Notes under the pieces: model-generated
Databases searched by the model: none
Seen by the model: only the letters and a program-made list of their open reading frames with translations
Told to the model about the DNA's origin: nothing
Translations under genes and position numbers: made by a program
Assembly (NCBI GenBank): GCA_021826525.1
Contig: JAKAZU010000002.1
Span: 1 to 64,000, forward strand
Reading direction: 5' to 3'
DNA: 64,000 nucleotides
From: Thermoplasmata archaeon
GTDB taxonomy: Archaea > Thermoplasmatota > Thermoplasmata > UBA184
Part shown: positions 1-64,000 of the stretch, piece by piece
How positions within the stretch are numbered: position 1 is the stretch's first letter
Layout of the letters: each line of letters begins with the position of its first letter

Positions 1-198
1 CACCCGGAACCCGGCGCGTGCCAAGGCTATCGAAACCCGGCCCGTCCCGCACATCGCATCGAGGACGGTTGTGGCTCCCCCGAGTCTAGCTTTGTAGAAC
101 TCAATGTCCTCGGTCAGCCGGTCCCAGGTGTAGTCATAGAATCGGGCCTCCGCGTCGTAGCCCGGAGACAAGTGTGCCTGGCCCGTAGTCGATGTCAC
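1..198 (-). CDS. SAM-dependent methyltransferase, N-terminal part (runs off window)
   Basis: Reading the minus strand from a GTG at 198 gives 66 codons that run off the left edge. They contain a class I methyltransferase motif I (VLDAMCGTGRVSIALARAGF), preceded by a short lead with FYDYTWDRL, as in small-molecule methyltransferases of the ubiE/type-11 kind. An in-frame TGA lies two codons upstream of the GTG, so the start cannot be much earlier. The substrate cannot be read from this fragment. It is not closely similar to the second methyltransferase at 3880-4656. Confidence 0.75.
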   Translation of the reverse strand, partial: MTSTTGQAHLSPGYDAEARFYDYTWDRLTEDIEFYKARLGGATTVLDAMCGTGRVSIALARAGFRV

Positions 199-365
199 CT
201 GGAATCAACATCCCTACGAGGGAATAAACGATACGACGCGCTTGGGCTTCGCCACGATCGCCTACCTGGGCCGACATCTCCGATTAACCCGACTTCGCCA
301 TCCCACCTGTTGGCACTACGAGGTCCTTTCGGACGAATGATATCCCGGCAAGGATAAGCAGATTC

Positions 366-2102
366 GTGGCACCAAAGGACGTGTGGCCGGCGAACCGGTG
401 GCCGGAGCTACCGATTCACACACGGAGGCTGAGCCTCCGCTTGCCGGAGATGAAGGACGTAGAAAGCATCGGTTCTGTTACAAGTCAGGACAATTCGGAA
501 GGGGGACGAGCTGTAGCACCGGCAGGAGGGCCGAAGCGATGTCCCGATAACGTAACAGACCCAATCCTGCTCCGCATCCCTGCCACCAACATGCCCCGTC
601 TCCCCGTCGCAGAGCTCGAGAAGCTCATGGAACCGGTCGTAGCTCACCACGACGGGGCCCGAGAGATTAGGAGCGCCTTCTTCTCGGTGCTGCGAGAGCA
701 GCTCAGATTCCCGTTCCCTGCGAAGATCGTAGGGCTGGGCAAACCGTACGACGGCCTCGACGTGATTGTGGAGGGCATAGTCTCGGAAGAGGTTCCCGTC
801 CTGCATCCCTCCTCCGTCATCTTCGCAATCGCCCGGCGAGACGGCCCCACCCAGAGAGTGCCCTTGGACGTTCTCAAACTTGAGGAGCGCCCCCCCGGAG
901 CCGACTGGATCGACGCCTGGGTCCATTTTCTCCGACACGGACAATACCGTTCTCGGTATCGGGCTGGAGAGCCTGAGCACTACCATACGCACGAGTGTGT
1001 CGACGGTCGATCGGAAGAGGAGGCCTGGTGCATTGGCGAACTGATGAATTGGTGGGAGGAGGACCGGGACCCCCGCCGACTCCCCGGTTGCGTGAGTCGG
1101 CCGATCGCCGGTTTCCTCTACCGTCTGTGGCGCGTGCTCGGGCCGCCCGAAGCAGAGCGGCGGATCGTCCCGTTGGTCGCGCAACTCCCCGGCACCCGCA
1201 GAAGCGGTGAATGGGAGCTCGAACGGCGGCTCCTCCGGATGACCCTCGCCTGGGCCTCGGGCCCGCAAGAGCTGGCCTGGGTCCGGCTGAACGAGTCAGG
1301 GCGCTTTCAGGAGGAACTCGACAAGCTCCCTCTCCAGGGACTCGGCGAGCTGGATTCCTTGCCCTCGCAGCGAGCCTGGAGCGTCACGCACCCGCCCTCG
1401 GGGAGACTCGGGGCCGACGCATCCCTACGAATCGGGGCGAACGCAGCGAAGCGGGAGGCCCGAAGGGCTGGGGAGGCCGCCCGGCACCTGCCGACCCGAC
1501 AACTCCGCCAGGAGGCGACCGACCGAGCGATGAGATGCTCTGCCTTCGCTACGATGCAGTACTGCGCCTACCGGGGCACCTCGACCGCGATCGTGGCGTG
1601 CCTAAACCGCGCTGCGGCCTACGCGCCTCAGTACGCCGCCAGCTTTGCCGCCGATGGTCATACGCCGGGTTGCGAGGCGATCTACCCGGCGTGCCAGACC
1701 CATAAAGAGGCGGGCGTGAGCTACGCGAGCGTTTCGACGAAACGCCGCCGCGAACCCGCTCGGATGGAGGCGGCGGCCGCCTGGGGCCAATTCTGCAGGG
1801 TCGAGGGCTGGCCGAAGGTGAGGGACCAAGCCTATGCTCTCGCGAGCCTCGCGGCCCGGGTCGCGACCATCGACGAGGTACGAAACGGGAGGAGGAAACG
1901 GGCGGGCGTCCTCGCCGAGGCGACGGCGATCCGGGTCACGACGGAGTTCCTCGAGCCGGCCGTCCTGGAGATTCAAGGATCCGCCCTTGAGCTTGTCCCA
2001 CAGATGATCCGGGTGGCGAAGGAGGAAGCTTCGCCATGGACCGCCAAGCCTCGGCCCGCGGGGCCCGACCCTGTGGATTCGGCCGAACCGCTCCCGAGCT
2101 GA
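366..2102 (+). CDS. Uncharacterised 578-aa protein with a calcium-binding-domain-like segment
   Basis: Long open frame from a GTG; an in-frame ATG at 453 is an alternative start. Residues about 105-185 (an FFSVLREQLRFPFPAKIVG stretch, then a short beta-rich segment ending PLDVLKLEE) resemble the small prokaryotic 'calcium binding' domain with its LxFPFxA core; this is a visual match only. The remainder, rich in Ala, Arg and Glu with scattered Cys and His, is not recognised. A strong hairpin follows the stop at once. The minus-strand frame at 408-1268 is treated as a shadow. Function unknown. Confidence 0.5.
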   Translation: MAPKDVWPANRWPELPIHTRRLSLRLPEMKDVESIGSVTSQDNSEGGRAVAPAGGPKRCPDNVTDPILLRIPATNMPRLPVAELEKLMEPVVAHHDGAREIRSAFFSVLREQLRFPFPAKIVGLGKPYDGLDVIVEGIVSEEVPVLHPSSVIFAIARRDGPTQRVPLDVLKLEERPPGADWIDAWVHFLRHGQYRSRYRAGEPEHYHTHECVDGRSEEEAWCIGELMNWWEEDRDPRRLPGCVSRPIAGFLYRLWRVLGPPEAERRIVPLVAQLPGTRRSGEWELERRLLRMTLAWASGPQELAWVRLNESGRFQEELDKLPLQGLGELDSLPSQRAWSVTHPPSGRLGADASLRIGANAAKREARRAGEAARHLPTRQLRQEATDRAMRCSAFATMQYCAYRGTSTAIVACLNRAAAYAPQYAASFAADGHTPGCEAIYPACQTHKEAGVSYASVSTKRRREPARMEAAAAWGQFCRVEGWPKVRDQAYALASLAARVATIDEVRNGRRKRAGVLAEATAIRVTTEFLEPAVLEIQGSALELVPQMIRVAKEEASPWTAKPRPAGPDPVDSAEPLPS

Positions 2103-2107
2103 CGGAG

Positions 2108-2136
2108 CCGAAAGGGTTAGGGTCGAACCCGTTCGG
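2108..2136. terminator. 11-bp hairpin just after the stop codon
   Basis: CCGAAAGGGTT (2108-2118) pairs with AACCCGTTCGG (2126-2136) with one mismatch and a 7-base loop. It lies 5 bases after the stop of the upstream gene. No T-run follows, so termination is an inference. Its left arm is the reverse complement of AACCCTTTCGG, which recurs in other intergenic gaps. Confidence 0.4.
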
Positions 2137-2562
2137 TCAGCCACACTGGTTATGCCAGACGAGTGCGATTGGCCACGGAGTCTTCTTTGATGGCCACCAA
2201 GAGATGAAACGGGAGGGCCGATGAGGGAGACCTGGGCACAACGAGTTCCGTTGCGTTATCGGGACATCACTTCGAACTTTCTGCCGGTGCTAGCGTCTGT
2301 CCGCGCTTCGAAATGGCCCGACTTGCCCCGACTCGTGACAGAACCGGGCGATGCCGTCCAAGCCGGGTGGCTTTAACTCCCGCGCGTCTCTCCGACCTCC
2401 CGTGAAAGCGGACCGAGTGGACATGTTACGTTCCGCCCGTGAAGCGAGACGAGAAGAGCCGCGTTCTCTTCGGGCAGATGAAAGGTCGATGGGTTCGTTC
2501 GACCGGTAGTAACCGCCGTTACGTTTTAGTCGGAGCAGCCGCTCCGCCGCGCGGGGAGGATC

Positions 2563-3027
2563 ATGAAGTGGGTCACCCGGGAGAAAGCACGCGTGGACCG
2601 GATCGCCTGCCCGTGGCTTATCCGGAAGTTCGTCGATAAGGATGCCGAGTTCCTCTACGTGCCGCGGGAGCACGTGATGGAGGTGGCGAAGAAGCAGGGG
2701 GCCATACCGTTCGACATCCCGGGGGCCGAGCTCTACCATTACGAGGAGAACGGCAAAGATTTCGTGAGTTTTGACGCCATCATCCGGAAGTACAAGCTCA
2801 CGGACCCGGCTCTGCTCGAGCTCGCGAAGATTGTGCGTGTCGCGGACGGAGGGTCCGGCACGGAGGTCGAGGCGGCCGGGCTCGAAGCGGCGGCCACGGG
2901 GTTCCGGATGATGGCGAAAGATGACCTCGAGAACCAACGCCTCCAATTCCCTCTGTACGATGCACTGTACACCTACTGCAAGTGGAAGGTCGAGGAGAAG
3001 GGAAAGCTCGAGCACACCGGCCCCTAG
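2563..3027 (+). CDS. ChrB C-terminal-domain protein (chromate resistance family)
   Basis: A 154-aa protein opening MKWVTREKARVDRIACPWLI, the signature of the ChrB C-terminal domain family. It carries the usual 'FxxxxAEFLYVP' and 'FDAIIRKY' blocks and an LYDALYTYC tail. A GGGGAGG ribosome-binding site lies 6 bases before the ATG. In bacteria ChrB regulates or assists the chromate exporter ChrA. Only the C-terminal domain is present and no chrA is in the window, so a direct chromate role is not shown. Family identity is sound; the biological role is open. Confidence 0.85.
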   Translation: MKWVTREKARVDRIACPWLIRKFVDKDAEFLYVPREHVMEVAKKQGAIPFDIPGAELYHYEENGKDFVSFDAIIRKYKLTDPALLELAKIVRVADGGSGTEVEAAGLEAAATGFRMMAKDDLENQRLQFPLYDALYTYCKWKVEEKGKLEHTGP

Positions 3028-3171
3028 ACTGCGGGATGATCCGCGCGGGGTTGTAGATCGCTCGAACCTCATCCGACGAACCCTTTCGGACCGGCCAAGA
3101 AGGAGTGGATCGCGCTCGCCTACCTTGCCGAAAACGCTACCAGCCTGCCACCGTGGAGCTCCTAACCTGCT

Positions 3172-3807
3172 ATGCCCGCACCGTCGAGCCGAGGGAATCC
3201 ACTTTCGAGAGTGTCCCTGCCGATCGAAACGCCTCGGTTGCTACTTCGCCTCCCTTCCGCGCGGGATGTGCCAGACTTGATGCGAAGCTTCCGCGACCCC
3301 AAGACGGCGCGGGCCGCAGGGGCCCACCTTCATTCGCCCGCCGAGCGGCGGGATCCTGCCGTAATGGTGACCCGCACCCTTCGAGAGTACAGGGCGGCGG
3401 AACATCTCTCTCTATCGGTGATCACCAAGATGGAGGGCTCTTGCATTGGTCGGGTGGGCCTACGGGGGTTGGATTGGAATTGGAAGGAGGTGGAGAGCCT
3501 ATCCTACTGGATCGATCCGAAGAACTGGAATCAGGGGTACGCGACCGACGCATCTTGGGCTCTCTGTCACGTAGCCTTTGAAGAGCTCGACATGCGTCGG
3601 GTCGCCTCGCAGGCACTGGACCGAAACTCGACGTCCCAAGCGGTCCTGAGGCGACTCGGTTTCATGGAGGAGGGGCGTGAGCGCCAAGCTCTGTGCGTCC
3701 GAGGACGCTGCATGGACATGGTCCTCTTCGGCCTGCTCCGAGGCGGGCTTCGACCCGTAGCCTGGGAGACCAAACCTAAAGGGCCGAGCGAAGCCTCGGC
3801 CCGTTGA
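3172..3807 (+). CDS. GNAT-family N-acetyltransferase (RimJ/RimL type)
   Basis: About 200 residues with the RimJ/RimL layout: start strand 'IETPRLLLRLPSARDV', central 'GRVGLRGLDW..ESLSYWIDP', acetyl-CoA loop 'NQGYATDASWALCHVAFEEL' and the closing 'NSTSQAVLRRLGFMEEGRER'. This superfamily acetylates protein N-termini, antibiotics or small amines; the substrate is unknown here. The ATG at 3172 gives a 13-residue lead; GTG at 3211 just before the first strand is an equally good start. It is convergent with the methyltransferase at 3880-4656, with a hairpin in the gap. Confidence 0.85.
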   Translation: MPAPSSRGNPLSRVSLPIETPRLLLRLPSARDVPDLMRSFRDPKTARAAGAHLHSPAERRDPAVMVTRTLREYRAAEHLSLSVITKMEGSCIGRVGLRGLDWNWKEVESLSYWIDPKNWNQGYATDASWALCHVAFEELDMRRVASQALDRNSTSQAVLRRLGFMEEGRERQALCVRGRCMDMVLFGLLRGGLRPVAWETKPKGPSEASAR

Positions 3808-3840
3808 GCAGTAAGGGCGCCTAGACCGCACGACGTTCCG

Positions 3841-3873
3841 GTCAGGCCTAAACCTGACCGAGCGACCCTTTCG
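3841..3873. terminator. Convergent intergenic hairpin plus ACCCTTTCG motif
   Basis: GTCAGG-CCTAAA-CCTGAC (3841-3858) is a perfect 6-bp stem between the convergent GNAT and methyltransferase genes. It is followed by ACCCTTTCG at 3865-3873, a motif also seen at 3079, 2108 (minus strand) and 55840. A bidirectional 3'-end role is inferred from position. Confidence 0.35.
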
Positions 3874-3879
3874 AACCAG

Positions 3880-4656
3880 TCAAGATCCTGTGGCTTCCGG
3901 TCCGCCCGGGCGTCGTGCGACCGCGAGGAAACGGTGTGCCTCCAAGCTCCAGCGTCCGTGCTGCTGGATCAGGCGGTGGATACCTTCGAGCACCGGTCGG
4001 AAGCGGGCCACCGAGAAACCGGGCACCTCCCAAGGAGCCGCGCGAAGAAAGTATACGACCGCCCCGACGTCGAGGAAGGCCTCGCTCCAGGAAGCTTCCC
4101 GAAGCGTTCGGACCTCGAGGCCGGCCGCCGCGATCTCCTGACCGAACTCGGACAAGCTACCGAGGTGGTTGCGGGCCGGCTCGGAGTCAACTCCGAACCC
4201 GCGGTCAAGACTCTCGTAGTTCCGGGGCCCGATCTGTTGCGTTACGAAGGTCCCCCCGGGCCTCAAGACCCGGGCGACCTCAGCGGCGTCGAAAGCTTCG
4301 TGCCTCGCAAGCACGAGATCCACAGATCTCTCGGCAAGGTCGATGTGCTGATCTTCTCGGATCGGCAGGACTCGGACACCGAGCGGGTTCAGCCGAGCTC
4401 TAGCGACCTCGAGGTTGGGCGGGTAGCCCTCGGTCGCCACCACCGTGGACGGGAGCGGGGAGAGCGACATCAGAAACTCCCCCCCGCCCGTGCCCAAGTC
4501 GAGGAGCGTGGAGGCGGGTTCGAGATGCGCCGTGACGATGGCCCGAAGGTCCCAGGGGGGCTCTCCCCGCTGCCATCGGCCCCCCAGGACCGTGAAGTCC
4601 CATCCCGCGATCGGGAGCGACTCGGCGTCGGCGAGGAGTTGGTCCAGCTCATTCAT
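3880..4656 (-). CDS. Class I SAM-dependent methyltransferase
   Basis: A 258-aa protein with motif I 'STLLDLGTGGGEFLMSL' (residues about 50-66), an acidic motif II 'VVATEGYPPNL', motif IV 'RSVDLVLARHEAF' and the 'RVLRPGGTFVTQQIG' post-motif. This is the common small-molecule methyltransferase fold; it is likely cytosolic with an unknown acceptor. The ATG at 4656 is well placed about 50 residues before motif I. Its neighbours (GNAT convergent, AbiV-like protein upstream on the same strand) do not define a pathway. Confidence 0.85.
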   Translation of the reverse strand: MNELDQLLADAESLPIAGWDFTVLGGRWQRGEPPWDLRAIVTAHLEPASTLLDLGTGGGEFLMSLSPLPSTVVATEGYPPNLEVARARLNPLGVRVLPIREDQHIDLAERSVDLVLARHEAFDAAEVARVLRPGGTFVTQQIGPRNYESLDRGFGVDSEPARNHLGSLSEFGQEIAAAGLEVRTLREASWSEAFLDVGAVVYFLRAAPWEVPGFSVARFRPVLEGIHRLIQQHGRWSLEAHRFLAVARRPGGPEATGS

Positions 4657-4758
4657 GGGAGAGGGGCAGAGTGACTCTAGACCGGGCGGGCGCTTTAGGT
4701 GATACCATCGTGTCCGATCCGTGTGCCCACCTGATGTGGCGTGGTCCTTCGGCCCGAG

Positions 4759-5487
4759 CTACTTGGTCAGGAGCAACAGATTTCCCTTGAGTGCAACGAC
4801 TAGGAACGCTGCCAGGGCCAACAGCCGCGATGCCGATAGAGGCTCGAGGTCCGGAGACACCAAGTCCCCAGAATTCGTGAGGTTGACGTAGAGCCCACGT
4901 TGCTTGGTGGCCTCGAGCTCAGTCAATTGTTCCTTCCGAAAGGACCGGATGAGCTTCATTATCCCCTCTAGGTCGGCGGCGCCAAGCGTCTCAACGTTGA
5001 AGGCGGGTCCTTGAAGCGCTTGGGCAGCCTCTAACATACCGCCCTTCTTCGCAAGCACTGGGAGGGCGAGCTCCAAGTATTGCAATAGGAAGGCGGTGAA
5101 ACGTAGCTTTACCTTGTGGAACTTGAACGCGTCGATTATTTCTCCGTCCAAGCCGCGCAAGTACTCGAGCTGCTTCCCCAAGTATTCACTAGCGCCCTTC
5201 AATTCCTTGGCAGTGACACGCATCCGGATTCTAGTGCACCGACCCTGAGCCAGCAGCCGAAAACAGAGCATCCATCCCTTCGCTGCCTCTTCGATGCTAA
5301 GCTCCGCGAGCGCGGCGGACGTAGGCGGGCTGACCTTAGTCGCGTCGACTAACAGCCGCTCCGCGTTAAGCACGCACAACTCTACTGCACTGAGGGATAC
5401 GACAAAACTTCTCGGAGGTCGTCGCTTCCGCATCGAGGTCTTTGCCATCGTCAGCCTACAGTCCCGTGGCGAAACCGAGGGGCCCAT
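4759..5487 (-). CDS. AbiV-like abortive-infection protein (HEPN-related)
   Basis: A 242-aa, mostly helical protein. Residues 30-80 read 'SAVELCVLNAERLLVDA...LAELSIEEAAKGWMLCFRLL', followed by 'AFKFHKVKLRF' near 120. This matches AbiV and related HEPN-like proteins: paired helices, an 'LxxEExxKG' block and an HKxK block. Known AbiV proteins arrest translation after phage infection. ATG 5448 is an alternative start. The TIR and Ig-HEPN genes lie upstream on the same strand, supporting a defence role. The assignment rests on motif layout, not alignment. Confidence 0.55.
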   Translation of the reverse strand: MGPSVSPRDCRLTMAKTSMRKRRPPRSFVVSLSAVELCVLNAERLLVDATKVSPPTSAALAELSIEEAAKGWMLCFRLLAQGRCTRIRMRVTAKELKGASEYLGKQLEYLRGLDGEIIDAFKFHKVKLRFTAFLLQYLELALPVLAKKGGMLEAAQALQGPAFNVETLGAADLEGIMKLIRSFRKEQLTELEATKQRGLYVNLTNSGDLVSPDLEPLSASRLLALAAFLVVALKGNLLLLTK

Positions 5488-5764
5488 GCAGTCTTGCCAA
5501 GATTAGCGTGACGAACGACTGAAAGGTGCCCCTATCGATTACTCGACTTCGAGCAGACTCGGAGATCCCGGGAATCGCGTGTGGCTCTCTCGCCGCAAAC
5601 TCGTGCCCCACCGCCAAACTCGGGTCAAAGAAGACCACGCGGGTATGCATGCCTGGTATCCACGAGATACGTTAGAATAAGACGTCTCGCGGGAGAGTCC
5701 ACGGGCGAAGCGAGAGATTCGGTGTCGCAGGCTCGAGCCGTTTCGAGCCCGGCGCACCGGGCCT

Positions 5765-6274
5765 CTACCTTTTCGCTGCGAGAAGTAACACCCCTACGAG
5801 TGCAACGACAATCGCCACCCCAACCCCGAAGAGAATCAGGTTCTCCCTCATCTCGGCATCGGCTTCCGCTTGCAACTTCGCGTCCCGTCGATTTGCCAAG
5901 AACGATTCTAAAGACTCCAAGGCTGAATCAGGGTCGTCCCGGTCGAACTCGATGCGTTCGACCCCTTCCAAAACGCCTCGTACGCGGACGCCCTTCTCCA
6001 CGATGGGCACAACAAGCTTTCCTGCTGACCTCGCCGCGCCTACCTCTTGGTTGACCCACTCGGATGACGCCCCTCGCTTGGTCCAGAAGACCGCGACTAG
6101 GTCGGCGGATCGAATCCGTTCTAGAATCCTTGCCGATAGGGAGCGTCCCGGTTGAGGGTCCCGTTCAGCCATGTAGGGCTCGATGCCCCTCCCTCTCAGG
6201 CGTTCCGCGAGCGCACGGATGACTGGGGAATCCTCCTCAACCATGCAGTGGCTGATAAACACGGAGTAGCTCAA
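5765..6274 (-). CDS. TIR-domain protein with C-terminal membrane anchor
   Basis: A 169-aa protein. The TIR domain opens with 'YSVFISH' (residues 3-9), has the 'GIEPYMAERDPQPGRSL' loop and 'ADLVAVFWTKRGASSEWVNQE', where W73-x3-E77 occupies the position of the catalytic glutamate of TIR NADases. A single hydrophobic helix (about 145-167) ending AAKR closes the protein. The start is TTG at 6274, chosen because GGGGAG lies 9 bases upstream and the first TIR strand is kept; the open frame itself extends further upstream without a stop. It lies 64 bases downstream of the Ig-HEPN gene, probably co-transcribed. NAD cleavage at the membrane is inferred. Confidence 0.75.
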   Translation of the reverse strand: MSYSVFISHCMVEEDSPVIRALAERLRGRGIEPYMAERDPQPGRSLSARILERIRSADLVAVFWTKRGASSEWVNQEVGAARSAGKLVVPIVEKGVRVRGVLEGVERIEFDRDDPDSALESLESFLANRRDAKLQAEADAEMRENLILFGVGVAIVVALVGVLLLAAKR

Positions 6275-6338
6275 GGGCAGCTTCTCCCCATGGCAGCCGG
6301 AATCCAGACATAGCGACCCCTCACAGAACGGGATGCCA

Positions 6339-7076
6339 TCACGCTGCCCCCCGGGGTGGTTGAGCCGGACCCTGCGCGGTGTCTCCGCCGAACCAACCGA
6401 CGGCTGTATCGACTGCGACCGATGCTGCAAGTTGCCCTTCGGCGACATGAGTTGCCGCGCCCGTATTGTGAGCGCTGGGTGTGCGGAACGCCGCCAAGGC
6501 GCGCACGCGGGGTCGCAGACTATCCGGGAAGAGCTCGATGATCTCACGATTGCCGACGAGCTGCCCGAAGGTCTGGCTCGAGTAGCTGTCCTTCCAAGTC
6601 CCGGTGAGCCGGGCCTTTACCCTTATCAAACCCTCGAGGACCCAGGTAGCGAGGACGACAGGCGAGCGGAGAAGGCCCTCGCCGAGAGCCGTTTTCATCT
6701 CGCGGAATCCTTCGAGGATTTGCCGCCCATCCTCCGTGGTTCCTAGGGCCTCCACCACGGGCCGGGGAAGTTCGAGCTCGATTGAATACGCAGGATGAAG
6801 TGTTACCGGAATCACTACCGGCGTGAGAATCCGCTCCGAGGTTTTCCCGACCCACTTAACCCCCTCCGCGTCTACGAAGGTCACCACATAAGTGTGGAAG
6901 TTCCCGGCAATCCCGGTGTTCGCCCGGGTCCACGTGTGGGTGCCATCAGCTCCGGTTGTGCCGTGCCAATCACGATCGCTTGAGGATAGGGCATTATTGT
7001 CCACACCGTGGATCGCTGCGCCCACGACAGGCCTACCGTCAGGGAAGGAAACTTGAATCGTCACCCTAGTCGGCAA
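6339..7076 (-). CDS. Ig-like/HEPN two-domain protein, likely RNase-type effector or partner
   Basis: A 245-aa protein. Residues 1-100 form a beta-rich domain ('VTIQVSFPDGRPVVGA', '...TGADGTHTW...') like carboxypeptidase-regulatory/Ig folds. Residues 115-230 are helical and end 'FPDSLRPRVRALAAFRTPSAHN', with R198-TPSA-H203 matching the Rx4H active-site motif of HEPN ribonucleases. TTG 7076 or GTG 7064 could start it; a TATA-like box at 7098-7108 favours one of these as a leaderless start. The TIR gene follows on the same strand. HEPN identity is from motif and helix context; the N-domain's role is unknown. Confidence 0.55.
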   Translation of the reverse strand: MPTRVTIQVSFPDGRPVVGAAIHGVDNNALSSSDRDWHGTTGADGTHTWTRANTGIAGNFHTYVVTFVDAEGVKWVGKTSERILTPVVIPVTLHPAYSIELELPRPVVEALGTTEDGRQILEGFREMKTALGEGLLRSPVVLATWVLEGLIRVKARLTGTWKDSYSSQTFGQLVGNREIIELFPDSLRPRVRALAAFRTPSAHNTGAATHVAEGQLAASVAVDTAVGWFGGDTAQGPAQPPRGAA

Positions 7077-7097
7077 GTAGACTCACCCCTGGTTCGT

Positions 7098-7108
7098 CAT
7101 ATACGTCT
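7098..7108 (-). promoter_or_regulatory. TATA-like box for the Ig-HEPN/TIR pair
   Basis: GACGTATATGA on the minus strand lies about 25-30 bases upstream of the TTG/GTG starts at 7076/7064, the spacing expected of an archaeal box A. Confidence 0.45.
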
Positions 7109-7109
7109 T

Positions 7110-7745
7110 CGACAACACACGACTGCCCTAGAATATATCGGGGCGGAGTACGACGGGCATCCTTACTCGCCGCGTAGGGGATCAACGAGAAGCCGCTCTC
7201 GTCGATGAACACCACAACGGCCCGTCTCCGACGGGCTTTTTCTTATACCGCGGCCAGGAGCGCTGCTTCCAGTTACTCACCGCGACCAGGTTCTTCTCCC
7301 TCGCCTGGCGGGAGGGCCGCTGCCAGGAGAGCCCGTGGCGTTTGAGCAGGCGCCACATCGCACTCTTCTCGTAGCGGACGCCCCACTCGGCCTCGGTCAC
7401 GTCGAGGATGCGATGAATGGTCCACAGATCGGTCGAGAACCCCTAGGACATCGCCCCGCGAGCCAGGATCTCCGGCAACTGGGCCAGCTCCTCGCGAGGC
7501 ACGCTGGTGGGTCGACCGGTTCGTGGGACGGCCCGGAGGGCGGTGGGTCCGCTTTCTTCGAGGGTGCGGTTCCATTTGTGCACGGCCACCGGAGACACGG
7601 CGAGCCGACGAGCCACCTCGGCTTGGGAGACCCCGGAGTGGAGAAGGCCGACAGCTTGGAGACGACGTTCCTCGAGAGATGCGGTATCGCGGCGCTGCTG
7701 GTCCCACCGATCCGGGCGAAGGGGAAAGCGCTCCCCGGATATTAA
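7110..7745 (-). pseudogene. IS630-family transposase remnant
   Basis: The minus strand encodes an IS630-type transposase in pieces: an HTH part ('GVSQAEVARRLAVSPVAVHKW', then 'RTGRPTSVP'), an in-frame TAG after 'ARGAMS', then 'GFSTDLWTIHRILDVTEAEWG' and 'MWRLLKRHGLSWQRP', then a frameshift before the catalytic 'VVFIDESGFSLIP' block. The C-terminal third is missing. Nonsense, frameshift and truncation together show an inactive copy. No terminal repeats were identified. It separates the TIR/HEPN genes from the GHKL ATPase gene. Confidence 0.85.
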
Positions 7746-7942
7746 CCCACTTGTTCAACGGTCAGTAGCTTTCGCACGGCGGAACTGTCCTCCTCAACAT
7801 CAGAGCTCGAAATCAGCCATTCGAGGTCACCCCGACGGGGCCTGCTGTAGCACGGCGCGCCGAAGCATAGGGTACAATTCGCTCACGGTACAAACACGGG
7901 CCCCCAAGACAGTTTGACCCCCTCCCGAAAGGCTAACTCCTG

Positions 7943-9508
7943 TTGCAAGTGCTTGAAGCCGGCGAAGGAGGATTGGCGCGCCGGTTACGTCGCAGTGGCT
8001 GGGTGGCAAGTGAACGGGCCGTGGTCGAAGGGGGCGATCCGTTTGACCTGAACATCGAGGAGATTCTCGAGAGCTGGGAAGTCTACCACGGATTGCGTGA
8101 GATCATTGCAAACGCTCTCGACGAGCAACTGCTCTCCAGCACCGAGGAGGTTCAGATCCGGAACATTGGCAAGGGTAGCTGGATAATCCGTGACTTTGGG
8201 CGGGGCCTCCGATACGAACACCTGACCCAGAAAGAGAACCCCGAGAAGATGGAGAACCCCGCCTGTATCGGCCATTTCGGAATTGGCCTCAAGGACGCCC
8301 TGGCGACCCTACACCGGAAGGACGTGGCCGTACGCATCCGCTCTCGCTTTGGCGACATCACGCCAGGCATTCACGGGAAGGCAGGATTTGACGATGTGCG
8401 TACCCTACACGCGTTTGTCGCGAAGCCCTCAGACTCCGGGCTCCGCGGGACCGAGTTCCTGCTCGACGGGGTCCCCGATGGGGAGATGGAACGGGCCAAG
8501 GGCCTATTCCTTCGATTCTCGGGAGACCGCGTCATTGAGGACACACAGTTCGGTGCGGTTGTAGGTCGTAAGAGTGGCCCAGCTCGAATCTACATAAAGG
8601 GAGTCCTTGCAGCGCAGGAAGAGAACTTCTTGTTTGGGTACAACATCACATCTCTAACCAAGCAACTCACCAAGGCGTTGAATCGCGAGCGATCGAATGT
8701 GGGTCGAGGTGCCTACACGGACCGTGTCAAGGCAATCCTCCTCGGCTCCCACTCACCTGAAGTCGCTGCGGCCATGATGGCAGACCTGAAGGAGTACTCC
8801 TCGGGCCGCATCCACGATGAGCTACGGTGGGTCGACGTGCAGGAGCACGCAGTGAAGGTCCTGAACGCAAACTCGCGATCCGTCTTTCTGACGGCGACCG
8901 AGATGCAGGACGCACCGATGATGGTCGATGAGGCGAGACGCGGGGGATTCACTGTTGTCCAAGTTCCCGATCTCCTCAAAACCAGGATTGCCGGTCAGCT
9001 TGACATCTCGGGGAACGCGATCCGAGACCTCGGCCAGTTCGAAACCGAGTACAATGCGAGTTTCGAATACACATTCGTAAAGTTGGGAGATCTCACAGCT
9101 CTAGAGCGTCAAGTTTACGACACACTCCCGAAGATCCTATCCCTCGCGGGGGGCAAACCTCCAGTCGTCCATGAGATTCGAATCTCGGAGACGCTGCGGT
9201 CAGCGTCAACCCTCTTCGGCGATGCAGAGGGGTGCTGGGACAATGGGATGATCGTTCTGAAACGGTCCGTGCTCCAGCGCGTCCCATCCTTTGCGGGCGC
9301 TCTTCTCCACGAGCTTGCCCACGCGCGAAGCGGCGCCCCCGACTGCAACAGGCAGTTCGAGTACGACTTGAGCGAGATCGCTGGTGCCGTTGCGGGGAAT
9401 GCTCTCGACAATCGAGCGGTACTAGGGCCGGGCCGGAAGGCGCGGAACTCCCGAGCGTCGCCAAGACGTGGCAACACCTCGCGTCGCCCGATCCGGCGGC
9501 CCAGGTAA
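7943..9508 (+). CDS. GHKL (Hsp90/MutL-type) ATPase with C-terminal HExxH metalloprotease-like motif
   Basis: A 521-aa protein. The GHKL ATP site is clear: N-box 'REIIANALDEQ' (E53, N57), G1 'DFGRGLR' (D84), G2 'GHFGIGLKDALATL' (110-123). The middle holds 'SLTKQLTKALNRERSNVGR' and 'ELRWVDVQEHAVKVLN'. Near the end 'ALLHELAHARSG' gives H456-E457-x-x-H460, a zincin-type motif, followed by 'EYDLSEIAG' that could supply the third ligand. I recall bacterial proteins of this same architecture, so the family is not new, but its function is unclear. The start is TTG 7943 or GTG 7949. The basic tail may be a frame extension. Confidence 0.75.
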   Translation: MQVLEAGEGGLARRLRRSGWVASERAVVEGGDPFDLNIEEILESWEVYHGLREIIANALDEQLLSSTEEVQIRNIGKGSWIIRDFGRGLRYEHLTQKENPEKMENPACIGHFGIGLKDALATLHRKDVAVRIRSRFGDITPGIHGKAGFDDVRTLHAFVAKPSDSGLRGTEFLLDGVPDGEMERAKGLFLRFSGDRVIEDTQFGAVVGRKSGPARIYIKGVLAAQEENFLFGYNITSLTKQLTKALNRERSNVGRGAYTDRVKAILLGSHSPEVAAAMMADLKEYSSGRIHDELRWVDVQEHAVKVLNANSRSVFLTATEMQDAPMMVDEARRGGFTVVQVPDLLKTRIAGQLDISGNAIRDLGQFETEYNASFEYTFVKLGDLTALERQVYDTLPKILSLAGGKPPVVHEIRISETLRSASTLFGDAEGCWDNGMIVLKRSVLQRVPSFAGALLHELAHARSGAPDCNRQFEYDLSEIAGAVAGNALDNRAVLGPGRKARNSRASPRRGNTSRRPIRRPR

Positions 9509-9646
9509 CGTTGGTCCCTGTGGCGCGTACCCCCGTAGATTTGTACAACCACGTGGGTTGGGCCTGCCCGGGCGGCTGAGGGGGGTTTGGGGGGAGACCG
9601 AAGCCCCAAGAGGACGAACGACATCCCACCGACTTGGGGTGGGTGG

Positions 9647-9733
9647 ATGACGACCCACAAGACTTGGTCGACGGAGGAGAAGCTTCAGATCGTGCTCGAG
9701 AGCCTCCATCCTCGGGTGAATGTCGCAAGGTAG
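9647..9733 (+). pseudogene. IS3-type transposase OrfA N-terminal fragment
   Basis: A 28-codon frame reads 'MTTHKTWSTEEKLQIVLESL' then stops at TAG. This is the characteristic start of IS3-group OrfA proteins. The rest of the element is absent. The G-rich DNA just upstream (9578-9600) may be the IS end. The fragment lies antisense across the 3' end of the small membrane-protein gene at 9685-9870. Confidence 0.6.
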
Positions 9734-9870
9734 GGGCCCGGCAGCGACGGAGGGCCCGAAGAAGAAGAGGGCGCGGCCGAAGGAGTCAGGATCTTCGGGA
9801 TAACGAATCCTCCGAGGATGGCGGCCGTCGCAACGGCCGCGGCCACAACAACCACCGCCCAGCGCCTCAT
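9685..9870 (-). CDS. Small single-span membrane or secreted protein, probably truncated
   Basis: A 61-aa protein starting MRRWAVVVVAAAVATAAILGG, a signal-anchor-like helix (residues 4-27), then a Ser/Pro-rich linker. A TATA box (GTTTAAAC, 9896-9903) sits about 30 bases upstream of the ATG, supporting leaderless expression and a real gene. The last ten or so residues are encoded opposite the IS3 fragment, so the original C-terminus was probably removed by an insertion. Function unknown. Confidence 0.5.
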   Translation of the reverse strand: MRRWAVVVVAAAVATAAILGGFVIPKILTPSAAPSSSSGPPSLPGPYLATFTRGWRLSSTI

Positions 9871-9895
9871 GCCCACGGACCAGCGGCGCCCCGAC

Positions 9896-9903
9896 GTTTA
9901 AAC
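9896..9903 (-). promoter_or_regulatory. TATA box for the small membrane protein
   Basis: GTTTAAAC about 30 bases before the ATG at 9870 on the minus strand. Confidence 0.45.
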
Positions 9904-10051
9904 TCTATGAACGACTCTTCCTCGGCGCGCTTCCCCTCCCGCTACCGACCTGTGCCTCACCTTTTGTCCGTCCGCCGGGCCCGACGACCCGGTTCTCCAC
10001 GCGTTCAGCGACCTGCCGTCCGATTCATGCACCCAGGCGTCCCCTACTCGT

Positions 10052-10885
10052 TCAGACCCGAGCCGAGGCCGACAAGCCGGGCCGAGAACCGTCGCCCGGG
10101 GTTGGCGAGGCGGTCTGATCCTTTCCTCCCGCGGACTGCTCGCGAAGTAGCGTTTCCCTGAACTTCTCCCGGGACTCTTCGACCTGGCGACAATGCGCCT
10201 CCGTCTGAGCCCGGATCTGGGCAATACCCTCCCGGAAGGGTTTCATCCTCGCCTCCAATGCGGCTTCGACTGTCCGCCGCCGTCGCTCCTGCGCGGCATC
10301 CGGGTGCAGGAGTTCCTCGTCCAGTTCGGAGACTTGCCGCTGGAGGTCGGCTCGGAGCAACTCTGCGATGGCCTGATCCACCAGGTCCTCAAGCGCCTCT
10401 GGCGCGACGGTCTCTTCGGGCTCGGCCGACGGCGGCGGGAAGACCCGGGGTTCGAGGACGTGAAGGTCCGTCCCGGCAACAATCCATCCGCCCTGGCCGT
10501 CTTCGACAAACCGGTCCTCTCGGACTCCCTGCCAAAGCTGTTCGAGCTCCATGTCCGAGAGCGTTCGGCCTACGCCCTTCTCAATCACTACAAGCGTTCC
10601 AAACGTCGAAATATCCTGTTCGAGCCGAGCCTGGCGTGAGCACGCCTCCGTGAGCCGCTCGTTCTCTGCCGAAGCCTCCCGGAGCTCCGCCTCGAGGATC
10701 GGCGGGCGATCGCGCCCTTCTATCCAGGCCTCCAACATCCTCCGGAACATCGCGGAGGGAGTGGGAAATCCGGGGTTAGCCTCCTCATGCCAGAGGTCGT
10801 AGAGGCGGCTTCCCATCGATATCTCGCGCGCGGAGAGGCGCTCCAAGCGGTCGAGGACCGGGGATGGCGAGGCCCGCATCATGGT
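10052..10885 (-). CDS. Uncharacterised coiled-coil protein A
   Basis: About 277 aa from ATG 10885, which overlaps the TGA of the upstream gene, so translation is probably coupled. The N-terminal segment 'MGSRLYDLWHEEANPGFPTPSAM..RMLEAWIEG' is followed by a Glu/Arg-rich coiled coil ('ELREASAENERL') and a longer charged helical C-terminal half. It shares the LW-x-E-P-FP-x-AM-L-E-W-G pattern with the gene just upstream. No enzymatic motif is visible. The setting (IS debris, dyad sites, other coiled-coil genes) suggests mobile-element cargo. Confidence 0.5.
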   Translation of the reverse strand, partial: TMMRASPSPVLDRLERLSAREISMGSRLYDLWHEEANPGFPTPSAMFRRMLEAWIEGRDRPPILEAELREASAENERLTEACSRQARLEQDISTFGTLVVIEKGVGRTLSDMELEQLWQGVREDRFVEDGQGGWIVAGTDLHVLEPRVFPPPSAEPEETVAPEALEDLVDQAIAELLRADLQRQVSELDEELLHPDAAQERRRRTVEAALEARMKPFREGIAQIRAQTEAHCRQVEESREKFRETLLREQSAGGKDQTASPTPGDGSRPGLSASARV

Positions 10886-11250
10886 GCACCTTCTGCGGCG
10901 CACGCCCTGCGGAAGGCTTCGGACTCCTCGGGGGTGAACGGGACTCCCGCGACGGACGCGAATACGTCCACCCCGACCAGGCGGAATAGAACCCCGCCGT
11001 GTCGGGTCCGCGGATCGAGCTTGGAAGCGAGGCCAGCGTTGGCGGCGCGAAGACGGCTGAGTTCCCTTTCCTTCGACTGGAGGAGAGGCCATCCTCTCCG
11101 CCAGAACTCCACGAGCCTGTCCAGCATCGCCTCCGGGCCGGACGGGAACGCGTCAAGGAGCATGGGATTCTCCGACCAGACCCGCGTGGCGAGTTCTCCC
11201 GCCTCACGGATCATCACGGTCCGGCGCTCTAGTCGGCGAGGCGGGTCCAT
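10879..11250 (-). CDS. Uncharacterised coiled-coil protein B (paralogue-like to A)
   Basis: About 123 aa from ATG 11250; the open frame reaches 11517 and ATG 11214 is also possible. 'MIREAGELATRVWSENPMLL' then 'FPSGPEAMLDRLVEFWRRG' mirrors the order of residues in protein A, ending in a short coiled coil ('ERELSRLRAANAGL'). It overlaps protein A's start (cca-tga-tg). The upstream side contains a perfect 10-bp dyad at 11461. The gene reading is likely; function is unknown. Confidence 0.45.
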   Translation of the reverse strand: MDPPRRLERRTVMIREAGELATRVWSENPMLLDAFPSGPEAMLDRLVEFWRRGWPLLQSKERELSRLRAANAGLASKLDPRTRHGGVLFRLVGVDVFASVAGVPFTPEESEAFRRACAAEGAP

Positions 11251-11460
11251 CAGGGGGCTTGTTTCGATCACGGTCCCTTCCGTGCTGCGATTGGTTACGA
11301 TAGCGCGCAGCGGACCCCTTAAGGATTCCGTCCCGCCGTAGGGTACCGGTGCCTCCTTGCGTTGTGAGAGGGTCGTGGTCAATGCCGAACGACCCGCCGC
11401 GGAACCCATTGATCCAGAAGAGGTCCGCTGACTCGGGCCTGGTCGAAACTGCTCAATCTC

Positions 11461-11482
11461 CACGGTTAGATGTCTAACCGTG
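11461..11482. promoter_or_regulatory. Perfect 10-bp inverted repeat in a divergent intergenic region
   Basis: CACGGTTAGA-TG-TCTAACCGTG: ten-base arms, two-base spacer, no mismatch. It lies between the minus-strand coiled-coil pair (start 11250) and the plus-strand HTH gene (start 11720), where an operator or replication/partition site would be expected. Its CGGTTA/TAACCG core recurs as CGGTTAACCG at 13562-13571. Confidence 0.55.
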
Positions 11483-11719
11483 CTCCACCAGGAGTCTCCG
11501 AGAGATGCCGCCTTCATGGGGAGGGCCCCACGTGCGCGCGCGAGAGGCTGGACGACGCACGCACCGGACCTTCCCCTGAAGGTTCAAGGTCTCGTCAAGG
11601 CCGGCGCGGAGGTCGTGCAAGGTTGCGATGGGGGGTTCTCCTCAGTGCCGTCGTACCTTCATGAGGAAGGTCGGAGAGCTTTTCCGTAGGTATGCGCCTC
11701 GTCCTTGTCGATGCCGCCA

Positions 11720-12550
11720 ATGAAGCGGCTGACGGTCGCCCAAGTCCGTGCGATCGTCGACCGCTTGGGAACGACTGCCAGCTATGCGGCGATCGCTCGG
11801 CGCACCGGACACCCGGTGGCCGAGGTTCGGAAGCTCTGCGAGGCGCAGGGGATCTTCCTCCCGGTGAGGTCGGCACAGGGAGGAACAGCGCCGGGCGACG
11901 ACCGCGCCGAAGGGATGGGTCCACCGACGCTGGTCGACCACGTGGAGGAGGTCATCTGGGATCCCCTTTCGGGCAGGCTTCCTCCGATTTCACGGCGGGA
12001 GTACGATGCCCTTCTCGGCGAGTGGTACAGCTCGAACCGGTCGCAGGGGGATCGGACTCCGTTCGAGGTGTTGTTCCGGGACCACCGGGAGCGTCCTCGT
12101 ATCGACGCAGAACTTTCCCGCACTCGGGAGGAACTGGGGCAACTCCGGGCGTCCGGCCCATTCCGTCGTGCGCAGGAGGAGGGATACCGAAAGGGCTACG
12201 ATCAGGGATACGCCCGAGCCCGTTCCGATTTCCTGTCTCGGGTTCAGCTACCGTGCGCCCTCTGCGGCCGTCCCGTGCTCGTCGATTTTGGCGAGCGGGG
12301 TGGAGCGCGGACTCCCGCCCGGGCTCTCCTTGAAGGATACCTGGTCCGCCGCGTGCCGGGGCCGTGCTCAATCATCCACGTAGATTGTAACGACCCTGCG
12401 CGCGGCGAAGGGGTGATCGAAGAGGCCCCCAGAGATCCCAATCGGTGGTCGCTGGTGACCCCGGAAGGCAAGACGACCCCGCTCGAGGGCCCGGCTTGGT
12501 CGCAACGTATCCAGAAGTACCGCGGGAGCATCGCCGGGCGGGGCCGGTAG
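11720..12550 (+). CDS. HTH / coiled-coil / zinc-finger protein, probable DNA-binding
   Basis: A 276-aa protein from ATG 11720 (TTG 11705 and ATG 11711 also open). Residues 1-45 ('LTVAQVRAIVDRLG..SYAAIARRTGHPVAEVRKL') look like a helix-turn-helix. A central coiled coil ('RIDAELSRTREELGQLRAS') and a 'GYRKGYDQGYARARSDF' repeat follow, then 'CALCGRPVLVDF' with a later 'HVDCND' as a CxxC...HxxC zinc site. This suggests a nucleic-acid-binding protein of a mobile element. The divergent dyad upstream is a candidate binding site. Confidence 0.55.
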   Translation: MKRLTVAQVRAIVDRLGTTASYAAIARRTGHPVAEVRKLCEAQGIFLPVRSAQGGTAPGDDRAEGMGPPTLVDHVEEVIWDPLSGRLPPISRREYDALLGEWYSSNRSQGDRTPFEVLFRDHRERPRIDAELSRTREELGQLRASGPFRRAQEEGYRKGYDQGYARARSDFLSRVQLPCALCGRPVLVDFGERGGARTPARALLEGYLVRRVPGPCSIIHVDCNDPARGEGVIEEAPRDPNRWSLVTPEGKTTPLEGPAWSQRIQKYRGSIAGRGR

Positions 12551-12789
12551 CCACGAAGCCCCGGTCCTTTGCACGCGAGTCTCACCTGAAGGAGCTGAGT
12601 TGGACCGGCGGTGTAGAACGCCAACCAAAATTGAGCCGTTTTCGGTCACGGAATCTGGGCCACTCCCCTGTGGCGAATCCTTGGTTTGGGCTCGGTAGCT
12701 CACCACCGCAGTTGAAGCGAATGTTCGATCGATGACCGAATGAGTTCCCCAGCACCGCGAGGCCGTGGGTCTGGTCGCGCGAATCCGCT

Positions 12790-12997
12790 GCCCACCTGCT
12801 GCGATCGCCCCGGGCTTCACTCCTGAGACACGAGGCTCGGTCGGGGTCTTCAGCACATACGCCTTCCCGAACTTCACCCCCACCGTCTCCGGGTGGCGCT
12901 TCTTGTACGCCACCCACTGCTCCTCGAGTTCGGCCTTCTCCTTCTCCAGCCGTTCCAGTCGCTCGAGGAGCTCCCGCGCTTTCTCTCGGGAGAGCAT
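12790..12997 (-). pseudogene. IS66-like transposase N-terminal fragment
   Basis: Minus strand from ATG 12997: a leucine-zipper-like 'LSREKARELLERLERLEKEK' followed by 'EEQWVAYKKRHPETVGVKFG' and 'RVSGVKPGA'. This is the usual N-terminal layout of IS66-type transposases (coiled coil, KRHPE, K/R-PGA). The expected GHxGH block is replaced by unrelated codons and no catalytic domain follows. The reading frame stays open beyond 12790, but I do not trust it. Confidence 0.45.
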
Positions 12998-13214
12998 GAT
13001 GGAATCGCCTTCCTCCGGTAGCAGGAGCAGGCGCCAATCCCGAATCTCCATGGGAGCCTCGGGCAGAGAGGCAATGGGTTCCCGGATTTACATTTGGGGT
13101 ACTCGGCGTTCGTCGAAGCGTCGGCAGCCGTCAGCAGGCTTCAGGTGCGTGATCAGTTGCGTTTGTTAGGCAGGATTAAGAACGCAGTTGGAGTCTCCAC
13201 TGGCCGATAGCGCC

Positions 13215-13544
13215 ATGGAAATCGAGGTAGTCAAGACGAGGACGCGGCTTCAGGAGCTGCTGAGGGAGTCGGAGGGACTCTTCTACAGCGACACGTGGTA
13301 TACGCTTCACCGACGGCGATGCGGAGCGTTAAAGCAGTTGAAACCGACGGAAAGCCCGAGTTACGACTTTGCTGCAGGCGAGCCGACCCGCTCGGGCCTG
13401 CCAAGAGGCGTGGTGGCTTTCTTCCACGGCTCATTCGATGAGACGGCGGCATGGCTTGATCAAAACAGAAACTACTCTCCGCACGATAAGTGGAAACTTT
13501 GCGGCTCTTGCGAGAGCCTCGTGAAAAGAGACTCTACGGTCTGA
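13215..13544 (+). CDS. Small uncharacterised protein with possible zinc-binding cysteines
   Basis: 109 aa from ATG 13215 (TTG 13188 in frame). 'FYSDTWYTLHRRRCGAL' supplies an H-x3-C and the C-terminus 'DKWKLCGSCESLVK' a CxxC, so a mononuclear zinc site is plausible. The middle carries an 'RGVVAFFHGSFDETAAWLDQ' stretch. Not recognised as a named family. It is convergent with the coiled-coil gene at 13707-14993; an inverted-repeat cluster fills the gap. Confidence 0.5.
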   Translation: MEIEVVKTRTRLQELLRESEGLFYSDTWYTLHRRRCGALKQLKPTESPSYDFAAGEPTRSGLPRGVVAFFHGSFDETAAWLDQNRNYSPHDKWKLCGSCESLVKRDSTV

Positions 13545-13548
13545 AACC

Positions 13549-13680
13549 GAATCGATCAAAACGGTTAACCGATTCAAGCCCGCAAGGGGTCTACGAGAAC
13601 GGGATCGCCCCGAGCTTCGTGTAAACGGTTTCGGAGGAGTGTAAAGGGAATCGGTAAAAACCGCTATCCGTTTACGAAGC
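13549..13680. repeat. Cluster of interleaved inverted repeats
   Basis: ACCGATTC (13568-13575) pairs with GAATCGGT (13648-13655). GCTTCGTGTAAACGG (13614-13628) pairs with CCGTTTACGAAGC (13668-13680), apart from a 2-base insertion. GAATCG (13549-13554) pairs with CGATTC (13570-13575), and CGGTTAACCG (13562-13571) is a palindrome. The segment is more AT-rich than its surroundings and sits between convergent genes. It could be a paired terminator, or an origin or partition site of an integrated element. Confidence 0.45.
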
Positions 13681-13706
13681 CGCGGACGGCAGTCGCCGCG
13701 CGGACT

Positions 13707-14993
13707 TCAAGAAGGGAGCGCGTGGCCGTGGGGGTCCGCGATGAGCGCGGTTGCATGGATGGCGTGTTCTACGCCAGCAACCTGTGGGAGTCGACCAAGG
13801 CGAGTCTTTATCGCATAGAGTCTGCACTCGGATAGTGGATGCGGTTTCGTGTACCTAGGCCTGCCCATCACCGCCACCGGGGTTGGGTCCTTCTCGGACC
13901 TGTTCGTCATGAGCTCCCGCAATCGAATCGCATAGGCGTGCGTTCTCTCGGCTTGGGTTGCGACGCTCCCGGCGTTGCGTCGGTCAAGGTGCTCCCGTCG
14001 GCGCGACTCGAACTCCCGCACGATCGACGCGCGCGGGGCCTTGTCCAACCCCTTGGAGATCAGGTCACGGATTGATTCGGGGACCTTGACGGTCCCCGCC
14101 TCTACTCCTTCAACGAACTCCAGCTCCTCCTTCGCCCTAAGGTAGTCAGACGAGCGAGTCTTGTGATAGTCCGTGTCTTCCCATGCGGTCGGATCTGACA
14201 GGCTCCTCAGCTCGTCCACGGAACCCACTCGGGTCTCTGTCGGCGCAAGAATCTCGTTCGCGTAGGCGACGAGATCCTTCTTGGCGATCGCAATGTACTC
14301 ATCAATCGGGCGCGAGCCGACCTCCCCACCCGCATCCGCCGCTTGAGTTTCCAAGCGGCGCAGCCACGACGCGGCTCGCCCGACTACTTGGAGGGCGGCC
14401 TTCGATGGGTCGTCCGCGAATGACATCATGCTCTTGCTCAGGTTGTCGTTCTGTTGCTCCACCGAGCGCCTAGCCTTCTCCGCCTCCTCCTTCTCTCTCT
14501 GGAGACGCTGGCGGTCTTGGAGCAGGGATTCGACACGCACATGGAGGCTTGCGGTCTTCGCCTGTTCCCTTCTCAGCTGCTCCTCGTAGGCTCGCGAGAC
14601 CTCATCCCGCGTCTTGTCGATGAGGTGCTGAGTCCAGGGTGCGTCCTTAGTCGTCTCTGTGGGGGGGCGCGGGAGCTCCGGTGTGGCTCCCTCGGTCTCC
14701 TCCTCTATGGCTTCGGTCTGACCCAGGTCGGCCAGCGTGGCTTCCCGTATCTCCGGGTCGAGCCGCCGGAACTTCGGGCCCATCCTATCGTAGGAGTACT
14801 CGAGGGCCTTGGTCACGACATCCTTCGGCCACCCGGGGAAGGTGATTCTGCGCTCGTCCTCCCAAATCCTGGGGGTGGCGAGCTCGTCACCCCGGTGCCG
14901 GTTCCTAAGGTAGGCACGGGCTTGTTTCTTGATCGCGAACAGGATGCCCTTCTCGATCTTCCCGAAGGAAACGGTGTAACCATTCTCTGTCAT
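13707..14993 (-). CDS. Uncharacterised coiled-coil protein (about 428 aa)
   Basis: From ATG 14993 (GTG 15005 also in frame). Three parts are visible: a basic N-terminal domain ('IEKGILFAIKKQARAYLRNR', 'FPGWPKDVVTKALEYSYDRM'); a long coiled coil at about 125-195 ('SLLQDRQRLQREKEEAEKAR'); and a helical C-terminal domain ('DYLRAKEELEFVEGVEAG...'). The last 60 residues are compositionally different and may be run-on. Architecture resembles element-encoded DNA-binding or structural proteins; no enzymatic motif was found. Confidence 0.5.
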   Translation of the reverse strand: MTENGYTVSFGKIEKGILFAIKKQARAYLRNRHRGDELATPRIWEDERRITFPGWPKDVVTKALEYSYDRMGPKFRRLDPEIREATLADLGQTEAIEEETEGATPELPRPPTETTKDAPWTQHLIDKTRDEVSRAYEEQLRREQAKTASLHVRVESLLQDRQRLQREKEEAEKARRSVEQQNDNLSKSMMSFADDPSKAALQVVGRAASWLRRLETQAADAGGEVGSRPIDEYIAIAKKDLVAYANEILAPTETRVGSVDELRSLSDPTAWEDTDYHKTRSSDYLRAKEELEFVEGVEAGTVKVPESIRDLISKGLDKAPRASIVREFESRRREHLDRRNAGSVATQAERTHAYAIRLRELMTNRSEKDPTPVAVMGRPRYTKPHPLSECRLYAIKTRLGRLPQVAGVEHAIHATALIADPHGHALPS

Positions 14994-15260
14994 GATCTTC
15001 ACCACCCGCTCAGGGCCCTTTCCGTGGCCGCGGCTTGGTAAGTGTCAGACGTACAACACCGTGGCTCAGAAGGAAATCTCTGACACCTTCCTCAAGGATC
15101 GCCTTTGCCCCGAGGGGCTCACGAAAGCGGCCCGACATGGGTTCTTGGGTGAAGGGAGGTCCCGTTAGGGCCGGGACCGAGACCCGGCACCGAGGACGAG
15201 TGCTCCGGAAAGTATTAGCCCACGCGAGACGACCTCCCCTTTGCCCTCGACGGAGGCTGA

Positions 15261-15800
15261 ATGGCCGGTCGGACAACTCTGCCCTCTTGGACACGCAAGC
15301 CCTCTGCACTTCTCGAACAGGAGGACTTGGATCGACTACATCGCTGCAAGAAGCGACTTCTTTCCGGGTTCAACTGGGGCAAGGAGAACTCCAGTGGTAC
15401 ACGGTGGTCTGGAACCGTGCGTCTGGCAATCTCGGAAGACGCCGGGATTCCGGTAGATGTGCACCTTGAACTTGAGGTAACGTGGGTTGTCGGTGAGAAG
15501 TTCTGCTTCCGGTTGTTTGTGATAGAGACGAACCAAGCGGTGCGGATGTACCATAACCGCCCGGGGCATTCGGCGGAGCCGCCTGAGAAGTTGGAAGGGC
15601 CACACAAGCACAGCAATGCCGATCGGTTGATGCGCGCCCAGTCGATCCCGCCGGAGGAGATTGACCCAGAGGAGATCAACGCGGCCCTTCGAGGCTTCTT
15701 CACGGAGGAATCTATTTCCGGGGTTGAGGTCATCCCCAAGTTGGAGCCGAAGGTGCTGCGGCAGAGCGCAATCGACGAGTTCGCTGGATACGGGCCATGA
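15261..15800 (+). CDS. DUF6978-like protein, first gene of the Z1/AIPR operon
   Basis: A 179-aa protein with a beta-rich core ('TRWSGTVRLAISEDAG..VDVHLELEVTW...FCFRLFVIET') and a histidine-rich stretch 'MYHNRPGHSAEPPEKLEGPHKH', reminiscent of DUF6978-type proteins commonly paired with DUF1828 genes. It overlaps the next gene by 4 bases (ATGA), so the two are translationally coupled. The pairing resembles toxin-antitoxin or defence accessory modules, but no activity is known to me. Naming is tentative; the gene itself is clear. Confidence 0.6.
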   Translation: MAGRTTLPSWTRKPSALLEQEDLDRLHRCKKRLLSGFNWGKENSSGTRWSGTVRLAISEDAGIPVDVHLELEVTWVVGEKFCFRLFVIETNQAVRMYHNRPGHSAEPPEKLEGPHKHSNADRLMRAQSIPPEEIDPEEINAALRGFFTEESISGVEVIPKLEPKVLRQSAIDEFAGYGP

Positions 15801-16570
15801 TCGACTGCGCCGCCGTAGAACGGATGGCAAGGGAAGCATTCAGCCGACAGCTGTCCGTCAGGCCCACCCCATACGGTTGCGAGCTAACGCTCCCCCTCCT
15901 CGACTCTGTCAACGACTGGATCAACTGTCACGTGGTGGAGACCCGTGATGGTTGGAAGATTACAGATATGGGTGAGACGGTCTCCCAGCTCGAAAGCTAC
16001 TTCGCATTCGACCCAGAGTCTACCGAGAAGCGATCGCACATCTACACCCTCATCCTCAGGTACGGGGGGCTCACTTCTGACACGGACGAGCTCTACACCT
16101 TCGCCAATCCACAGGAGGAGGGATCGTTTCCCTCAGCGCTCGTGAGGTTTGCGAACTCAATCGAGCGACTTCACTCCATGACATTCATGGCGGAGCCGAG
16201 GATCAAGGCCGACTTCAAGGGGGCAGTGATTGACTACCTTCTCTCGAAGGAGGTGGTCCACGAGATCGATCCGACGCTGGAGGCGCCCGTGTTAGGCCCG
16301 TTCCGGATGGATCTCAGGATTGGTTCCCGAGGCATTCTGGCAGCCACACTCTACGCCTCGACCTCCGCTGCAGCTCAGCGGAACATCGAGCATCGACTTG
16401 TCCAGTTCGAACAACTGGCAAAGGTGCCGCGCCACCCGCCCACGACGGCAATCTACGATGACGAGTCAGAGATCGCACATCGTCCCGAGCTTCGACTTCT
16501 CGAGGACGTGCTTACTATCCCCGCGATTGCGTGGTCTCGGCGGGATGAACGGGTGGCAGAACTGGCATAG
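15797..16570 (+). CDS. DUF1828/DUF1829 domain protein
   Basis: A 257-aa protein. The N-terminal half ('YGCELTLPLLDSVNDWINCH', then 'DGWKITDMGETVSQLESY') has the DUF1828 look: a target-binding start, then 'xxxLTDxGxT'. The C-terminal half ('GPFRMDLRIGSRG..AATLYAS', ending 'EDVLTIPAIAWSRRDE') matches the DUF1829 pattern. Such proteins recur in defence and mobile regions with unknown biochemistry. It is coupled to the upstream gene and lies 115 bases before the Z1 gene, on the same strand. Confidence 0.65.
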   Translation: MIDCAAVERMAREAFSRQLSVRPTPYGCELTLPLLDSVNDWINCHVVETRDGWKITDMGETVSQLESYFAFDPESTEKRSHIYTLILRYGGLTSDTDELYTFANPQEEGSFPSALVRFANSIERLHSMTFMAEPRIKADFKGAVIDYLLSKEVVHEIDPTLEAPVLGPFRMDLRIGSRGILAATLYASTSAAAQRNIEHRLVQFEQLAKVPRHPPTTAIYDDESEIAHRPELRLLEDVLTIPAIAWSRRDERVAELA

Positions 16571-16685
16571 CTTCCCCGGGAAGGTGTCTCCCCCTCATTT
16601 GTTACGCTCTGTCCTTGACAACCCAAAACCCGTGGAGCCCCTCGGGCCCCCGGCCGCCGGAACGGCCGCGTCCAACAAACCGTAA

Positions 16686-19505
16686 GTGGCTGGATTATTT
16701 CCGGCGATGGCAATGCCATCAGACCGAGAGTACCGCGCTGCCCTCAACATCGCAGAGCTCCTGATCTTGGGATACATTGAGCGGGGGGAGACGATTACCC
16801 CTGCTGCCCTCGACGAAGTCATCGATCAGTCACTGGCACCCAAGGCACATCGTGACATCGACAAGAGGGCGTTCAGGGCGGAGCTGGAGCGAAAGGTCAA
16901 CATTCTGGTGGAGCCCCCCAAGCTCCTTCAGGACGCAAGAGGCCATGTTCCTTGGCTTGACAACAGGCGTTCCGGAGTCGACTGGAAGTTTTGGAGACGC
17001 TACCAGCGCCACCTGCGTGAACGGCTCAAGCGCCCCCCTCACGTTGTCCGCGGCGTGGACCGAGCCACCGATGCCGCCCTCGGATTGTTGGAGGATCCGG
17101 AGGATCTTGGACGGGCTTGGGACCGCCGCGGCATGGTGGTGGCAAACGTTCAGTCGGGAAAGACAGCCCATTTCACTGGTCTGATTTGCAAGGCTGTTGA
17201 CGCCGGCTACAAGCGAATCGTCGTGCTGGCGGGTCCTCATAACAATCTGCGAAGTCAGACCCAGAGCAGGCTCGACGAAGAGTTTCTGGGATTCGACACA
17301 TCGTGGGCCAGCGAGGGAACGACTGCGACGGCCCGGGTGGGCGTCGGCACCTTCCCGGGTGAGCCCGCCCTACCGGTGATATCCCTGACGAGCCGCCTTC
17401 AAATTGGCGACTTCAAGGAGTCCGTCGCGGCCAACATCATGATGCAAGCCGGATCCACACCGGTACTCTTGGTCATCAAGAAGAACGCCTCGATCCTGAA
17501 GAATGTCCTGAGATTTTTCGCCCAACAGGGCGTCCCCCAAGTTGACACCGGGCGTTCGCTGGTTGAGGGGGTCCCCCTCCTGGTGATAGATGACGAGGCG
17601 GACTATGCCTCGATCGACACTGCAGGCTACCCTCTCGACGAAGAGGGAAACCCGGATCCCGATTACGAGCCGACGAAAATCAATGCACTCGTGCGAAGCC
17701 TTCTGATTTCATTCGGGCAGCGCGCGTATGTGGGCTACACGGCGACCCCGTTCGCCAACATATTCATCCACCCTGAGGGCGAAACCAAGGAGAATGGTCC
17801 TGACCTGTTCCCCCGCCACTTCATCCTAAGTCTTCCGCCGCCGAGCAACTACATGGGCGCGGCCCAAGTCTTCGGATTAGGCCCGGACACGGGGCAGCCA
17901 CTCCCGTTAGTAGAGTATGTAGAGGATCACGCAGACATCATTCCAGCTCGCCACAAAGCGAACTTGGTCGTATCATCACTGCCCCCGTCTCTCTTGTCTG
18001 CCCTCAAGCACTTCGTCATTGCATGCGCTGTTCGTCGGGTCCGGGGACAATCCACTGAACACAACTCGATGCTGGTCCATGTCACTCGGTACACCGATGT
18101 TCAGCACCAAGTAAGGGGGCTGGTGGAGGAGGCCGTACTCGACCTTCGTGAGCGCCTGCTCGGTGGCGAAGATGCGAAGGGACCATCCCTGCGGAACGAG
18201 CTTCGGCAGATCTGGGAGACCAAGTTCATTCCGGCATCGGAAAAGATGGGAATGCAGAACGCATCAGAAACTTGGGACCGGATCGAGGCTGAGTTGCGAC
18301 ACGCCGCAGGCAAGATCACCGTCAGGGAGATCAACGGAACGGCGAACGATGTCTTGGACTACAAGAAACACGAGGGAACGGGCCTCACAGTCGTAGCGAT
18401 TGGCGGCGACAAACTCTCTCGGGGCCTGACCCTTGAGGGACTTTCTGTCAGCTATTATCTCCGATTCACCACCATGTATGATACGCTGATGCAGATGGGT
18501 CGCTGGTTCGGCTATCGGGACGGCTACGAGGACCTTTGCCGAGTCTACACCACCCCAACTCTCGTCGAGTGGTACCAGCACATTGCGAGGGCCAGCGAGG
18601 AGCTCCGGGAGGAGTTTGAGGAGATGGAAGCAAAGGGTGAGACCCCCGAGACCTACGGGCTGCGGGTCAGAGCCCATCCTGTCCTTGAGGTCACGAGTGC
18701 TGCGAAAAGCCGCGCCGCCGAGACAATCTCCTACAGCTACAGCGGCCGTATGAACCAAACGACGGTCTTTGACATCCGTCCGGGGGTGTTGGAAACCAAC
18801 TTGGCCGCGGTCGATCGACTTCTGCGAACTTGTGGCGTGGGCAGCGACAGCGGACGCGGCTACTACGTATGGGGTCACGTGGGGTGGCGCACTGTGACGG
18901 AGTTCCTTCGGGGATTTGTCACTCACGCTCACGCCTTCCGTGCGGATAGCCACCGACTCGCGGACTACGTCGAGGAGCAGGCTACACAGCATGCCGAACT
19001 GACTGAATGGACAGTGGCGCTCGCCAGCCAGCACCGATTCATTGCGTCAGCGGCGAAGAAAGGCATCGGCAAAGAACCTCCCAAGGAATTCGACATTGGA
19101 GGGGTCCATGTTGTTTCTGAACAGCGGGCACCCACAGCTGGATTCCGAAGCTCCCATCTGGTTATCGGCAACCTGCTAAGTCCAGATCATGAGTCCATTG
19201 ACCTGTCCCCAGAGGAGCGGTCCAACTGGTTCCGGGAGCGGACTGGCGGAACTCCAAGTCCGATGCCCGATAGCGGCCCCCGTATGAGGGAGATCCGCGA
19301 TCACAGTCGGGGTCTCCTCGTGATTTACCCGCTCGACCCACGGTATTTCAACGAAAATGAACCGGTTGCTTCTTGGCCCGAACAGGATCGTATCAGTACG
19401 GTCGTGGTGGGTCTGATGGTGAGTTTCCCAAGAAGTCCCACAGCCAAGGAGAGACTCTACACCGTGAATCCGATCCTTCTAAAGGAGGAAAGGGAGGAAG
19501 CGTGA
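16686..19505 (+). CDS. Z1-domain protein (helicase-like, putative endonuclease component)
   Basis: A 939-aa protein. Walker A 'VVANVQSGKTAHFTGLICKA' (about residue 155), 'VVLAGPHNNLRSQTQSRLDE', Walker B 'LLVIDDEADYAS' (about 300), 'RAYVGYTATPFANIF', and the Z1-defining 'IGGDKLSRGLTLEGLSVSYY' with 'LMQMGRWFGYRDGYEDLCR'. Z1 proteins are SF2-related and occur in restriction-like operons with AIPR and PD-(D/E)XK proteins (described by Iyer, Aravind and colleagues). Starts GTG 16686, ATG 16707 or ATG 16713 are possible. Its stop overlaps the next start (GTGA). Confidence 0.93.
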   Translation: MAGLFPAMAMPSDREYRAALNIAELLILGYIERGETITPAALDEVIDQSLAPKAHRDIDKRAFRAELERKVNILVEPPKLLQDARGHVPWLDNRRSGVDWKFWRRYQRHLRERLKRPPHVVRGVDRATDAALGLLEDPEDLGRAWDRRGMVVANVQSGKTAHFTGLICKAVDAGYKRIVVLAGPHNNLRSQTQSRLDEEFLGFDTSWASEGTTATARVGVGTFPGEPALPVISLTSRLQIGDFKESVAANIMMQAGSTPVLLVIKKNASILKNVLRFFAQQGVPQVDTGRSLVEGVPLLVIDDEADYASIDTAGYPLDEEGNPDPDYEPTKINALVRSLLISFGQRAYVGYTATPFANIFIHPEGETKENGPDLFPRHFILSLPPPSNYMGAAQVFGLGPDTGQPLPLVEYVEDHADIIPARHKANLVVSSLPPSLLSALKHFVIACAVRRVRGQSTEHNSMLVHVTRYTDVQHQVRGLVEEAVLDLRERLLGGEDAKGPSLRNELRQIWETKFIPASEKMGMQNASETWDRIEAELRHAAGKITVREINGTANDVLDYKKHEGTGLTVVAIGGDKLSRGLTLEGLSVSYYLRFTTMYDTLMQMGRWFGYRDGYEDLCRVYTTPTLVEWYQHIARASEELREEFEEMEAKGETPETYGLRVRAHPVLEVTSAAKSRAAETISYSYSGRMNQTTVFDIRPGVLETNLAAVDRLLRTCGVGSDSGRGYYVWGHVGWRTVTEFLRGFVTHAHAFRADSHRLADYVEEQATQHAELTEWTVALASQHRFIASAAKKGIGKEPPKEFDIGGVHVVSEQRAPTAGFRSSHLVIGNLLSPDHESIDLSPEERSNWFRERTGGTPSPMPDSGPRMREIRDHSRGLLVIYPLDPRYFNENEPVASWPEQDRISTVVVGLMVSFPRSPTAKERLYTVNPILLKEEREEA

Positions 19506-20521
19506 CTTCCACCGACCCGCTCTCCGCGGCGTGGGGCGCGGTGGAGGCCGACGTCAAATCGCGACCGGGGGGCGGCCTTCTCCGTCGACGTATTGCTGAC
19601 ACGGGTGCGGCTGAACTGCACTTGGCCCACGAAGTAGGCTCGGGCCAGTGGGAGCTCCTTGTCGGGGTTCCGCCGGACTGGCGGGGCGACTTGGGGTCGA
19701 TGCCACACTGGCGCGGTGTCACTCTCGAACTCCATGAAGAGCGCCATGACGTTGAGGTACGCCGGTTCATCGCGATTCGAATGGACCGAGGGGGCCTCAC
19801 GGAGGCATTCCGTGCCCTCGCAACCGATCTTGTGAGTGTCCTGAGCGACGATCGACTCGGCCCCAACACCGCCAGCACACTGGTGACCCGCTTGGCTGCT
19901 TGGAAACGCTTCTTCGACACACGAGGCCCGGAAGGATTGAGCCCGGAGGCGCAGGCAGGTCTGTTCGGAGAGTTGTGGTTCCTGAGGCAGCATCTTCTCC
20001 CGGCGATAGGGCCGTCGAAGGCTGTCGAAGCTTGGACGGGTTCGGGCCGCTCGAATCACGACTTTCAACTGGCTTCGGGCGCATTTGAGGTGAAGACGAC
20101 AACTGGCAAGGAGCATCTCAAGTTGCACGTTTCCAGCGAGCGACAGCTTGACGTCACAGGCTTGGACGCGCTGCATATAGTGTACCTGGTCTTCGCTCTC
20201 TTGGCCGCGGCGGGGGAGACTCTCCCAGAAATCGTGGGCGACATTAGGTCGAAACTCTCAGGAGAAGGCATGGCCTCGATCAAGTTCTCTGAGAAACTTA
20301 TTGAGGCAGGTTACATTGAGGATCACGCGGATCGTTACAAAGCGGGTTACGCCCTCCGATCCGGCCGAGCCTACCGAGTGCGAGAGGGGTTCCCGCGCCT
20401 CACGGCAGCCAATCTCCCAGAGGGCGTGGGTGACCTGAGTTACACCGTAGTGGTCGCAGCGTGCGAACCTTTCCGGACGACGATAGACGACGCCGTCAAA
20501 ACCACCCTGCACAGCGCATAG
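19502..20521 (+). CDS. PD-(D/E)XK motif protein (DUF4420)
   Basis: A 339-aa protein from GTG 19502, which overlaps the Z1 stop by 4 bases. The family core is visible: 'QAGLFGELWFLRQHLLP', 'AWTGSGRSNHDFQLASGAFEVKTTTG', giving the D...ExK nuclease residues in 'HDF' and 'EVK', then 'HLKLHVSSERQLD'. In Z1 operons this protein is the presumed nuclease. The coupled start indicates stoichiometric synthesis with Z1. Confidence 0.9.
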   Translation: MTSTDPLSAAWGAVEADVKSRPGGGLLRRRIADTGAAELHLAHEVGSGQWELLVGVPPDWRGDLGSMPHWRGVTLELHEERHDVEVRRFIAIRMDRGGLTEAFRALATDLVSVLSDDRLGPNTASTLVTRLAAWKRFFDTRGPEGLSPEAQAGLFGELWFLRQHLLPAIGPSKAVEAWTGSGRSNHDFQLASGAFEVKTTTGKEHLKLHVSSERQLDVTGLDALHIVYLVFALLAAAGETLPEIVGDIRSKLSGEGMASIKFSEKLIEAGYIEDHADRYKAGYALRSGRAYRVREGFPRLTAANLPEGVGDLSYTVVVAACEPFRTTIDDAVKTTLHSA

Positions 20522-20530
20522 GTCTGCGCA

Positions 20531-22576
20531 ATGAGCTTGGACGAGTTCGTGCGGGACCTGAATGAGTCCGTGCTCGCGGAATCGCAAGCGACGGGAGACG
20601 ACCCGGAGCTTGTCTTCACGCGGAACGCCGTAGAGTACCTCACGGACACCGGTGAGTGCCTCGGACCGGACCCCTTCCTGTTCAAAGCCCGGGGCTATCG
20701 GGCTGACGGGTGGGACCTCCAGGAGGAGAACTCTGCCCTGGATCTCTTCGTCACCCGGTTTGTTCCGGGGGGTGGCATTACCAAGATCCCCAAGGGGCAG
20801 GTCCTCGACGCGCTCTCCCGTGGCCGGCGGTTCGTTGAACGGTGTGTCGACGGAGCTTGGGGAGAAATCACAGCGTCAGCAGAGGCACTCGACGCTGCGA
20901 AGGAGATCCACCGCGTCGCCGGAACCCTTCGGTTGATCCGCATCTTTCTTCTGACCAATGCGCTCTGCCCTGATCGCAAATTGGAAGATTCGAAGCTTGG
21001 GAAGACGAAGATTGCCTACATAGTCTGCGATATCGATCGTCTCAACACCATCGCCAGCGGAGGAGTCGCACGCGAACCCATCGAGTTGGCCCGATCCCAG
21101 CTTGGAGGGGGCCTTCCGTGCGTCCCGATCGCGGACGCCTCAGGCTCTTACGACTCCTATTTGGGGGTGATCTCGGGCAGCGTCCTTGCTGACCTCTACC
21201 ATGACTGGGGAGATCGGCTTCTCGAACACAATGTACGATCTTACCTTCAGGCTCGAGGGAAGGTGAATCGCGGAATCCTCGAGACGCTTCGGAGCGAGCC
21301 TCGGATGTTTCTCGCCTACAACAACGGGATATCGGCGACTGCGGAGCATGCGACCACATCTACGGGGCAATCCCACCAAGTCGTGATCACCGGCCTGCGT
21401 AACTTCCAAATCGTGAACGGTGGGCAAACGACCGCAACTCTGCACATTGCACGTTATCGCGAGGGGCTGGACTTGGCCGGGGTCAATGTTCAGCTCAAGC
21501 TAACGGTGATCCGGGACGCCGCATCGGTCGAAAGGATCGTGCCACAGATCTCCAAGTTCGCAAACAGCCAGACAAAGGTCACCCTGTCAGACTTCAGCGC
21601 AAATGATCCGTTCCAGATGGGTCTCGAGCAACTCAGTCGTCATACTTGGACACCGGTGCACCCGGGCCGGCCTGCGTCGAAGTGGTTCTACGAAAGAACG
21701 AGGGGCCGCTACCTGACGGAACTGGGCGGCCAAGGTTCCCCGGGAAAGCGAACAGCCTTCCAAAATCAGTTCCCCAAATCGCAAGTCCTGACAAAGATTC
21801 TCGCCGCAAAGTGCGAGATGGCGTGGGCTCAACGCCCCCACGTTGTCAGTCTCGGTGGGGAAAAGAACTTCTCGAACTTCATCGATGAATTGGGGCGGTC
21901 AGTGCGATCCGCTCCAAGCGAGGACTACTTCAGACGGTTGGTTGCCTTGGTCATCCTCTATCGGGAGTGCGACCTGATTGTGGAAGGCCGTGCCTTTGGG
22001 GGCTACAAGGCAAATGTCGTCGCCTACTCGATCGCCTGGCTTTCCTATCTGACAGCCCAATGCCTGGACCTCCAAACCATTTGGAATGAACAAGAGGTCG
22101 GGGACGGGGTTCGCCAGGCCCTTTACGAGCTGGCCACAGACGTGTGGGCCCATCTTAACGCCCCTCCCCCGACGGTCCGGAACGTGACCGAGTGGTGCAA
22201 GAAGGAGGCGTGCTGGAGGGAGCTGCGGTCCCGGCCGAAGTCCCTGCCCACTCTATCGAAGCAAACCACGAACCCGGAGACCTTAGGCGCGCTCGGCCCA
22301 ATTTCGGTGGGTCCGTCCGCGGCCACGCCCCCCGCCGATGCCGAGAAGGTCATCGTAGCGGCTCAGGGTGTGTCAAAGGAGACTTGGTTTGGCCTTGCGG
22401 CTTGGGCCAAGAAGACCGGCAACCTCGAACCGTGGGAACGCAAGTTGGCCTTCTCGATGGGTCGAATCCGGGGTCGGGGTTGGACCCCCACAGAGAAGCA
22501 GGCACGACACGGCATGCGGATCCTCGGAGAGGCTCGGGAGAAGGGGTACGACGCGGCGGGCGCAGCGACCAGCTGA
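20531..22576 (+). CDS. AIPR-family protein
   Basis: A 681-aa protein with the AIPR hallmark 'RMFLAYNNGISATAE...GLRNFQIVNGGQTTATLH' (about residues 255-310), 'QISKFANSQTKVTLSDFSANDPF' and 'YERTRGRYL'. AIPR proteins are named from an abortive-infection phage resistance protein and are regular members of Z1/Dcm/Vsr restriction-like loci. It starts 9 bases after the PD-(D/E)XK gene. The C-terminal 100 residues (after 'WCKKEACWREL') form a separate charged region. Confidence 0.9.
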   Translation: MSLDEFVRDLNESVLAESQATGDDPELVFTRNAVEYLTDTGECLGPDPFLFKARGYRADGWDLQEENSALDLFVTRFVPGGGITKIPKGQVLDALSRGRRFVERCVDGAWGEITASAEALDAAKEIHRVAGTLRLIRIFLLTNALCPDRKLEDSKLGKTKIAYIVCDIDRLNTIASGGVAREPIELARSQLGGGLPCVPIADASGSYDSYLGVISGSVLADLYHDWGDRLLEHNVRSYLQARGKVNRGILETLRSEPRMFLAYNNGISATAEHATTSTGQSHQVVITGLRNFQIVNGGQTTATLHIARYREGLDLAGVNVQLKLTVIRDAASVERIVPQISKFANSQTKVTLSDFSANDPFQMGLEQLSRHTWTPVHPGRPASKWFYERTRGRYLTELGGQGSPGKRTAFQNQFPKSQVLTKILAAKCEMAWAQRPHVVSLGGEKNFSNFIDELGRSVRSAPSEDYFRRLVALVILYRECDLIVEGRAFGGYKANVVAYSIAWLSYLTAQCLDLQTIWNEQEVGDGVRQALYELATDVWAHLNAPPPTVRNVTEWCKKEACWRELRSRPKSLPTLSKQTTNPETLGALGPISVGPSAATPPADAEKVIVAAQGVSKETWFGLAAWAKKTGNLEPWERKLAFSMGRIRGRGWTPTEKQARHGMRILGEAREKGYDAAGAATS

Positions 22577-22678
22577 GTCGCGGACGATCTATCCTGCAGG
22601 TCACTCTGGCCGGCGGGGCCGTCCTTCTCCGCCGCTCCAGGGTGCTTAACTACATGGAGTGCCTAGTTCAAGGTGCGC

Positions 22679-24571
22679 ATGTCACACCGCCTGACTTCGG
22701 CGGACGCCGCCCCACCTGATTCTCTCGTGGAACGGCAGCCACCCAACCCGGACGACGGTCGTTCTCACGCCGAGTTCCTTCGGCGGAACGGCGACGCGCT
22801 ACGCGCATTCCTGAATCTGGAGTACCCCCCACGGTCCATCGCCAAGAACCTGCTGTCGCAACTGATTTCCCTCTCCTCCTACGGGTGTGTGTTGGAACAC
22901 CTTGATGCGCCGCGCAGGGCGGCCTTGGAGCCGATGCTCCAACTCGCCAGAGCCGGGAGTCGCAAGCGCACCTCGTGGGAAAGTGCCTTGACGCGCTGTC
23001 GGGAGAAGCGCATCGGCCAGCGTAGGGTCGCAGCATGCGAGGCCGTGGTTCGCCGACTGACAAAGCAAGCTGACTTCCCCCGTCTTGGGAGCATGTCTCG
23101 CTGGCCCGAGAAACGCTGGCGTCTCCTGTTCAGGGAGGCGGGACTCGACGAAGGCCTCGCCGACACTACCCTTTCACTCGTGTTGCGCCGCGAAGGGTTC
23201 CTCCCGACGGGCCCTCCCTTCGCGACCATGTATCGCCGGATCGGGATACCTCTTCTCCGGAGTGGGAGGGTCCGAAGTGGCTTCTGGGGACCCGGCATCA
23301 CAGCATCCATCGCTTGGCCGCTCGCGTCGCTTGCCCTCTCCCGCTGCAGCGAATCCGCGGACTTGGAGGCTGCTTGCCCGAGTTGTCCTGCGCGGCTGTT
23401 TTGCAGAGAAGGCCGGCGCGTGACCACTCCTCAGGTTGATTTGGGGCCGGGCTTCGCAGACGTCTTCGCCGGCGCTGGGGGGTTGAGCCTCGGCTTCAGG
23501 AGAGCGGGCTTTCGACAGCAGCTCGCGGTCGAACTTGGCGATGCCGCTGCCGACACGCTGTACTTGAACGACGGCCGGGTCGATCCGGGGGCTATACTGC
23601 GGCTTGATGCACGATCAGCTGCAAGGTCTCCGAGCGTACGGGCTCTTGAGGGTCACGTCCCGGTGGTGATTGGTGGGCCCCCGTGCCAGCCCTTCTCCTT
23701 AGCCCATCGTCATAAGAGACCTGACTTGGACGACCGCCGCAGGTCCTTGTTCCGTCCCTTTCTCCGTTTGTGCCGCACCCTCGGCGCGAAGATAGTTGTC
23801 ATGGAGAACGTGCCTGGAATCCTAACGGCGGCTGACGGTCAGACCATCGCTTCGATCCAGAGTGAGTTCCGAAAGGCTGGTTTGATCCTTAGGTGGAAAG
23901 TCGTCGACGCTGCCGATTTCGGCATACCGCAACACCGGCGCCGCGTTCTCTTCTGTGCGGTGCGCGCCAGAGACTGGAAGGACCCAGACGAGGTGTTCGC
24001 TCGCTTCTGGCACGCATTGGGGTCACGACGCTCCTCAACGGCGCCTACAGTGCGTCAAGCATTCTCCGGCATCCCCGAAATCGGTCCTGGCGGAGGTAGC
24101 TTCGTCGTCGCCCGAGGACCCGGCAGAATCTCAAGATACGCCGAGTCGCTCGCGCGCGTGGGGCCGATTACGAATCACGTCGCCCGTCGCCACAACCCTC
24201 GTGATCGCGCAATCTTCAGGCTACTCCGGGAGGGAGAGACTGCCCGAAGGCTTGAGTCGCGTCGACCGAACACAATCCCCTACCAAACAGAGAGCTTTGG
24301 GGACAAGTTCAGACGACTGCGATGGGACAAGCCGTCACCGACAGTCCCTGCGCACTTGGCGAAGGACGCGAACAGCTTCGTCCACCCTTCCGGAACTCGG
24401 GGAATCACTGGTAGGGAGGCTGCGCGCTTGCAGTCGTTCCCCGACGACTACGTGTTTCTGGGAGGCTCGAGCGCTGCGTTCGTCCAGATAGGGAATGCCG
24501 TTCCGCCCCTGCTCGCCGAGGCCGTTGCCGCAGGCGTGCGAGCGGTCCTTGCGCCCCTAACGCCTTCCTGA
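22679..24571 (+). CDS. DNA cytosine-5 methyltransferase with cysteine-cluster N-terminal domain
   Basis: A 630-aa protein. The C-terminal 370 residues are a complete C5 methyltransferase: 'FADVFAGAGGLSLGF' (motif I), 'GGPPCQPFS' (catalytic Cys, motif IV), 'VVMENVPG' (VI), 'FGIPQHRRRVLF' (VIII), 'QIGNAVPP' (X). The N-terminal 250 residues are an additional helical domain ending in C223-x9-C233-x2-C236-x5-C242. Its last three cysteines have the spacing of the [4Fe-4S] loop of endonuclease III-type glycosylases. ATG 22679 was chosen; GTG 22673 is in frame. It is the modification enzyme of the operon and is convergent with vsr. Confidence 0.93.
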   Translation: MSHRLTSADAAPPDSLVERQPPNPDDGRSHAEFLRRNGDALRAFLNLEYPPRSIAKNLLSQLISLSSYGCVLEHLDAPRRAALEPMLQLARAGSRKRTSWESALTRCREKRIGQRRVAACEAVVRRLTKQADFPRLGSMSRWPEKRWRLLFREAGLDEGLADTTLSLVLRREGFLPTGPPFATMYRRIGIPLLRSGRVRSGFWGPGITASIAWPLASLALSRCSESADLEAACPSCPARLFCREGRRVTTPQVDLGPGFADVFAGAGGLSLGFRRAGFRQQLAVELGDAAADTLYLNDGRVDPGAILRLDARSAARSPSVRALEGHVPVVIGGPPCQPFSLAHRHKRPDLDDRRRSLFRPFLRLCRTLGAKIVVMENVPGILTAADGQTIASIQSEFRKAGLILRWKVVDAADFGIPQHRRRVLFCAVRARDWKDPDEVFARFWHALGSRRSSTAPTVRQAFSGIPEIGPGGGSFVVARGPGRISRYAESLARVGPITNHVARRHNPRDRAIFRLLREGETARRLESRRPNTIPYQTESFGDKFRRLRWDKPSPTVPAHLAKDANSFVHPSGTRGITGREAARLQSFPDDYVFLGGSSAAFVQIGNAVPPLLAEAVAAGVRAVLAPLTPS

Positions 24572-24953
24572 TTCGAGCTACCACTCGGGGGAGGGAGCCC
24601 TCGATTTCGCACTCCCAGAATGTCATCGGAACGAAACCCGCCGATCGAAGCATCCGGTTCGCGCGCCGATCTCTCCGCCGATTGTCTTGGAGCTTGTCTC
24701 TCCAGAATGACGCACGGGTCGCAGGAGCTTGGTAGTGTCGCGGACAGCCGTGCCAGAAGCACCCGTGAACCAACACTACGATGCGCGTCCCCGAGATCCC
24801 AATGTCAGGTCGACCCGGGATACGGGGATAAGCCCGATACCTGATTCCCGCTGAACGCAACGCTGCCCTTAGCTGCAGCTCGGGGCCCGTCTCGCGGGAC
24901 CGAATCCTCGCCATCATCCGGCTGCGAACCTCGGGCGGCCATATGTCCGGCAC
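24405..24953 (-). CDS. vsr: Vsr-type mismatch endonuclease
   Basis: From GTG 24953. Classic Vsr blocks: 'PEVRSRMMARIRSRETGPEL', 'YPRIPGRPDIGISGTRIVVL' (catalytic Asp), 'HGCFWHGCPRHY' (zinc/active-site Cys and His) and 'FWECEI'. Vsr nicks beside T:G mismatches made by deamination of 5-methylcytosine, so it protects the host from its own methyltransferase. The conserved domain ends near residue 130. The last 50 or so residues are encoded antisense to the methyltransferase 3' end (167-base overlap) and may be run-on. Confidence 0.93.
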   Translation of the reverse strand: MPDIWPPEVRSRMMARIRSRETGPELQLRAALRSAGIRYRAYPRIPGRPDIGISGTRIVVLVHGCFWHGCPRHYQAPATRASFWRDKLQDNRRRDRRANRMLRSAGFVPMTFWECEIEGSLPRVVARIRKALGAQGPLARLRQRPRRAGAERHSLSGRTQRSSLPETRSRRGTTASAQPPYQ

Positions 24954-25635
24954 GCAGGCCGCAGGCGTTCATCCCTAATCCAAGTATCCGGGAGGATCGA
25001 GAGGTTGCCCCGCGAGCCCGAGCATGGACCCGGGTGATGGCCTATCCTGGGAGTAATCATACCTTAAATACCACCAGGATGCGTTCAAGTTCACCAAGTC
25101 ATGTCGAAGAGCGAGGCCGGTCTGACAAGACATGCAGACTCTCAAAGAGAGAGTCTTGGAGCGGACAACTTCGCCTGATGTTCTACCGATATCGGGTTGA
25201 CGTATTTAGTTCGCGCGCAGGCAACCTCACTTGGCCTTACGTTCTCGCGGCAATGAGAACGGAAGTACAAGGTCGGTCTTAACGGCCGAATAGTTCGTCG
25301 CCATGTCCTCATCAAGAAGACATCCCTCGTTGGCCTTGGCAAGGAAGGAACGAAGCTCGCCGCCCGCCTCTAGCTCGGTAAGACCGCTGCCGCCGACCCG
25401 TCGGTCTTCATCGACTGGAAGCGCCGCCTCCTATCGATGGGGAGGGCGGAGGCACGGCGGGTGGGGCTACCTTGGAATCGCGTCGGGGGTTGGAAGCGGA
25501 TTGTTCGGAGGACGGGAACGCTCCGAGGGGATGCTCTGCGCAGACTGAAACGGGCGGTGATTGGTTCTGGCTGAGCAAGGAGGGGACCCTCCCGATAGCG
25601 GACGGCCGAGGTCGCCCCTGACTCTCCTCTACAAC
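24954..25635. other. Gap of about 680 bases without a convincing gene
   Basis: Several short frames exist, none with a recognisable domain. An AT-richer patch (CATACCTTAAATACC, 25058-25072) could be a promoter. A 38-residue plus-strand piece with a 'VGLNGRIVRRHVL' stretch (25256-25372) hints at an AbrB-like remnant but is too short to call. The region looks like decayed DNA between the defence operon and tRNA-Val. Confidence 0.4.
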
Positions 25636-25761
25636 TTACTGGGGCTCTTCGAGCAGGAGGTGGTTGTTGCAGTTCGGGCATGTCTGTCCCGGCTGTCGCC
25701 AAAGGCACGGGCAGGGGCACCGACCTTCCTCCGCGATCCTGACCGCGCAGTACTCACACAT
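25636..25761 (-). CDS. 41-aa putative zinc-ribbon miniprotein
   Basis: The minus strand from ATG 25761 reads MCEYCAVRIAEEG, then a CPCPC cluster, then 'GQTCPNCNNHLLLEEP' and stop. Paired CxxC knuckles at both ends are typical of small archaeal zinc ribbons. It lies about 94 bases downstream of tRNA-Val on the same strand. GTG 25773 would add four residues. Function unknown; the cysteine spacing is the only support. Confidence 0.4.
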   Translation of the reverse strand: MCEYCAVRIAEEGRCPCPCLWRQPGQTCPNCNNHLLLEEPQ

Positions 25762-25854
25762 CGAATTGGACACCGTGTCCCGCTACTTGAACTGAAGAGG
25801 ACCCTCAGGGGTGGACCTACTTACGGACCTCCGTAGTATAGCGCGAAAGTCGGA

Positions 25855-25927
25855 TGGGCTCGGCCGGATTCGAACCGGCGATCTTCGCTGTGTGAGAGCG
25901 ACGTCGTAACCGCTGGACCACGAGCCC
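25855..25927 (-). tRNA. tRNA-Val (anticodon CAC)
   Basis: The minus strand folds as a 73-nt cloverleaf: acceptor GGGCTCG/CGAGCCC, D-arm GTC/GAC, anticodon stem TCGCT/AGCGA with loop CTCACAC, T-arm CCGG-TTCGAAT-CCGG, discriminator A. CCA is not encoded. Its 3' end faces the accessory island, a common integration-site orientation, but no att duplicate was found within the window. Confidence 0.95.
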
Positions 25928-25945
25928 GTGTCCGGAGCGGATTCG

Positions 25946-26836
25946 TCACGGGAGATAACGCATTCCGGCGGGCAGCGCGAGCAGCAAGGGCACGAGCAGG
26001 CTCGCCAGCACCGTCAGGATGAGCCCCGACGTGAGCGCGATCGAGGCCGCCTCGGCGTCCCCGAAGCGAACGACGAAATAGAGGGTCGTGTCCATCGAGG
26101 TCGCCCCTCCCATCGCGGTCAATCCTTCGCCGCGGAGGCGTCGTCCGATCACCGGCGCGAGGAGCATCGTGAGGTTCTCGCGCAGGAAGTTCGCGAGGAA
26201 CGCGAGGAGACCGAGCGCCGCGCCCAGGCGGGCCGCGACGAGCGGACCGTCGAGCGAGTACCAACCGAAGGCGAACGTGATCGCGAGCGACGAGCGCAGG
26301 GCGAGTCCCGTGGCGGCGGTGTAGATCCCGGCGGCGGCGACCGCGCCCAGCAGCGCCGCGGTGACCGGGACCCAGACCCGGGCCAGCGATCTCCACAGCC
26401 ACTGGAGGCCGAGCCCCACGAGGAAGAGGAGGAGGTAGAGGGCGTAGGTGATGCCGTCCTCGGCCGGCACGGGCACGGCCGACGCCGTCGCGTACCCGAC
26501 GACGAGCGCCGCGATCAGAGCGACGGAGAACCACGACGACGAGGTCGGCACGTCCTCCGTCGGGGGAGCCGCGGGCGGAGGGACCCGCGCGCGAGGGATC
26601 AGGAGCGCGATGGCGACCGAGCACGCGAGGATGAGGACGGCGAAGCCGAGGCCGAGCGCGATCGCGCTCGGAAGGTCGGAGGCCGGCACGCGGATGAGCG
26701 ACGCGCCGAGAAAGAACAGGAGGGCGAGGATCGTCGCCTGCGTCGCGCGGGTGATCCACGGGGTCCGCGGGCGCAGCGCCCAGCCGAGCAGGACCCCCCC
26801 GCCGAGCGCGACGTAGAGGAACGGGTCGATGTCCAC
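25946..26836 (-). CDS. LysO-family (DUF340) membrane transporter
   Basis: About 296 aa, mostly hydrophobic with roughly eight to nine membrane segments. The conserved LysO half is clear: 'FGWYSLDGPLVAARLGAALG', 'ANFLRENLTMLLAPVIGRR', 'AMGGATSMDTTLYFVVRFG'. LysO of E. coli exports lysine. GTG 26836 lies 8 bases after the purA stop and starts just before the first helix, so it was preferred over the upstream ATG inside purA. Probably co-transcribed with purA; the substrate in archaea is unproven. Confidence 0.85.
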   Translation of the reverse strand: MDIDPFLYVALGGGVLLGWALRPRTPWITRATQATILALLFFLGASLIRVPASDLPSAIALGLGFAVLILACSVAIALLIPRARVPPPAAPPTEDVPTSSSWFSVALIAALVVGYATASAVPVPAEDGITYALYLLLFLVGLGLQWLWRSLARVWVPVTAALLGAVAAAGIYTAATGLALRSSLAITFAFGWYSLDGPLVAARLGAALGLLAFLANFLRENLTMLLAPVIGRRLRGEGLTAMGGATSMDTTLYFVVRFGDAEAASIALTSGLILTVLASLLVPLLLALPAGMRYLP

Positions 26837-26843
26837 GGGTAGT

Positions 26844-28184
26844 TCACTTCGCCCAGCGAGAGATCGGTGCGGGGCGGGCACGACCCGTGCGAGCGGTCCG
26901 TCGGACCGTCTCGTCCCGTTGCGCGCCGTAGCTGACGTACTCTACGGGCACGCCGGTCTCCTGCTCGACGAAGGCCAGGAACTCCTGGAGCGCCCGCGGC
27001 AGGGCCCGGGCGCCTTCGCGCCGAAGGCGCTCGGTGAGGCGGGGGTGGAACTCGGGCCAGCCCGGCCGGCGCACGTAGACCGGCTCGAGGCCCGCGTAGT
27101 CGTCGATCGCCGTCGGCGGTCGGTCGGTCCATCGGGTACCGTCCGGCCGGACGTAGGCCGTGCAGACCGGGACGGACTCGAGTCCGCCGAGGACATCGAC
27201 CTTCGTGATCGCGAGCGACGTGAGGCCGTTGAGGCGCGCGACGTAGCGCAGGAGCACGAGGTCGAGCCAGCCGCAGCCCCGCGGGCGCCCGGTCGTCGCG
27301 CCGCGCTCGCCGCCGATCCGCTGGAGGTACTCCTCCTCCCGGGGTTCGGCCCGGGTCAGGAACGGCCCGCCGCCGACGCGGGTCGCGTAGGCCTTCGCGA
27401 CCCCGATCACCTCGCTCACGCACTGCGGAGGCAGCCCCGCGCCGACGAGCGCCCCGGCGCTGGTCGGGTGCGAGCTCGTCACGAACGGGTACGTCCCGAA
27501 GTCGATGTCCAGAAGCGCGCTCTGCGCGCCTTCGAGGAGGATCGGCTCGGCGCGCTCGAGCGCGCCGAAGAGGATGGGATCGACGTCCCGGATGTACGGG
27601 GATAGTCGCTCCCCGGCTTGGAGCAGCGCACTCTCGAGCTCGGCGCGGGGGGGGAGGTTCGGGATCAGCCGCTTGCGCTCGTAGAGCATGTCGAGGCGCG
27701 CGCGCAGGGTGTCGAGGTGGCTGAGTTCGCCGTAGCGGATCCCCCAGCGGCCGTAGCGGTCGGCGTAGGCCGGACCGATGCCGCGCCCCGTCGTCCCGAT
27801 CCCGCGGGCGGGATCCTGGCGCGCGCGCAGCGCGTCCTCCCAGGCATCCTCGACCTCGTGGATCGGCAGCAGGACATGCGCGCGGTCGCTGATCACGGGC
27901 TCGCCGAGGAGGAGCTTCTTCTCCTCGAGCTCGCGCATCTCGTCCTCGAAGCGCATCGGTTGCACGACCATCCCGGGTCCGCTGATCCCGGTCACGCCGC
28001 GCCGGAGCACTCCGACCGAGAGCTGGTGGAGGATCACCGAGCCCTCGGGGAGGTGGATGCTGTGGCCCGCGTTCGGTCCCCCTCCCGTGCGGACGACGTA
28101 CCGGGCGTCGGCCGCGAGGTAGTCCGTGATCTTCCCCTTCGCCTCGTCCCCGTACTGGGCGCCGATCACGATGCGGACCGTCAT
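26844..28184 (-). CDS. purA: Adenylosuccinate synthetase
   Basis: 446 aa from ATG 28184. PurA signatures: 'IVIGAQYGDEAKGKITDYLA' (with D in place of the usual W in QWGDEGKGK-type motifs), 'VRTGGGPNAGHS', 'GTTGRGIGPAYADRYGR', 'LLEGAQSALLDIDFGTYPFVTSS', 'GERGATTGRPRGCGWLDLVLL'. It condenses IMP and aspartate using GTP, the first step from IMP to AMP. The start is divergent from the aminotransferase gene; a LysO-like gene follows 7 bases downstream. Confidence 0.97.
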   Translation of the reverse strand: MTVRIVIGAQYGDEAKGKITDYLAADARYVVRTGGGPNAGHSIHLPEGSVILHQLSVGVLRRGVTGISGPGMVVQPMRFEDEMRELEEKKLLLGEPVISDRAHVLLPIHEVEDAWEDALRARQDPARGIGTTGRGIGPAYADRYGRWGIRYGELSHLDTLRARLDMLYERKRLIPNLPPRAELESALLQAGERLSPYIRDVDPILFGALERAEPILLEGAQSALLDIDFGTYPFVTSSHPTSAGALVGAGLPPQCVSEVIGVAKAYATRVGGGPFLTRAEPREEEYLQRIGGERGATTGRPRGCGWLDLVLLRYVARLNGLTSLAITKVDVLGGLESVPVCTAYVRPDGTRWTDRPPTAIDDYAGLEPVYVRRPGWPEFHPRLTERLRREGARALPRALQEFLAFVEQETGVPVEYVSYGAQRDETVRRTARTGRARPAPISRWAK

Positions 28185-28270
28185 CGAGGTACCTGTGCCG
28201 CGAGAGATGCCTCCGGCTTGAAACGCATTGCGGCGGCGCGCCGGCGCGTGCCACACCGGCGCGCGGCCTC

Positions 28271-28284
28271 CATAAGTGTAAATC
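28271..28284 (+). promoter_or_regulatory. TATA-like box for the aminotransferase gene
   Basis: CATAAGTGTAAATC lies about 15-25 bases before GTG 28295, consistent with a near-leaderless transcript. Confidence 0.4.
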
Positions 28285-28294
28285 CCGGGCGACG

Positions 28295-29467
28295 GTGGCG
28301 CTCGAAATGGTCGCTCGCCGGGTGGGCGAGGTCGAGATCTCCGGCATCCGGCGGATGTTCGAGGCAGCGCGTCCCGACTGCATCAACCTCGGGCTGGGGG
28401 AGCCGGATTTCGACCCGCCGAAGGAGATCGTGGCCGCGCTCGTCCAAGCGACGCGCCACGGGGCCAATCACTACGGGCCCACCGCGGGCCTTCCCCCGCT
28501 GCGCCGCCTCGTGGCGGAGCTCTACGCCGACCGGCTCCCGGCCACGACCGCGGAGAACGTGATCATCACGTCCGGGGGCTCCGAGGCGCTGATGGCCTGC
28601 GCCCTCGCCCTCTACGATCCGGGCGACGAGGTCCTCGTGCCGGACCCGGGGTTCGTCCTCTACGCCCCGCATGCCCGCCTCATGGGCGCCCGTCCGGTCC
28701 CGTACCCCCTCAACGAGCGGGACGGCTATCTTCCTCAGATCGAGGAGATCGAGCACCGCATCACCCCCCGCACCACCGCGATCGTGGTCAACAGCCCCTC
28801 GAATCCGACCGGCGCGGTGTTCCCCCGGGCGACGGTCGATGCGATCATCGCCCTCGCGGAGCGCCACCGCCTCACGATCGTCTCCGACGAAGTCTACGAT
28901 CGCATCACCTACGAGACGCCGGCGACGTCGTTCTGGGGCCGCACCGACCGGGCGGTCGTGGTCAACTCCTTCTCGAAGACGTTCGCCACCACGGGCTGGC
29001 GGCTCGGGTTCGTCGTCGCGCCGCGCCCGCTCGTCGGCCCGATCGGGAAGATGCACTACCACATCATGGCCTGCCCCTCGACGCCGGCGCAGCAGGCCGT
29101 GCTGGTGGGCCTCACGACGTCGCTGGGCACCACGCGGGCGATGGTCCAGGAGTTCCGCGGGCGCCGCGACCTCGTGATGCGCGAGCTCGCGCGCGTCCCC
29201 GGGATGCATTGCGTCCGCCCGAACGGCGCGTTCTACGTATTCCCCGGCTTCGACTGGCCCGAGAGCGCCTCCGAGGTCGCGATGGGCCTCCTCGAGGCCG
29301 GCCTGATCACCACCCCGGGCGACTCGTTCGGCGCGCGCGGGGCGAACCATCTCCGTATCTCCTTCGCGGCGTCGCGCGACGACCTCACGCGGGGCTTCGG
29401 CATCCTCCGGCGCTACGCCGAACAGCTCACGGCGCGTTCGTCGCCGAGGGCGCGATACGACCCTTGA
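28295..29467 (+). CDS. Class I/II pyridoxal-phosphate aminotransferase
   Basis: A 390-aa fold-type I aminotransferase (AspC/ALT group): 'INLGLGEPDFDPPKEIV', 'ITSGGSEALMACALAL', 'VVNSPSNPTGAVFPR', 'LTIVSDEVYDRITYE', PLP lysine in 'VNSFSKTFATTGWRLGFV' and 'LRISFAASRDDLTRG'. It probably transfers amino groups between aspartate/alanine-type donors and 2-oxoglutarate; exact substrates are unclear. GTG 28295 is used, ATG 28307 is an alternative. The 3' end overlaps the convergent glycosyltransferase by 41 bases. Confidence 0.93.
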   Translation: MALEMVARRVGEVEISGIRRMFEAARPDCINLGLGEPDFDPPKEIVAALVQATRHGANHYGPTAGLPPLRRLVAELYADRLPATTAENVIITSGGSEALMACALALYDPGDEVLVPDPGFVLYAPHARLMGARPVPYPLNERDGYLPQIEEIEHRITPRTTAIVVNSPSNPTGAVFPRATVDAIIALAERHRLTIVSDEVYDRITYETPATSFWGRTDRAVVVNSFSKTFATTGWRLGFVVAPRPLVGPIGKMHYHIMACPSTPAQQAVLVGLTTSLGTTRAMVQEFRGRRDLVMRELARVPGMHCVRPNGAFYVFPGFDWPESASEVAMGLLEAGLITTPGDSFGARGANHLRISFAASRDDLTRGFGILRRYAEQLTARSSPRARYDP

Positions 29468-30635
29468 GGACCTCCGAATAGATCGCCTCGAGGCGATCCA
29501 CGAGCGCATCCCACGTGTACCGGGGCGCCACGACCTCCCGCGCGTACCGTCCCATCGCGGCCCGTCCGGCGGGGTCGGTCCACAGGGTCCGCAGCGCCTC
29601 GGCGAGCGCGGCGTCGTCGTGCGGCGGCACGAGGAGTCCCACCTTCCCCTCCTCCACGAACTCCGGGATCCCTCCCACCCGGGTCGCGACCACGGGAGTG
29701 CCCTGCGCCATCGCGTCCAATAGGACCAGCCCGAACGCCTCGTAGTAGCTCGGCAGCACGAAGATCGACGCGTCGCGAAGGGCCGCCGCGAGCATCGTCT
29801 CGTCGGCGAGGTAGCCCACGCGCCGCACGCGCCCCTCGAGATCGTGGTAGCGAACGCGGCGAGCGACCTCGGCCTCGACGCCGCCGTCGTCGCCGACCAG
29901 CACGAGGGAGAGGTCCGGCGCCTCGCGCGCCAACCGGGCGAACGCGTCCACCAGGGTTCCGAGTCCCTTGTTCGACGCAAGGCGTCCCACGTAGAGGAGG
30001 TACGGGCCCGGGATTCCGTAGGCCTTCGCGAAGGCTCCCGGCGCGGCGGGAGCGGCGAACGGGGTGAACCCCGGCGGCACCACGCGGACGGCCGGCAAGG
30101 GGAAGCCGAGGCCGGCGAGCAGGCGCTCTTCCTCCCGGCTCTCGACGAGGAGGCACGCGGCGTTCGCGAGGGCGGGGCCGCCGACGTTCCGGTCGTAGAA
30201 GGTCCGCAGCTCGTGACGCAGGAAGCCGCCGTGGATCGAGGTCACCGGGTGGAAGTGCGTCGCGAGGACGAACGGCACGCCCCGTCGGCGGCGGAACCGG
30301 TCGGCGATGCGGACCTGGTGCGTCCCGTACGTGTGCACGTGCACGATCTCGGGGTCCGCGCGTCGCAGCGCGCGGCCCAGGCCCCGGAAGAACGGGTAGT
30401 GCAGCTCGCCGGGGAGGCTCCATACCGGAAGGCGATCGATCGAACCGAACGCGGTCGTCTCGTGCCGCGGCACGTCGTCCGGCAGGCGCTCCCACGGGAA
30501 CTCCCGACGCAGGTCGCTCGTCAGGACGCGGACCCCGTGACCCCGCGCGCCGAGACGGGTCGCGATCTCCTGGACGTGTCGCTCGACCCCCCCGGGTCCG
30601 GGAGGGTAGCGCGTCGAGAGCTGGGCGATCCGCAC
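29427..30635 (-). CDS. GT4-family glycosyltransferase
   Basis: A 402-aa GT-B fold enzyme: 'YPPGPGGVERHVQEIATRLG' near the N-terminus, 'EIVHVHTYGTHQV', 'YLLYVGRLASNKGLGTLVDAF', the donor-site E-x7-E in 'PSYYEAFGLVLLDAMAQGTPVVATRVGGIPEFV'. It likely adds a sugar from a nucleotide donor to a lipid or surface glycan at the cytoplasmic face. It lies 10 bases from the M20 peptidase gene on the same strand and a few kb from the GT2 cluster. The acceptor is unknown. Confidence 0.92.
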   Translation of the reverse strand: MRIAQLSTRYPPGPGGVERHVQEIATRLGARGHGVRVLTSDLRREFPWERLPDDVPRHETTAFGSIDRLPVWSLPGELHYPFFRGLGRALRRADPEIVHVHTYGTHQVRIADRFRRRRGVPFVLATHFHPVTSIHGGFLRHELRTFYDRNVGGPALANAACLLVESREEERLLAGLGFPLPAVRVVPPGFTPFAAPAAPGAFAKAYGIPGPYLLYVGRLASNKGLGTLVDAFARLAREAPDLSLVLVGDDGGVEAEVARRVRYHDLEGRVRRVGYLADETMLAAALRDASIFVLPSYYEAFGLVLLDAMAQGTPVVATRVGGIPEFVEEGKVGLLVPPHDDAALAEALRTLWTDPAGRAAMGRYAREVVAPRYTWDALVDRLEAIYSEVLKGRIAPSATNAP

Positions 30636-30645
30636 GGGTCCGACG

Positions 30646-31725
30646 CTAGGCCGAAAGGCGCAGCGTCATGAGCCGTTGGGCGTACTTCTTGAAGACCTCG
30701 GTCGCCCGCGCGACGGACTCGATCTTCACGTACTCGTTCGCTTGATGGGAGAGCTCCTCCTCGCCCGCGCCGTAGATCGCGACCCGCGGGTTCACGAGGG
30801 AATAGTGGACCGCTTCCGACGCGTGGACGAGGACCGTCCCCTCGGCGCCGGAGATCTCCTGGAGGAGCTTGATGTGCGGCGAAGCCACGTCGATCTGGAC
30901 GGACGGCATCGCCACCAGCCGGCGGAGCGTGAACGGGGTCTTGATCCGTCGCAGGTGCTCTTCGATCTCGTGGTAGAGCTGGTCGGGGGAGTACGGAGGA
31001 GGGAAGCGGATGTCCACCTCCACCGTCGCCTTGTTCGGCACGACGTTCAGCCGCGTGCCGCCGTGGAACGTCCCGAGATTCATCGTCACGGAACCGAGCT
31101 CGGGATGCGCGATCCGCCCCTTGAAGGACTCGAGGCCCCGGACGATCCGCATCATCTTGGTGATCGCGTTGTCGCCGAGGTGCGGCATCGCTCCGTGCGC
31201 GGCCTTCCCTCGGGTCTCGATCGCGATGTCGAGGACCCCTTTCTCCGCGTGCGCGACCCGCAGGCCGGTCGGCTCTCCGACGACGACCGCCTTGGCGCGG
31301 CGGACCGGTAGCGTCTTCGATAGGGCCATCGCGCCCAGCATCGTCGTCTCTTCGTCGGTGGTGAGGGCGAGGACGACCGGGATCTTGCGGGCCGTGAGGT
31401 CGGCGGCCGCCTGCAGCATCGCGACGACCGTTCCTTTCATGTCCGCGGCGCCGCGTCCGTAGAGGCGGCCGCTCGCGATCTGGCTCTGGGAGAAGCTCCA
31501 GTAGTCCCCGATCGGCGGCGTGTCCAGGTGCCCGGAGAGCACGACCCCGCTCTGGCCATACTCCGCGAGGAGCGCCGGCGCCTGCGCGTCGCCGAAGAGC
31601 GTGTTGCGCATGTGGATCTGGTCCGTGAACGACTGGACGTAGTCGAGGATCTCTTGCTTATCGGAAAGCGGGTCGCTCGGGATCTTCACGAGCTCCGCCA
31701 ACATATCGATCATCTGTCGCTTCAT
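30646..31725 (-). CDS. M20-family metallopeptidase/deacylase (ArgE/DapE-like)
   Basis: A 359-aa di-zinc hydrolase: 'GVVLSGHLDTPPIGD' (H and D), 'RLYGRGAADMKGTVVAML' (bridging D), 'VLALTTDEETTMLGA' (E-E), 'VVVGEPTGLRVAHAEKG', a dimerisation-lid 'AAHGAMPHLGDNAI' and 'SEAVHYSL' supplying the last His. Homologues are acetylornithine or acyl-amino-acid deacylases and succinyl-diaminopimelate desuccinylases. Neighbours do not reveal the substrate. Confidence 0.9.
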   Translation of the reverse strand: MKRQMIDMLAELVKIPSDPLSDKQEILDYVQSFTDQIHMRNTLFGDAQAPALLAEYGQSGVVLSGHLDTPPIGDYWSFSQSQIASGRLYGRGAADMKGTVVAMLQAAADLTARKIPVVLALTTDEETTMLGAMALSKTLPVRRAKAVVVGEPTGLRVAHAEKGVLDIAIETRGKAAHGAMPHLGDNAITKMMRIVRGLESFKGRIAHPELGSVTMNLGTFHGGTRLNVVPNKATVEVDIRFPPPYSPDQLYHEIEEHLRRIKTPFTLRRLVAMPSVQIDVASPHIKLLQEISGAEGTVLVHASEAVHYSLVNPRVAIYGAGEEELSHQANEYVKIESVARATEVFKKYAQRLMTLRLSA

Positions 31726-31998
31726 GCGGACCTAGAGGCCGCGGGCCCACCGGCACGAAACGTCGCACGGTAAGCCAAACACAGCGGCTCCCGCAAGGGC
31801 CGAGGGCCTTTAATACCGTCGGGGCGCGATTCTCCGGGATTCCCGGGCCCGCGACGCGTTCGAAGCCTCGGCCCGGTGCCGTGGAAGGTATCCCCTCCTC
31901 CTCGAACCCCGGTTCGGGGGCGTTCCGGGCCCGCGGAGCCGGCAGATCCCTCCCCCCGCTCCGAAAGCGAAGGCGCTTCTCGCCCGGAGGGCTGGACC

Positions 31999-32011
31999 AA
32001 GCATTATCAGG
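31999..32011 (+). promoter_or_regulatory. TATA-like box for the first GT2 gene
   Basis: AAGCATTATCAGG is centred about 29 bases before ATG 32034, so a leaderless start there is likely. Confidence 0.4.
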
Positions 32012-32033
32012 CCCCGGGACCGTCGCGGGACCC

Positions 32034-33182
32034 ATGGTGCATGCCCATCTCATATGGGCTCCCGCGATCGCCCTCCTCGCGTCGCTGCCCCTCGTCCGCG
32101 ACCGAGCGGGGGCTCCGTACTTCTCCATCATCGTCTACACGTGGCAGCGCACGGAGTTCATCGAGCAGGCCGTGCGCAGCGTTCTCGCGCAGAGCGTCGC
32201 CCGCACCGACTACGAGATCATCGTGGTCCGAGGCTATTCGAACGCGCCGCTCGACGCCGTGCTCTCCGGCATGGGAGCCCACGTCCTCGCCACTCCCACC
32301 TCCTCCCAAGGAGCCGCGCTCGCCCTCGGGGTCACCGCGGCCCAGGGCCAGGTGCTCGTCTTCCTCGAAGACGACGACGAGTTCGAGCCGACGAAGCTCG
32401 CGACCTTGCGAGCCGAATTTGAGGAGGACCCCGATCTGGCGCTGGTGCGCAACGCGAACCGCTGCATCGACGCCGCCGGCCGCCCGCTGCTCGACTGGCC
32501 GAACAACTACTGGCCGGCGCTCCCGGTCACCACCACCGAGGAGCGGCGCACCCCCGGGGCGAAGTCCGAGGCTCCGAGCCTCCCCATCCACAACCTGAGT
32601 TCTATCAGCGTCCGCCGCGACGCCGTGGCGCCCTGCGTGTCCTGCTGGAGCGCGATCCCTTCCGCCGCCGACTCCCTCGTCTACCTGTCCGCCCTCGGGA
32701 GCCCGGGGGTGGCCCGCTTCGACGAGCGGGTGCTGACCCGGCGGCGGGTCCATGCGAGCACGAGCCTCGAGAACTTCTCGGCGGAGGGCATCGGCCCGCC
32801 CCCGAGCCTCGAACGCCTGCGCCGGCTCGACCTCTCCCACCGACAGCAGCTCGCGATGGTGCGCGGTAGCCCCGCGGAGACCACGGCGCGCTGGCTCGAG
32901 GTCATCCACCGGTTCGAGGCCGCGATGAGCGCGTCCGAGTTTCCCTCCCCCGATCGGCGCGACTACCTCGACATGGTCCGCGGCATGGTGCGCGAACGCC
33001 AGCTCTTCCGGGCTTGGATCGTGGGGTTCTCCCTCCTCCGCCGCATCGCGCCCGAACGCGCGATCCGCACGTGGTGGCGGTTCAACCGCGAGTCCTACCG
33101 GCGCGTCGCGCCCGGGATCAACTACGGCGGAATCTTCCTTCCGGGTTCGCAGTCACGGACCTCTCCGCACTCGCCGCACTGA
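32034..33182 (+). CDS. GT2-family glycosyltransferase (copy 1)
   Basis: 382 aa from ATG 32034; the frame is open to 31881, but the TATA-like box supports 32034. GT-A signatures: 'YFSIIVYTWQRTEFIEQAVR', 'DYEIIVVRGYS', DxD-type 'VLVFLEDDDEFEPTKLATL', 'NLSSISVRRDAVAP'. The C-terminal part 'RRRVHASTSLENFSAEGIGPPP' is shared closely with copy 3. It likely transfers sugars to a surface glycan, and runs in the same direction as two further GT2 genes. Confidence 0.88.
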   Translation: MVHAHLIWAPAIALLASLPLVRDRAGAPYFSIIVYTWQRTEFIEQAVRSVLAQSVARTDYEIIVVRGYSNAPLDAVLSGMGAHVLATPTSSQGAALALGVTAAQGQVLVFLEDDDEFEPTKLATLRAEFEEDPDLALVRNANRCIDAAGRPLLDWPNNYWPALPVTTTEERRTPGAKSEAPSLPIHNLSSISVRRDAVAPCVSCWSAIPSAADSLVYLSALGSPGVARFDERVLTRRRVHASTSLENFSAEGIGPPPSLERLRRLDLSHRQQLAMVRGSPAETTARWLEVIHRFEAAMSASEFPSPDRRDYLDMVRGMVRERQLFRAWIVGFSLLRRIAPERAIRTWWRFNRESYRRVAPGINYGGIFLPGSQSRTSPHSPH

Positions 33183-33208
33183 CCCGGGGCCCGGGGGGAC
33201 CGCCGTCG

Positions 33209-34255
33209 GTGGAGGATACGAGCGCGGCCCCCGAGGTCGCGGTGGTCGTCGCCGCGTACCGGCGCCGGCGGTTCCTGGACGGGGCGCTCGGCTCGGTCCT
33301 CGCCCAGACGGTCCCTCGGGAGTCCATGGAGATCCTCGCGCTCGCCGACTTCGACGACTCCGAGATTCACGCCCGGTGCGCGCGCGAAGACATCGTCTAC
33401 CGCCGGGACCCCGAGCCGGTGATCGGCCGGTGGCTCCTCGGCGCGATCGACGCGACCCGGGCGCCGATCGTCGCGATCCTCGAGGACGACGACCTCTTTG
33501 CCCCCGAGCACGTGGCGCGGGCGCTCGTGCGTTTCCGTGCCCGCCCGGACACGGCGCTCTACCGGAACCGAGTGAGCGTCGTGGACGAGCAGGGGACCCC
33601 GGTCCCGATATCGCGCTGGGCGCCGATCGAGCGGGAGCGCGCCCTCGATGCGGGCCCGATCGAAGTGCCCGCGGACTCGAAGGACGACGGGATCGAACGG
33701 CTTCGCCGCTCGGGCACGGAGTGGCTCAACGTGGGGACGATGGTGTTTCGACGGTCGATCCTGACTCCCGAAATCCGGCCGTGGATCGCGCCGTCCATCT
33801 GCCCGGATCTCTCGGTCTTCGTGGCCGCGGCCGTCGCTCCGGGATCGATGTACTTCGACGACGCTCGGACCACGCTCTACCGACACTACGGGGCGAGCGC
33901 CAGCCGCCGGGCCGGCTGGCAGCAACGGCACTGGGAGGACCACGAACGGTTCGCCCGGTTCGTAGGGTCCCGGGGGCCTTCCGCCCTGGGTCGCTGGCTC
34001 GACGCGCGGACCCGGAGGCTGGGACGCGTCGCCGAGGCGGCCGATCTGCTCGATCCCATCCGTGCGGGTGCCGCGCCGGCCAGCGTACGCCGCTCCCTAC
34101 GAGCGTACCTCGGCCGCCGCCTCCGCGAGCGGCCGCTCGAATCGCCGGCGGCGGTTCGGTGGGGGGCCGGAGCGGTGGCCGGAGCGTACTGCGTCGCTCC
34201 GAGGGTTTCCCGCCGCGTCCTCCTCGGCCTGGACCGGCACCTCGATCTTCCCTAG
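33209..34255 (+). CDS. GT2-family glycosyltransferase (copy 2, divergent)
   Basis: 348 aa from GTG 33209, chosen because it clears the upstream stop (33182) and just precedes the first strand; an upstream run-on frame exists. 'VAVVVAAYRRRRFLDGALGS', 'APIVAILEDDDLFAPEHVARA', 'NVGTMVFRRSIL'. Lacks the STSxE(N/T)F block of copies 1 and 3 and ends in a basic helical tail. It probably makes a different linkage in the same glycan. Confidence 0.85.
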   Translation: MEDTSAAPEVAVVVAAYRRRRFLDGALGSVLAQTVPRESMEILALADFDDSEIHARCAREDIVYRRDPEPVIGRWLLGAIDATRAPIVAILEDDDLFAPEHVARALVRFRARPDTALYRNRVSVVDEQGTPVPISRWAPIERERALDAGPIEVPADSKDDGIERLRRSGTEWLNVGTMVFRRSILTPEIRPWIAPSICPDLSVFVAAAVAPGSMYFDDARTTLYRHYGASASRRAGWQQRHWEDHERFARFVGSRGPSALGRWLDARTRRLGRVAEAADLLDPIRAGAAPASVRRSLRAYLGRRLRERPLESPAAVRWGAGAVAGAYCVAPRVSRRVLLGLDRHLDLP

Positions 34256-34332
34256 CGGTTCGAGCCGGCGGGGGTGCGGGGGAAAGGGAAGCCTCATAGC
34301 GAGGGACGGACGTGGTCCGCCGACTACGCGAT

Positions 34333-35541
34333 ATGTCCGAAGCCCTCCTCGAATCCGCCGACGCGCCGGCGCGACCGGAGCTCTCCGTCGTGATCCTCGC
34401 CTGGAAACGGCGAAGGTTCGTGCGGGACGCGGTCCGCTCGGTCGTCGCGGGACCGCCCCCTCCCGGCGGCCGGGAGATCCTGGTGGTGCACCACTTCGAC
34501 GATCCCGCCCTCGAGCGGGAGCTCGCCGGCGAAGGGATCCGCATGGTGACCGACCGCCGAAGTCCCGTGGGGGCCAGTGTCGCCCGCGGGGTCGAGGCGG
34601 CCCGCGGAGAGGTCGTCGCCTTCTTGGACGACGACGACGAGTTCGAGCCGGAGAAGTCGGCGACGGTCGCGGCATGGTTCCGCGAGGATCCGGAGCTCGC
34701 CCTCGCGAGGAACGGATACCGCCCGATCGACCCGTACGGGCGACCGGTGCCGGGGTGGCCGGCCTGCGAGTGGCCCGGCACGGCCCCTCGCGCGCCGGTC
34801 GTCCTTCGCACGGTCGCCGAAAAGCGCGGTAGCCGCGTGCTCCCGATGTACAATCTCAGCACGATCTCGGTCCGCCGCTCGGTCCTCCAGCCGTTCCTCC
34901 CCGCGTTCGAGGACGTCGCGGCCGGATCGGACTCGCTCGTCTTTCTGAGCGCGCTCGCGAGCCGCGGCGCGATCCGGGTCGACCCTCAGATCCTCAGCTG
35001 CCACCGCATCCACCCGAGTACGAGCATGGAGACCTTCGGCGAGAGCGGCATCCGGCCCCCGGCGGACCCGTCGTACTTCGAGCGATCGCTCGATGCGCTG
35101 CGGCGCCAGGAAGCGATCGTGCGCGGGACCCCCGCGGTGGCGTGGGCGCGCTGGCTGTACGCGATCACGCGGGTGGATGCCTACCTGAGCCTGCCGGACG
35201 CTCCGGCTCCGAGCGCCTCCGAATACTTCGAGTTCCTCAAGGGAACGATCCGCGAGCGCCAGCGCTTCCGCGTGCCCGCTCTCGCGTTCACCGCCGCGCG
35301 CCGCTTACTTCCGGGCGTGGCGTTCGACCGCTGGTGGGCCTACCGCCGCCTCCAATACCGCTGGGACGCCCGCGGTGTGGACGCCGCCGAACTGTTCGCG
35401 GGCGGGAGAGCGGACGGCGGCGCCGCCCCACGCGCCCTTTCGGAGCCCGCTCCGCGCGCGTTCGAGTCTCGACGAGCGCACGGGCATATCGCTCCGGCGA
35501 ACCGACCGAGCGCCACACCCCCTCCCGAGGGGTCAGGATAA
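34333..35541 (+). CDS. GT2-family glycosyltransferase (copy 3)
   Basis: 402 aa from ATG 34333 (GTG 34312 also in frame). 'LSVVILAWKRRRFVRDAVRS', 'EVVAFLDDDDEFEPEKSATV', 'YNLSTISVRRSVLQP', 'CHRIHPSTSMETFGESGIRPP'. Clear paralogue of copy 1 along its full length. The last 60-70 residues are Ala/Arg/Pro-rich and overlap the convergent nucleotidyltransferase by 254 bases; this tail may be run-on rather than functional. Confidence 0.88.
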   Translation: MSEALLESADAPARPELSVVILAWKRRRFVRDAVRSVVAGPPPPGGREILVVHHFDDPALERELAGEGIRMVTDRRSPVGASVARGVEAARGEVVAFLDDDDEFEPEKSATVAAWFREDPELALARNGYRPIDPYGRPVPGWPACEWPGTAPRAPVVLRTVAEKRGSRVLPMYNLSTISVRRSVLQPFLPAFEDVAAGSDSLVFLSALASRGAIRVDPQILSCHRIHPSTSMETFGESGIRPPADPSYFERSLDALRRQEAIVRGTPAVAWARWLYAITRVDAYLSLPDAPAPSASEYFEFLKGTIRERQRFRVPALAFTAARRLLPGVAFDRWWAYRRLQYRWDARGVDAAELFAGGRADGGAAPRALSEPAPRAFESRRAHGHIAPANRPSATPPPEGSG

Positions 35542-36331
35542 GCGCCTGGACGCGGCCGCCGTCCCGGATCAGCCGCGCGATCCCGTCCGTGAGTTCGAGC
35601 TCCTCTGGGTGGCGGCGCGCCTCCTGCCGGAGGGCGTCCCAGATCTTCGGCCCGAAGGCGTAGACGGCGGTCGCGGCCCACCGGGAGCGAGGCGCGGTCG
35701 GCTTTTCCACCATGCGCGTCACGGCCAGCCGGCCCATTCCCCGGAACGCCGAGAGGCGTCGCCCTTCGACGACCCCGTAGCGTCGCGGGTCCGTCACCGG
35801 GCGCACGAGCAGCGCCGCGTCCAACCGCTCGCGCGCGCGCAGGTCGGCCAACGCGCGGACGATCCGACCGCGTTCCCTCTCGAGAAGCACCGCGTCCCCG
35901 GCGTGAACGACGAACGGCTCGTTCCCCACGACCGGGGCGGCCCGCAGGACCGCGTCGCCGAATCCCCGGGAGCGCCGGTCCTTCGGCTGGCGCTGGAGGC
36001 GGAACTCGATGCGAAGGTGCGCGAGCGATCGGTAGAACCGCGCGGTCTCCCGCACCCGCTCCGGGTGGTGGGCGTGCCGGCGCAGGAACGCCGGATCGAT
36101 GCTGAAGTACGATCGCACGTAGCTCAGGTTCTCCGGTCGGACGACGAGGACGAGGTCCGCGATCCCCGCGCCCACGAGGGTCTCGAGGACGAAGTGGGCG
36201 ACCGGCTTGAGGACCGGGTCTCCGCGACCGTCGCTCGGGGCGGCGAAGAGCGGGAGGAACTCCTTGCGGACGAGACGCGCCCACGGCAGCATCCGGCTCC
36301 CGTCGCCGGCGAGGGTGACGATCCCGCGCAT
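35288..36331 (-). CDS. Sugar-phosphate nucleotidyltransferase (GalU-like)
   Basis: A 347-aa frame; the enzyme proper spans about 1-290: 'IVTLAGDGSRMLPWARLVRK' (GxG-x-R...K nucleotide loop), 'FVLETLVGAGIADLVLVVRP', 'GFGDAVLRAAPVVGNEPFVV', 'HAGDAVLLE', 'VTRMVEKPTAPRSRWA', 'ELELTDGIARLI'. This is the UTP-glucose-1-phosphate uridylyltransferase pattern. It is 4 bases from the UDP-sulfoquinovose synthase gene, so supplying UDP-glucose to that enzyme is a strong inference. The tail after residue 295 is Arg/Pro-rich and antisense to GT2 copy 3. Confidence 0.87.
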   Translation of the reverse strand: MRGIVTLAGDGSRMLPWARLVRKEFLPLFAAPSDGRGDPVLKPVAHFVLETLVGAGIADLVLVVRPENLSYVRSYFSIDPAFLRRHAHHPERVRETARFYRSLAHLRIEFRLQRQPKDRRSRGFGDAVLRAAPVVGNEPFVVHAGDAVLLERERGRIVRALADLRARERLDAALLVRPVTDPRRYGVVEGRRLSAFRGMGRLAVTRMVEKPTAPRSRWAATAVYAFGPKIWDALRQEARRHPEELELTDGIARLIRDGGRVQALILTPREGVWRSVGSPERYARALVETRTRAERAPKGRVGRRRRPLSRPRTVRRRPHRGRPSGIGGGGRPTSGRTPRPEVSGARR

Positions 36332-36335
36332 CGGG

Positions 36336-37562
36336 CTACGCCGCTCCGCTCGATGGGGGCGGTCCGGGAGGGGTCGGCGCCCGAGTCCCGAGCGAGCCGC
36401 GGTTGTCCCCTTGGCGCCAGTCGATCGCGGGCTGGACGACGTGCTGTTTGGCCACGAGGCGCCCGCGGTAGCGTCGGAGGGTGGTGAAGATCTCGCGGAT
36501 CACCTCTTCCAGGGTCCGCGTGCGGCGGTAGCCGAGTTCGTACAGGTGCTCGTGGACCGGCTCGTAGCCGTGCTCCTCCGCTTCGACCCGGGGATTCGGC
36601 GGGTGGGCGATCGTCGCGGAGTAGCCGAGCTCGGTCGCGATGCGGGAGGTGGTCTGCGCGAGGTGGTTCACCGAGTAGGCCGCGTCGAACTGGTTGAAGA
36701 CCCGGTACTCGCCGGGTCGCGCGGGGTGCTCGATCGCGATCCGCAACGACTGGACGGAGTCCTCGAGCGCGATGAACCCCCGGGTCTGGCCCCCGCGCCC
36801 GTAGACGGTGAGGGGAACCCCGAGGATCGCCTGGGCGATGAAGCGGTTGACGACCGTTCCCCACGTCTCGTCGAAATCGAAGCGGGTGAGGAGGCGTCGG
36901 TCGGTCATCTCCGGGGTCCGGATCCCGTAGATCACGCCCTGCATGACGTCGGTGGCGCGGAGGTTCCAGATCCGGCTCGCGAACATCACGTCGCCCGAGT
37001 CGAAGACCTTGCTCCAGTGGTACCAGCTCCCCGCCTGCCGGGGGAAGGGGAGCGTGTCCTTGCCGCCGCGGTACTCGACCTCGAAGAACCCCTCGGGGAT
37101 CGGGACCTTCGGGGTCCCGTACTCGCCCATCGTGCCCATCTTGACGAGGTGCGCGTCCGGCGCGTGGGCGCGCATGGCGTAGAGGAGGTGGAGCGTGCTG
37201 GTGACGTTCTCGACCTGCGTCGCGACCGCGTGGCGTACGTCGATCATCGAGTACGGCGCGCTCCGTTGCTCGGCGAGATGGACGATCGCGTCCGGTCGCT
37301 CGGTCGCGAGGACCTTTTCGACGACCTCGTACCGCCCGAGGTCGCCGCGGTAGAAGGTGATCTCCTTGCCAAGGACCTCCCGCACGGCGGCCTGCCGGCG
37401 CGCGAACGACGGGATCGGGGTCGCGGACCAGCTCCCGACCTCCCGGACCCTACGACGCGTCACGAAATTGTCGATCCCGACGACCTCGTGGCCGCGCGCG
37501 AGCAGATGCAGGGCGAGCGGCCAGCCCGAGTAGCCGTCAATGCCCGTGATGAGTACCTTCAT
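36336..37562 (-). CDS. UDP-sulfoquinovose synthase (SQD1/Agl3-type SDR)
   Basis: A 408-aa extended SDR: NAD loop 'MKVLITGIDGYSGWPLALHL', 'DAIVHLAEQRSAPYSMID', 'NVTSTLHLLYAMR', catalytic 'MGTMGEYG...WYHWSKVFDS' (YxxxK), 'TDVMQGVIYGIRT', 'GRGGQTRGFIALEDSVQSL'. The GxxGYxGW loop and RSAPYSMID block are typical of SQD1 and of Agl3 in Sulfolobus, which make UDP-sulfoquinovose from UDP-glucose and sulfite for glycan sulfation. Adjacent GalU-like and GT2 genes fit that use. The last 25 residues are Pro-rich. Confidence 0.88.
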   Translation of the reverse strand: MKVLITGIDGYSGWPLALHLLARGHEVVGIDNFVTRRRVREVGSWSATPIPSFARRQAAVREVLGKEITFYRGDLGRYEVVEKVLATERPDAIVHLAEQRSAPYSMIDVRHAVATQVENVTSTLHLLYAMRAHAPDAHLVKMGTMGEYGTPKVPIPEGFFEVEYRGGKDTLPFPRQAGSWYHWSKVFDSGDVMFASRIWNLRATDVMQGVIYGIRTPEMTDRRLLTRFDFDETWGTVVNRFIAQAILGVPLTVYGRGGQTRGFIALEDSVQSLRIAIEHPARPGEYRVFNQFDAAYSVNHLAQTTSRIATELGYSATIAHPPNPRVEAEEHGYEPVHEHLYELGYRRTRTLEEVIREIFTTLRRYRGRLVAKQHVVQPAIDWRQGDNRGSLGTRAPTPPGPPPSSGAA

Positions 37563-37593
37563 CCGGCGACCGCCGCGACGAGCGACACTCCCG

Positions 37594-37602
37594 CTTTAAC
37601 GC
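37594..37602 (-). promoter_or_regulatory. TATA-like box for the UDP-sulfoquinovose synthase gene
   Basis: GCGTTAAAG on the minus strand about 35 bases before ATG 37562. Confidence 0.3.
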
Positions 37603-37699
37603 TGAGGCTCCCGGCGGCGATCCCCACGGGAACGGACGAAAGCCCATAAACGGGCCGCCCTTCGGTCGGGATGAGGATCGTTCCCCGGGAGAGCCAACA

Positions 37700-38473
37700 T
37701 TGAGCGGGCGCCTTCAGGTCGTGGACACGCAGGGCGACCCGCTGAGCGGGGCGATGATGGTCGTCGGATTCCCGACCCACGGCCTCGTCGGCTCGGTCGC
37801 GGCCTCCTACCTCGTGCACACGCTCGATATGCGGCCGGTCGCCTACATGGTCGGCGAGGACTTCCCCCCGACCGTCGTCATGGAGGAGGGGGTCGTCAGC
37901 GCGCCGGTCCGCTTCTACGCGAGCAAGATCGTCTGCGGGCCGGACCGCACCTGCGACCAGCTGGTCGTCGCGATCTCGGACATCCAGCCCCCGGCGAACC
38001 TTTTGAACGAGCTCGGCCGGACGCTGCTCGACTGGGCCGAGGGCAAGGGGCTTCAGCTCGTCGTCGCGATCGAGGGACAGCCGATCGAGAACGAGGCGAA
38101 GATCGACGCGCGCGTCGTCGCGATGGCGAACCGCGCTGCCGCTCCGTTGCTCGATCGCTATTCCTTCACCGCCGCGAGCGGGGTCGTGACCGGGTTTGCC
38201 GGCGGGCTCCTCCTCCCCGCGATCTCCCGGTCGATCCCGGTGCTGTGCCTGATCGCCCAGGCCCACAAGGACTACCCGGACGCGCGGGCGGCCGCCAAAG
38301 TCATCGAGACGATCAACCCCTTGGTCCCGCTGCTCGTGCTGAACACGCGTCCCCTGAGGGAGAAGGCCCGGCAGATCGAGGCGGAGGTCCGAGCGAGCCT
38401 GGCCCAACAGCAGAAGTCGATCGCGAGCCTGCGCCCCATCGAGACGGACGGAGGGGGTGAGATGTATCGCTGA
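37700..38473 (+). CDS. PAC2-family protein (proteasome-assembly-chaperone-like)
   Basis: A 257-aa PAC2-fold protein: 'MMVVGFPTHGLVGSVAASYL', 'PVAYMVGEDFPPTVVMEEGV', 'LVVAISDIQPPANLLNEL', 'VTGFAGGLLLPAISRSIPVLC'. Archaeal PAC2 proteins are related to the chaperones that help assemble 20S proteasomes. TTG 37700 follows a GGGAGAG ribosome-binding site by 7 bases. Overlaps the next gene by 17 bases. Confidence 0.87.
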   Translation: MSGRLQVVDTQGDPLSGAMMVVGFPTHGLVGSVAASYLVHTLDMRPVAYMVGEDFPPTVVMEEGVVSAPVRFYASKIVCGPDRTCDQLVVAISDIQPPANLLNELGRTLLDWAEGKGLQLVVAIEGQPIENEAKIDARVVAMANRAAAPLLDRYSFTAASGVVTGFAGGLLLPAISRSIPVLCLIAQAHKDYPDARAAAKVIETINPLVPLLVLNTRPLREKARQIEAEVRASLAQQQKSIASLRPIETDGGGEMYR

Positions 38474-38993
38474 GCCGGGGCCGGCCCAATCCTCGGGCGC
38501 AGAGGACGACGGCGAGCCTTCCGCTACGCTGCGGGGCTTTCATCCGTCCGACCTCGACCCGATCATGGAGATCGTGGCGGAAGGTCTGCACGAGCACTAC
38601 GACCCCACCCTGTACGGAACGCTGAGCGCGGCCTGGCCCGAAGGTTTCCTCGTCGCGGCGGACGAGCTCGACCGGCCGATCGGCTTCCTGCTCGGGGTCA
38701 ACCAGACGCCGGGGGAGGGGCGGGTCCTGATGTTCGCCGTCGGCCGGACCGCCCGGCGGCGGGGCGTCGGGACGATGTTGATGGAGACATTCCTCGAGCG
38801 GTGCCGCCGCCGCGGCCTGCGTCGGGCCACGCTCGAGGTCCGGGTATCGAACGCCACCGCGATACGGCTCTATGCCCGGTTCCGGTTTAGCGTCGTCGAC
38901 CTTCTCCGGGGCTACTACTCGGACGGCGAGAACGGCTACCAGATGGCGCGCGACCTTGCCGAAGATACCGAGCGCCCGCTCCGCCAGCGCTAA
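38457..38993 (+). CDS. GNAT acetyltransferase (RimI/Ard1-like)
   Basis: A 178-aa GNAT. 'GRVLMFAVGRTARRRGVGTMLM' is the acetyl-CoA loop (RRxGxG/A) and 'VRVSNATAIRLYARFRFSVVDLLRGYYSDGENGYQM' the C-terminal signature of archaeal N-alpha acetyltransferases of the RimI/Ard1 type. Likely acetylates protein N-termini. The first 25 residues from GTG 38457 are low-complexity and the true start may be later. The CBS gene follows 25 bases downstream. Confidence 0.87.
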   Translation: MRCIAEPGPAQSSGAEDDGEPSATLRGFHPSDLDPIMEIVAEGLHEHYDPTLYGTLSAAWPEGFLVAADELDRPIGFLLGVNQTPGEGRVLMFAVGRTARRRGVGTMLMETFLERCRRRGLRRATLEVRVSNATAIRLYARFRFSVVDLLRGYYSDGENGYQMARDLAEDTERPLRQR

Positions 38994-39018
38994 GACGGGA
39001 ACCGTACGTTCCCGCTCG

Positions 39019-40254
39019 ATGCCCGACCGTTGGCCCACCGCGATCGATCTGATGACCGCCGACCTCGTCACCGTCACGCACGACGCCCCGTTGAGCGAAG
39101 CTCTGGGGTTGATGCGTTCCCGCGAGATCCATGAGATCCCCGTGCTCCGCGGGAACCGCATCGCCGGGATGCTCACCTTCGAGTCGATCGCGCGGCGCGC
39201 GACCCTCCCCCTCTCCACCAAGGCCGAGCACCTGCTGATCCTCCCCCCGGTCGTCCTGGGCACGACGCCGTATCCCGAGATCGCCGAGCAACTGCTCTCC
39301 ACCGGGTTACGGGCGGCCCCGGTCGTGGGACGGCGGGGCGAGCTGCTCGGGCTCGTGAGCCGCACGGATCTCGTGAAAGCGCTCCCCTCGCTCGTTCGCT
39401 CGGCGAGCCAGCCCGTGGACGGCATCGCACGCTCCATCGGGACCACGGTGAAGGAGAGCGACCCCGTTCGCTCGCTGATCGCCCGCATCCGTCTGTTGGA
39501 AGAGCACCCACTGCCGGTCGTCGATCGCAAGGGCAAGCTGGTCGGCGCCGTGGGCATACGGGACCTGGGTCGGATCCTGTGGCGACCGACCATCGGCGGG
39601 AAGCGGGACGCCGAGAACAAGGGGAACGCCATGGATGTCGCGGTCAGCACGATCATGCATTCTCCTCCGGTGACGGCGAACGCCGGGACGTCGATCACGG
39701 AGGCCGCGCGCCGGATGACTCGCGAGCACGTCTCGAGCGTGTTCGTCCTGAGCCCGTCGGGGAAGCCCGAGTCGATCGTCTCCCAAGCCGACCTGCTCGG
39801 TCTCGCGATCGCGGAAGCGAGCCGGGAGGGGAAAGCGCTCGGGGACGTCTACGTGGAGGTCACGGGCCTGCGCGGCGCGAGCGATCCTTCGATCCTCACC
39901 GAGATCGATCGCGCCGTGGCGGGAGGGCTCCGCCGGACCTCCCGGTACGCCCGTCCGCTCCTGCTCAACCTGCACTTCGCCCCCCACGCGACGCACCGCA
40001 CCGGCGACGTCACGGTGGAGGCGCGCCTGCACACGAACAAGGGGATCTTCTACGCCTCGACCACGGGTTGGAACCTCCTCGCGGGGACCGGCGGGCTGAT
40101 GGACGAACTCGTGGCCCAGGTCCGCCGGCATCAGGAGGAGACCCGTCGACCGCGCCATATCGGCGGCGGCCGCCGTCCGTCCGGTGAGGACGAGTCGATC
40201 CTCGTCGACCCCGAACTGGAGTCGCGGATCCGCACCGCGACCGAGGACGAGTAA
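39019..40254 (+). CDS. Four-CBS-domain protein with HPF-like C-terminal domain
   Basis: 411 aa from ATG 39019. Four CBS motifs in two Bateman pairs: 'MTADLVTVTHDAPLSEALGL', 'AEQLLSTGLRAAPVVGRRGE', 'SIGTTVKESDPVRSLIARIR', 'TIMHSPPVTANAGTSITEAA'. Residues about 300-375 ('LLLNLHFAPHATHRTG.VTVEARLHTNKGIFYAST') resemble a ribosome hibernation-promoting factor domain. Archaeal proteins combining CBS and HPF-like parts have been reported as ribosome-hibernation factors, so nucleotide-sensed ribosome binding is the working guess. It sits just before NAC and Dph2, also translation genes. Confidence 0.8.
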   Translation: MPDRWPTAIDLMTADLVTVTHDAPLSEALGLMRSREIHEIPVLRGNRIAGMLTFESIARRATLPLSTKAEHLLILPPVVLGTTPYPEIAEQLLSTGLRAAPVVGRRGELLGLVSRTDLVKALPSLVRSASQPVDGIARSIGTTVKESDPVRSLIARIRLLEEHPLPVVDRKGKLVGAVGIRDLGRILWRPTIGGKRDAENKGNAMDVAVSTIMHSPPVTANAGTSITEAARRMTREHVSSVFVLSPSGKPESIVSQADLLGLAIAEASREGKALGDVYVEVTGLRGASDPSILTEIDRAVAGGLRRTSRYARPLLLNLHFAPHATHRTGDVTVEARLHTNKGIFYASTTGWNLLAGTGGLMDELVAQVRRHQEETRRPRHIGGGRRPSGEDESILVDPELESRIRTATEDE

Positions 40255-40277
40255 CGGGAAGGGGGCCCCGCCCGTCG

Positions 40278-40682
40278 ATGATCGGCAACCCCCGCGATCC
40301 GCGGCAGATGGAGCGCATGATGCGCCAGCTCGGGATGACGACCGAAGAGGTCCCGGGCGTGGAGGAGGTCATCGTCCGCACGTCCGACCAGGAGCACGTC
40401 TTCCAGCGTCCCGAGGTGACGATCCTCTCCGTCCAGGGCGTGAAGACCTACCAGATCGTCGGCACCCCCCAGGTCCGCGCGCGGTCGGCCGGAGCCTCCG
40501 GTGCCGCGACACCGGCCGGCGCCGCCCCCCTCGGGCGCGCCGGGCCCCCCGAAGAGGACATCGCGCTCGTGATGGAGCAGGCCGGCGTCACGCGGGAGGA
40601 TGCGTTGGAAGCGCTCTTCGTCGCCCACGGCGCGCCGGCGGAGGCGATCCTCTCCCTCCTCGCGCGCCGAGGAAAGGGGTGA
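40278..40682 (+). CDS. nac: Nascent polypeptide-associated complex protein (NAC alpha)
   Basis: A 134-aa archaeal NAC: start 'MERMMRQLGMTTEEVPGVEEVIVRTS', NAC core 'FQRPEVTILSVQGVKTYQIVG', an Ala/Gly-rich linker (about 70-90), and a UBA domain 'EEDIALVMEQAGVTREDALEAL...AEAILSLL'. Homodimeric archaeal NAC binds ribosomes and nascent chains. The stop overlaps the next start (GTGA). Confidence 0.95.
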   Translation: MIGNPRDPRQMERMMRQLGMTTEEVPGVEEVIVRTSDQEHVFQRPEVTILSVQGVKTYQIVGTPQVRARSAGASGAATPAGAAPLGRAGPPEEDIALVMEQAGVTREDALEALFVAHGAPAEAILSLLARRGKG

Positions 40683-42136
40683 GCGCGCCGGTTTCGGGCA
40701 CGATCGCGCGGGAGTGTGTCGAGGGCTACCTCTACACGGCCCGGCCGTTCGAGCTCTGGATATTCCGTCGCCCCCCCGCCCGCGGTGGCATCTGGGTGCC
40801 GATCAGCGGCAAGGTCGAGACGACCGATGCGGATCTCGAAGCCGCCCTCCTCCGAGAGTTGCGCGAGGAAACCGGACTGGAACGCCCCCGCACGATCACC
40901 CCTCTCGACTGGCAGGTGCCCTTCGACGCGCCGAACGGAGAAGGGACCTGGCGGCTCACCGCCTTTGCCGTCGAGGTCGATCCGACGTGGACGCCCGCCC
41001 TGAGCGCCGAGCACGACCTCGCGGAACGCGTCTCGCCGTCGGTCGCGTCGGTCCGCCTCCACTACACGGACAACCGCGAAGCGGTACAGCGGCTCGTCGA
41101 GCGTCTCCCGCCACGCCTGGGAGTGGACGCCGGCGAAGCGCCCCCCGTCTATGCCCGGGTCGGCCCCGAACTCTTCGAAGCGCTCCGGCAACGACGCCCG
41201 AAACGGATCGCGCTCCAGGTGCCCGCCGGCCTCGTGCGGAACGCCCACGAGCTCGCGGAGCAGATCCGCGCGGCCACCGGCGCGCCGGTCTTCCTCGCCG
41301 GTCGACCTTGCTTCGGCGCGTGCGATGGGCCGATGCCGGACGAAGTTCCGGGCGCGGAGGTAGCGGTCGTTCTCGGCCACGCCCCGATCCCGAACATGGT
41401 CCTGCCGCTGCCCACCTACTTCGTCGAGATGCGCTATTCCGGCGGCGACCCTTCCCGCCTCGCGGAAATGGTCCGGGCCGCTCGCCTTCCGGCGCGGCTG
41501 GGCATCGTGGCCTCGATCCAGCACCTCGATCTCGTCGCGCCCCTCGAGCGCGAGCTCGTTCGGGTCGGGTTCTCGCCCAAGGTCGGCACGGGCGACCGTC
41601 GGCTCGCCTACCCCGCCCAGGCCCTCGGATGCAACTACACGGGCGCGGAGCAGGTCGCGGCGGAGGTCGACGCCTTCCTCTTCGTCGGCACCGGCCGGTT
41701 CCATCCGATCGGCCTCGCGCTGGCCACCGACCGGCCGGTCTACTCCCTCGATCCCCTCCAGGAGAGCCTCGAGCCGCCCATCGACCGAGCGGCGATCGTC
41801 CGGCGGCGCCAACTCTTGGTCGCCGGGGTCCGCGACGCGAAGCGCTGGGGGATCCTCGTCTCCACCTTCGCCGGCCAGAACCGAACCGCGACCGCTCTCG
41901 CCCTGCAGCTTCGGGCGCGCCGGCGCGGCCGCGAGGCGGAGATCCTCACATTCTCCCGGATCGACCCGCGCGATCTCGAGGGCCGAGCGTTCGACGCCTA
42001 CGTCAACACGGCGTGCCCGCGGATCGCGATCGACGACTCCGATCTCTATCCGAGGCCCGTGCTCACGCCGCCGGAGTTCCTGATGGCGCTGGGCGAGCTT
42101 CCCCTCGAGCCGTATCCCTTCGACACCTATCACTGA
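40679..42136 (+). CDS. dph2: Nudix hydrolase fused to diphthamide synthase subunit Dph2
   Basis: 485 aa from GTG 40679. Residues 1-150 are a Nudix domain: Nudix box from G44 ('GKVETTDADLEAALLRELRE' plus ETGL), with REx2EE intact, Asp in place of the first Glu and one extra residue. Residues about 155-485 are Dph2: 'VPAGLVRNAHELAEQI', 'GRPCFGACDG', 'ALGCNYTGAEQ', 'FLFVGTGRFHPIGLAL', 'NTACPRIAIDD', with the three radical-SAM cluster ligands C211, C318 and C446. Dph2 makes the 3-amino-3-carboxypropyl histidine on EF-2. No stop separates the halves. Confidence 0.88.
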   Translation: MSAPVSGTIARECVEGYLYTARPFELWIFRRPPARGGIWVPISGKVETTDADLEAALLRELREETGLERPRTITPLDWQVPFDAPNGEGTWRLTAFAVEVDPTWTPALSAEHDLAERVSPSVASVRLHYTDNREAVQRLVERLPPRLGVDAGEAPPVYARVGPELFEALRQRRPKRIALQVPAGLVRNAHELAEQIRAATGAPVFLAGRPCFGACDGPMPDEVPGAEVAVVLGHAPIPNMVLPLPTYFVEMRYSGGDPSRLAEMVRAARLPARLGIVASIQHLDLVAPLERELVRVGFSPKVGTGDRRLAYPAQALGCNYTGAEQVAAEVDAFLFVGTGRFHPIGLALATDRPVYSLDPLQESLEPPIDRAAIVRRRQLLVAGVRDAKRWGILVSTFAGQNRTATALALQLRARRRGREAEILTFSRIDPRDLEGRAFDAYVNTACPRIAIDDSDLYPRPVLTPPEFLMALGELPLEPYPFDTYH

Positions 42137-42205
42137 CCCGCTGGCTCGCCCGAGCCCATCGCTAGGCACAAAGGGAACGAAGCCCTACCCCCTACGGAGG
42201 GTTCT

Positions 42206-42592
42206 ATGGCGGGGGAGGGTCGCATCTGGCTCCCGGTCGCCCTGTTCCTCGTCGGCCTCGCGGTCGTCACCGAGGCGGCCATCCTGGGCGCGCTCCAATC
42301 CCCCCATGTCGCGCCGGCCGCCGAGCTCGCGATCGGCGCCGCCGTGATCGCGGCGGGGTTTGTCGCGCTCGAGCGCGCATCGCAGGGGCTGATCCAGGGG
42401 GTGCCCGCTTCGATCGCGCTCGCACAGACCGAAGGGCCCGAGATCGGAGCCGAGCCCCGTATCCTGGTCATCGGCCCGGCGCCGATCTTCCTCGATGCAT
42501 GGCGCGCCGGCCAGTCGCGTCGTCGTCGCGCCGGCTGGATCGCGGTGGGTGCGGCCCTCTTCGTCGCGTCCGTCGCGATCCTGTTGCTCTAA
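42206..42592 (+). CDS. Small membrane protein, DUF131-like
   Basis: A 128-aa protein with three hydrophobic helices (about 8-28, 38-58, 108-128). The block 'ILVIGPAPIFLDAWRAGQSRRRRAGW' before the last helix resembles archaeal DUF131 proteins (xxIGPIPIIFG). A GGAGG ribosome-binding site (ACGGAGGGTT) lies just upstream of ATG. It is convergent with pdxT; the stops overlap by 4 bases. Function unknown. Confidence 0.65.
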   Translation: MAGEGRIWLPVALFLVGLAVVTEAAILGALQSPHVAPAAELAIGAAVIAAGFVALERASQGLIQGVPASIALAQTEGPEIGAEPRILVIGPAPIFLDAWRAGQSRRRRAGWIAVGAALFVASVAILLL

Positions 42593-43185
42593 GCGGACCG
42601 CCGGGCGACCCGCGCGCGCTGCAGGAATGCGCGGTGCACTCGGGGGTCGTCCGTGAGCTCGGGGTGGAACGTCAAGCCCCAGGTGTTTCCCGCGCGCACC
42701 CCCGCCACCTCGCTTCCCCGCCAGGCGAACGGCTCGGCCCCGGGCCCCACGAGGAGGATGCGGGGGGACCGGATGAATACACCGGGAAACGGGCCGCCAC
42801 GGAGCCCCTCCACGCGCACCGGTGCCTCGAACGATTCGCGCTGCCGCCCGAAGTCGTTGCGACGGACCCGGACATCGAGGATCCCGAGCGGGCGCGGGTC
42901 CCGACCCTCGGCGCTCACCTCGAGGTCTCGGGAGAGAAGAATCAGGCCGGCGCAGGTCGCCAGGGTGGGGATCCCCGAGCGGATCGCGGTCGTGAGGGGC
43001 TCCCGCAGGCCCGAGCGATCGATCAGGTCCGATATCGTGGTGGACTCGCCGCCCGGCAGGAGCAGAGCGGAGAGTCCCTCGAGGTCCGACGGACCGCGGA
43101 CCGGTCGAACCTGCGCGCCCAGGCGAGCGATGGCCCGGGTCTGCTCCGGTACGTCCCCTTGCAAGGCGAGCACGCCGACGATCAT
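42589..43185 (-). CDS. pdxT: Pyridoxal 5'-phosphate synthase glutaminase subunit
   Basis: 198 aa from ATG 43185: 'MIVGVLALQGDVPEQTRAI', 'LLLPGGESTTISDLI', nucleophile in 'PTLATCAGLILLS', and 'GLTFHPELTDD' with the His-Glu pair. PdxT releases ammonia from glutamine for PdxS in DXP-independent vitamin B6 synthesis; no pdxS is in the window. It starts 7 bases after the HMG-CoA reductase stop, as the third gene of the grpE-hmgA-pdxT unit. Confidence 0.95.
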   Translation of the reverse strand: MIVGVLALQGDVPEQTRAIARLGAQVRPVRGPSDLEGLSALLLPGGESTTISDLIDRSGLREPLTTAIRSGIPTLATCAGLILLSRDLEVSAEGRDPRPLGILDVRVRRNDFGRQRESFEAPVRVEGLRGGPFPGVFIRSPRILLVGPGAEPFAWRGSEVAGVRAGNTWGLTFHPELTDDPRVHRAFLQRARVARRSA

Positions 43186-43192
43186 CCAGCGC

Positions 43193-44491
43193 CTACGGGT
43201 GGCGTAGCTCGTCCAGTATCGCCTTGGCGCGGTCGAAGCGCACGGCCCGCTCCCGCACGAGCCGTTCCGCGACGCGGTCGATCTCATCGGGCCGGGCGCC
43301 GGCACTCACCGCGAGATTGCGCGCGTGCAACTCCATGTGACCTCGCTGGATTCCTTCGGTAGCGAGGGCGCGCAGAGCGCCGAAGTTCTGGGCCAGTCCG
43401 ACCGAGGCGATGATCTCGCCCAGCTCCCGAGCCGACTTCACCCCGAGCAGCTTCACGTTCGCCTTCGCGGTCGGATGGACCGCCGTAGCCCCTCCCACGA
43501 GCCCGACCGGCATCGGTACCTCGATCGATCCCACGAGGTCGCCGTTCGCGTCCTTTTCGTAGGCGGTCAGCGGACGGATCACATGCCCGGGAGCCGCGGT
43601 CCACGCGGCGAAGCTGTGCGCCCCCGCCTCGATGGCCCGGAAATCGTTACCGGTCGCGATGACAACGGCCGAGATCCCGTTCATGATCCCCTTGTTGTGC
43701 GTCGCGCAACGGAACGGATCGGCAACGGCGAAGGCGTATGCCTCCAGGATCGCGTCGACCACTTGGGGACCCGTGGCGTTCTCCGTGGCGAGCGCGGCGG
43801 CGGGGAACGTCGCCCGGGCGCGTACGACCCGGTGGATCGCGAGGTTCGAGATGATCCTCAGCCGGAACCGGCCGCCGGCGATGCGCGCCAGCTCGGGACC
43901 GAGGGCCTCGCACATCGTGTTGACGGCGTTCATCCCGCCGGCATCCCGCGCATCGACCAGCAGGTGGACGACGACCATCGGCCCGCGCGGGCTCTCGAGG
44001 AGGCGGACCTCGAGGTCCTTCGCGCCGCCTCCGAACTTCACGAGCACGGGGTCGAGCGCGTTGGCGGCGTCGAGCAGGCGCTCGCGTTCCGCGAGGATCC
44101 GGTGACGGGCCGCCGCCGGGTCGGGCACCTCGAGGAGCTGGACCTGCCCGATCATGACCGGGGGCGAAGAGCTGGCGAAAAACCCTCCGGACGACCTCGC
44201 TCCCTTGGCAGAGTTCGATGCGGCGGCGACCACGCTCGGTTCCTCGAGCGCCATCGGGACCAAGCGATCGACCCCATTGACGCGGAAGTGCGTCGCGACG
44301 CCCAGCGGAAGGGGGAAGACGCCGATCACGTTCTCGATCATCCGGTCGATCGTGGCCGGATCGATCCCCGGGGGGAACTCGTAGGCCGCCATCTCCGCGT
44401 CCGAAAGGCCCCCCCATTCCCGGATCGCTTCCCTCCGTTCGGCGATCGATCGACGGTAGAACCCCGAGATCTCGCTCGACCGCTCGCTCAT
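43193..44491 (-). CDS. hmgA: Hydroxymethylglutaryl-CoA reductase (class II)
   Basis: 432 aa from ATG 44491. Class II features: 'IDRMIENVIGVFPLPLGVAT' (catalytic Glu), 'EEPSVVAAASNSAKG', 'RDAGGMNAVNTMCE', 'FRCATHNKGIMNG' (catalytic Lys), 'VVIATGNDFRAI' (Asp), 'GHMELHARNLA' (His). It reduces HMG-CoA to mevalonate for isoprenoid lipids. Class II enzymes are typical of Thermoplasmata and of bacteria. Its ATG overlaps the grpE stop by 4 bases. Confidence 0.96.
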   Translation of the reverse strand: MSERSSEISGFYRRSIAERREAIREWGGLSDAEMAAYEFPPGIDPATIDRMIENVIGVFPLPLGVATHFRVNGVDRLVPMALEEPSVVAAASNSAKGARSSGGFFASSSPPVMIGQVQLLEVPDPAAARHRILAERERLLDAANALDPVLVKFGGGAKDLEVRLLESPRGPMVVVHLLVDARDAGGMNAVNTMCEALGPELARIAGGRFRLRIISNLAIHRVVRARATFPAAALATENATGPQVVDAILEAYAFAVADPFRCATHNKGIMNGISAVVIATGNDFRAIEAGAHSFAAWTAAPGHVIRPLTAYEKDANGDLVGSIEVPMPVGLVGGATAVHPTAKANVKLLGVKSARELGEIIASVGLAQNFGALRALATEGIQRGHMELHARNLAVSAGARPDEIDRVAERLVRERAVRFDRAKAILDELRHP

Positions 44492-45051
44492 GGGGATGCC
44501 TCCCGGGACGCCTTCGGCGTCGACGACTCCGGGCCGCTCGCCGTCGATCGGGCCACGACGATCTTCGCGGGCCGTATGAGCCCGCCCGGGAAACGGTAGC
44601 CCTGCTGGACGATCTCGACCACCGTTCCGTCGGGGTGCTCGGGATCCGCGGAGGTCTCCGCGACCGCCTCCTCCTCTTCCGGGGCGAACGGGGCGCCGAT
44701 CACAGCGACCGGGGTGACGCCTTCCCGCTGAAAGAACCTGCGCCACTCCTGTTCGATCAGGTCGAACCCCTTGCCGATCGCCGCGTCCGCGCGCTCTCCC
44801 GCCTTACGGGCGTGCCCGAACGCCTCGTAGATCGGGATCAGCTCTCGCAGGACCGCGGCGAGAGCCTGACGGGAGATCATTTCCCGTTCCCGCTCGATGC
44901 GACGCCGGAAGTTCTCGAAATCGGCGAGGAGGTACTTGTAGCGGGTCGCCCAATCTTCGCCCGCCGAAGCATTCTCCGGCTCCGGGGCAGCGGTACCGCC
45001 GGTCGACGCATCCGCCGGAAGGGGTGCGGGAGCCTCTCCTTCTCCGGGCAT
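44488..45051 (-). CDS. grpE: GrpE nucleotide-exchange factor
   Basis: 187 aa from ATG 45051: an acidic, Ala/Pro-rich N-terminus, long helix 'DWATRYKYLLADFENFRRRI' with 'EREREMISRQALAAVLREL', and beta domain 'EGVTPVAVIGAPFAPEEEEA', 'VVEIVQQGYRFPGGLIRPAK'. GrpE exchanges ADP on DnaK; dnaK and dnaJ are not in the window. It leads an operon with HMG-CoA reductase and pdxT, an odd association. The 15-residue Ser/Ala tail after 'VVAR' is not conserved. Confidence 0.93.
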   Translation of the reverse strand: MPGEGEAPAPLPADASTGGTAAPEPENASAGEDWATRYKYLLADFENFRRRIEREREMISRQALAAVLRELIPIYEAFGHARKAGERADAAIGKGFDLIEQEWRRFFQREGVTPVAVIGAPFAPEEEEAVAETSADPEHPDGTVVEIVQQGYRFPGGLIRPAKIVVARSTASGPESSTPKASREASP

Positions 45052-45224
45052 CGTTTCCCGCCCACCGTCGTACGCTAATAGCGATTTGTCGGGCGCTCGC
45101 TTGGTATCGTCAATTGTCGAAATGGCTCGGCGCGCTCCCGCGGCGGCGAGATGGGGGGTCTGAGTCCGAACCCCCTGGTCGAAATCCTCAGAAAGGCGTT
45201 GATCGTTGGCCCGCCAGGGGACGC

Positions 45225-45509
45225 ATGAAGTTCCACCTCTCCGCCCGGGTGAGCAGCGACCGACCGGAAGCCATCGAGCCGGTACTGCGCCAGCGGATCC
45301 CCAGCGGGACCGTGCGCCGTGAGGGCACGGAGTTCGTGGTCGACTCCTCGTGGGAAGGGGCGAGCACGAAGGAGCTGAACCGAACCTTGCTTTCGGAGCT
45401 ACGACGGGCCGAGAAGCGCACCCGGCTGCGCGCGGAATGGACCTCTCCCGATGGAACGGTCGAACGGTACTTCGACTACGTTCGGACGCAGGTACGCCCC
45501 CCCGGGTAG
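45225..45509 (+). CDS. Uncharacterised 94-aa protein
   Basis: From ATG 45225: 'MKFHLSARVSSDRPEAIEPV', 'GTVRREGTEFVVDSSWEGAS', 'RAEKRTRLRAEWTSPDGTVE'. Alternating beta strands and one helix suggest a small alpha/beta fold of about the size of archaeal KEOPS or RNA-binding subunits, but no family is recognised. It lies divergent from grpE and 163 bases before gyrB. Base composition and single-domain look support a real gene. Confidence 0.65.
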   Translation: MKFHLSARVSSDRPEAIEPVLRQRIPSGTVRREGTEFVVDSSWEGASTKELNRTLLSELRRAEKRTRLRAEWTSPDGTVERYFDYVRTQVRPPG

Positions 45510-45607
45510 CCGCATGCTCCGGCCCCAAAAGGGCTCGAATGGTCCAGGATTTAACGGGTCCGGAGGGCCTCGTTTTCCGGGTCGAAAATGGCCCTCGTTT
45601 CCGCCGC

Positions 45608-45620
45608 GCACATACTGTTA
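45608..45620 (+). promoter_or_regulatory. TATA box upstream of gyrB
   Basis: GCACATACTGTTATAACGC spans the box; TTATAA (45617-45622) is the clearest TATA element in this neighbourhood, about 55 bases before the gyrB ATG, leaving a short leader. Confidence 0.5.
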
Positions 45621-45642
45621 TAACGCATGTCCGGCTCGTTGA

Positions 45643-47589
<1,947 letters not shown>

Positions 47590-47696
47590 CGAGGGGGAAG
47601 TTCGGTGTCGAGCCCCGCATTCGGCGGAGCCGCGGTCGTCCGCGCCCATCGGGGTCCCGTAGGCCCGCCGACCCACGCTTTCGGAGGAGGCGCCGC

Positions 47697-49019
47697 GTGA
47701 GCGATCGCTCGGAGTCGTACTGGTTCGAGAACGCTCTGATCGTCACGCAGGACGACGAGCGCCGCGTGTTCCGCGGCAACGTTCGCATCGAGGCCGGACG
47801 GTTCACCCACGTGGGCCCCGAGGCGCCGCGCGAGGGCGCGGTCAAGATCGACGCCACGCGATACGCGGTCGTCCCGGGGTTTATCAACACGCACGGTCAC
47901 GTGGCGATGGCGCCGCTGCGCGGCATCGCGGACGACCGTGACCTCGCCGGTTTCCTGGAGACGCTCTTCGCCGTCGACGCGCACCGGACCGAGTCGGACG
48001 TCGAGGCCGGAGCCGCGCTGGGAGTGATCGAGATGCTCCTGAGCGGCACCACCTCGTTCCTCGACCTCTACTACGCCGAGGACGCGGTCGCCCGGGCCGT
48101 CAAGCGCTGGGGGATCCGCGGATTCCTCGGTTGGGCCGTGCTCGATCCCGAGCTCACGACGCAGACCGGCGTCCCGCTCGATAACGCGCGCCGGTTCATC
48201 TCCCGGTGGAAGAACGATCCGCTCGTCACCCCGCTCGTCGCCCCCCAAGGGGTCTACGTCTGCGGAAAGGAGACGTGGCTCGCGTCGCGCGCTCTCGCCG
48301 AGGAAGCGGGAACGCTCTGTCACTACCACTTGGCCGAGACCCGAAAGGAGGTCCGCGATCACGAGGCGAAGACGGGCCGTCGGCCCGCCGCATGGCTCGA
48401 GGAGATCGGGTTCCTCGGCCCCCGCCAGATCGCGGCGCATGCGGTGTGGCTCACCGGCCACGAGATCGGGCTCCTCGGGCGTCACCGCCTCGGCATCTCC
48501 CATTGCGCGTGCTCGAACCTCAAGCTCGCGTCCGGCGGCGTGGCCCCGGTCGTGGAGCTCGCCGAGGCCGGCGCCGTCATCGGCCTCGGGACCGATTCGG
48601 CCGCCTCCAACAATTCGCTGAGCATGCTCCGCGAGATGCACGTCGCCGGCCTCGTCCAGAAGAACCAGCGCTGGGACGCCGCCCAACTCCCCGCCCAGCG
48701 TCTCCTCGACATGGTGACGCGCGAGGGGGCGCGAGCGCTCGGCCGCGGAGGGGACCTCGGTTCGATCGAGCCGGGCAAGCGCGCCGACTTCTCGCTCGTG
48801 GCCCTCGACCACCCGTCCGTGCAGCCGGCGGGCCCGGAGACGATCGTCTCCCATCTCGCCTACTCCGCGTGGGAAGAGGCGATCGACTCCGTGTACGTGG
48901 ACGGCGACCTCGTGATCACCCATCGTCAGCTCCCGAAGGGCGGATGGAGAGAGGTGCGCGAGGCGGCGACCCAGGCTGCGATCCACCTGTGGTCTCACCG
49001 GCCGAGCCCGCCCTCCTGA
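47697..49019 (+). CDS. MTA/SAH-type deaminase (amidohydrolase)
   Basis: 440 aa from GTG 47697. Amidohydrolase metal site: 'PGFINTHGHVAMAPLRGI' (HxH), 'GTTSFLDLYY', 'CHYHLAETRKEV' (His), 'IAAHAVWLTGHEI' (His), 'GLGTDSAASNNSLSMLREM' (Asp), 'GSIEPGKRADFSLV'. This is the 5-methylthioadenosine/S-adenosylhomocysteine/5'-deoxyadenosine deaminase group, which salvages the by-products of SAM enzymes. The 3' end overlaps the convergent lipoate-ligase-like gene by 25 bases. Confidence 0.92.
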   Translation: MSDRSESYWFENALIVTQDDERRVFRGNVRIEAGRFTHVGPEAPREGAVKIDATRYAVVPGFINTHGHVAMAPLRGIADDRDLAGFLETLFAVDAHRTESDVEAGAALGVIEMLLSGTTSFLDLYYAEDAVARAVKRWGIRGFLGWAVLDPELTTQTGVPLDNARRFISRWKNDPLVTPLVAPQGVYVCGKETWLASRALAEEAGTLCHYHLAETRKEVRDHEAKTGRRPAAWLEEIGFLGPRQIAAHAVWLTGHEIGLLGRHRLGISHCACSNLKLASGGVAPVVELAEAGAVIGLGTDSAASNNSLSMLREMHVAGLVQKNQRWDAAQLPAQRLLDMVTREGARALGRGGDLGSIEPGKRADFSLVALDHPSVQPAGPETIVSHLAYSAWEEAIDSVYVDGDLVITHRQLPKGGWREVREAATQAAIHLWSHRPSPPS

Positions 49020-49678
49020 CGCTCGAGCGCGAGCGAATCGAGGATCCGCTCGCGTAGCTCGGCCGCCAGCTCCTCGGCCGGAGCGTCGATGCCCAGATCG
49101 TCGGTCCCGGCGAGACCCTCCAACTCCTCGTCCCCGAGACCAAAGAGGGCGGCATGGGCGGTCCGGTCCACGGTGCGCGGCAGTACCCCATGGTGGAGAA
49201 GGGCCCGACCGGTGAGGTGTTGGGCCGCTCCTCCCACCACGCGCCCGTGGACGGTCAAGGATCGGCCCCGGTAGCCCAGGAAGCAGCAGGACTCGGAGCG
49301 GCCGGGCGAAGGGACCCACGCGGCAGGGATCCCCCGGGAGCGGTAGAGCTCCGCCGCTCCGCGGCCGAGTCGTGCGTACTCGGCCGAGAGATCCGGGCCC
49401 CGGAGGCGATCGTCTCGAGGGAGGACTACCGCCCACGCGACATCCCCGGGAGCGTGGAGAACCCCCGTTCCCCCGCTCGAGCGTCGGACTACGGGCACCC
49501 CGAGCGCCTGAGCCTTCTCGAGAACGGGGTCGTTGGGTCGAACCCCGACCCCAACGCTCAGCGCACGATCGGCGAGCACCGAGGTCCGGATCGCCATCAC
49601 GCCCGCGTGCAGCCGCTCGAGATCGGCCGTCTCGTTCTCGAGCGCGCTCACGTAAAGGGGGGACGCGGCCCGCGCCAT
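48995..49678 (-). CDS. Lipoate-protein ligase A-like (BPL/LplA/LipB fold)
   Basis: 227 aa from ATG 49678: 'VPVVRRSSGGTGVLHAPGDV' (RRxxGGxxVxH substrate loop), 'CCFLGYRGRSLTVHGRVVGG' (a conserved Lys position is replaced: 'GRVVGGAAQ', whereas LplA has GKKI.G.A), 'LLHHGVLPRT'. The family attaches or transfers lipoate/octanoate to E2 and GcvH domains. With the loop lysine not evident, activity is uncertain. The frame upstream of 49678 overlaps the thioredoxin gene and is ignored. Confidence 0.75.
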   Translation of the reverse strand: MARAASPLYVSALENETADLERLHAGVMAIRTSVLADRALSVGVGVRPNDPVLEKAQALGVPVVRRSSGGTGVLHAPGDVAWAVVLPRDDRLRGPDLSAEYARLGRGAAELYRSRGIPAAWVPSPGRSESCCFLGYRGRSLTVHGRVVGGAAQHLTGRALLHHGVLPRTVDRTAHAALFGLGDEELEGLAGTDDLGIDAPAEELAAELRERILDSLALERQEGGLGR

Positions 49679-49730
49679 CGGCCGCCGGCATCCGGTCAAG
49701 CCATATGACGCCCCGCCGGATCGGAGTGCC

Positions 49731-50282
49731 ATGGCCGAGATCGCAGCATTCCGCCGGAACCCGGGATTTGTCGCGCCGTCCTTCTCCCTCCCGGGCACCG
49801 ATGGGAAGGTCCATCGTCTCGAGGAGTTCGCGGATCGTCCGTTCCTGCTGGTCACCTTCTGGTGCAACCACTGCCCCTACGTGCGGGCCTGGGAGGGACG
49901 CATGATCGACATCGGCCGCCGGTACGGACCCCGGGGCGTCGGGATCGTGCTGATCAATTCGAACGACATCTCCGAGTACCCGCAGGACCGCCCCGAGGAG
50001 ATGGCGCGACGGGCGAAGGAGAAAGATTACCCGTTCCCGTATCTCTTTGACGAGCGCCAAGAGGTCGCGCGCGCCTACGGCGCGGAGGTCACCCCGCACC
50101 CGATGCTCTTTGGCCCGGATCGTCGCCTCCTCTTCCAGGGCCGGATCGACGACGATCACGAGCATCCCGAGCGCGTGAGGCGTCGCTATCTCGCGGAGGC
50201 GCTCGATCGAGCCCTCGCCCACCAGCCGATCCCCGAACCGACCGTCCCGGTCCGGGGCTGCTCGATCAAATGGAAGGCGTAG
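49731..50282 (+). CDS. Thioredoxin-fold peroxiredoxin/TlpA-like protein
   Basis: A 183-aa protein: 'APSFSLPGTDGKVHRLEEFA', active site 'LLVTFWCNHCPYVRAWEGR' (CxxC), 'GVGIVLINSNDISEYPQDRP', 'TPHPMLFGPDRRLLFQGRID'. This belongs to the AhpC/TSA-thioredoxin group in which CNHCPY is typical. Thiol-disulfide exchange is expected; no signal peptide, so cytoplasmic. A TATA-like CCATATGACG lies about 25 bases before the ATG. The 3' end overlaps nop5 by 17 bases. Confidence 0.9.
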   Translation: MAEIAAFRRNPGFVAPSFSLPGTDGKVHRLEEFADRPFLLVTFWCNHCPYVRAWEGRMIDIGRRYGPRGVGIVLINSNDISEYPQDRPEEMARRAKEKDYPFPYLFDERQEVARAYGAEVTPHPMLFGPDRRLLFQGRIDDDHEHPERVRRRYLAEALDRALAHQPIPEPTVPVRGCSIKWKA

Positions 50283-51291
50283 GCCGGCGCCGTCGGTTCC
50301 CGCTTCGGGGAGGATGGGCCAGGACCGCCTTCGCGCGCGCCTCGAACTGGGCGGCGAGCGTAGGGTTGACGGGTCGACCGGCCCGGTCGAGCCGCGCAGC
50401 GATCGAGACCTTGCCCGCCAGGGCGCGCGCGAGCCGCCCTCGCGCGGCGCGGGAGTTCGACTGGATCCTCGGGTGGAGGAACAGCAGACCGTGTCGCGGC
50501 GGCGGTGCACGTCCCCGAAGGTGCTCGAAGAACGCCTTCTCCGCCCCCAGGACCTGGACCGTGCTCGCGGGCAGGCGGCTCAATCGATCGAGCCCCCCGG
50601 CGGCGGCCACCATCTGGGCCGCGAGCTCGGGACCGAGCAGGGCGCTCAGGTTCGGGGTACGCTGGGGAGAGCTCTCCTGGATGGCCCGGTCGATCGACGC
50701 GCGGCTCTCCTGGAGCGCTCGGTAGCTGCGAGCGAGACCGCGACGGGCCTCCGCGAGCGCCGGGGGCGGGGTGGTCTTCGCCTCTCCCTCTCCCGGCTCG
50801 AGCAGAACGCGTGCGGCACCGGCCGCATCCCCCGGATCGAGTTCGGGACGATCGCGGGCGGCCCAGCTCCCGACCCGCTCTCCCAGCAGGTTGATCGCGC
50901 GGTCGAGGTCGCGCATCGCGCGCACCGCTTCCTCGACATGGATCGACGGGTCCCAGCTCGCGTCCAGCGCCGCGTCCGCCCGCTCGAGCATCGCCCCGCG
51001 CAGCGCGGCTCCCGCCGCCGGGTCGGGGGGAGGGAGCGCGAACGCGCCCATCGATCCGGGCGCGAACCGGACGCCGTGCGCGGCGATCCTGCGGTCCGCG
51101 GTCACGAACTGCTCCCGCGGATGCATCGAGAGCACTCGTTCGTCCTCGGCCGTTAGCCGGCCCTCGCGTCGTAGCTCGGACCGGGCCCGAAGCTCCGTCG
51201 CAGCGACGGGAGCGTCGGCGCGGTCCACCAGACGGCCGCTCTCGTCGATCGCGAACGTCCCATGCCAACGGCTTACGATCTCGAGCGTCAT
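50266..51291 (-). CDS. nop5: Nop5 (NOP56/58) C/D sRNP core protein
   Basis: A 341-aa protein. The C-terminal Nop domain is clear: 'PNLSALLGPELAAQMVAAAG', 'RLPASTVQVLGAEKAFFEHL', 'PRHGLLFLHPRIQSNSRAAR', 'GKVSIAARLDRAG'. A coiled-coil region (about 110-215) precedes it. Nop5 bridges L7Ae and fibrillarin in archaeal 2'-O-methylation sRNPs. Fibrillarin, often next door, is absent here; the upstream partner is a short unknown gene overlapping by 4 bases. Confidence 0.95.
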   Translation of the reverse strand: MTLEIVSRWHGTFAIDESGRLVDRADAPVAATELRARSELRREGRLTAEDERVLSMHPREQFVTADRRIAAHGVRFAPGSMGAFALPPPDPAAGAALRGAMLERADAALDASWDPSIHVEEAVRAMRDLDRAINLLGERVGSWAARDRPELDPGDAAGAARVLLEPGEGEAKTTPPPALAEARRGLARSYRALQESRASIDRAIQESSPQRTPNLSALLGPELAAQMVAAAGGLDRLSRLPASTVQVLGAEKAFFEHLRGRAPPPRHGLLFLHPRIQSNSRAARGRLARALAGKVSIAARLDRAGRPVNPTLAAQFEARAKAVLAHPPRSGNRRRRPTPSI

Positions 51292-51746
51292 CCGGTGTTC
51301 CGACCTCCCTCAACGGAGCCCCTCTCGCCCGCCGGGTACGAAGCGCTCCCCAGACCAAGGAACGCGATGGTCTCCGCGGCCTCCTCCGACCCCGCCGGGC
51401 CCGTCGAGACCCGCTTCTCTCGTTGCGGGCGCCCCTCGGGCCAGTCGTTCGCAACGACCGTGATAGGGATGAATCCGGGGACGACGACGTACAGCGCTCT
51501 GCGACCCGCGCGATCGCAGCGGAAACGGCGGGACTCGAAGACTGCCCAGACGGGTCGAACGACGCGGTGCGACGGGAACGGCAGTTGGGTTAGCCCGGCC
51601 GGAGCCAGAACGTCCATAGGACCCGGGCGTTCGAAATCGCCATCCAGGGCCTCCGGACGGAGATTCCGCGGGGAGCCGGGCGTCCTGGGCCAGTGGGCAG
51701 TCGCTGCCGCGATCCCGGGCGAAGTTCGGGTGAGGAGGTCCGGCAC
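51288..51746 (-). CDS. Uncharacterised 152-aa protein upstream of nop5
   Basis: From ATG 51746 (ATG 51617 also in frame). The stop overlaps the nop5 start (ATGA), so the two are probably coupled. The centre 'LPFPSHRVVRPVWAVFESRR' and 'ALYVVVPGFIPITVVANDWP' reads as a small beta-rich domain; both ends are Pro/Gly/Arg-rich. Not recognised. The coupling is the best evidence that this strand, rather than the opposite frame, is real. Confidence 0.5.
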   Translation of the reverse strand: MPDLLTRTSPGIAAATAHWPRTPGSPRNLRPEALDGDFERPGPMDVLAPAGLTQLPFPSHRVVRPVWAVFESRRFRCDRAGRRALYVVVPGFIPITVVANDWPEGRPQREKRVSTGPAGSEEAAETIAFLGLGSASYPAGERGSVEGGRNTG

Positions 51747-51795
51747 GACCCAGGTAGGGGATGCGGCAGGTTAGCCTTGCCGTTCCTGCCGGGCG

Positions 51796-51806
51796 CGATT
51801 AATATC
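51796..51806 (+). promoter_or_regulatory. TATA box for the crotonase gene
   Basis: CGATTAATATC centred about 25 bases before ATG 51826, supporting that ATG over 51814. Confidence 0.5.
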
Positions 51807-51825
51807 GGACGACATGTCCCGGGTC

Positions 51826-52719
51826 ATGTCCGGCACTCCCGAGCTCGACCTCGTTCGCTACGACCGCTCTGGCCCGATCGTTACCCTCACGCTGAACGCT
51901 CCACCGGTCAACGTTCTGAGCCGGGTCGTGCTCGACGCGCTGTCGGCCCGGCTCTGCGAGGCGGCCGCGGACCTGGAGGCGCGGGTCGTCCTCCTCACGA
52001 GCGGACTGGATCGAGCCTTCGCCGCGGGGGCGAACATCCGCGAGATGGCGTCGATGGGCCCGTCCGAGGCCCGCGAACACGGCGGGAGGGGTCAGTCGCT
52101 CACTCGCCAGATCGAACTCCTCCCCCTTCCGGTCATCGCGGCGGTGAACGGGGTCTGTCTCGGCGGCGGATGCGAGATCGCCCTGGCATGCGACTTCATC
52201 GTGGCCAGTGAGGAGGCGACGTTCGGCCAGCCCGAGATTCTCCTCGGCGTCATGCCCGGATGGGGAGGTACCCGCCGCCTTCCGCGGCGTATCGGCCCGG
52301 CGCGGGCCCGGCACTGGATCTACACCGGCCGGTCCGTTCCGGCGCGCGAGGCCGAAGCCCAGGGGTTGGTGTTTCGGGTCGTTCCTCGATCGGAGCTCCT
52401 GCCGGCCGCGCGCGCTCTCGCCGAAGAGCTCGCCACCAAGCCTCCGGTCGCGCTCGCGGCGGCGAAGTATTCGGTCCTCACCTCGCTCGATCCGGGGATC
52501 GACCCCGGGCTCGCCTACGAGCTCGATCTCTGGGCGCGCCTGTTCGGGACGACGGACCAGAAGCAGGGAATGGAGGCTTTCCTCGGGAAGCGCTCCTACC
52601 TCGTGGGTCCTCGGGCCGAGTGGGACCGGGCATCGAAGGGCTTTCCGTGGACCGCGGGATCGAAGGACCCCTATAGCGAGCCGCGGTCCCACCGGAGGAG
52701 CGGAAAGCGGAAGAACTGA
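51826..52719 (+). CDS. Enoyl-CoA hydratase/isomerase (crotonase)
   Basis: 297 aa from ATG 51826, favoured by the TATA spacing (ATG 51814 in frame). 'AFAAGANIREMASMG' (oxyanion hole), 'GGGCEIALACDFIVASEEAT' (first catalytic Glu), 'FGQPEILLGVMPGWGGTRRL' (second catalytic Glu), 'ELDLWARLFGTTDQKQGMEA'. Both acid residues of true enoyl-CoA hydratases are present, so beta-oxidation-type hydration is likely. The last 30 residues are a basic extension. Confidence 0.93.
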   Translation: MSGTPELDLVRYDRSGPIVTLTLNAPPVNVLSRVVLDALSARLCEAAADLEARVVLLTSGLDRAFAAGANIREMASMGPSEAREHGGRGQSLTRQIELLPLPVIAAVNGVCLGGGCEIALACDFIVASEEATFGQPEILLGVMPGWGGTRRLPRRIGPARARHWIYTGRSVPAREAEAQGLVFRVVPRSELLPAARALAEELATKPPVALAAAKYSVLTSLDPGIDPGLAYELDLWARLFGTTDQKQGMEAFLGKRSYLVGPRAEWDRASKGFPWTAGSKDPYSEPRSHRRSGKRKN

Positions 52720-52741
52720 CGCCCCTCGCCCCCGTCCGAAT

Positions 52742-52814
52742 GCCGCGGTGGCTCAGCTGGTAGAGCGGCTCCTTGGTAAGGAGCAGGTCGAGGGTTCAAA
52801 CCCCTCCCGCGGCT
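52742..52814 (+). tRNA. tRNA-Thr (anticodon GGT)
   Basis: 73-nt cloverleaf: acceptor GCCGCGG/CCGCGGC, D-loop AGCTGGTAGAGC, anticodon stem GCTCC/GGAGC with loop TTGGTAA, T-arm GAGGG-TTCAAAC-CCCTC, discriminator T, no CCA. An integrase-like remnant begins shortly downstream of its 3' end. Confidence 0.95.
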
Positions 52815-52879
52815 CTCCCCCTAGGGTTCATGCCCGTCTGATTGCCTTCCGTCGATCGGGAGCCCCGCCCGAATCGGCC

Positions 52880-53116
52880 GCGTCGCCCCGCCCCCCCGGC
52901 TCGACATCCACGGCACCGCTTCGAAGATCGCCCGGGCGAAGGAGCGGCTCCGCTCCACCGAGGATGAGATCCCGCGGGAGGTGGCAGTGGCCATCCTCGA
53001 GTTCGAGATGTCGGGACGGGAGCGTCCGTCCGCCGGTGCGAACTCCCGCTGCATCATTCGCGGGGCGTCGGACCCCATGACCGATACGGCCTCGATCATC
53101 CAGGCAAGAAATAATT
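52880..53116 (+). pseudogene. Integrase N-terminal remnant (int(N)-like)
   Basis: A plus-strand frame ending at TAA 53116 reads '...RLDIHGTASKIARAKERLR' and 'STEDEIPREVAVAILEFEMS', resembling the SAM-like N-terminal domain of archaeal tyrosine integrases (helix, acidic turn, 'xxAILxFxxx'). No catalytic domain follows and no start codon is clear. Placement about 65 bases after a tRNA 3' end fits an SSV-type split integrase left after integration. Similarity was judged by eye. Confidence 0.4.
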
Positions 53117-53119
53117 AAA
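53108..53119 (+). promoter_or_regulatory. TATA box for the AbiEi/AbiEii-type pair
   Basis: AATAATTAAATA is the strongest AT-rich box in the region, centred about 30 bases before ATG 53144; the upstream ATG 53123 would be too close. Confidence 0.55.
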
Positions 53120-53143
53120 TATATGTTCCGCCATTGTGGGACT

Positions 53144-53707
53144 ATGGCGCTCACGTACATCGACGTCCTTAGCTCGCTTTTCGGAGGCAGGCGGTTCACC
53201 ACTTTGGAGTTCGCACGGCGGTCTGGCAATCCTCGCGCGGCAAAGGTTCTGAGCGAGCTAAAGAACCGTGGGCTTGTGGAGCGCGTAGGGCGGGGAAAGT
53301 ATCGCTGCCTCAGTCCGAGTGAACGACCCGATCTTCGTAACGCCGAGTGGGGTCGAGTCCACGATGTAGTCCTGTCGGGCCCCGATCCGAAGGCATGGGC
53401 CGGGGAGACCGCATTGGAGCTCTGGACGGGAGGGCGGTACAGGCTCGCGCCTTCCCTGTACTCTCGAGTCTTCAATCTCGCTGTTCCTCGGCTTCGAAGG
53501 GAAGACTGGGTTCGCTACCTTTCAGACCACAGGGTTTCCACAAGCACCAAGAAGCGGGTCGGTGCGCGCGTAGAACTTACGACCGCTGATGATCTCAAGC
53601 CCGTGTTGATCGATGGAGAACCCGTGGTCGCAAGGAGCGAGGTCGAGCGACTGATCCGGGAACACCCGGCTCTCTATGGCAACGCGGAGGAGCTCCTCAT
53701 TGGTTGA
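53144..53707 (+). CDS. Winged-helix antitoxin-like regulator (AbiEi-type)
   Basis: 187 aa from ATG 53144. An N-terminal winged helix is visible ('RFTTLEFARRSGNPRAAKVL', 'LKNRGLVERVGRGKYRCL'), then a 'WAGETALELWTGGRYRLAP' region as in transcriptional regulators of AbiE-type toxin-antitoxin systems. It precedes and overlaps the nucleotidyltransferase gene. It probably represses its own promoter (TATA at 53108) and is an antitoxin by context. Confidence 0.7.
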   Translation: MALTYIDVLSSLFGGRRFTTLEFARRSGNPRAAKVLSELKNRGLVERVGRGKYRCLSPSERPDLRNAEWGRVHDVVLSGPDPKAWAGETALELWTGGRYRLAPSLYSRVFNLAVPRLRREDWVRYLSDHRVSTSTKKRVGARVELTTADDLKPVLIDGEPVVARSEVERLIREHPALYGNAEELLIG

Positions 53708-54443
53708 CGTTGCGGCGCGAGAGACGGCGAGAGAGAGAGCGGTCCTCGCCCTACTCGATGAGTGGCCATGGGATGCGGGAGGGGTCCTGATCGGTGGGTA
53801 CGCGATCTCTGCCTACGGACCTCCTCGCTACTCCGTCGATGTCGACGTGGTCATTCCAGCAGAGTCGGCGCTTGGTATTCGGTCTTGGCTCCGAAAGGCC
53901 GGTTTCGAGCTGACCGCCCATACGGTGCCGAACCCCCAGAATTACGAGGGTCAGGTCGAGCGCTTCCGTTCGAAGGACGTCACGTTGGATCTGCTCGCAG
54001 GAGCGGTTCGAGATCGAGACGCGAAGGTAGATATTCCCGAGAAGTGGATTTCCAAGAACCGCAGGTGGACTGTCCTGGAAACTCTGTCGGGGAAGACGTC
54101 CCACCAGATCCCGATTGCGCGCCTGGAGGCCCTTTGGGCGCTCAAGCTTCAGTCGGGCCGCGATCTCGATCTCACCGACCTGTTCGTCATCTCCGATCAA
54201 CCGGCCGACCTCGGTGAGGTTCGCCAACTGTTCGATCGGTTGGCGACCGACTCCCTCTCACGAAAGCTTCAACGTGTCCGCTCGAAACTCAGAGAGCGCC
54301 GTCTATTCGAAGACTCGCTGAGCCGCCGACAACTCGGCAGCCCGGACAGTCCCCAGAATGTCAAGCGGTGGGAACGCTTCATCTCACGCGTTGAGTCAAT
54401 CGTCGGTCCCCTTGCTCGCACGGGGCCAACCGGGACCATGTAG
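53676..54443 (+). CDS. Nucleotidyltransferase toxin-like protein (AbiEii/MenT-type)
   Basis: 255 aa from ATG 53676 (overlap 32 bases); TTG 53700 is an alternative coupled start. The NTase core is 'GGVLIGGYAISAYGPPRYSVDVDVVIP' in two parts: GG-Y-A and R-x-S-x-D-x-D, then 'KDVTLDLLAGAVRDRD' with the third Asp, and 'IARLEALWALKLQSGRDLDL' (KxxRxxxKDxxD-like block with changes). AbiEii toxins modify tRNA or other RNAs with nucleotides. Pairing with the winged-helix gene supports a toxin-antitoxin module. Confidence 0.75.
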   Translation: MATRRSSSLVDVAARETARERAVLALLDEWPWDAGGVLIGGYAISAYGPPRYSVDVDVVIPAESALGIRSWLRKAGFELTAHTVPNPQNYEGQVERFRSKDVTLDLLAGAVRDRDAKVDIPEKWISKNRRWTVLETLSGKTSHQIPIARLEALWALKLQSGRDLDLTDLFVISDQPADLGEVRQLFDRLATDSLSRKLQRVRSKLRERRLFEDSLSRRQLGSPDSPQNVKRWERFISRVESIVGPLARTGPTGTM

Positions 54444-54512
54444 TACCGCACGCTGGCTCGCCGGACGGTACCAATTCAGCCATTCGGTCTCTCCCTAACG
54501 GGGTCCACCGGT

Positions 54513-55127
54513 TTGTCCGAAGCGAGAACGGGAGGCCCGGTTGAGTCACGTCGGCTTCTCGTGCAAATCTCGCGTCCGCACCCGGTCGTTGGTGGCGCCG
54601 GCCCACCTTATCTACCGCAGGCCGTCCGGTGGACCCTGTCTGCCACCGCTGCGGCTGTCGCCGAGACGCCGGGACCTCGTCACGGGGCACTCATCCGCTG
54701 GTCGTGGATCCTCCTCGGGACTCTTCTGCTGCAAAACGTCCTGGGCATGGGGCTCAACCTCTACGTGGCGCTGCCTTCGCCGGTCACGTTCACGTATCTC
54801 TTCGTGACGACCCCTCTCCTGACCGCCCACATCGTCCTGGGCTTCTTGCTTGTCATCATGGCTGCCCTCTTGCTCGTGCGCGTCCGGACCGTCCCGATCG
54901 TCGGCCGGACGCGGTCCGCGGCTCTCGTGCTGGTCTTCGTAGTGGTCGCCCTTCAGGAAGGGTTCGCGTTCGTGTTCACCGGAGACAATGCGTTCTCATA
55001 TGGGATGGAGGTCGGCTTTGTTCTCGCTGTCGCTTTCCAAGCCTCCGTGTTGTTTCGTGTCGCCCGGGCCAGGCCAAGGTTGTCCTCGGGTGTGAGATCC
55101 CCAGATGGCCCTGCGGTGGCGCGGTAG
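54513..55127 (+). CDS. Four-helix membrane protein, unknown function
   Basis: A 204-aa frame from TTG 54513; the true start may be later, as the first 60 residues are Pro/Gly-rich. Four hydrophobic helices follow: 'WSWILLGTLLLQNVLGMGLN', 'LTAHIVLGFLLVIMAALLLV', 'SAALVLVFVVVALQEGFAFV' and 'YGMEVGFVLAVAFQASVLFR'. His, Asn and Glu residues within helices could bind a cofactor, as in small haem-protein-like membrane families, but nothing is diagnostic. Confidence 0.55.
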   Translation: MSEARTGGPVESRRLLVQISRPHPVVGGAGPPYLPQAVRWTLSATAAAVAETPGPRHGALIRWSWILLGTLLLQNVLGMGLNLYVALPSPVTFTYLFVTTPLLTAHIVLGFLLVIMAALLLVRVRTVPIVGRTRSAALVLVFVVVALQEGFAFVFTGDNAFSYGMEVGFVLAVAFQASVLFRVARARPRLSSGVRSPDGPAVAR

Positions 55128-55491
55128 CGACTGGCTCCTGAACAGAGAGCCGACTGGGTCCGAATGTGATCGAAACCGACCCGCAAGGCGGGCACGTTAA
55201 CCACTTCCCGATACACGACGCGCGCGAGCCATGCGCGCGCGTAGCGCGTGCGCGCGCGTTTGAGCAGCGGGACCGGCCCCGTCCCGTCGCGTCTCCGAAC
55301 GGTCTCGCCCGGTCCCGTGGTGGCCTCGCATCGGTCCCGCTCCAGACTCTTTACCCGACGGCCCGGTCCCATTCCGGACCTGCTTCCGACCCGCCGGGAA
55401 CCCATAGTTTGCGCCCGGAGATATTGGGCGATCCACTTCGCAGGGACAGAATTAACAGCGCTGTAACACTTGCCAAAGCACAACGTCGATC
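55128..55491. other. Gene-free, low-complexity DNA with an alternating CG tract
   Basis: No convincing gene. Holds an almost purely alternating purine-pyrimidine tract (55232-55259, TGCGCGCGCGTAGCGCGTGC and on) and several copies of GGTCCCG/GGCCCCG between 55268 and 55375. The tract is self-complementary and could form a cruciform or Z-DNA. Confidence 0.45.
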
Positions 55492-55794
55492 CGGGCCGAC
55501 CTGGAGCGCAAGCTGGTAGCCTACCCGGGCTTGGTCCGCCGACGCTCGCGGTACGGTAACGGATACGCCAACTTCGTGGGGGACCGGGAAATCGCGCACT
55601 TTCACGGGGACGATAGGCTGGACATCCGCCGGACGTATCAACGAATTCGTGAGATGAAGGCCTAGGGCACTCTCGACCGTAGAGTGAGGACAAGGGGTCC
55701 GTCGGCCAATTGGGCTACCTTCCCCCTCGCCGAGCCTCGAGACCTGTGGCTCGCCCTTGAATTGTTCGAGGAGACGATACGCGCAAATGCGTGA
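55492..55794 (+). pseudogene. Luciferase-like DUF5519 family remnant with internal TAG
   Basis: The plus frame reads 'RADLERKLVAYPGLVRRRSR', 'YANFVGDREIAHFHGDDRLD', 'RRTYQRIREMKA', TAG, then in the same frame 'TFPLAEPRDLWLALELFEET' to TGA 55794. The FVGxREIAHFHG and closing 'LALELFEExI' blocks match DUF5519-type proteins. There is no start codon after an in-frame TAA near 55452, and the TAG splits the domain, so it is decayed. TAG is used as a normal stop elsewhere here, so readthrough is unlikely. Confidence 0.55.
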
Positions 55795-56370
55795 ATAGGG
55801 CACTTTACGTAGGGGCCGGGCCCGCCGAGGGCCTATCCGACCCTTTCGTATCGAGGGGGATTCCTAAGGACCCCTGGTGAACGGGGGGTGAAATTGAGGC
55901 GCGCTCCCCCGGGAAGGCCGGTGGACTGAGAAGTCGGGTTCTTTCGGGTCTTGTGTGCGGGGACTGGCACCCTTGGCTCAAGTCCCTCCCGCGGCTGATC
56001 CTGTAGTGCTTCGCCCCTGTCCACGGTGCCGAAACGGGCCGATCTACCGGCGCCGCTGACCGCCGGAGGCTCCCTCCCCGAACCCCCGGCGGATGTCCGA
56101 AGAGAGGGCCGGAGGAATGGATGGGACCGTGAGGTCACAACCACTCACTCAACATGCCATCGCAGAACGGACGAGCGCGGTCCGAGCGAGTTTCGACACG
56201 GCGGCTAGGAGACGGAGTATCCACGGAGGGCCCGTGAAAGGGCCCATCCGGCGGAGGGGCCCGAGTCCCCCTCCCGTCCCTGCGGTGCCCGGGGGCTAAT
56301 AGATGGGGCAAGGATGCCCCCGACGTGCAGCCTCCCGCTCCGCTGCGGGGATGAGGGCCCCCTAAATTGG
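55795..56370. other. Gene-free stretch ending in a run of strong hairpins
   Basis: No supported gene. Contains ACCCTTTCG at 55840. Between 56228 and 56346 four stems follow one another: GGGCCC-GTGAAA-GGGCCC (56228-56245), GGAGGGG/CCCCTCC (56253-56274), GGGGCA/TGCCCC (56305-56320) and GCAGC/GCTGC (56327-56346). This could be a structured RNA or leader of the M14-like gene that starts at 56371. Confidence 0.4.
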
Positions 56371-58164
56371 ATGGACCCGACTCCGCCTTCGGCCGTACCC
56401 GATCCGGACTGGAGAACCCCCGCCGAAATCAGTGGCTATCGGTCCACCCCGACCTACGCGGAGACTATCTCGTTCCTGGAGCGAACGGCGACATCGTTTC
56501 CTCGTCGCGTTCGGATCGAGGACTTCGGACGAACCGGAGAGGGACGAGACCTGAAGATCGTCATCGCGTCGCGCGACGGGGACTTCGATCCGAAGTCGAT
56601 TCACGCCTCCGGGCGTGTCATCGTCCTCGTCCAGAACGCGATCCACGCCGGAGAGATGGACGGCAAGGATGCCTGTCTCGCGCTTCTGCGCGACCTCCTC
56701 CGAACTCCGGAGGCGGCCGCGCTCCTCGACCGTGTCGTCCTCGTCTTCATTCCGGTATACAACATCGACGGTCACGAACGTCGCTCTCCCTATAACCGGA
56801 TCAACCAGCGGGGACCGGACCTCGCGGGTTGGCGGGCCAACGCGACGAACCTCAACCTGAACCGGGACTACCTTAAGGCCGACGCTCCCGAGACGCGGGC
56901 ATTCCTTCGCATGTTCCACCGATGGATGCCGGATTTCTTCGTGGACGACCACGTGACCGACGGGGCCGATTTCCAGTACGACGTGACCTTCGCGATCGAC
57001 GAGACGCCGGACGTATTCCCGCCGACCGCGGAGTGGATCCGGACGTCCGTCACGCCCGAGCTCACGCGGCGGGTGAACGCCGCCGGCCACACCGCGTTCC
57101 CCGCCACGGTCTTCTTGAGGGATGACACCGACCCGTCGCAGGGACTCGCCTTCAACGAGAACCCGCCCCGGTTCTCCACCGGCCAGATGATCCTCGAGAA
57201 CCGGCCGGGTCTCCTGGTGGAGCTACACATGCTCAAAGACTACCGGACCCGGGTCACGGGGAACTACGCGGTCCTTCGAGGCCTCCTCGAGATCCTGAAC
57301 GAGCACGCGGACCGTCTGATCGCTCTGAACCGGGACGCGGACCGAACGGCCTCGGCGCTCGGCGCCGAGGCCGCGGAGAAGCCCGAGTTCCCGCTGGTCG
57401 TGGCCGGCTCCGGTGAAACGAGGACGATGGAGTTCCTCGGATACTCCTACGAGCGCTACCGGAGCGAGGTCTCGGGGGGGATGGCGATCCGGTACGGTTC
57501 GGAACCCCGCACCTGGACGATACCCGTAGAGACGGGTGGGGCGGTGGTGGTGTCGACGACCCCTCCCGCGGGATACATCGTTCCCCCTCAATGGACCGGG
57601 GTGATCGCGGTCCTGCAGGCGCATGGGGTGGCCCTCCATCGGACCCGGGCGGAATGGACGGGAACGGTCGAACGCTACCGTTGTTCGGGGATGATTCGAC
57701 CGAACCAACCGTTCGAGGGCCGCTACCCGATCCTGCGTACGGGGAACGTCGAGAGGGGAATGGGCCACTTTGGCGAATGCGTCCGAAGCGCGGAGACGAT
57801 GTCCTTCCCCCTAGGGTCGGTCGTCGTCCCGCTCGCCCAGCGTTGCGCGAGGGTCGCGATCCACTGGCTCGAACCGGAAGCGCCGGATTCCGCGCTCCGA
57901 TGGGGCTTCTTTGACCCGATCTTCGAACAGAAGGAGTCCGGGGAAGCCTACGTGCTCGAGAAATTGGCGCACGAGGAGATGGCCCGGGACCCCGGGCTTC
58001 GGGACGAGTTCGAACACCGGGTCGCGCACGATGCTTCGTTGGCCGCGAGTCCCACGGCTCGGCTCGCGTTCTTCTACGAGCGGTCTCCCTGGGGGAAGGC
58101 GAACCGAGTCGGTGACTACCCGGTGGGCCGGCTCGCGTCGCTTCGAGGACTGCCCTTGGAGTGA
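56371..58164 (+). CDS. M14-family zinc carboxypeptidase-like protein
   Basis: 597 aa from ATG 56371 (ATG 56314 also open). Zinc motif 'VQNAIHAGEMDGKDACLALL' (HxxE), 'VFIPVYNIDGHERRSPYNRI', 'ATNLNLNRDYLKADAPETRA', 'FFVDDHVTDGADFQYDVTF' (third ligand), 'GLLVELHMLKDYRTRV'. This is the M14-like group of large proteins with an extra C-terminal beta domain. No clear signal peptide. Peptidase or amidase action is inferred; it stands alone in a decayed region. Confidence 0.85.
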   Translation: MDPTPPSAVPDPDWRTPAEISGYRSTPTYAETISFLERTATSFPRRVRIEDFGRTGEGRDLKIVIASRDGDFDPKSIHASGRVIVLVQNAIHAGEMDGKDACLALLRDLLRTPEAAALLDRVVLVFIPVYNIDGHERRSPYNRINQRGPDLAGWRANATNLNLNRDYLKADAPETRAFLRMFHRWMPDFFVDDHVTDGADFQYDVTFAIDETPDVFPPTAEWIRTSVTPELTRRVNAAGHTAFPATVFLRDDTDPSQGLAFNENPPRFSTGQMILENRPGLLVELHMLKDYRTRVTGNYAVLRGLLEILNEHADRLIALNRDADRTASALGAEAAEKPEFPLVVAGSGETRTMEFLGYSYERYRSEVSGGMAIRYGSEPRTWTIPVETGGAVVVSTTPPAGYIVPPQWTGVIAVLQAHGVALHRTRAEWTGTVERYRCSGMIRPNQPFEGRYPILRTGNVERGMGHFGECVRSAETMSFPLGSVVVPLAQRCARVAIHWLEPEAPDSALRWGFFDPIFEQKESGEAYVLEKLAHEEMARDPGLRDEFEHRVAHDASLAASPTARLAFFYERSPWGKANRVGDYPVGRLASLRGLPLE

Positions 58165-59023
58165 CCCGGGTGTGGGCTGAGAGGGCGCGAACGGGGAGGG
58201 TCGCGGAGAGCGGCCCGACCACCGCTCACGCCTCGGACTTCGCGCTCGAAGAGGAGCTCGACTTCACGGGATCCCGCTGCACCGCCTCCCCCCTCACCGA
58301 AAGCACCTGCCGGAACTCCTGTTCACCCGCTTCTTGGACGCGCACGTTCGCGTGCTCAACCCCGCGGGGCCGATGATCCCACGGTGGGCGGACCCATCCA
58401 CCGCCGCGTATCGGGAGCGGGATACCCTCTCGGCGGAACTCCGGTCACGAACCGGCAGGTGCCCGCCCAACCGCCGATAGCCGCGGCGACCCAGATGAAG
58501 TTCGCAACCCTCACGATGGTCGCCCCCGGCCGGGTCGGATGGGGAACGACGAACGGAACCGCGAGGAGGATTCCCAGAGGATGTCCGTGTCGGGAGGGCA
58601 GCTGGTACTAAGGAGTGCGTCCCCCAGGGGCGGCCGACGGTGCGTCGACCCAGCCACCGGCCCCCACCTCTCGGGCGAATGCTAGTTCCGTGCCGCCGCG
58701 GAGCGAACGCGAACTCCCGTCCATGTGTGGGCCGGGGCGGGGCTTGCCGGCGCGCCCTTACGCATGGGTGATCCTTCCCGTAGCCGGGCATCGAGGTGCG
58801 TCCGTCGAACTTGTCCTAATCGCACGGTGACGGGAATCAACCGACGGGCTTCGCACGGCCCGTCGCCCCTGGGAAATCCGGCTGCAGCTCGATCCCCCCG
58901 GGGCTGGAGACTGCTCGAAACCCGTCCTTCGGCGCTTTCGGATCGGAGGTCAAGGCGGGGTTTTTCGGAGTGAACGCGCCACGGCGCGGGAGTCGGTCGG
59001 CCTCACACGCTCGTCGCGGTCGG
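58165..59023. other. Gap of about 860 bases with a frameshifted coding remnant
   Basis: No intact gene. Between about 58230 and the TAG at 58480 two plus frames join as 'SDFALEEELDFTG', then 'LPELLFTRFLDAHVRVLNPA' and 'GPMIPRWADPSTAAYRERDT', which has natural-protein composition but no family I recognise. The rest shows only GC-driven open frames. Confidence 0.35.
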
Positions 59024-59218
59024 TCAGCGACCCTTCGTCTTACCGTGGGACTTCCGCTTGACGGATGGGGGAGCGTAGTCGTCCTCACGGGCATTCAGCA
59101 CGTACGATGCCTCGCTGGCCCGCTTGAGCAACGCGCCATCGCGGTCGCACTTCGGGTGTGCGGGCGCGGGGTCAAAGATGTACCCGCCACCGCACACCGG
59201 GCACTCGTAGTACGTCAT
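59024..59218 (-). CDS. Small zinc-ribbon protein
   Basis: 64 aa from ATG 59218: 'MTYYECPVCGGGYIFDPAPA', 'HPKCDRDGALLKRASEASYV', then a Lys-rich tail 'KRKSHGKTKGR'. CPVC...HPKC forms a one-zinc knuckle; the basic tail suggests nucleic-acid or ribosome contact. A GTG at 59326 would add 36 residues. Function unknown. Confidence 0.6.
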   Translation of the reverse strand: MTYYECPVCGGGYIFDPAPAHPKCDRDGALLKRASEASYVLNAREDDYAPPSVKRKSHGKTKGR

Positions 59219-59555
59219 GAACAGCCCAAAACCGTAGAGCCTCCTCAGCTTAAGTCCGACCCGGCTCGCCTCGCTTGCGGAGAATCGGAAACCCCCGATG
59301 ATTTCGTGGATCGTTCTCGCGGGCACGGACCGTGGTCCTCTGTCGGCGGTCCTCGGATCCCCCGCCTCCGCCCCCTCATAACCCCCTTCGGGACCCGGGA
59401 GAAGGACACGACCTGGTCGGCCCGAAACGGTCAGGTGCCCCGATTGCGGGCTTCTCGGACCGTAGTGTGGTCAAGGCGCCGGATTTGGACCAGCGCTAAC
59501 GGATCGGAGAATCGAGCTTTCGACCGGTCGAATCGTCGTGCCGGTAGGGCGTCCG
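59219..59555. other. Intergenic gap with nothing recognisable
   Basis: About 340 bases (fewer if the zinc-ribbon gene starts at GTG 59326) without a supported gene; contains a short CPDC-like codon run but no domain. Confidence 0.4.
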
Positions 59556-62500
59556 TTACCGTCCGGCCGGGGGGGACGGGGGCGGAACGAACACGAGATC
59601 CGCGGCTCTTCGGCGCCGGCGCTGCCAGGTCCCGAGCACGAGGGTCACGACGGCGATCAGCGCGATCGCGATCAGGGCGTAGCCCCACCACGGAATCCCG
59701 GCCGGACTGAACGCGACGGTCTTCGTCACGGGCTCGCCGCCGACGAGGAACGTACCGCTCGAGCCGACGTAGCCCGGGGCCGACGTCGAGAAGGTGTAGC
59801 TACCGTTGGCCAAGAAGATGGTGATCTCAGAGGTCGTGCCGTTCGTGGCCGGCTCGCCCGATACATGGACCCACCATCTCTGTCCGGTAGGCAGCCCATT
59901 CTCTACGAACGTCACCGGAACGGTGTAGAGCACGAAGACGGCAGTGGGGGCCCGCGTCGGCGCCCCCCCGTACGGTTACCGTCGCGTCCACACCGATGTA
60001 GATCGGGTTCCGGGTGGTCGCGCGGAACGTGTAGGTGCCGTTGGGCAGCGTGACGGTCACATTGGTGCCGGCGACGGAGGACGAGGAGAAGCCGGCGACC
60101 GAGACGGTCCAATTCGTGTTCGGGGCGAGCCCCCGCTCCGAGAACGTCACCCCGTAGAACGGTGCGACCTCCCAGTCGGTCGCGATGACCGAGAGCGCGC
60201 CGTAGATCGCCGTCAAGTTGTCGCTGTGCTCGTTGGCGACGTAGACGTAGGCGTTGACGGGGACGTAGGCGAGCGCGCTCGGGCCGAGACCAACGCCGAT
60301 GGTGGCTCCGACCTTGGCGCCGGTCGATCCGTTGAGGACGAGGGCGCTGTCGTTACCGGCGTTCGCGATGTAGAGGAATCCATTCGTCGGGTCGAAGGCG
60401 ACGGCCGAGGGGGCGGCCGAGGCTCCCTGCACGAGGATCGTGGTCACTTTCCCCGTCGGACCGATCTCCGAGACAGCGCCGGTACCGTGATCGGCGACGT
60501 AGATCGATCCATCGAGGGGATCGTAGGCCAAGGCCGAGGGTTCCGCCCCCACCGCGAGCGTTTCCGACACTCGGTCGGTGGCGCCGTCGATCACGGTGAC
60601 GTTGCCGCCGACCGAGTCGGCCACGAAGAGGTCGTTGTTGGCGGGGTCGTAGGCGATCGCGACGGGGCCGGTTCCGACCGGAATCGGCGCCCCGGTCCTT
60701 TCGTTGGTGGAGGCGTTGATCACGACGACATCGCTGTTGTTACGAACGGCGACGAACATCTCGGTGCTTGACGGGTCGAACGCGATCGCGCTCGGCGTGA
60801 GGCCGACCCCGATGCTAGGCACGAGCACCCGGAGGGGATCTCCGCCGAGCACGGTGACGTTGTCGCTTCCAGAGTTCGCCACGTACACCTCGCCGTTCGT
60901 CGGGTCGTAGGCGACGGCGGCCGGCCCGATCCCTACCCCCACGGTCTCGATCGGGGCGCTCGTCGTTGCGTTGATGACCGTGACGGTCCCGGCGCTCGAA
61001 TCGGTGACGATCACGGCATTCAACGCGGGGTCGTACGCCAGGGCGGATGGACCGACCACCGGCCCGATGTTCGGGACCACGACGGAGTCCGGAAGTCCTC
61101 GGACCGTGACCGCTCCGGATGCGGCCGGGTAGAGCGACTGGAAACCGAATCCCCCGTTGACCGAGTAGGGAAACGTTCCGTTCGGCTCTCGAACATGGAG
61201 GTTCGTCCCGGCCGGGCCCGATACCGTGGTTCCGTTGACCGTCACGCTCCAGGTGTTTCCCGCCGGCAGGCCGGACTCGGAGAAGGAGATCGGGTACGTG
61301 GGGGAGAGGGCCCAGACCGTGGCTACGTAGCCATTGGCGTTGATGGCGGCGACGCTGTCGTTCGTCGAGTCCACGACGTAGACGAACCCATTGGCCGGGT
61401 CGTAGGCGAGACTCGTCGGGCTCGCGCCGACCCGGAAGTCGGGACCGACCCTCGCGTTCGTCGCGCCGTTGATCACGCTGACGTTGTCGTTCTGCTCGTC
61501 CGCGACGTAGAGGTAGTCGCTCACCGGGTCGACCACCAAGGAGAATGGGTAGGAACCCACCGCGACGCCGGGCGTGGTGACCTCGGCCGATGTCGCGTTG
61601 ATCACCGTCAGATTGTCGCTGTAGTAATTGGCGACGTAGAGATCCCCGTTGGCGGGGTCGTAGGCGAGGGCGGAGGGGCCGTTTCCCACCGGGACGCTTC
61701 TCGGTCCGGAGTATCCCGGGGGTCCGAGCACTGTGAGGTTGCTTCCTCCCTGGTTCGCGACGTACGCGATCCCACCCTGAGGATCGAACGCGATCGCGAA
61801 CGGATGCAGGCCCGTCGGGATGCTGGGATCGAGGACGGCGTTCGTGAGCCCGTCGATGACCGTCAGATTATCGCTCTGCGAGTTGGCGACGTAGATGTCG
61901 CCGGTGCTCGGATCGTAGGCGATCCCTTCGGGCTGGGCGCCGACCCCGATGTACGCGACCACTTCGTTGGTGGTCGCGTCGATCACGTCGACCTCGTTGC
62001 TGCCCGCGCTGGCCACGAAGATCTCGTTGTTCTGGGGGTCGTAGGCGAGGGCGTACGGCTCGTTGGTCACCGAGATGCTCGCGATGACGACCTGATTGGT
62101 CGCCCCGTCGATGACCGTGAGATTGCTGGATCCCTTGTTCGCGACGTACAGGTAGCCGTTCGCCGGGTCATACGCCACGCTATACGGGTCTGGCCCGACG
62201 GGAATCTTAGGGTCGACGACGTGGTCGATCGGCCCCGCGACCACGAACGTTCCGGAAGCGCTCGGGGATCTCACCTGGCGCCCCCACTGATTCGTGAGCG
62301 CGTAACTGTAGGTGCCGTTCGGAAGCGGCACGCGGATATCGCTTCGGGTTCCGACGCTCCATTCGCTGCCGTTCACGTTCACCGACCAGACAACGTTCCA
62401 CGGAAGGCCGGTCTCGTTGAACGTCTCGTAGTACACCGGAGTGGTCGGGGGTGCGTCTCGTCCCCCTGCCACAGGGCTCGAAGCCACGACGGCGCCAGCG

Positions 62501-62589
62501 TGGCTCGCGGGAACGGCCCATCCGGCCGCCAGAAGGACCGGGACCGCTAGGAGGGCGAACACCACGCGCACGCGGCCCCCATCGGGCAT
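59556..62589 (-). CDS. YVTN beta-propeller surface protein, split by an apparent frameshift
   Basis: About 1,010 aa. Signal peptide at 1-35 ('RVRVVFALLAVPVLLAAGWA'). Three to four Ig-like modules of the 'SFSESGLPAGNTWSVTVNGT' type alternate with two propeller regions built from about 40-residue repeats ('SALAYDPANGDLYVANYYSD', 'NLTVIN'). One frame ends at 59827, but the C-terminal module ('VTFVENGLPTGQRWWVHVSG'), membrane helix 'WWGYALIAIALIAVVTLVLG' and basic stop-transfer RRRRR lie in another frame (59556-59933). One extra base near 59946-59973, in G/C runs, explains it. Probably an extracellular membrane-anchored protein. Confidence 0.8.
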
Positions 62590-62643
62590 GGCCCTCCCTT
62601 CCTGCCACCCGCCTCCTCCCCGAACAGGGGACCGCCGCTCTTC

Positions 62644-62656
62644 TATTTATTCGGGG
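62644..62656 (-). promoter_or_regulatory. TATA box for the beta-propeller protein
   Basis: GAATAAATAGAAG on the minus strand, about 60 bases before ATG 62589; GGAAGGGAGGG just before the ATG serves as ribosome-binding site. Confidence 0.5.
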
Positions 62657-62725
62657 GCATTCGGACGGGCCGGGGGTGGTACCCGGCCCTGGAGGTCGTC
62701 CGGCCGCCGTAATCGAGGCCCGACG

Positions 62726-62734
62726 TTTCATATA
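62726..62734 (+). promoter_or_regulatory. TATA box for initiator tRNA-Met
   Basis: TTTCATATA lies about 28 bases before the tRNA 5' end at 62759, correct spacing for an archaeal promoter. Confidence 0.55.
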
Positions 62735-62758
62735 CCGACCTCCACTACCGCCGCGCGC

Positions 62759-62864
62759 AGCGGGGTAGGGTAGTCAGGAAAACGGACCGGGGATTCTCCG
62801 TCCGCCCTGAGATCCCGACGGGCTCATAACCCGTAGATCCATGGTTCAAATCCATGCCCCGCTA
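62759..62864 (+). tRNA. Initiator tRNA-Met (CAT) with a 31-nt insertion in the D-loop
   Basis: Acceptor AGCGGGG/CCCCGCT with discriminator A, anticodon stem ACGGG/CCCGT with loop CTCATAA, T-arm CATGG-TTCAAAT-CCATG: the AGCGGG start and GGG/CCC anticodon stem are those of archaeal initiator tRNAs. The D-arm is GGG...CCC, but between GTCAGG and AGATCCC there are 31 extra bases (62779-62809, position ambiguous by one to two bases). Removing them restores the usual initiator D-loop AGTCAGGAG and a 75-nt tRNA, so they are probably an intron. Confidence 0.85.
62779..62809 (+). other. Putative non-canonical tRNA intron
   Basis: 31 nt beginning AAAACGGACC and ending GTCCGCCCTG. Flanking TCAGG (62774-62778) pairs with CCTGA (62806-62810), and CGGAC/GTCCG forms an inner stem. 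A strict bulge-helix-bulge is not obvious, so the cut sites are uncertain. Confidence 0.6.
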
Positions 62865-62982
62865 TCACTCCGCGGCGGTATGAAACGAGCCAGAGCACGC
62901 CCCGGAGCCGCCCGGCTCAGGTCGGGGAACCTCCGACGGTCATCGCCGAAATACAGATACGCGCGCGCGCATCGAGAGTTCG

Positions 62983-63450
62983 ATGGCCGAAACACGGTTT
63001 CCCACGATCGCGGTCGCGACGGACGGTTCGGTCCCCGCGAACGAAGCCTTGGACGTGGCGATCGATCTCGCGAGGCGCTACGGTTCGTCGCTCACCGTAC
63101 TCGCGGTCGCCCCGCTTCAGCCGACCTTTCTCGCGGGGAGCGAGGCTTACGTCCCCCCCACGCCCCCGGTCATCGACCTACCGTACTACCGGCGGCAGGT
63201 AGATGAGGCCCTTGCGAAAGCCCGGGCCGCCGGGATCGCGGAGGTAAAGGGACTCGTCATGGAGGGGGTCCCGATCGACGAGATTCTTGTGCATCTCGAG
63301 AAGCACCCCCCCTCGCTCGTCGTGGTCGGTTCGCGCGGTCTGAGCCGCGGCAAACGACTACTGCTCGGCAGCGTCTCCACGGCGGTCGTTCAGGGGTTCA
63401 AGGATGCGGTGCTCGTCGTGCATCCCCGGGCTACGAAGCCCTCGCCGTAA
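62983..63450 (+). CDS. Universal stress protein (UspA family)
   Basis: A 155-aa single-domain USP: 'TIAVATDGSVPANEALDVAI', 'SSLTVLAVAPLQP', and ATP-binding 'VVVGSRGLSRGKRLLLGSVS' (Gx2Gx9G[S/T]). Likely an ATP-binding dimer involved in stress adaptation. A TATA-like GAAATACAGATACG lies 25-35 bases before the ATG. The end overlaps rpl10e by 20 bases in convergent orientation. Confidence 0.93.
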   Translation: MAETRFPTIAVATDGSVPANEALDVAIDLARRYGSSLTVLAVAPLQPTFLAGSEAYVPPTPPVIDLPYYRRQVDEALAKARAAGIAEVKGLVMEGVPIDEILVHLEKHPPSLVVVGSRGLSRGKRLLLGSVSTAVVQGFKDAVLVVHPRATKPSP

Positions 63451-63940
63451 CGATCGAGAGGCGTGTCGGGACCGGGAGCTTGTGGGAGGCCTTGCGCAAC
63501 GCCTCCTTCGCGTCCTCGATGTGAGCCAGGGTCGTGTAGATCGTCAGAAGGTCGCTCCCGATCTGGGCGCGTACGGCGTGACCGACCGGCTTGCCGAAGG
63601 CACGCCGCATCCCATCCGAGATACGGTCCGCTCCCGCGCCCATGGCCATCTTGTGCTCGCGCAGGATCGCGTGAGGGTACCGGCGCACCTTGAGGTGATA
63701 CTGGTTGGGCGCGGCCTTCTCGAGCACGCGGACTGCGCTGACCCGGGCGGCTTCGAGCGCGATGTCCCGGACCTGACCCGCCTCCTCCGTCCCTAGGGTG
63801 AGGGATACGGGGAAGGTTTCCTTCAGATTCCCCGTGTCGAACTGGGTGACCCGGCAGACCGGTATCCCTCCCATGTACTCGTGGCGCGTGTAGATCTGGC
63901 CCTCGATCTTACGATACATGCGGGCCGGCTTGCGCGTCAT
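63431..63940 (-). CDS. rpl10e: Ribosomal protein L10e (uL16)
   Basis: A 169-aa protein: 'TRKPARMYRKIEGQIYTRHEYMGG' in the opening, 'ALEAARVSAVRVLEKAAPNQ', 'LKVRRYPHAILREHKMAMGA', 'GADRISDGMRRAFGKPVGHA'. This is the archaeal/eukaryotic L10e form of the large-subunit protein uL16 near the central protuberance. A box-A-like GGATTTTAGAGG lies about 28 bases upstream of ATG 63940, so a leaderless start is likely. Confidence 0.96.
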   Translation of the reverse strand: MTRKPARMYRKIEGQIYTRHEYMGGIPVCRVTQFDTGNLKETFPVSLTLGTEEAGQVRDIALEAARVSAVRVLEKAAPNQYHLKVRRYPHAILREHKMAMGAGADRISDGMRRAFGKPVGHAVRAQIGSDLLTIYTTLAHIEDAKEALRKASHKLPVPTRLSIVTARAS

Positions 63941-64000
63941 GGGGCGCGGCGAGCCTCGCCCCCTCTAAAATCCTTGCGGAGTGCCGGGGGGCCTGCCAAG

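Follow-up and report, generated by a model that had tools for sequence, protein, structure and literature searches.

A conserved putative D-loop intron in the initiator tRNA-Met gene of Lutacidiplasmatales, a Thermoplasmata lineage with a two-unit alpha'-like splicing endonuclease

We found that the window, the 64,000-nt stretch of DNA analysed here as a whole, contains at 62759-62864 on the plus strand an initiator tRNA-Met gene with a 31-nt insertion in its D-loop, as seen in the sequence itself and with cmscan. Very probably this is a functional gene, and probably the only initiator tRNA-Met gene of its Lutacidiplasmatales genome, whose D-loop intron is spliced by a two-unit endonuclease, with RtcB joining the exons. 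For the genome of the window, we infer both the endonuclease and the lack of a second copy from its kin.

The covariance model RF00005 matches the gene over its full length, 62759-62864, with 54.6 bits and an E value of 5.3e-9; the D-loop comprises 38 residues, compared with 4 in the model. Archaeal initiator tRNA-Met is characterized by an A1-U72 pair, a CAU anticodon and an anticodon stem whose base is made up of three G-C pairs. These hallmarks are all present in the exons (AGCGGGG/CCCCGCT, GGGCTCATAACCC). The 5' exon (62759-62780, +) extends from A1 to A20a and was placed by the RF00005 match, its boundary following from bulge-helix-bulge (BHB) geometry and intron-free relatives. The 3' exon (62812-62864, +), placed by the same match, supplies the remainder of the D-arm, the anticodon arm with CAT and the GGG/CCC stem, the T-arm, the 3' strand of the acceptor stem and the discriminator A73. 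Sequence, coordinates and cloverleaf agree with the initial annotation, which had described a full initiator cloverleaf once 31 bases are removed. As run here, ARAGORN missed the gene, its output for the window being Val-CAC and Thr-GGT only. Our custom-written intron-aware caller found exactly three tRNAs in the window, the initiator and two intact ones, and made no call above the same score in one dinucleotide-preserving shuffle of the window. A chance match was ruled out by the RF00005 score, this shuffle control and the z-score of the fold described below. Just downstream of the tRNA, an ORF (window 62983-63200) starting with ATGGCCGAAACACGG resembles a universal-stress-type protein by eye.

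A TATA-box-like CATATA (62729-62734, +) starts 30 bases upstream of the tRNA, in accordance with the earlier remark that a TATA box lies at the right distance, and a similar motif is found at about -30 before most other intron-bearing initiator genes. Among 81 distinct upstream stretches of intron-bearing pattern matches, which are not independent because they come mostly from close relatives, 67 show a TATA-like motif starting between -36 and -22, mostly at -30, compared with 110 of 5,520 random 45-mers. The majority sequence at this position is CTCATATA.

Several choices of cut sites give a nearly identical spliced product. BHB geometry and the intron-free relatives favour 62781-62811 (+) as the intron, at position 20a/21 and with cut sites defined to within about 2 nt. 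The boundary given in the initial annotation, directly after GTCAGG, is one of these near-equivalent choices, but the favoured boundary is about 2 nt away. Under the favoured cuts, the mature form would read ...TCAGGAA/ATCCC..., and ...GTCAGGAAATCCCGACGGG... is the junction expected in the spliced initiator tRNA. Such joined sequences are found in intron-free relatives (AGGAAATCCC, AGGANATCCC, AGGACATCCC, AGGATATCCC and similar), and intron-bearing family members have AGGAA/A...CCTGAN/ATCCC, where the variable base N belongs to the intron provided that cutting at the 3' site takes place after N, as expected from BHB rules.

At minimum energy (-48.6 kcal/mol; z -3.9 relative to 200 shuffles), the precursor is predicted to fold as a cloverleaf, in which the D-arm is extended via TCAGG/CCTGA into CGGAC/GTCCG; both stems had been pointed out before. 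The central helix consists of TCAGG (62774-62778, +), which contains G18 and G19, and of CCTGA from the 3'-terminal part of the intron (62806-62810, +), and it is paired in all 44 distinct 71-nt variants of the family as well. The strands of the intron hairpin, CGGAC (62783-62787, +) and GTCCG (62800-62804, +), show covariation in relatives. For the spliced tRNA, the unconstrained minimum-energy fold is not a cloverleaf, as calculated for the unmodified sequence with the thermodynamic model only.

Compared with a strict BHB motif, the central helix of 4 bp is present (CAGG/CCTG, extended by the T-A pair). In all 44 of the 71-nt variants, the 5' site is a bulge of 3 nt, which reads AAA with one exception and has G-U, A-U or G-C as the closing pair, whereas the window's own 5' site is a 4x1 internal loop. 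At the 3' site, the central helix and the D-stem are separated by a 3x3 internal loop, where a strict BHB would have a 3-nt bulge beside the exon helix. The motif is therefore not a textbook BHB, as had been noted initially. It has a central helix, an intron helix and, on the 5' side, a bulge or loop, and precise removal of the intron leaves a tRNA; this is the relaxed type named HBh' in sections of PMC6379350.

The most frequent length among 79 distinct intron-bearing matches is 71 nt, and the covariation analysis was based on the 44 matches of this length; the other 35, including the 74-nt form of the window, are outside this alignment owing to their length. Over the 44 variants, the 14 proposed pairs are formed in 95.8% of the cells, and sliding the pairing partners lowers this value to at most 49.2%. 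Seven pairs of the hairpin show changes on both sides, with 30 such cells compared with 8.9 in shuffles, a value reached in 0 of 500 shuffles. The five pairs of the central helix are invariant across the 44 variants, so that the evidence there is neutral; between families, this helix is altered on both sides (TCAGG/CCTGA vs CTAGG/CCTAA).

On the basis of sequence comparison, the organism is to be regarded as kin of Candidatus Lutacidiplasma (Thermoplasmata, acid soils), and the window belongs with Lutacidiplasmatales. The closest comparison genome, G001, has 42% of the sampled 31-mers in common with the window. Using a DNA pattern for intron-bearing initiators, we matched 82 stretches in the GTDB contigs, including one of Ca. 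Lutacidiplasma silvani AcS3-62 (L155). Among the 80 matches listed, 67 are labelled Thermoplasmata archaeon or Candidatus Lutacidiplasma, 4 Methanomassiliicoccales, 3 Euryarchaeota and 1 Thermoplasmatota; further labels are DPANN (2) and bacteria (3). These labels point to Thermoplasmata and fit the euryarchaeal-type lineage proposed at first.

We then considered the initiator forms in a class sample of 400 genomes, searched with exact DNA patterns for the intron-bearing and the short form, with rows counted manually. The intron-bearing pattern occurs in 73 and the short pattern in 224 of the 400. Within the same genus, 53 of 70 genomes have an insertion at the same place and none has the intron-free pattern; neither form was found in 17, a result that is uninformative, here as elsewhere, because exact patterns miss variants and MAGs are incomplete. 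G054, a member of this genus with a short intron form, is matched by both patterns; apart from it, none of the 400 genomes combines the intron-bearing pattern with a truly intron-free one. In the other genera of the family, 9 of 25 genomes are with intron, 10 without and 6 show neither form. The family is split by genus, with the intron in g33 and g37 and without it in g32, g34 and g36; in g35, one of three genomes is intron-free and two have neither form. Outside the family, the intron-bearing pattern is found in 11 of 305 class genomes, which come from 5 families. Family f13 includes the genus g13, with an intron in G074 and G094 and an intron-free gene in G105 and G147; as the initiator intron is mixed within this genus, gain or loss is recent there. 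Overall, the recurrence of the insertion at the same place, the covarying hairpin and the joined form in intron-free relatives support the initial view of a real intron.

A few pattern matches deserve separate mention. The 5.2 Mb genome G088, outside the family, has an initiator intron at L079 plus a bacterial-looking, intron-free CAT tRNA (L094, C1:2412500-2413050), which is not covered by the initiator patterns; this assembly may be mixed. Contigs with a Lutacidiplasma-type intron-bearing initiator tRNA are also found under an Acidobacteriaceae label (L114) and under the label 'bacterium' (L180), and these are probably mis-binned archaeal contigs. The matches in a Woesearchaeota (L129) and an Aenigmatarchaeota (L161) contig have unrelated D-loop insertions and are candidate initiator introns of DPANN archaea. 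On a contig labelled Proteobacteria (L171, 2465-2700), an initiator copy that is degenerate and has an unrelated insertion in its D-loop is located about 130 bases upstream of an intact intron-free initiator, and we rejected it as an intron of the kind described here. Beside an intron-free initiator at L082 (G090 C74:700-1700), the 5' part of the initiator tRNA is matched three more times by short stretches spaced roughly 110 bases apart, possibly as a tandem array.

The splicing endonuclease was searched with PF01974 in 13 same-genus genomes. Nine of them have exactly two stretches in one ORF, one has one stretch, one has three (with an extra fragment) and two have none; a separate second endonuclease gene was not evident by this search in any of the 13. 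The enzyme of the relatives has about 350 aa and two units and is alpha'-like. In alpha'2 splicing endonucleases, the Y-H-K triad is located in the C-terminal unit. Two fused units with this triad in the C-terminal one are likewise found in the relatives' enzyme, in which KTGFKYG, H300 and K331 are invariant among 56 aligned proteins. A structure comparison, carried out as a second look at Foldseek matches, aligned 301 of 304 residues with 1RLV and 301 of 314 with 3P1Y, a chimeric broad-specificity A. fulgidus chain, which we take to carry a grafted Crenarchaea-specific loop (CSL). At the A. pernix loop site, the aligned N-terminal unit of the relatives' enzyme has no insertion, and the C-terminal unit is short there too. 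The three-unit epsilon-2 architecture of ARMAN-2 does not apply either, since the enzyme has two units; 286 of 386 residues of 4FZ2 align. The initial annotation, which called for a comparison of the endonuclease subunit type, had implied a crenarchaeal-like enzyme. No such enzyme was found; the endonuclease gene detected in the kin is two-unit alpha'-like and is devoid of the CSL, the loop to which relaxed specificity is ascribed. RtcB is present in 5 of 5 genomes searched.

The initiator is not the only interrupted tRNA gene in these organisms. Truncated tRNA matches were seen for several other tRNAs in same-genus genomes. In G038, which is rated 100% complete, all 42 tRNA matches up to an E value of 10 resolve as genes by the caller, with L250 counted as intact from the length of its match only (73 nt, 71.7 bits); 11 of the 42 are worse than E 0.001. 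By calls from the custom caller, cmscan and inspection by eye, 19 of the 42 have introns, 15 of them noncanonical. Introns in the T-loop only are found in 12 genes (Arg-TCT, Glu-CTC, Asn-GTT, Ser-GCT, Gln-CTG, Ala-GGC, Ser-GGA, Gly-TCC, Ser-CGA, Arg-TCG, Asp-GTC and His-GTG), in the D-loop only in two (iMet and Arg-GCG) and in the anticodon loop in four (eMet, Tyr, Leu-TAA and Trp). For Leu-TAA, eMet and Tyr, the boundaries given by the caller are odd and the placement in the anticodon loop comes from cmscan alignments; Trp was placed by eye. The tRNA-Arg-GCG gene (L293, G038 C12:78840-79060, -) has an apparent D-loop intron of 33 nt. The tRNA-Lys-TTT gene (L324, G038 C11:10060-10320, -) apparently has two noncanonical introns, one of 28 nt in the D-loop and one of about 38 nt in the T-loop, and its double excision scores 64.3, compared with at most 37.1 in six shuffled controls searched on a coarser grid. 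For both Arg-GCG and Lys-TTT, the D-loop intron was called in one genome only and without covariation.

A further 10 T-loop introns were found in G069 (86% complete). Together, the 22 T-loop cases of G038 and G069 support a BHB in which the T-stem serves as the outer helix, each side has a 3-nt bulge and the central helix, of 3-4 bp in 20 of the 22, is based on TTC. The pair with C56 forms in 20 of 22 and is absent in the two Asn genes; G57 is opposite C in 8 of 8 cases, and all 14 cases with A57 are without a fourth pair. BHB cutting rules would place the intron at position 59/60, with a TTCRAAT-type loop in most. In these introns, 89.1% of the cells are paired and 74 cells are changed on both sides, compared with 24.2 in shuffles; the number of pairs with a change on both sides, 10 vs 8.6 and reached in 72 of 500 shuffles, is not beyond chance. 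The claim that this lineage must splice relaxed motifs is an inference. Some relaxation would be required for the initiator intron, since its 3' site sits in an internal loop, whereas most T-loop introns may need no relaxed enzyme, because they are near-strict BHB motifs and a strict motif need not be in the anticodon loop.

From these 22 introns we built a covariance model, R1, and searched a class sample with strict filters, scoring no more than 30 candidates for any one genome; first-look candidates were far more numerous in GC-rich genomes. Each of 30 family genomes, including G038, which matches by construction, has between 5 and 14 T-loop introns by R1, compared with 0-5 in the other 170 genomes of the sample; for the order's other families (three genomes), the numbers are 0, 0 and 1. 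Genomes of f25/g44 (e.g. G122, G143, G219) have up to 5 R1 matches each and form a second group within the class. In G014, which belongs to another family of the same order, long and truncated RF00005 matches were seen, and 13 of 20 stretches read (L339-L358) were resolved. Two have T-loop introns (L346/L347, Ala-CGC and Arg-CCG) and about nine or ten have introns in or near the anticodon loop, at rough positions since the caller allows one intron; the remaining resolved genes are intact. R1 finds no T-loop intron in G014 where the caller finds two, and thus undercounts outside the family, which makes the sharpness of the step at the family border uncertain. At least the family of G014 is also intron-rich, and the window's family likely has an excess of T-loop introns, of inexact magnitude.

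Based on these data, we propose that a TATA promoter of its own drives transcription of the gene and that the resulting precursor has its D-loop interrupted at 20a/21 by the 31-nt intron. The exon bases C17-A-G18-G19 would form pairs with the intron's 3' end, and next to this helix come the AAA bulge and the intron hairpin. Acting as a dimer, the two-unit endonuclease would cut between the second and third bases of the AAA bulge and at the corresponding position on the 3' side. RtcB would then join the exons, and G18 and G19 would be freed for the contact between D-loop and T-loop.

Conceivably, the insertion is never removed and lengthens the D-arm of the mature tRNA as a helix. The precursor does fold stably with the insertion as a stem, and the length of the insertion varies only moderately within the family. 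However, we consider this highly improbable: the insertion holds G18 and G19 in pairs that keep them from the T-loop, relatives have exactly no insertion at this site, and the flanks retain the bulge-helix pattern expected at a splice site. Moreover, the T-loop introns of same-genus genomes destroy the T-arm unless they are removed, so that splicing is needed anyway. That the gene is a pseudogene or an assembly artefact, with an intact initiator elsewhere, has next to no probability in our view, even though the data are derived from MAGs. A second intact initiator, which had been named as the finding that would speak against the gene, is not matched by the exact intron-free pattern in any of the 70 same-genus genomes, and an artefact is at odds with an insertion that recurs in 53 of them, with covarying sequence in independent assemblies and with conserved exons and TATA-like box.

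With splicing as the preferred reading, it may be asked which enzyme is responsible. Removal of the intron by another nuclease, or by a second broad-specificity endonuclease subunit, instead of the two-unit enzyme alone appears unlikely. A diverged subunit could escape PF01974, but nine of 13 same-genus genomes have exactly two PF01974 stretches in one ORF, with no separate gene evident. In addition, a homodimeric enzyme of Ferroplasma acts on a BHB with a 2-nt 5' bulge in an mRNA hairpin, as described in sections of PMC8707768. Enzymes of Thermoplasmata are therefore possibly less strict than the rule given in passages of several reviews, according to which alpha4 and alpha'2 enzymes are limited to the canonical BHB (PMC4090602, PMC4033280, PMC6379350).

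Noncanonical introns with relaxed BHB motifs (hBH, HBh') are known best from Crenarchaeota, Thaumarchaeota, Nanoarchaeum and ARMAN. Like the intron described here, they are located off position 37/38, are short and form a hairpin, have a central helix made of the 5' exon and the 3' end of the intron, and are presumably cut in a 3-nt bulge; in contrast to those systems, the present one belongs to a Thermoplasmata lineage with a two-unit alpha'-like enzyme. In Euryarchaeota, introns occur in under 10% of tRNA genes, one in each and at the canonical place, according to a section of PMC4090602. The closest known endonucleases include the alpha'2 enzymes of Archaeoglobus fulgidus (1RLV/2GJW) and Thermoplasma acidophilum (2OHC). 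The best structural match to the Lutacidiplasmatales enzyme is the (alpha-beta)2 endonuclease of Methanopyrus kandleri, which is without CSL and ASL and shows slight cutting of a relaxed motif, as stated in part of PMC6379350. In Lutacidiplasmatales, both units are in one natural ORF, whereas 5X89 is titled as a subunit fusion. A disrupted archaeal initiator gene with noncanonical processing is also known from Thermofilum pendens, where a section of PMC4090602 describes permuted tRNA-iMet and tRNA-Tyr; there, however, the halves are permuted and no D-loop intron is involved. Noncanonical tRNA introns of Lutacidiplasmatales are named in none of the titles and abstract openings searched. In a term search of the Lutacidiplasmatales genome paper PMC9287336, tRNA occurs four times and intron never.

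Judged from sequence, a noncanonical initiator intron is conserved here, although for both the lineage and the enzyme type the reviews say that none should be expected. The wider intron load is more interesting than the initiator intron itself, as about 45% of the tRNA genes are interrupted in the best genome, G038, mostly at noncanonical places. Since ordinary tRNA finding misses interrupted genes, the tRNA sets of such MAGs can look incomplete. The initiator intron is the real test of enzyme strictness, and most T-loop introns may ask for a noncanonical place more than for a relaxed motif. An essential tRNA and many others in the family would depend on the removal of noncanonical introns, and only an alpha'-like enzyme gene was detected. 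Whether this enzyme alone, without a Crenarchaea-type loop, serves an intron load of crenarchaeal scale, including a relaxed-motif intron in the only initiator gene, is in our estimation evenly balanced. Sections of the reviews link the diversity of tRNA introns to the endonuclease type (PMC4090602, PMC4033280, PMC6379350). If our proposal is true, the rule by which subunit type or specificity loop sets the range of introns that a lineage can carry would be wrong, and broad specificity would have been gained by another route in this lineage.
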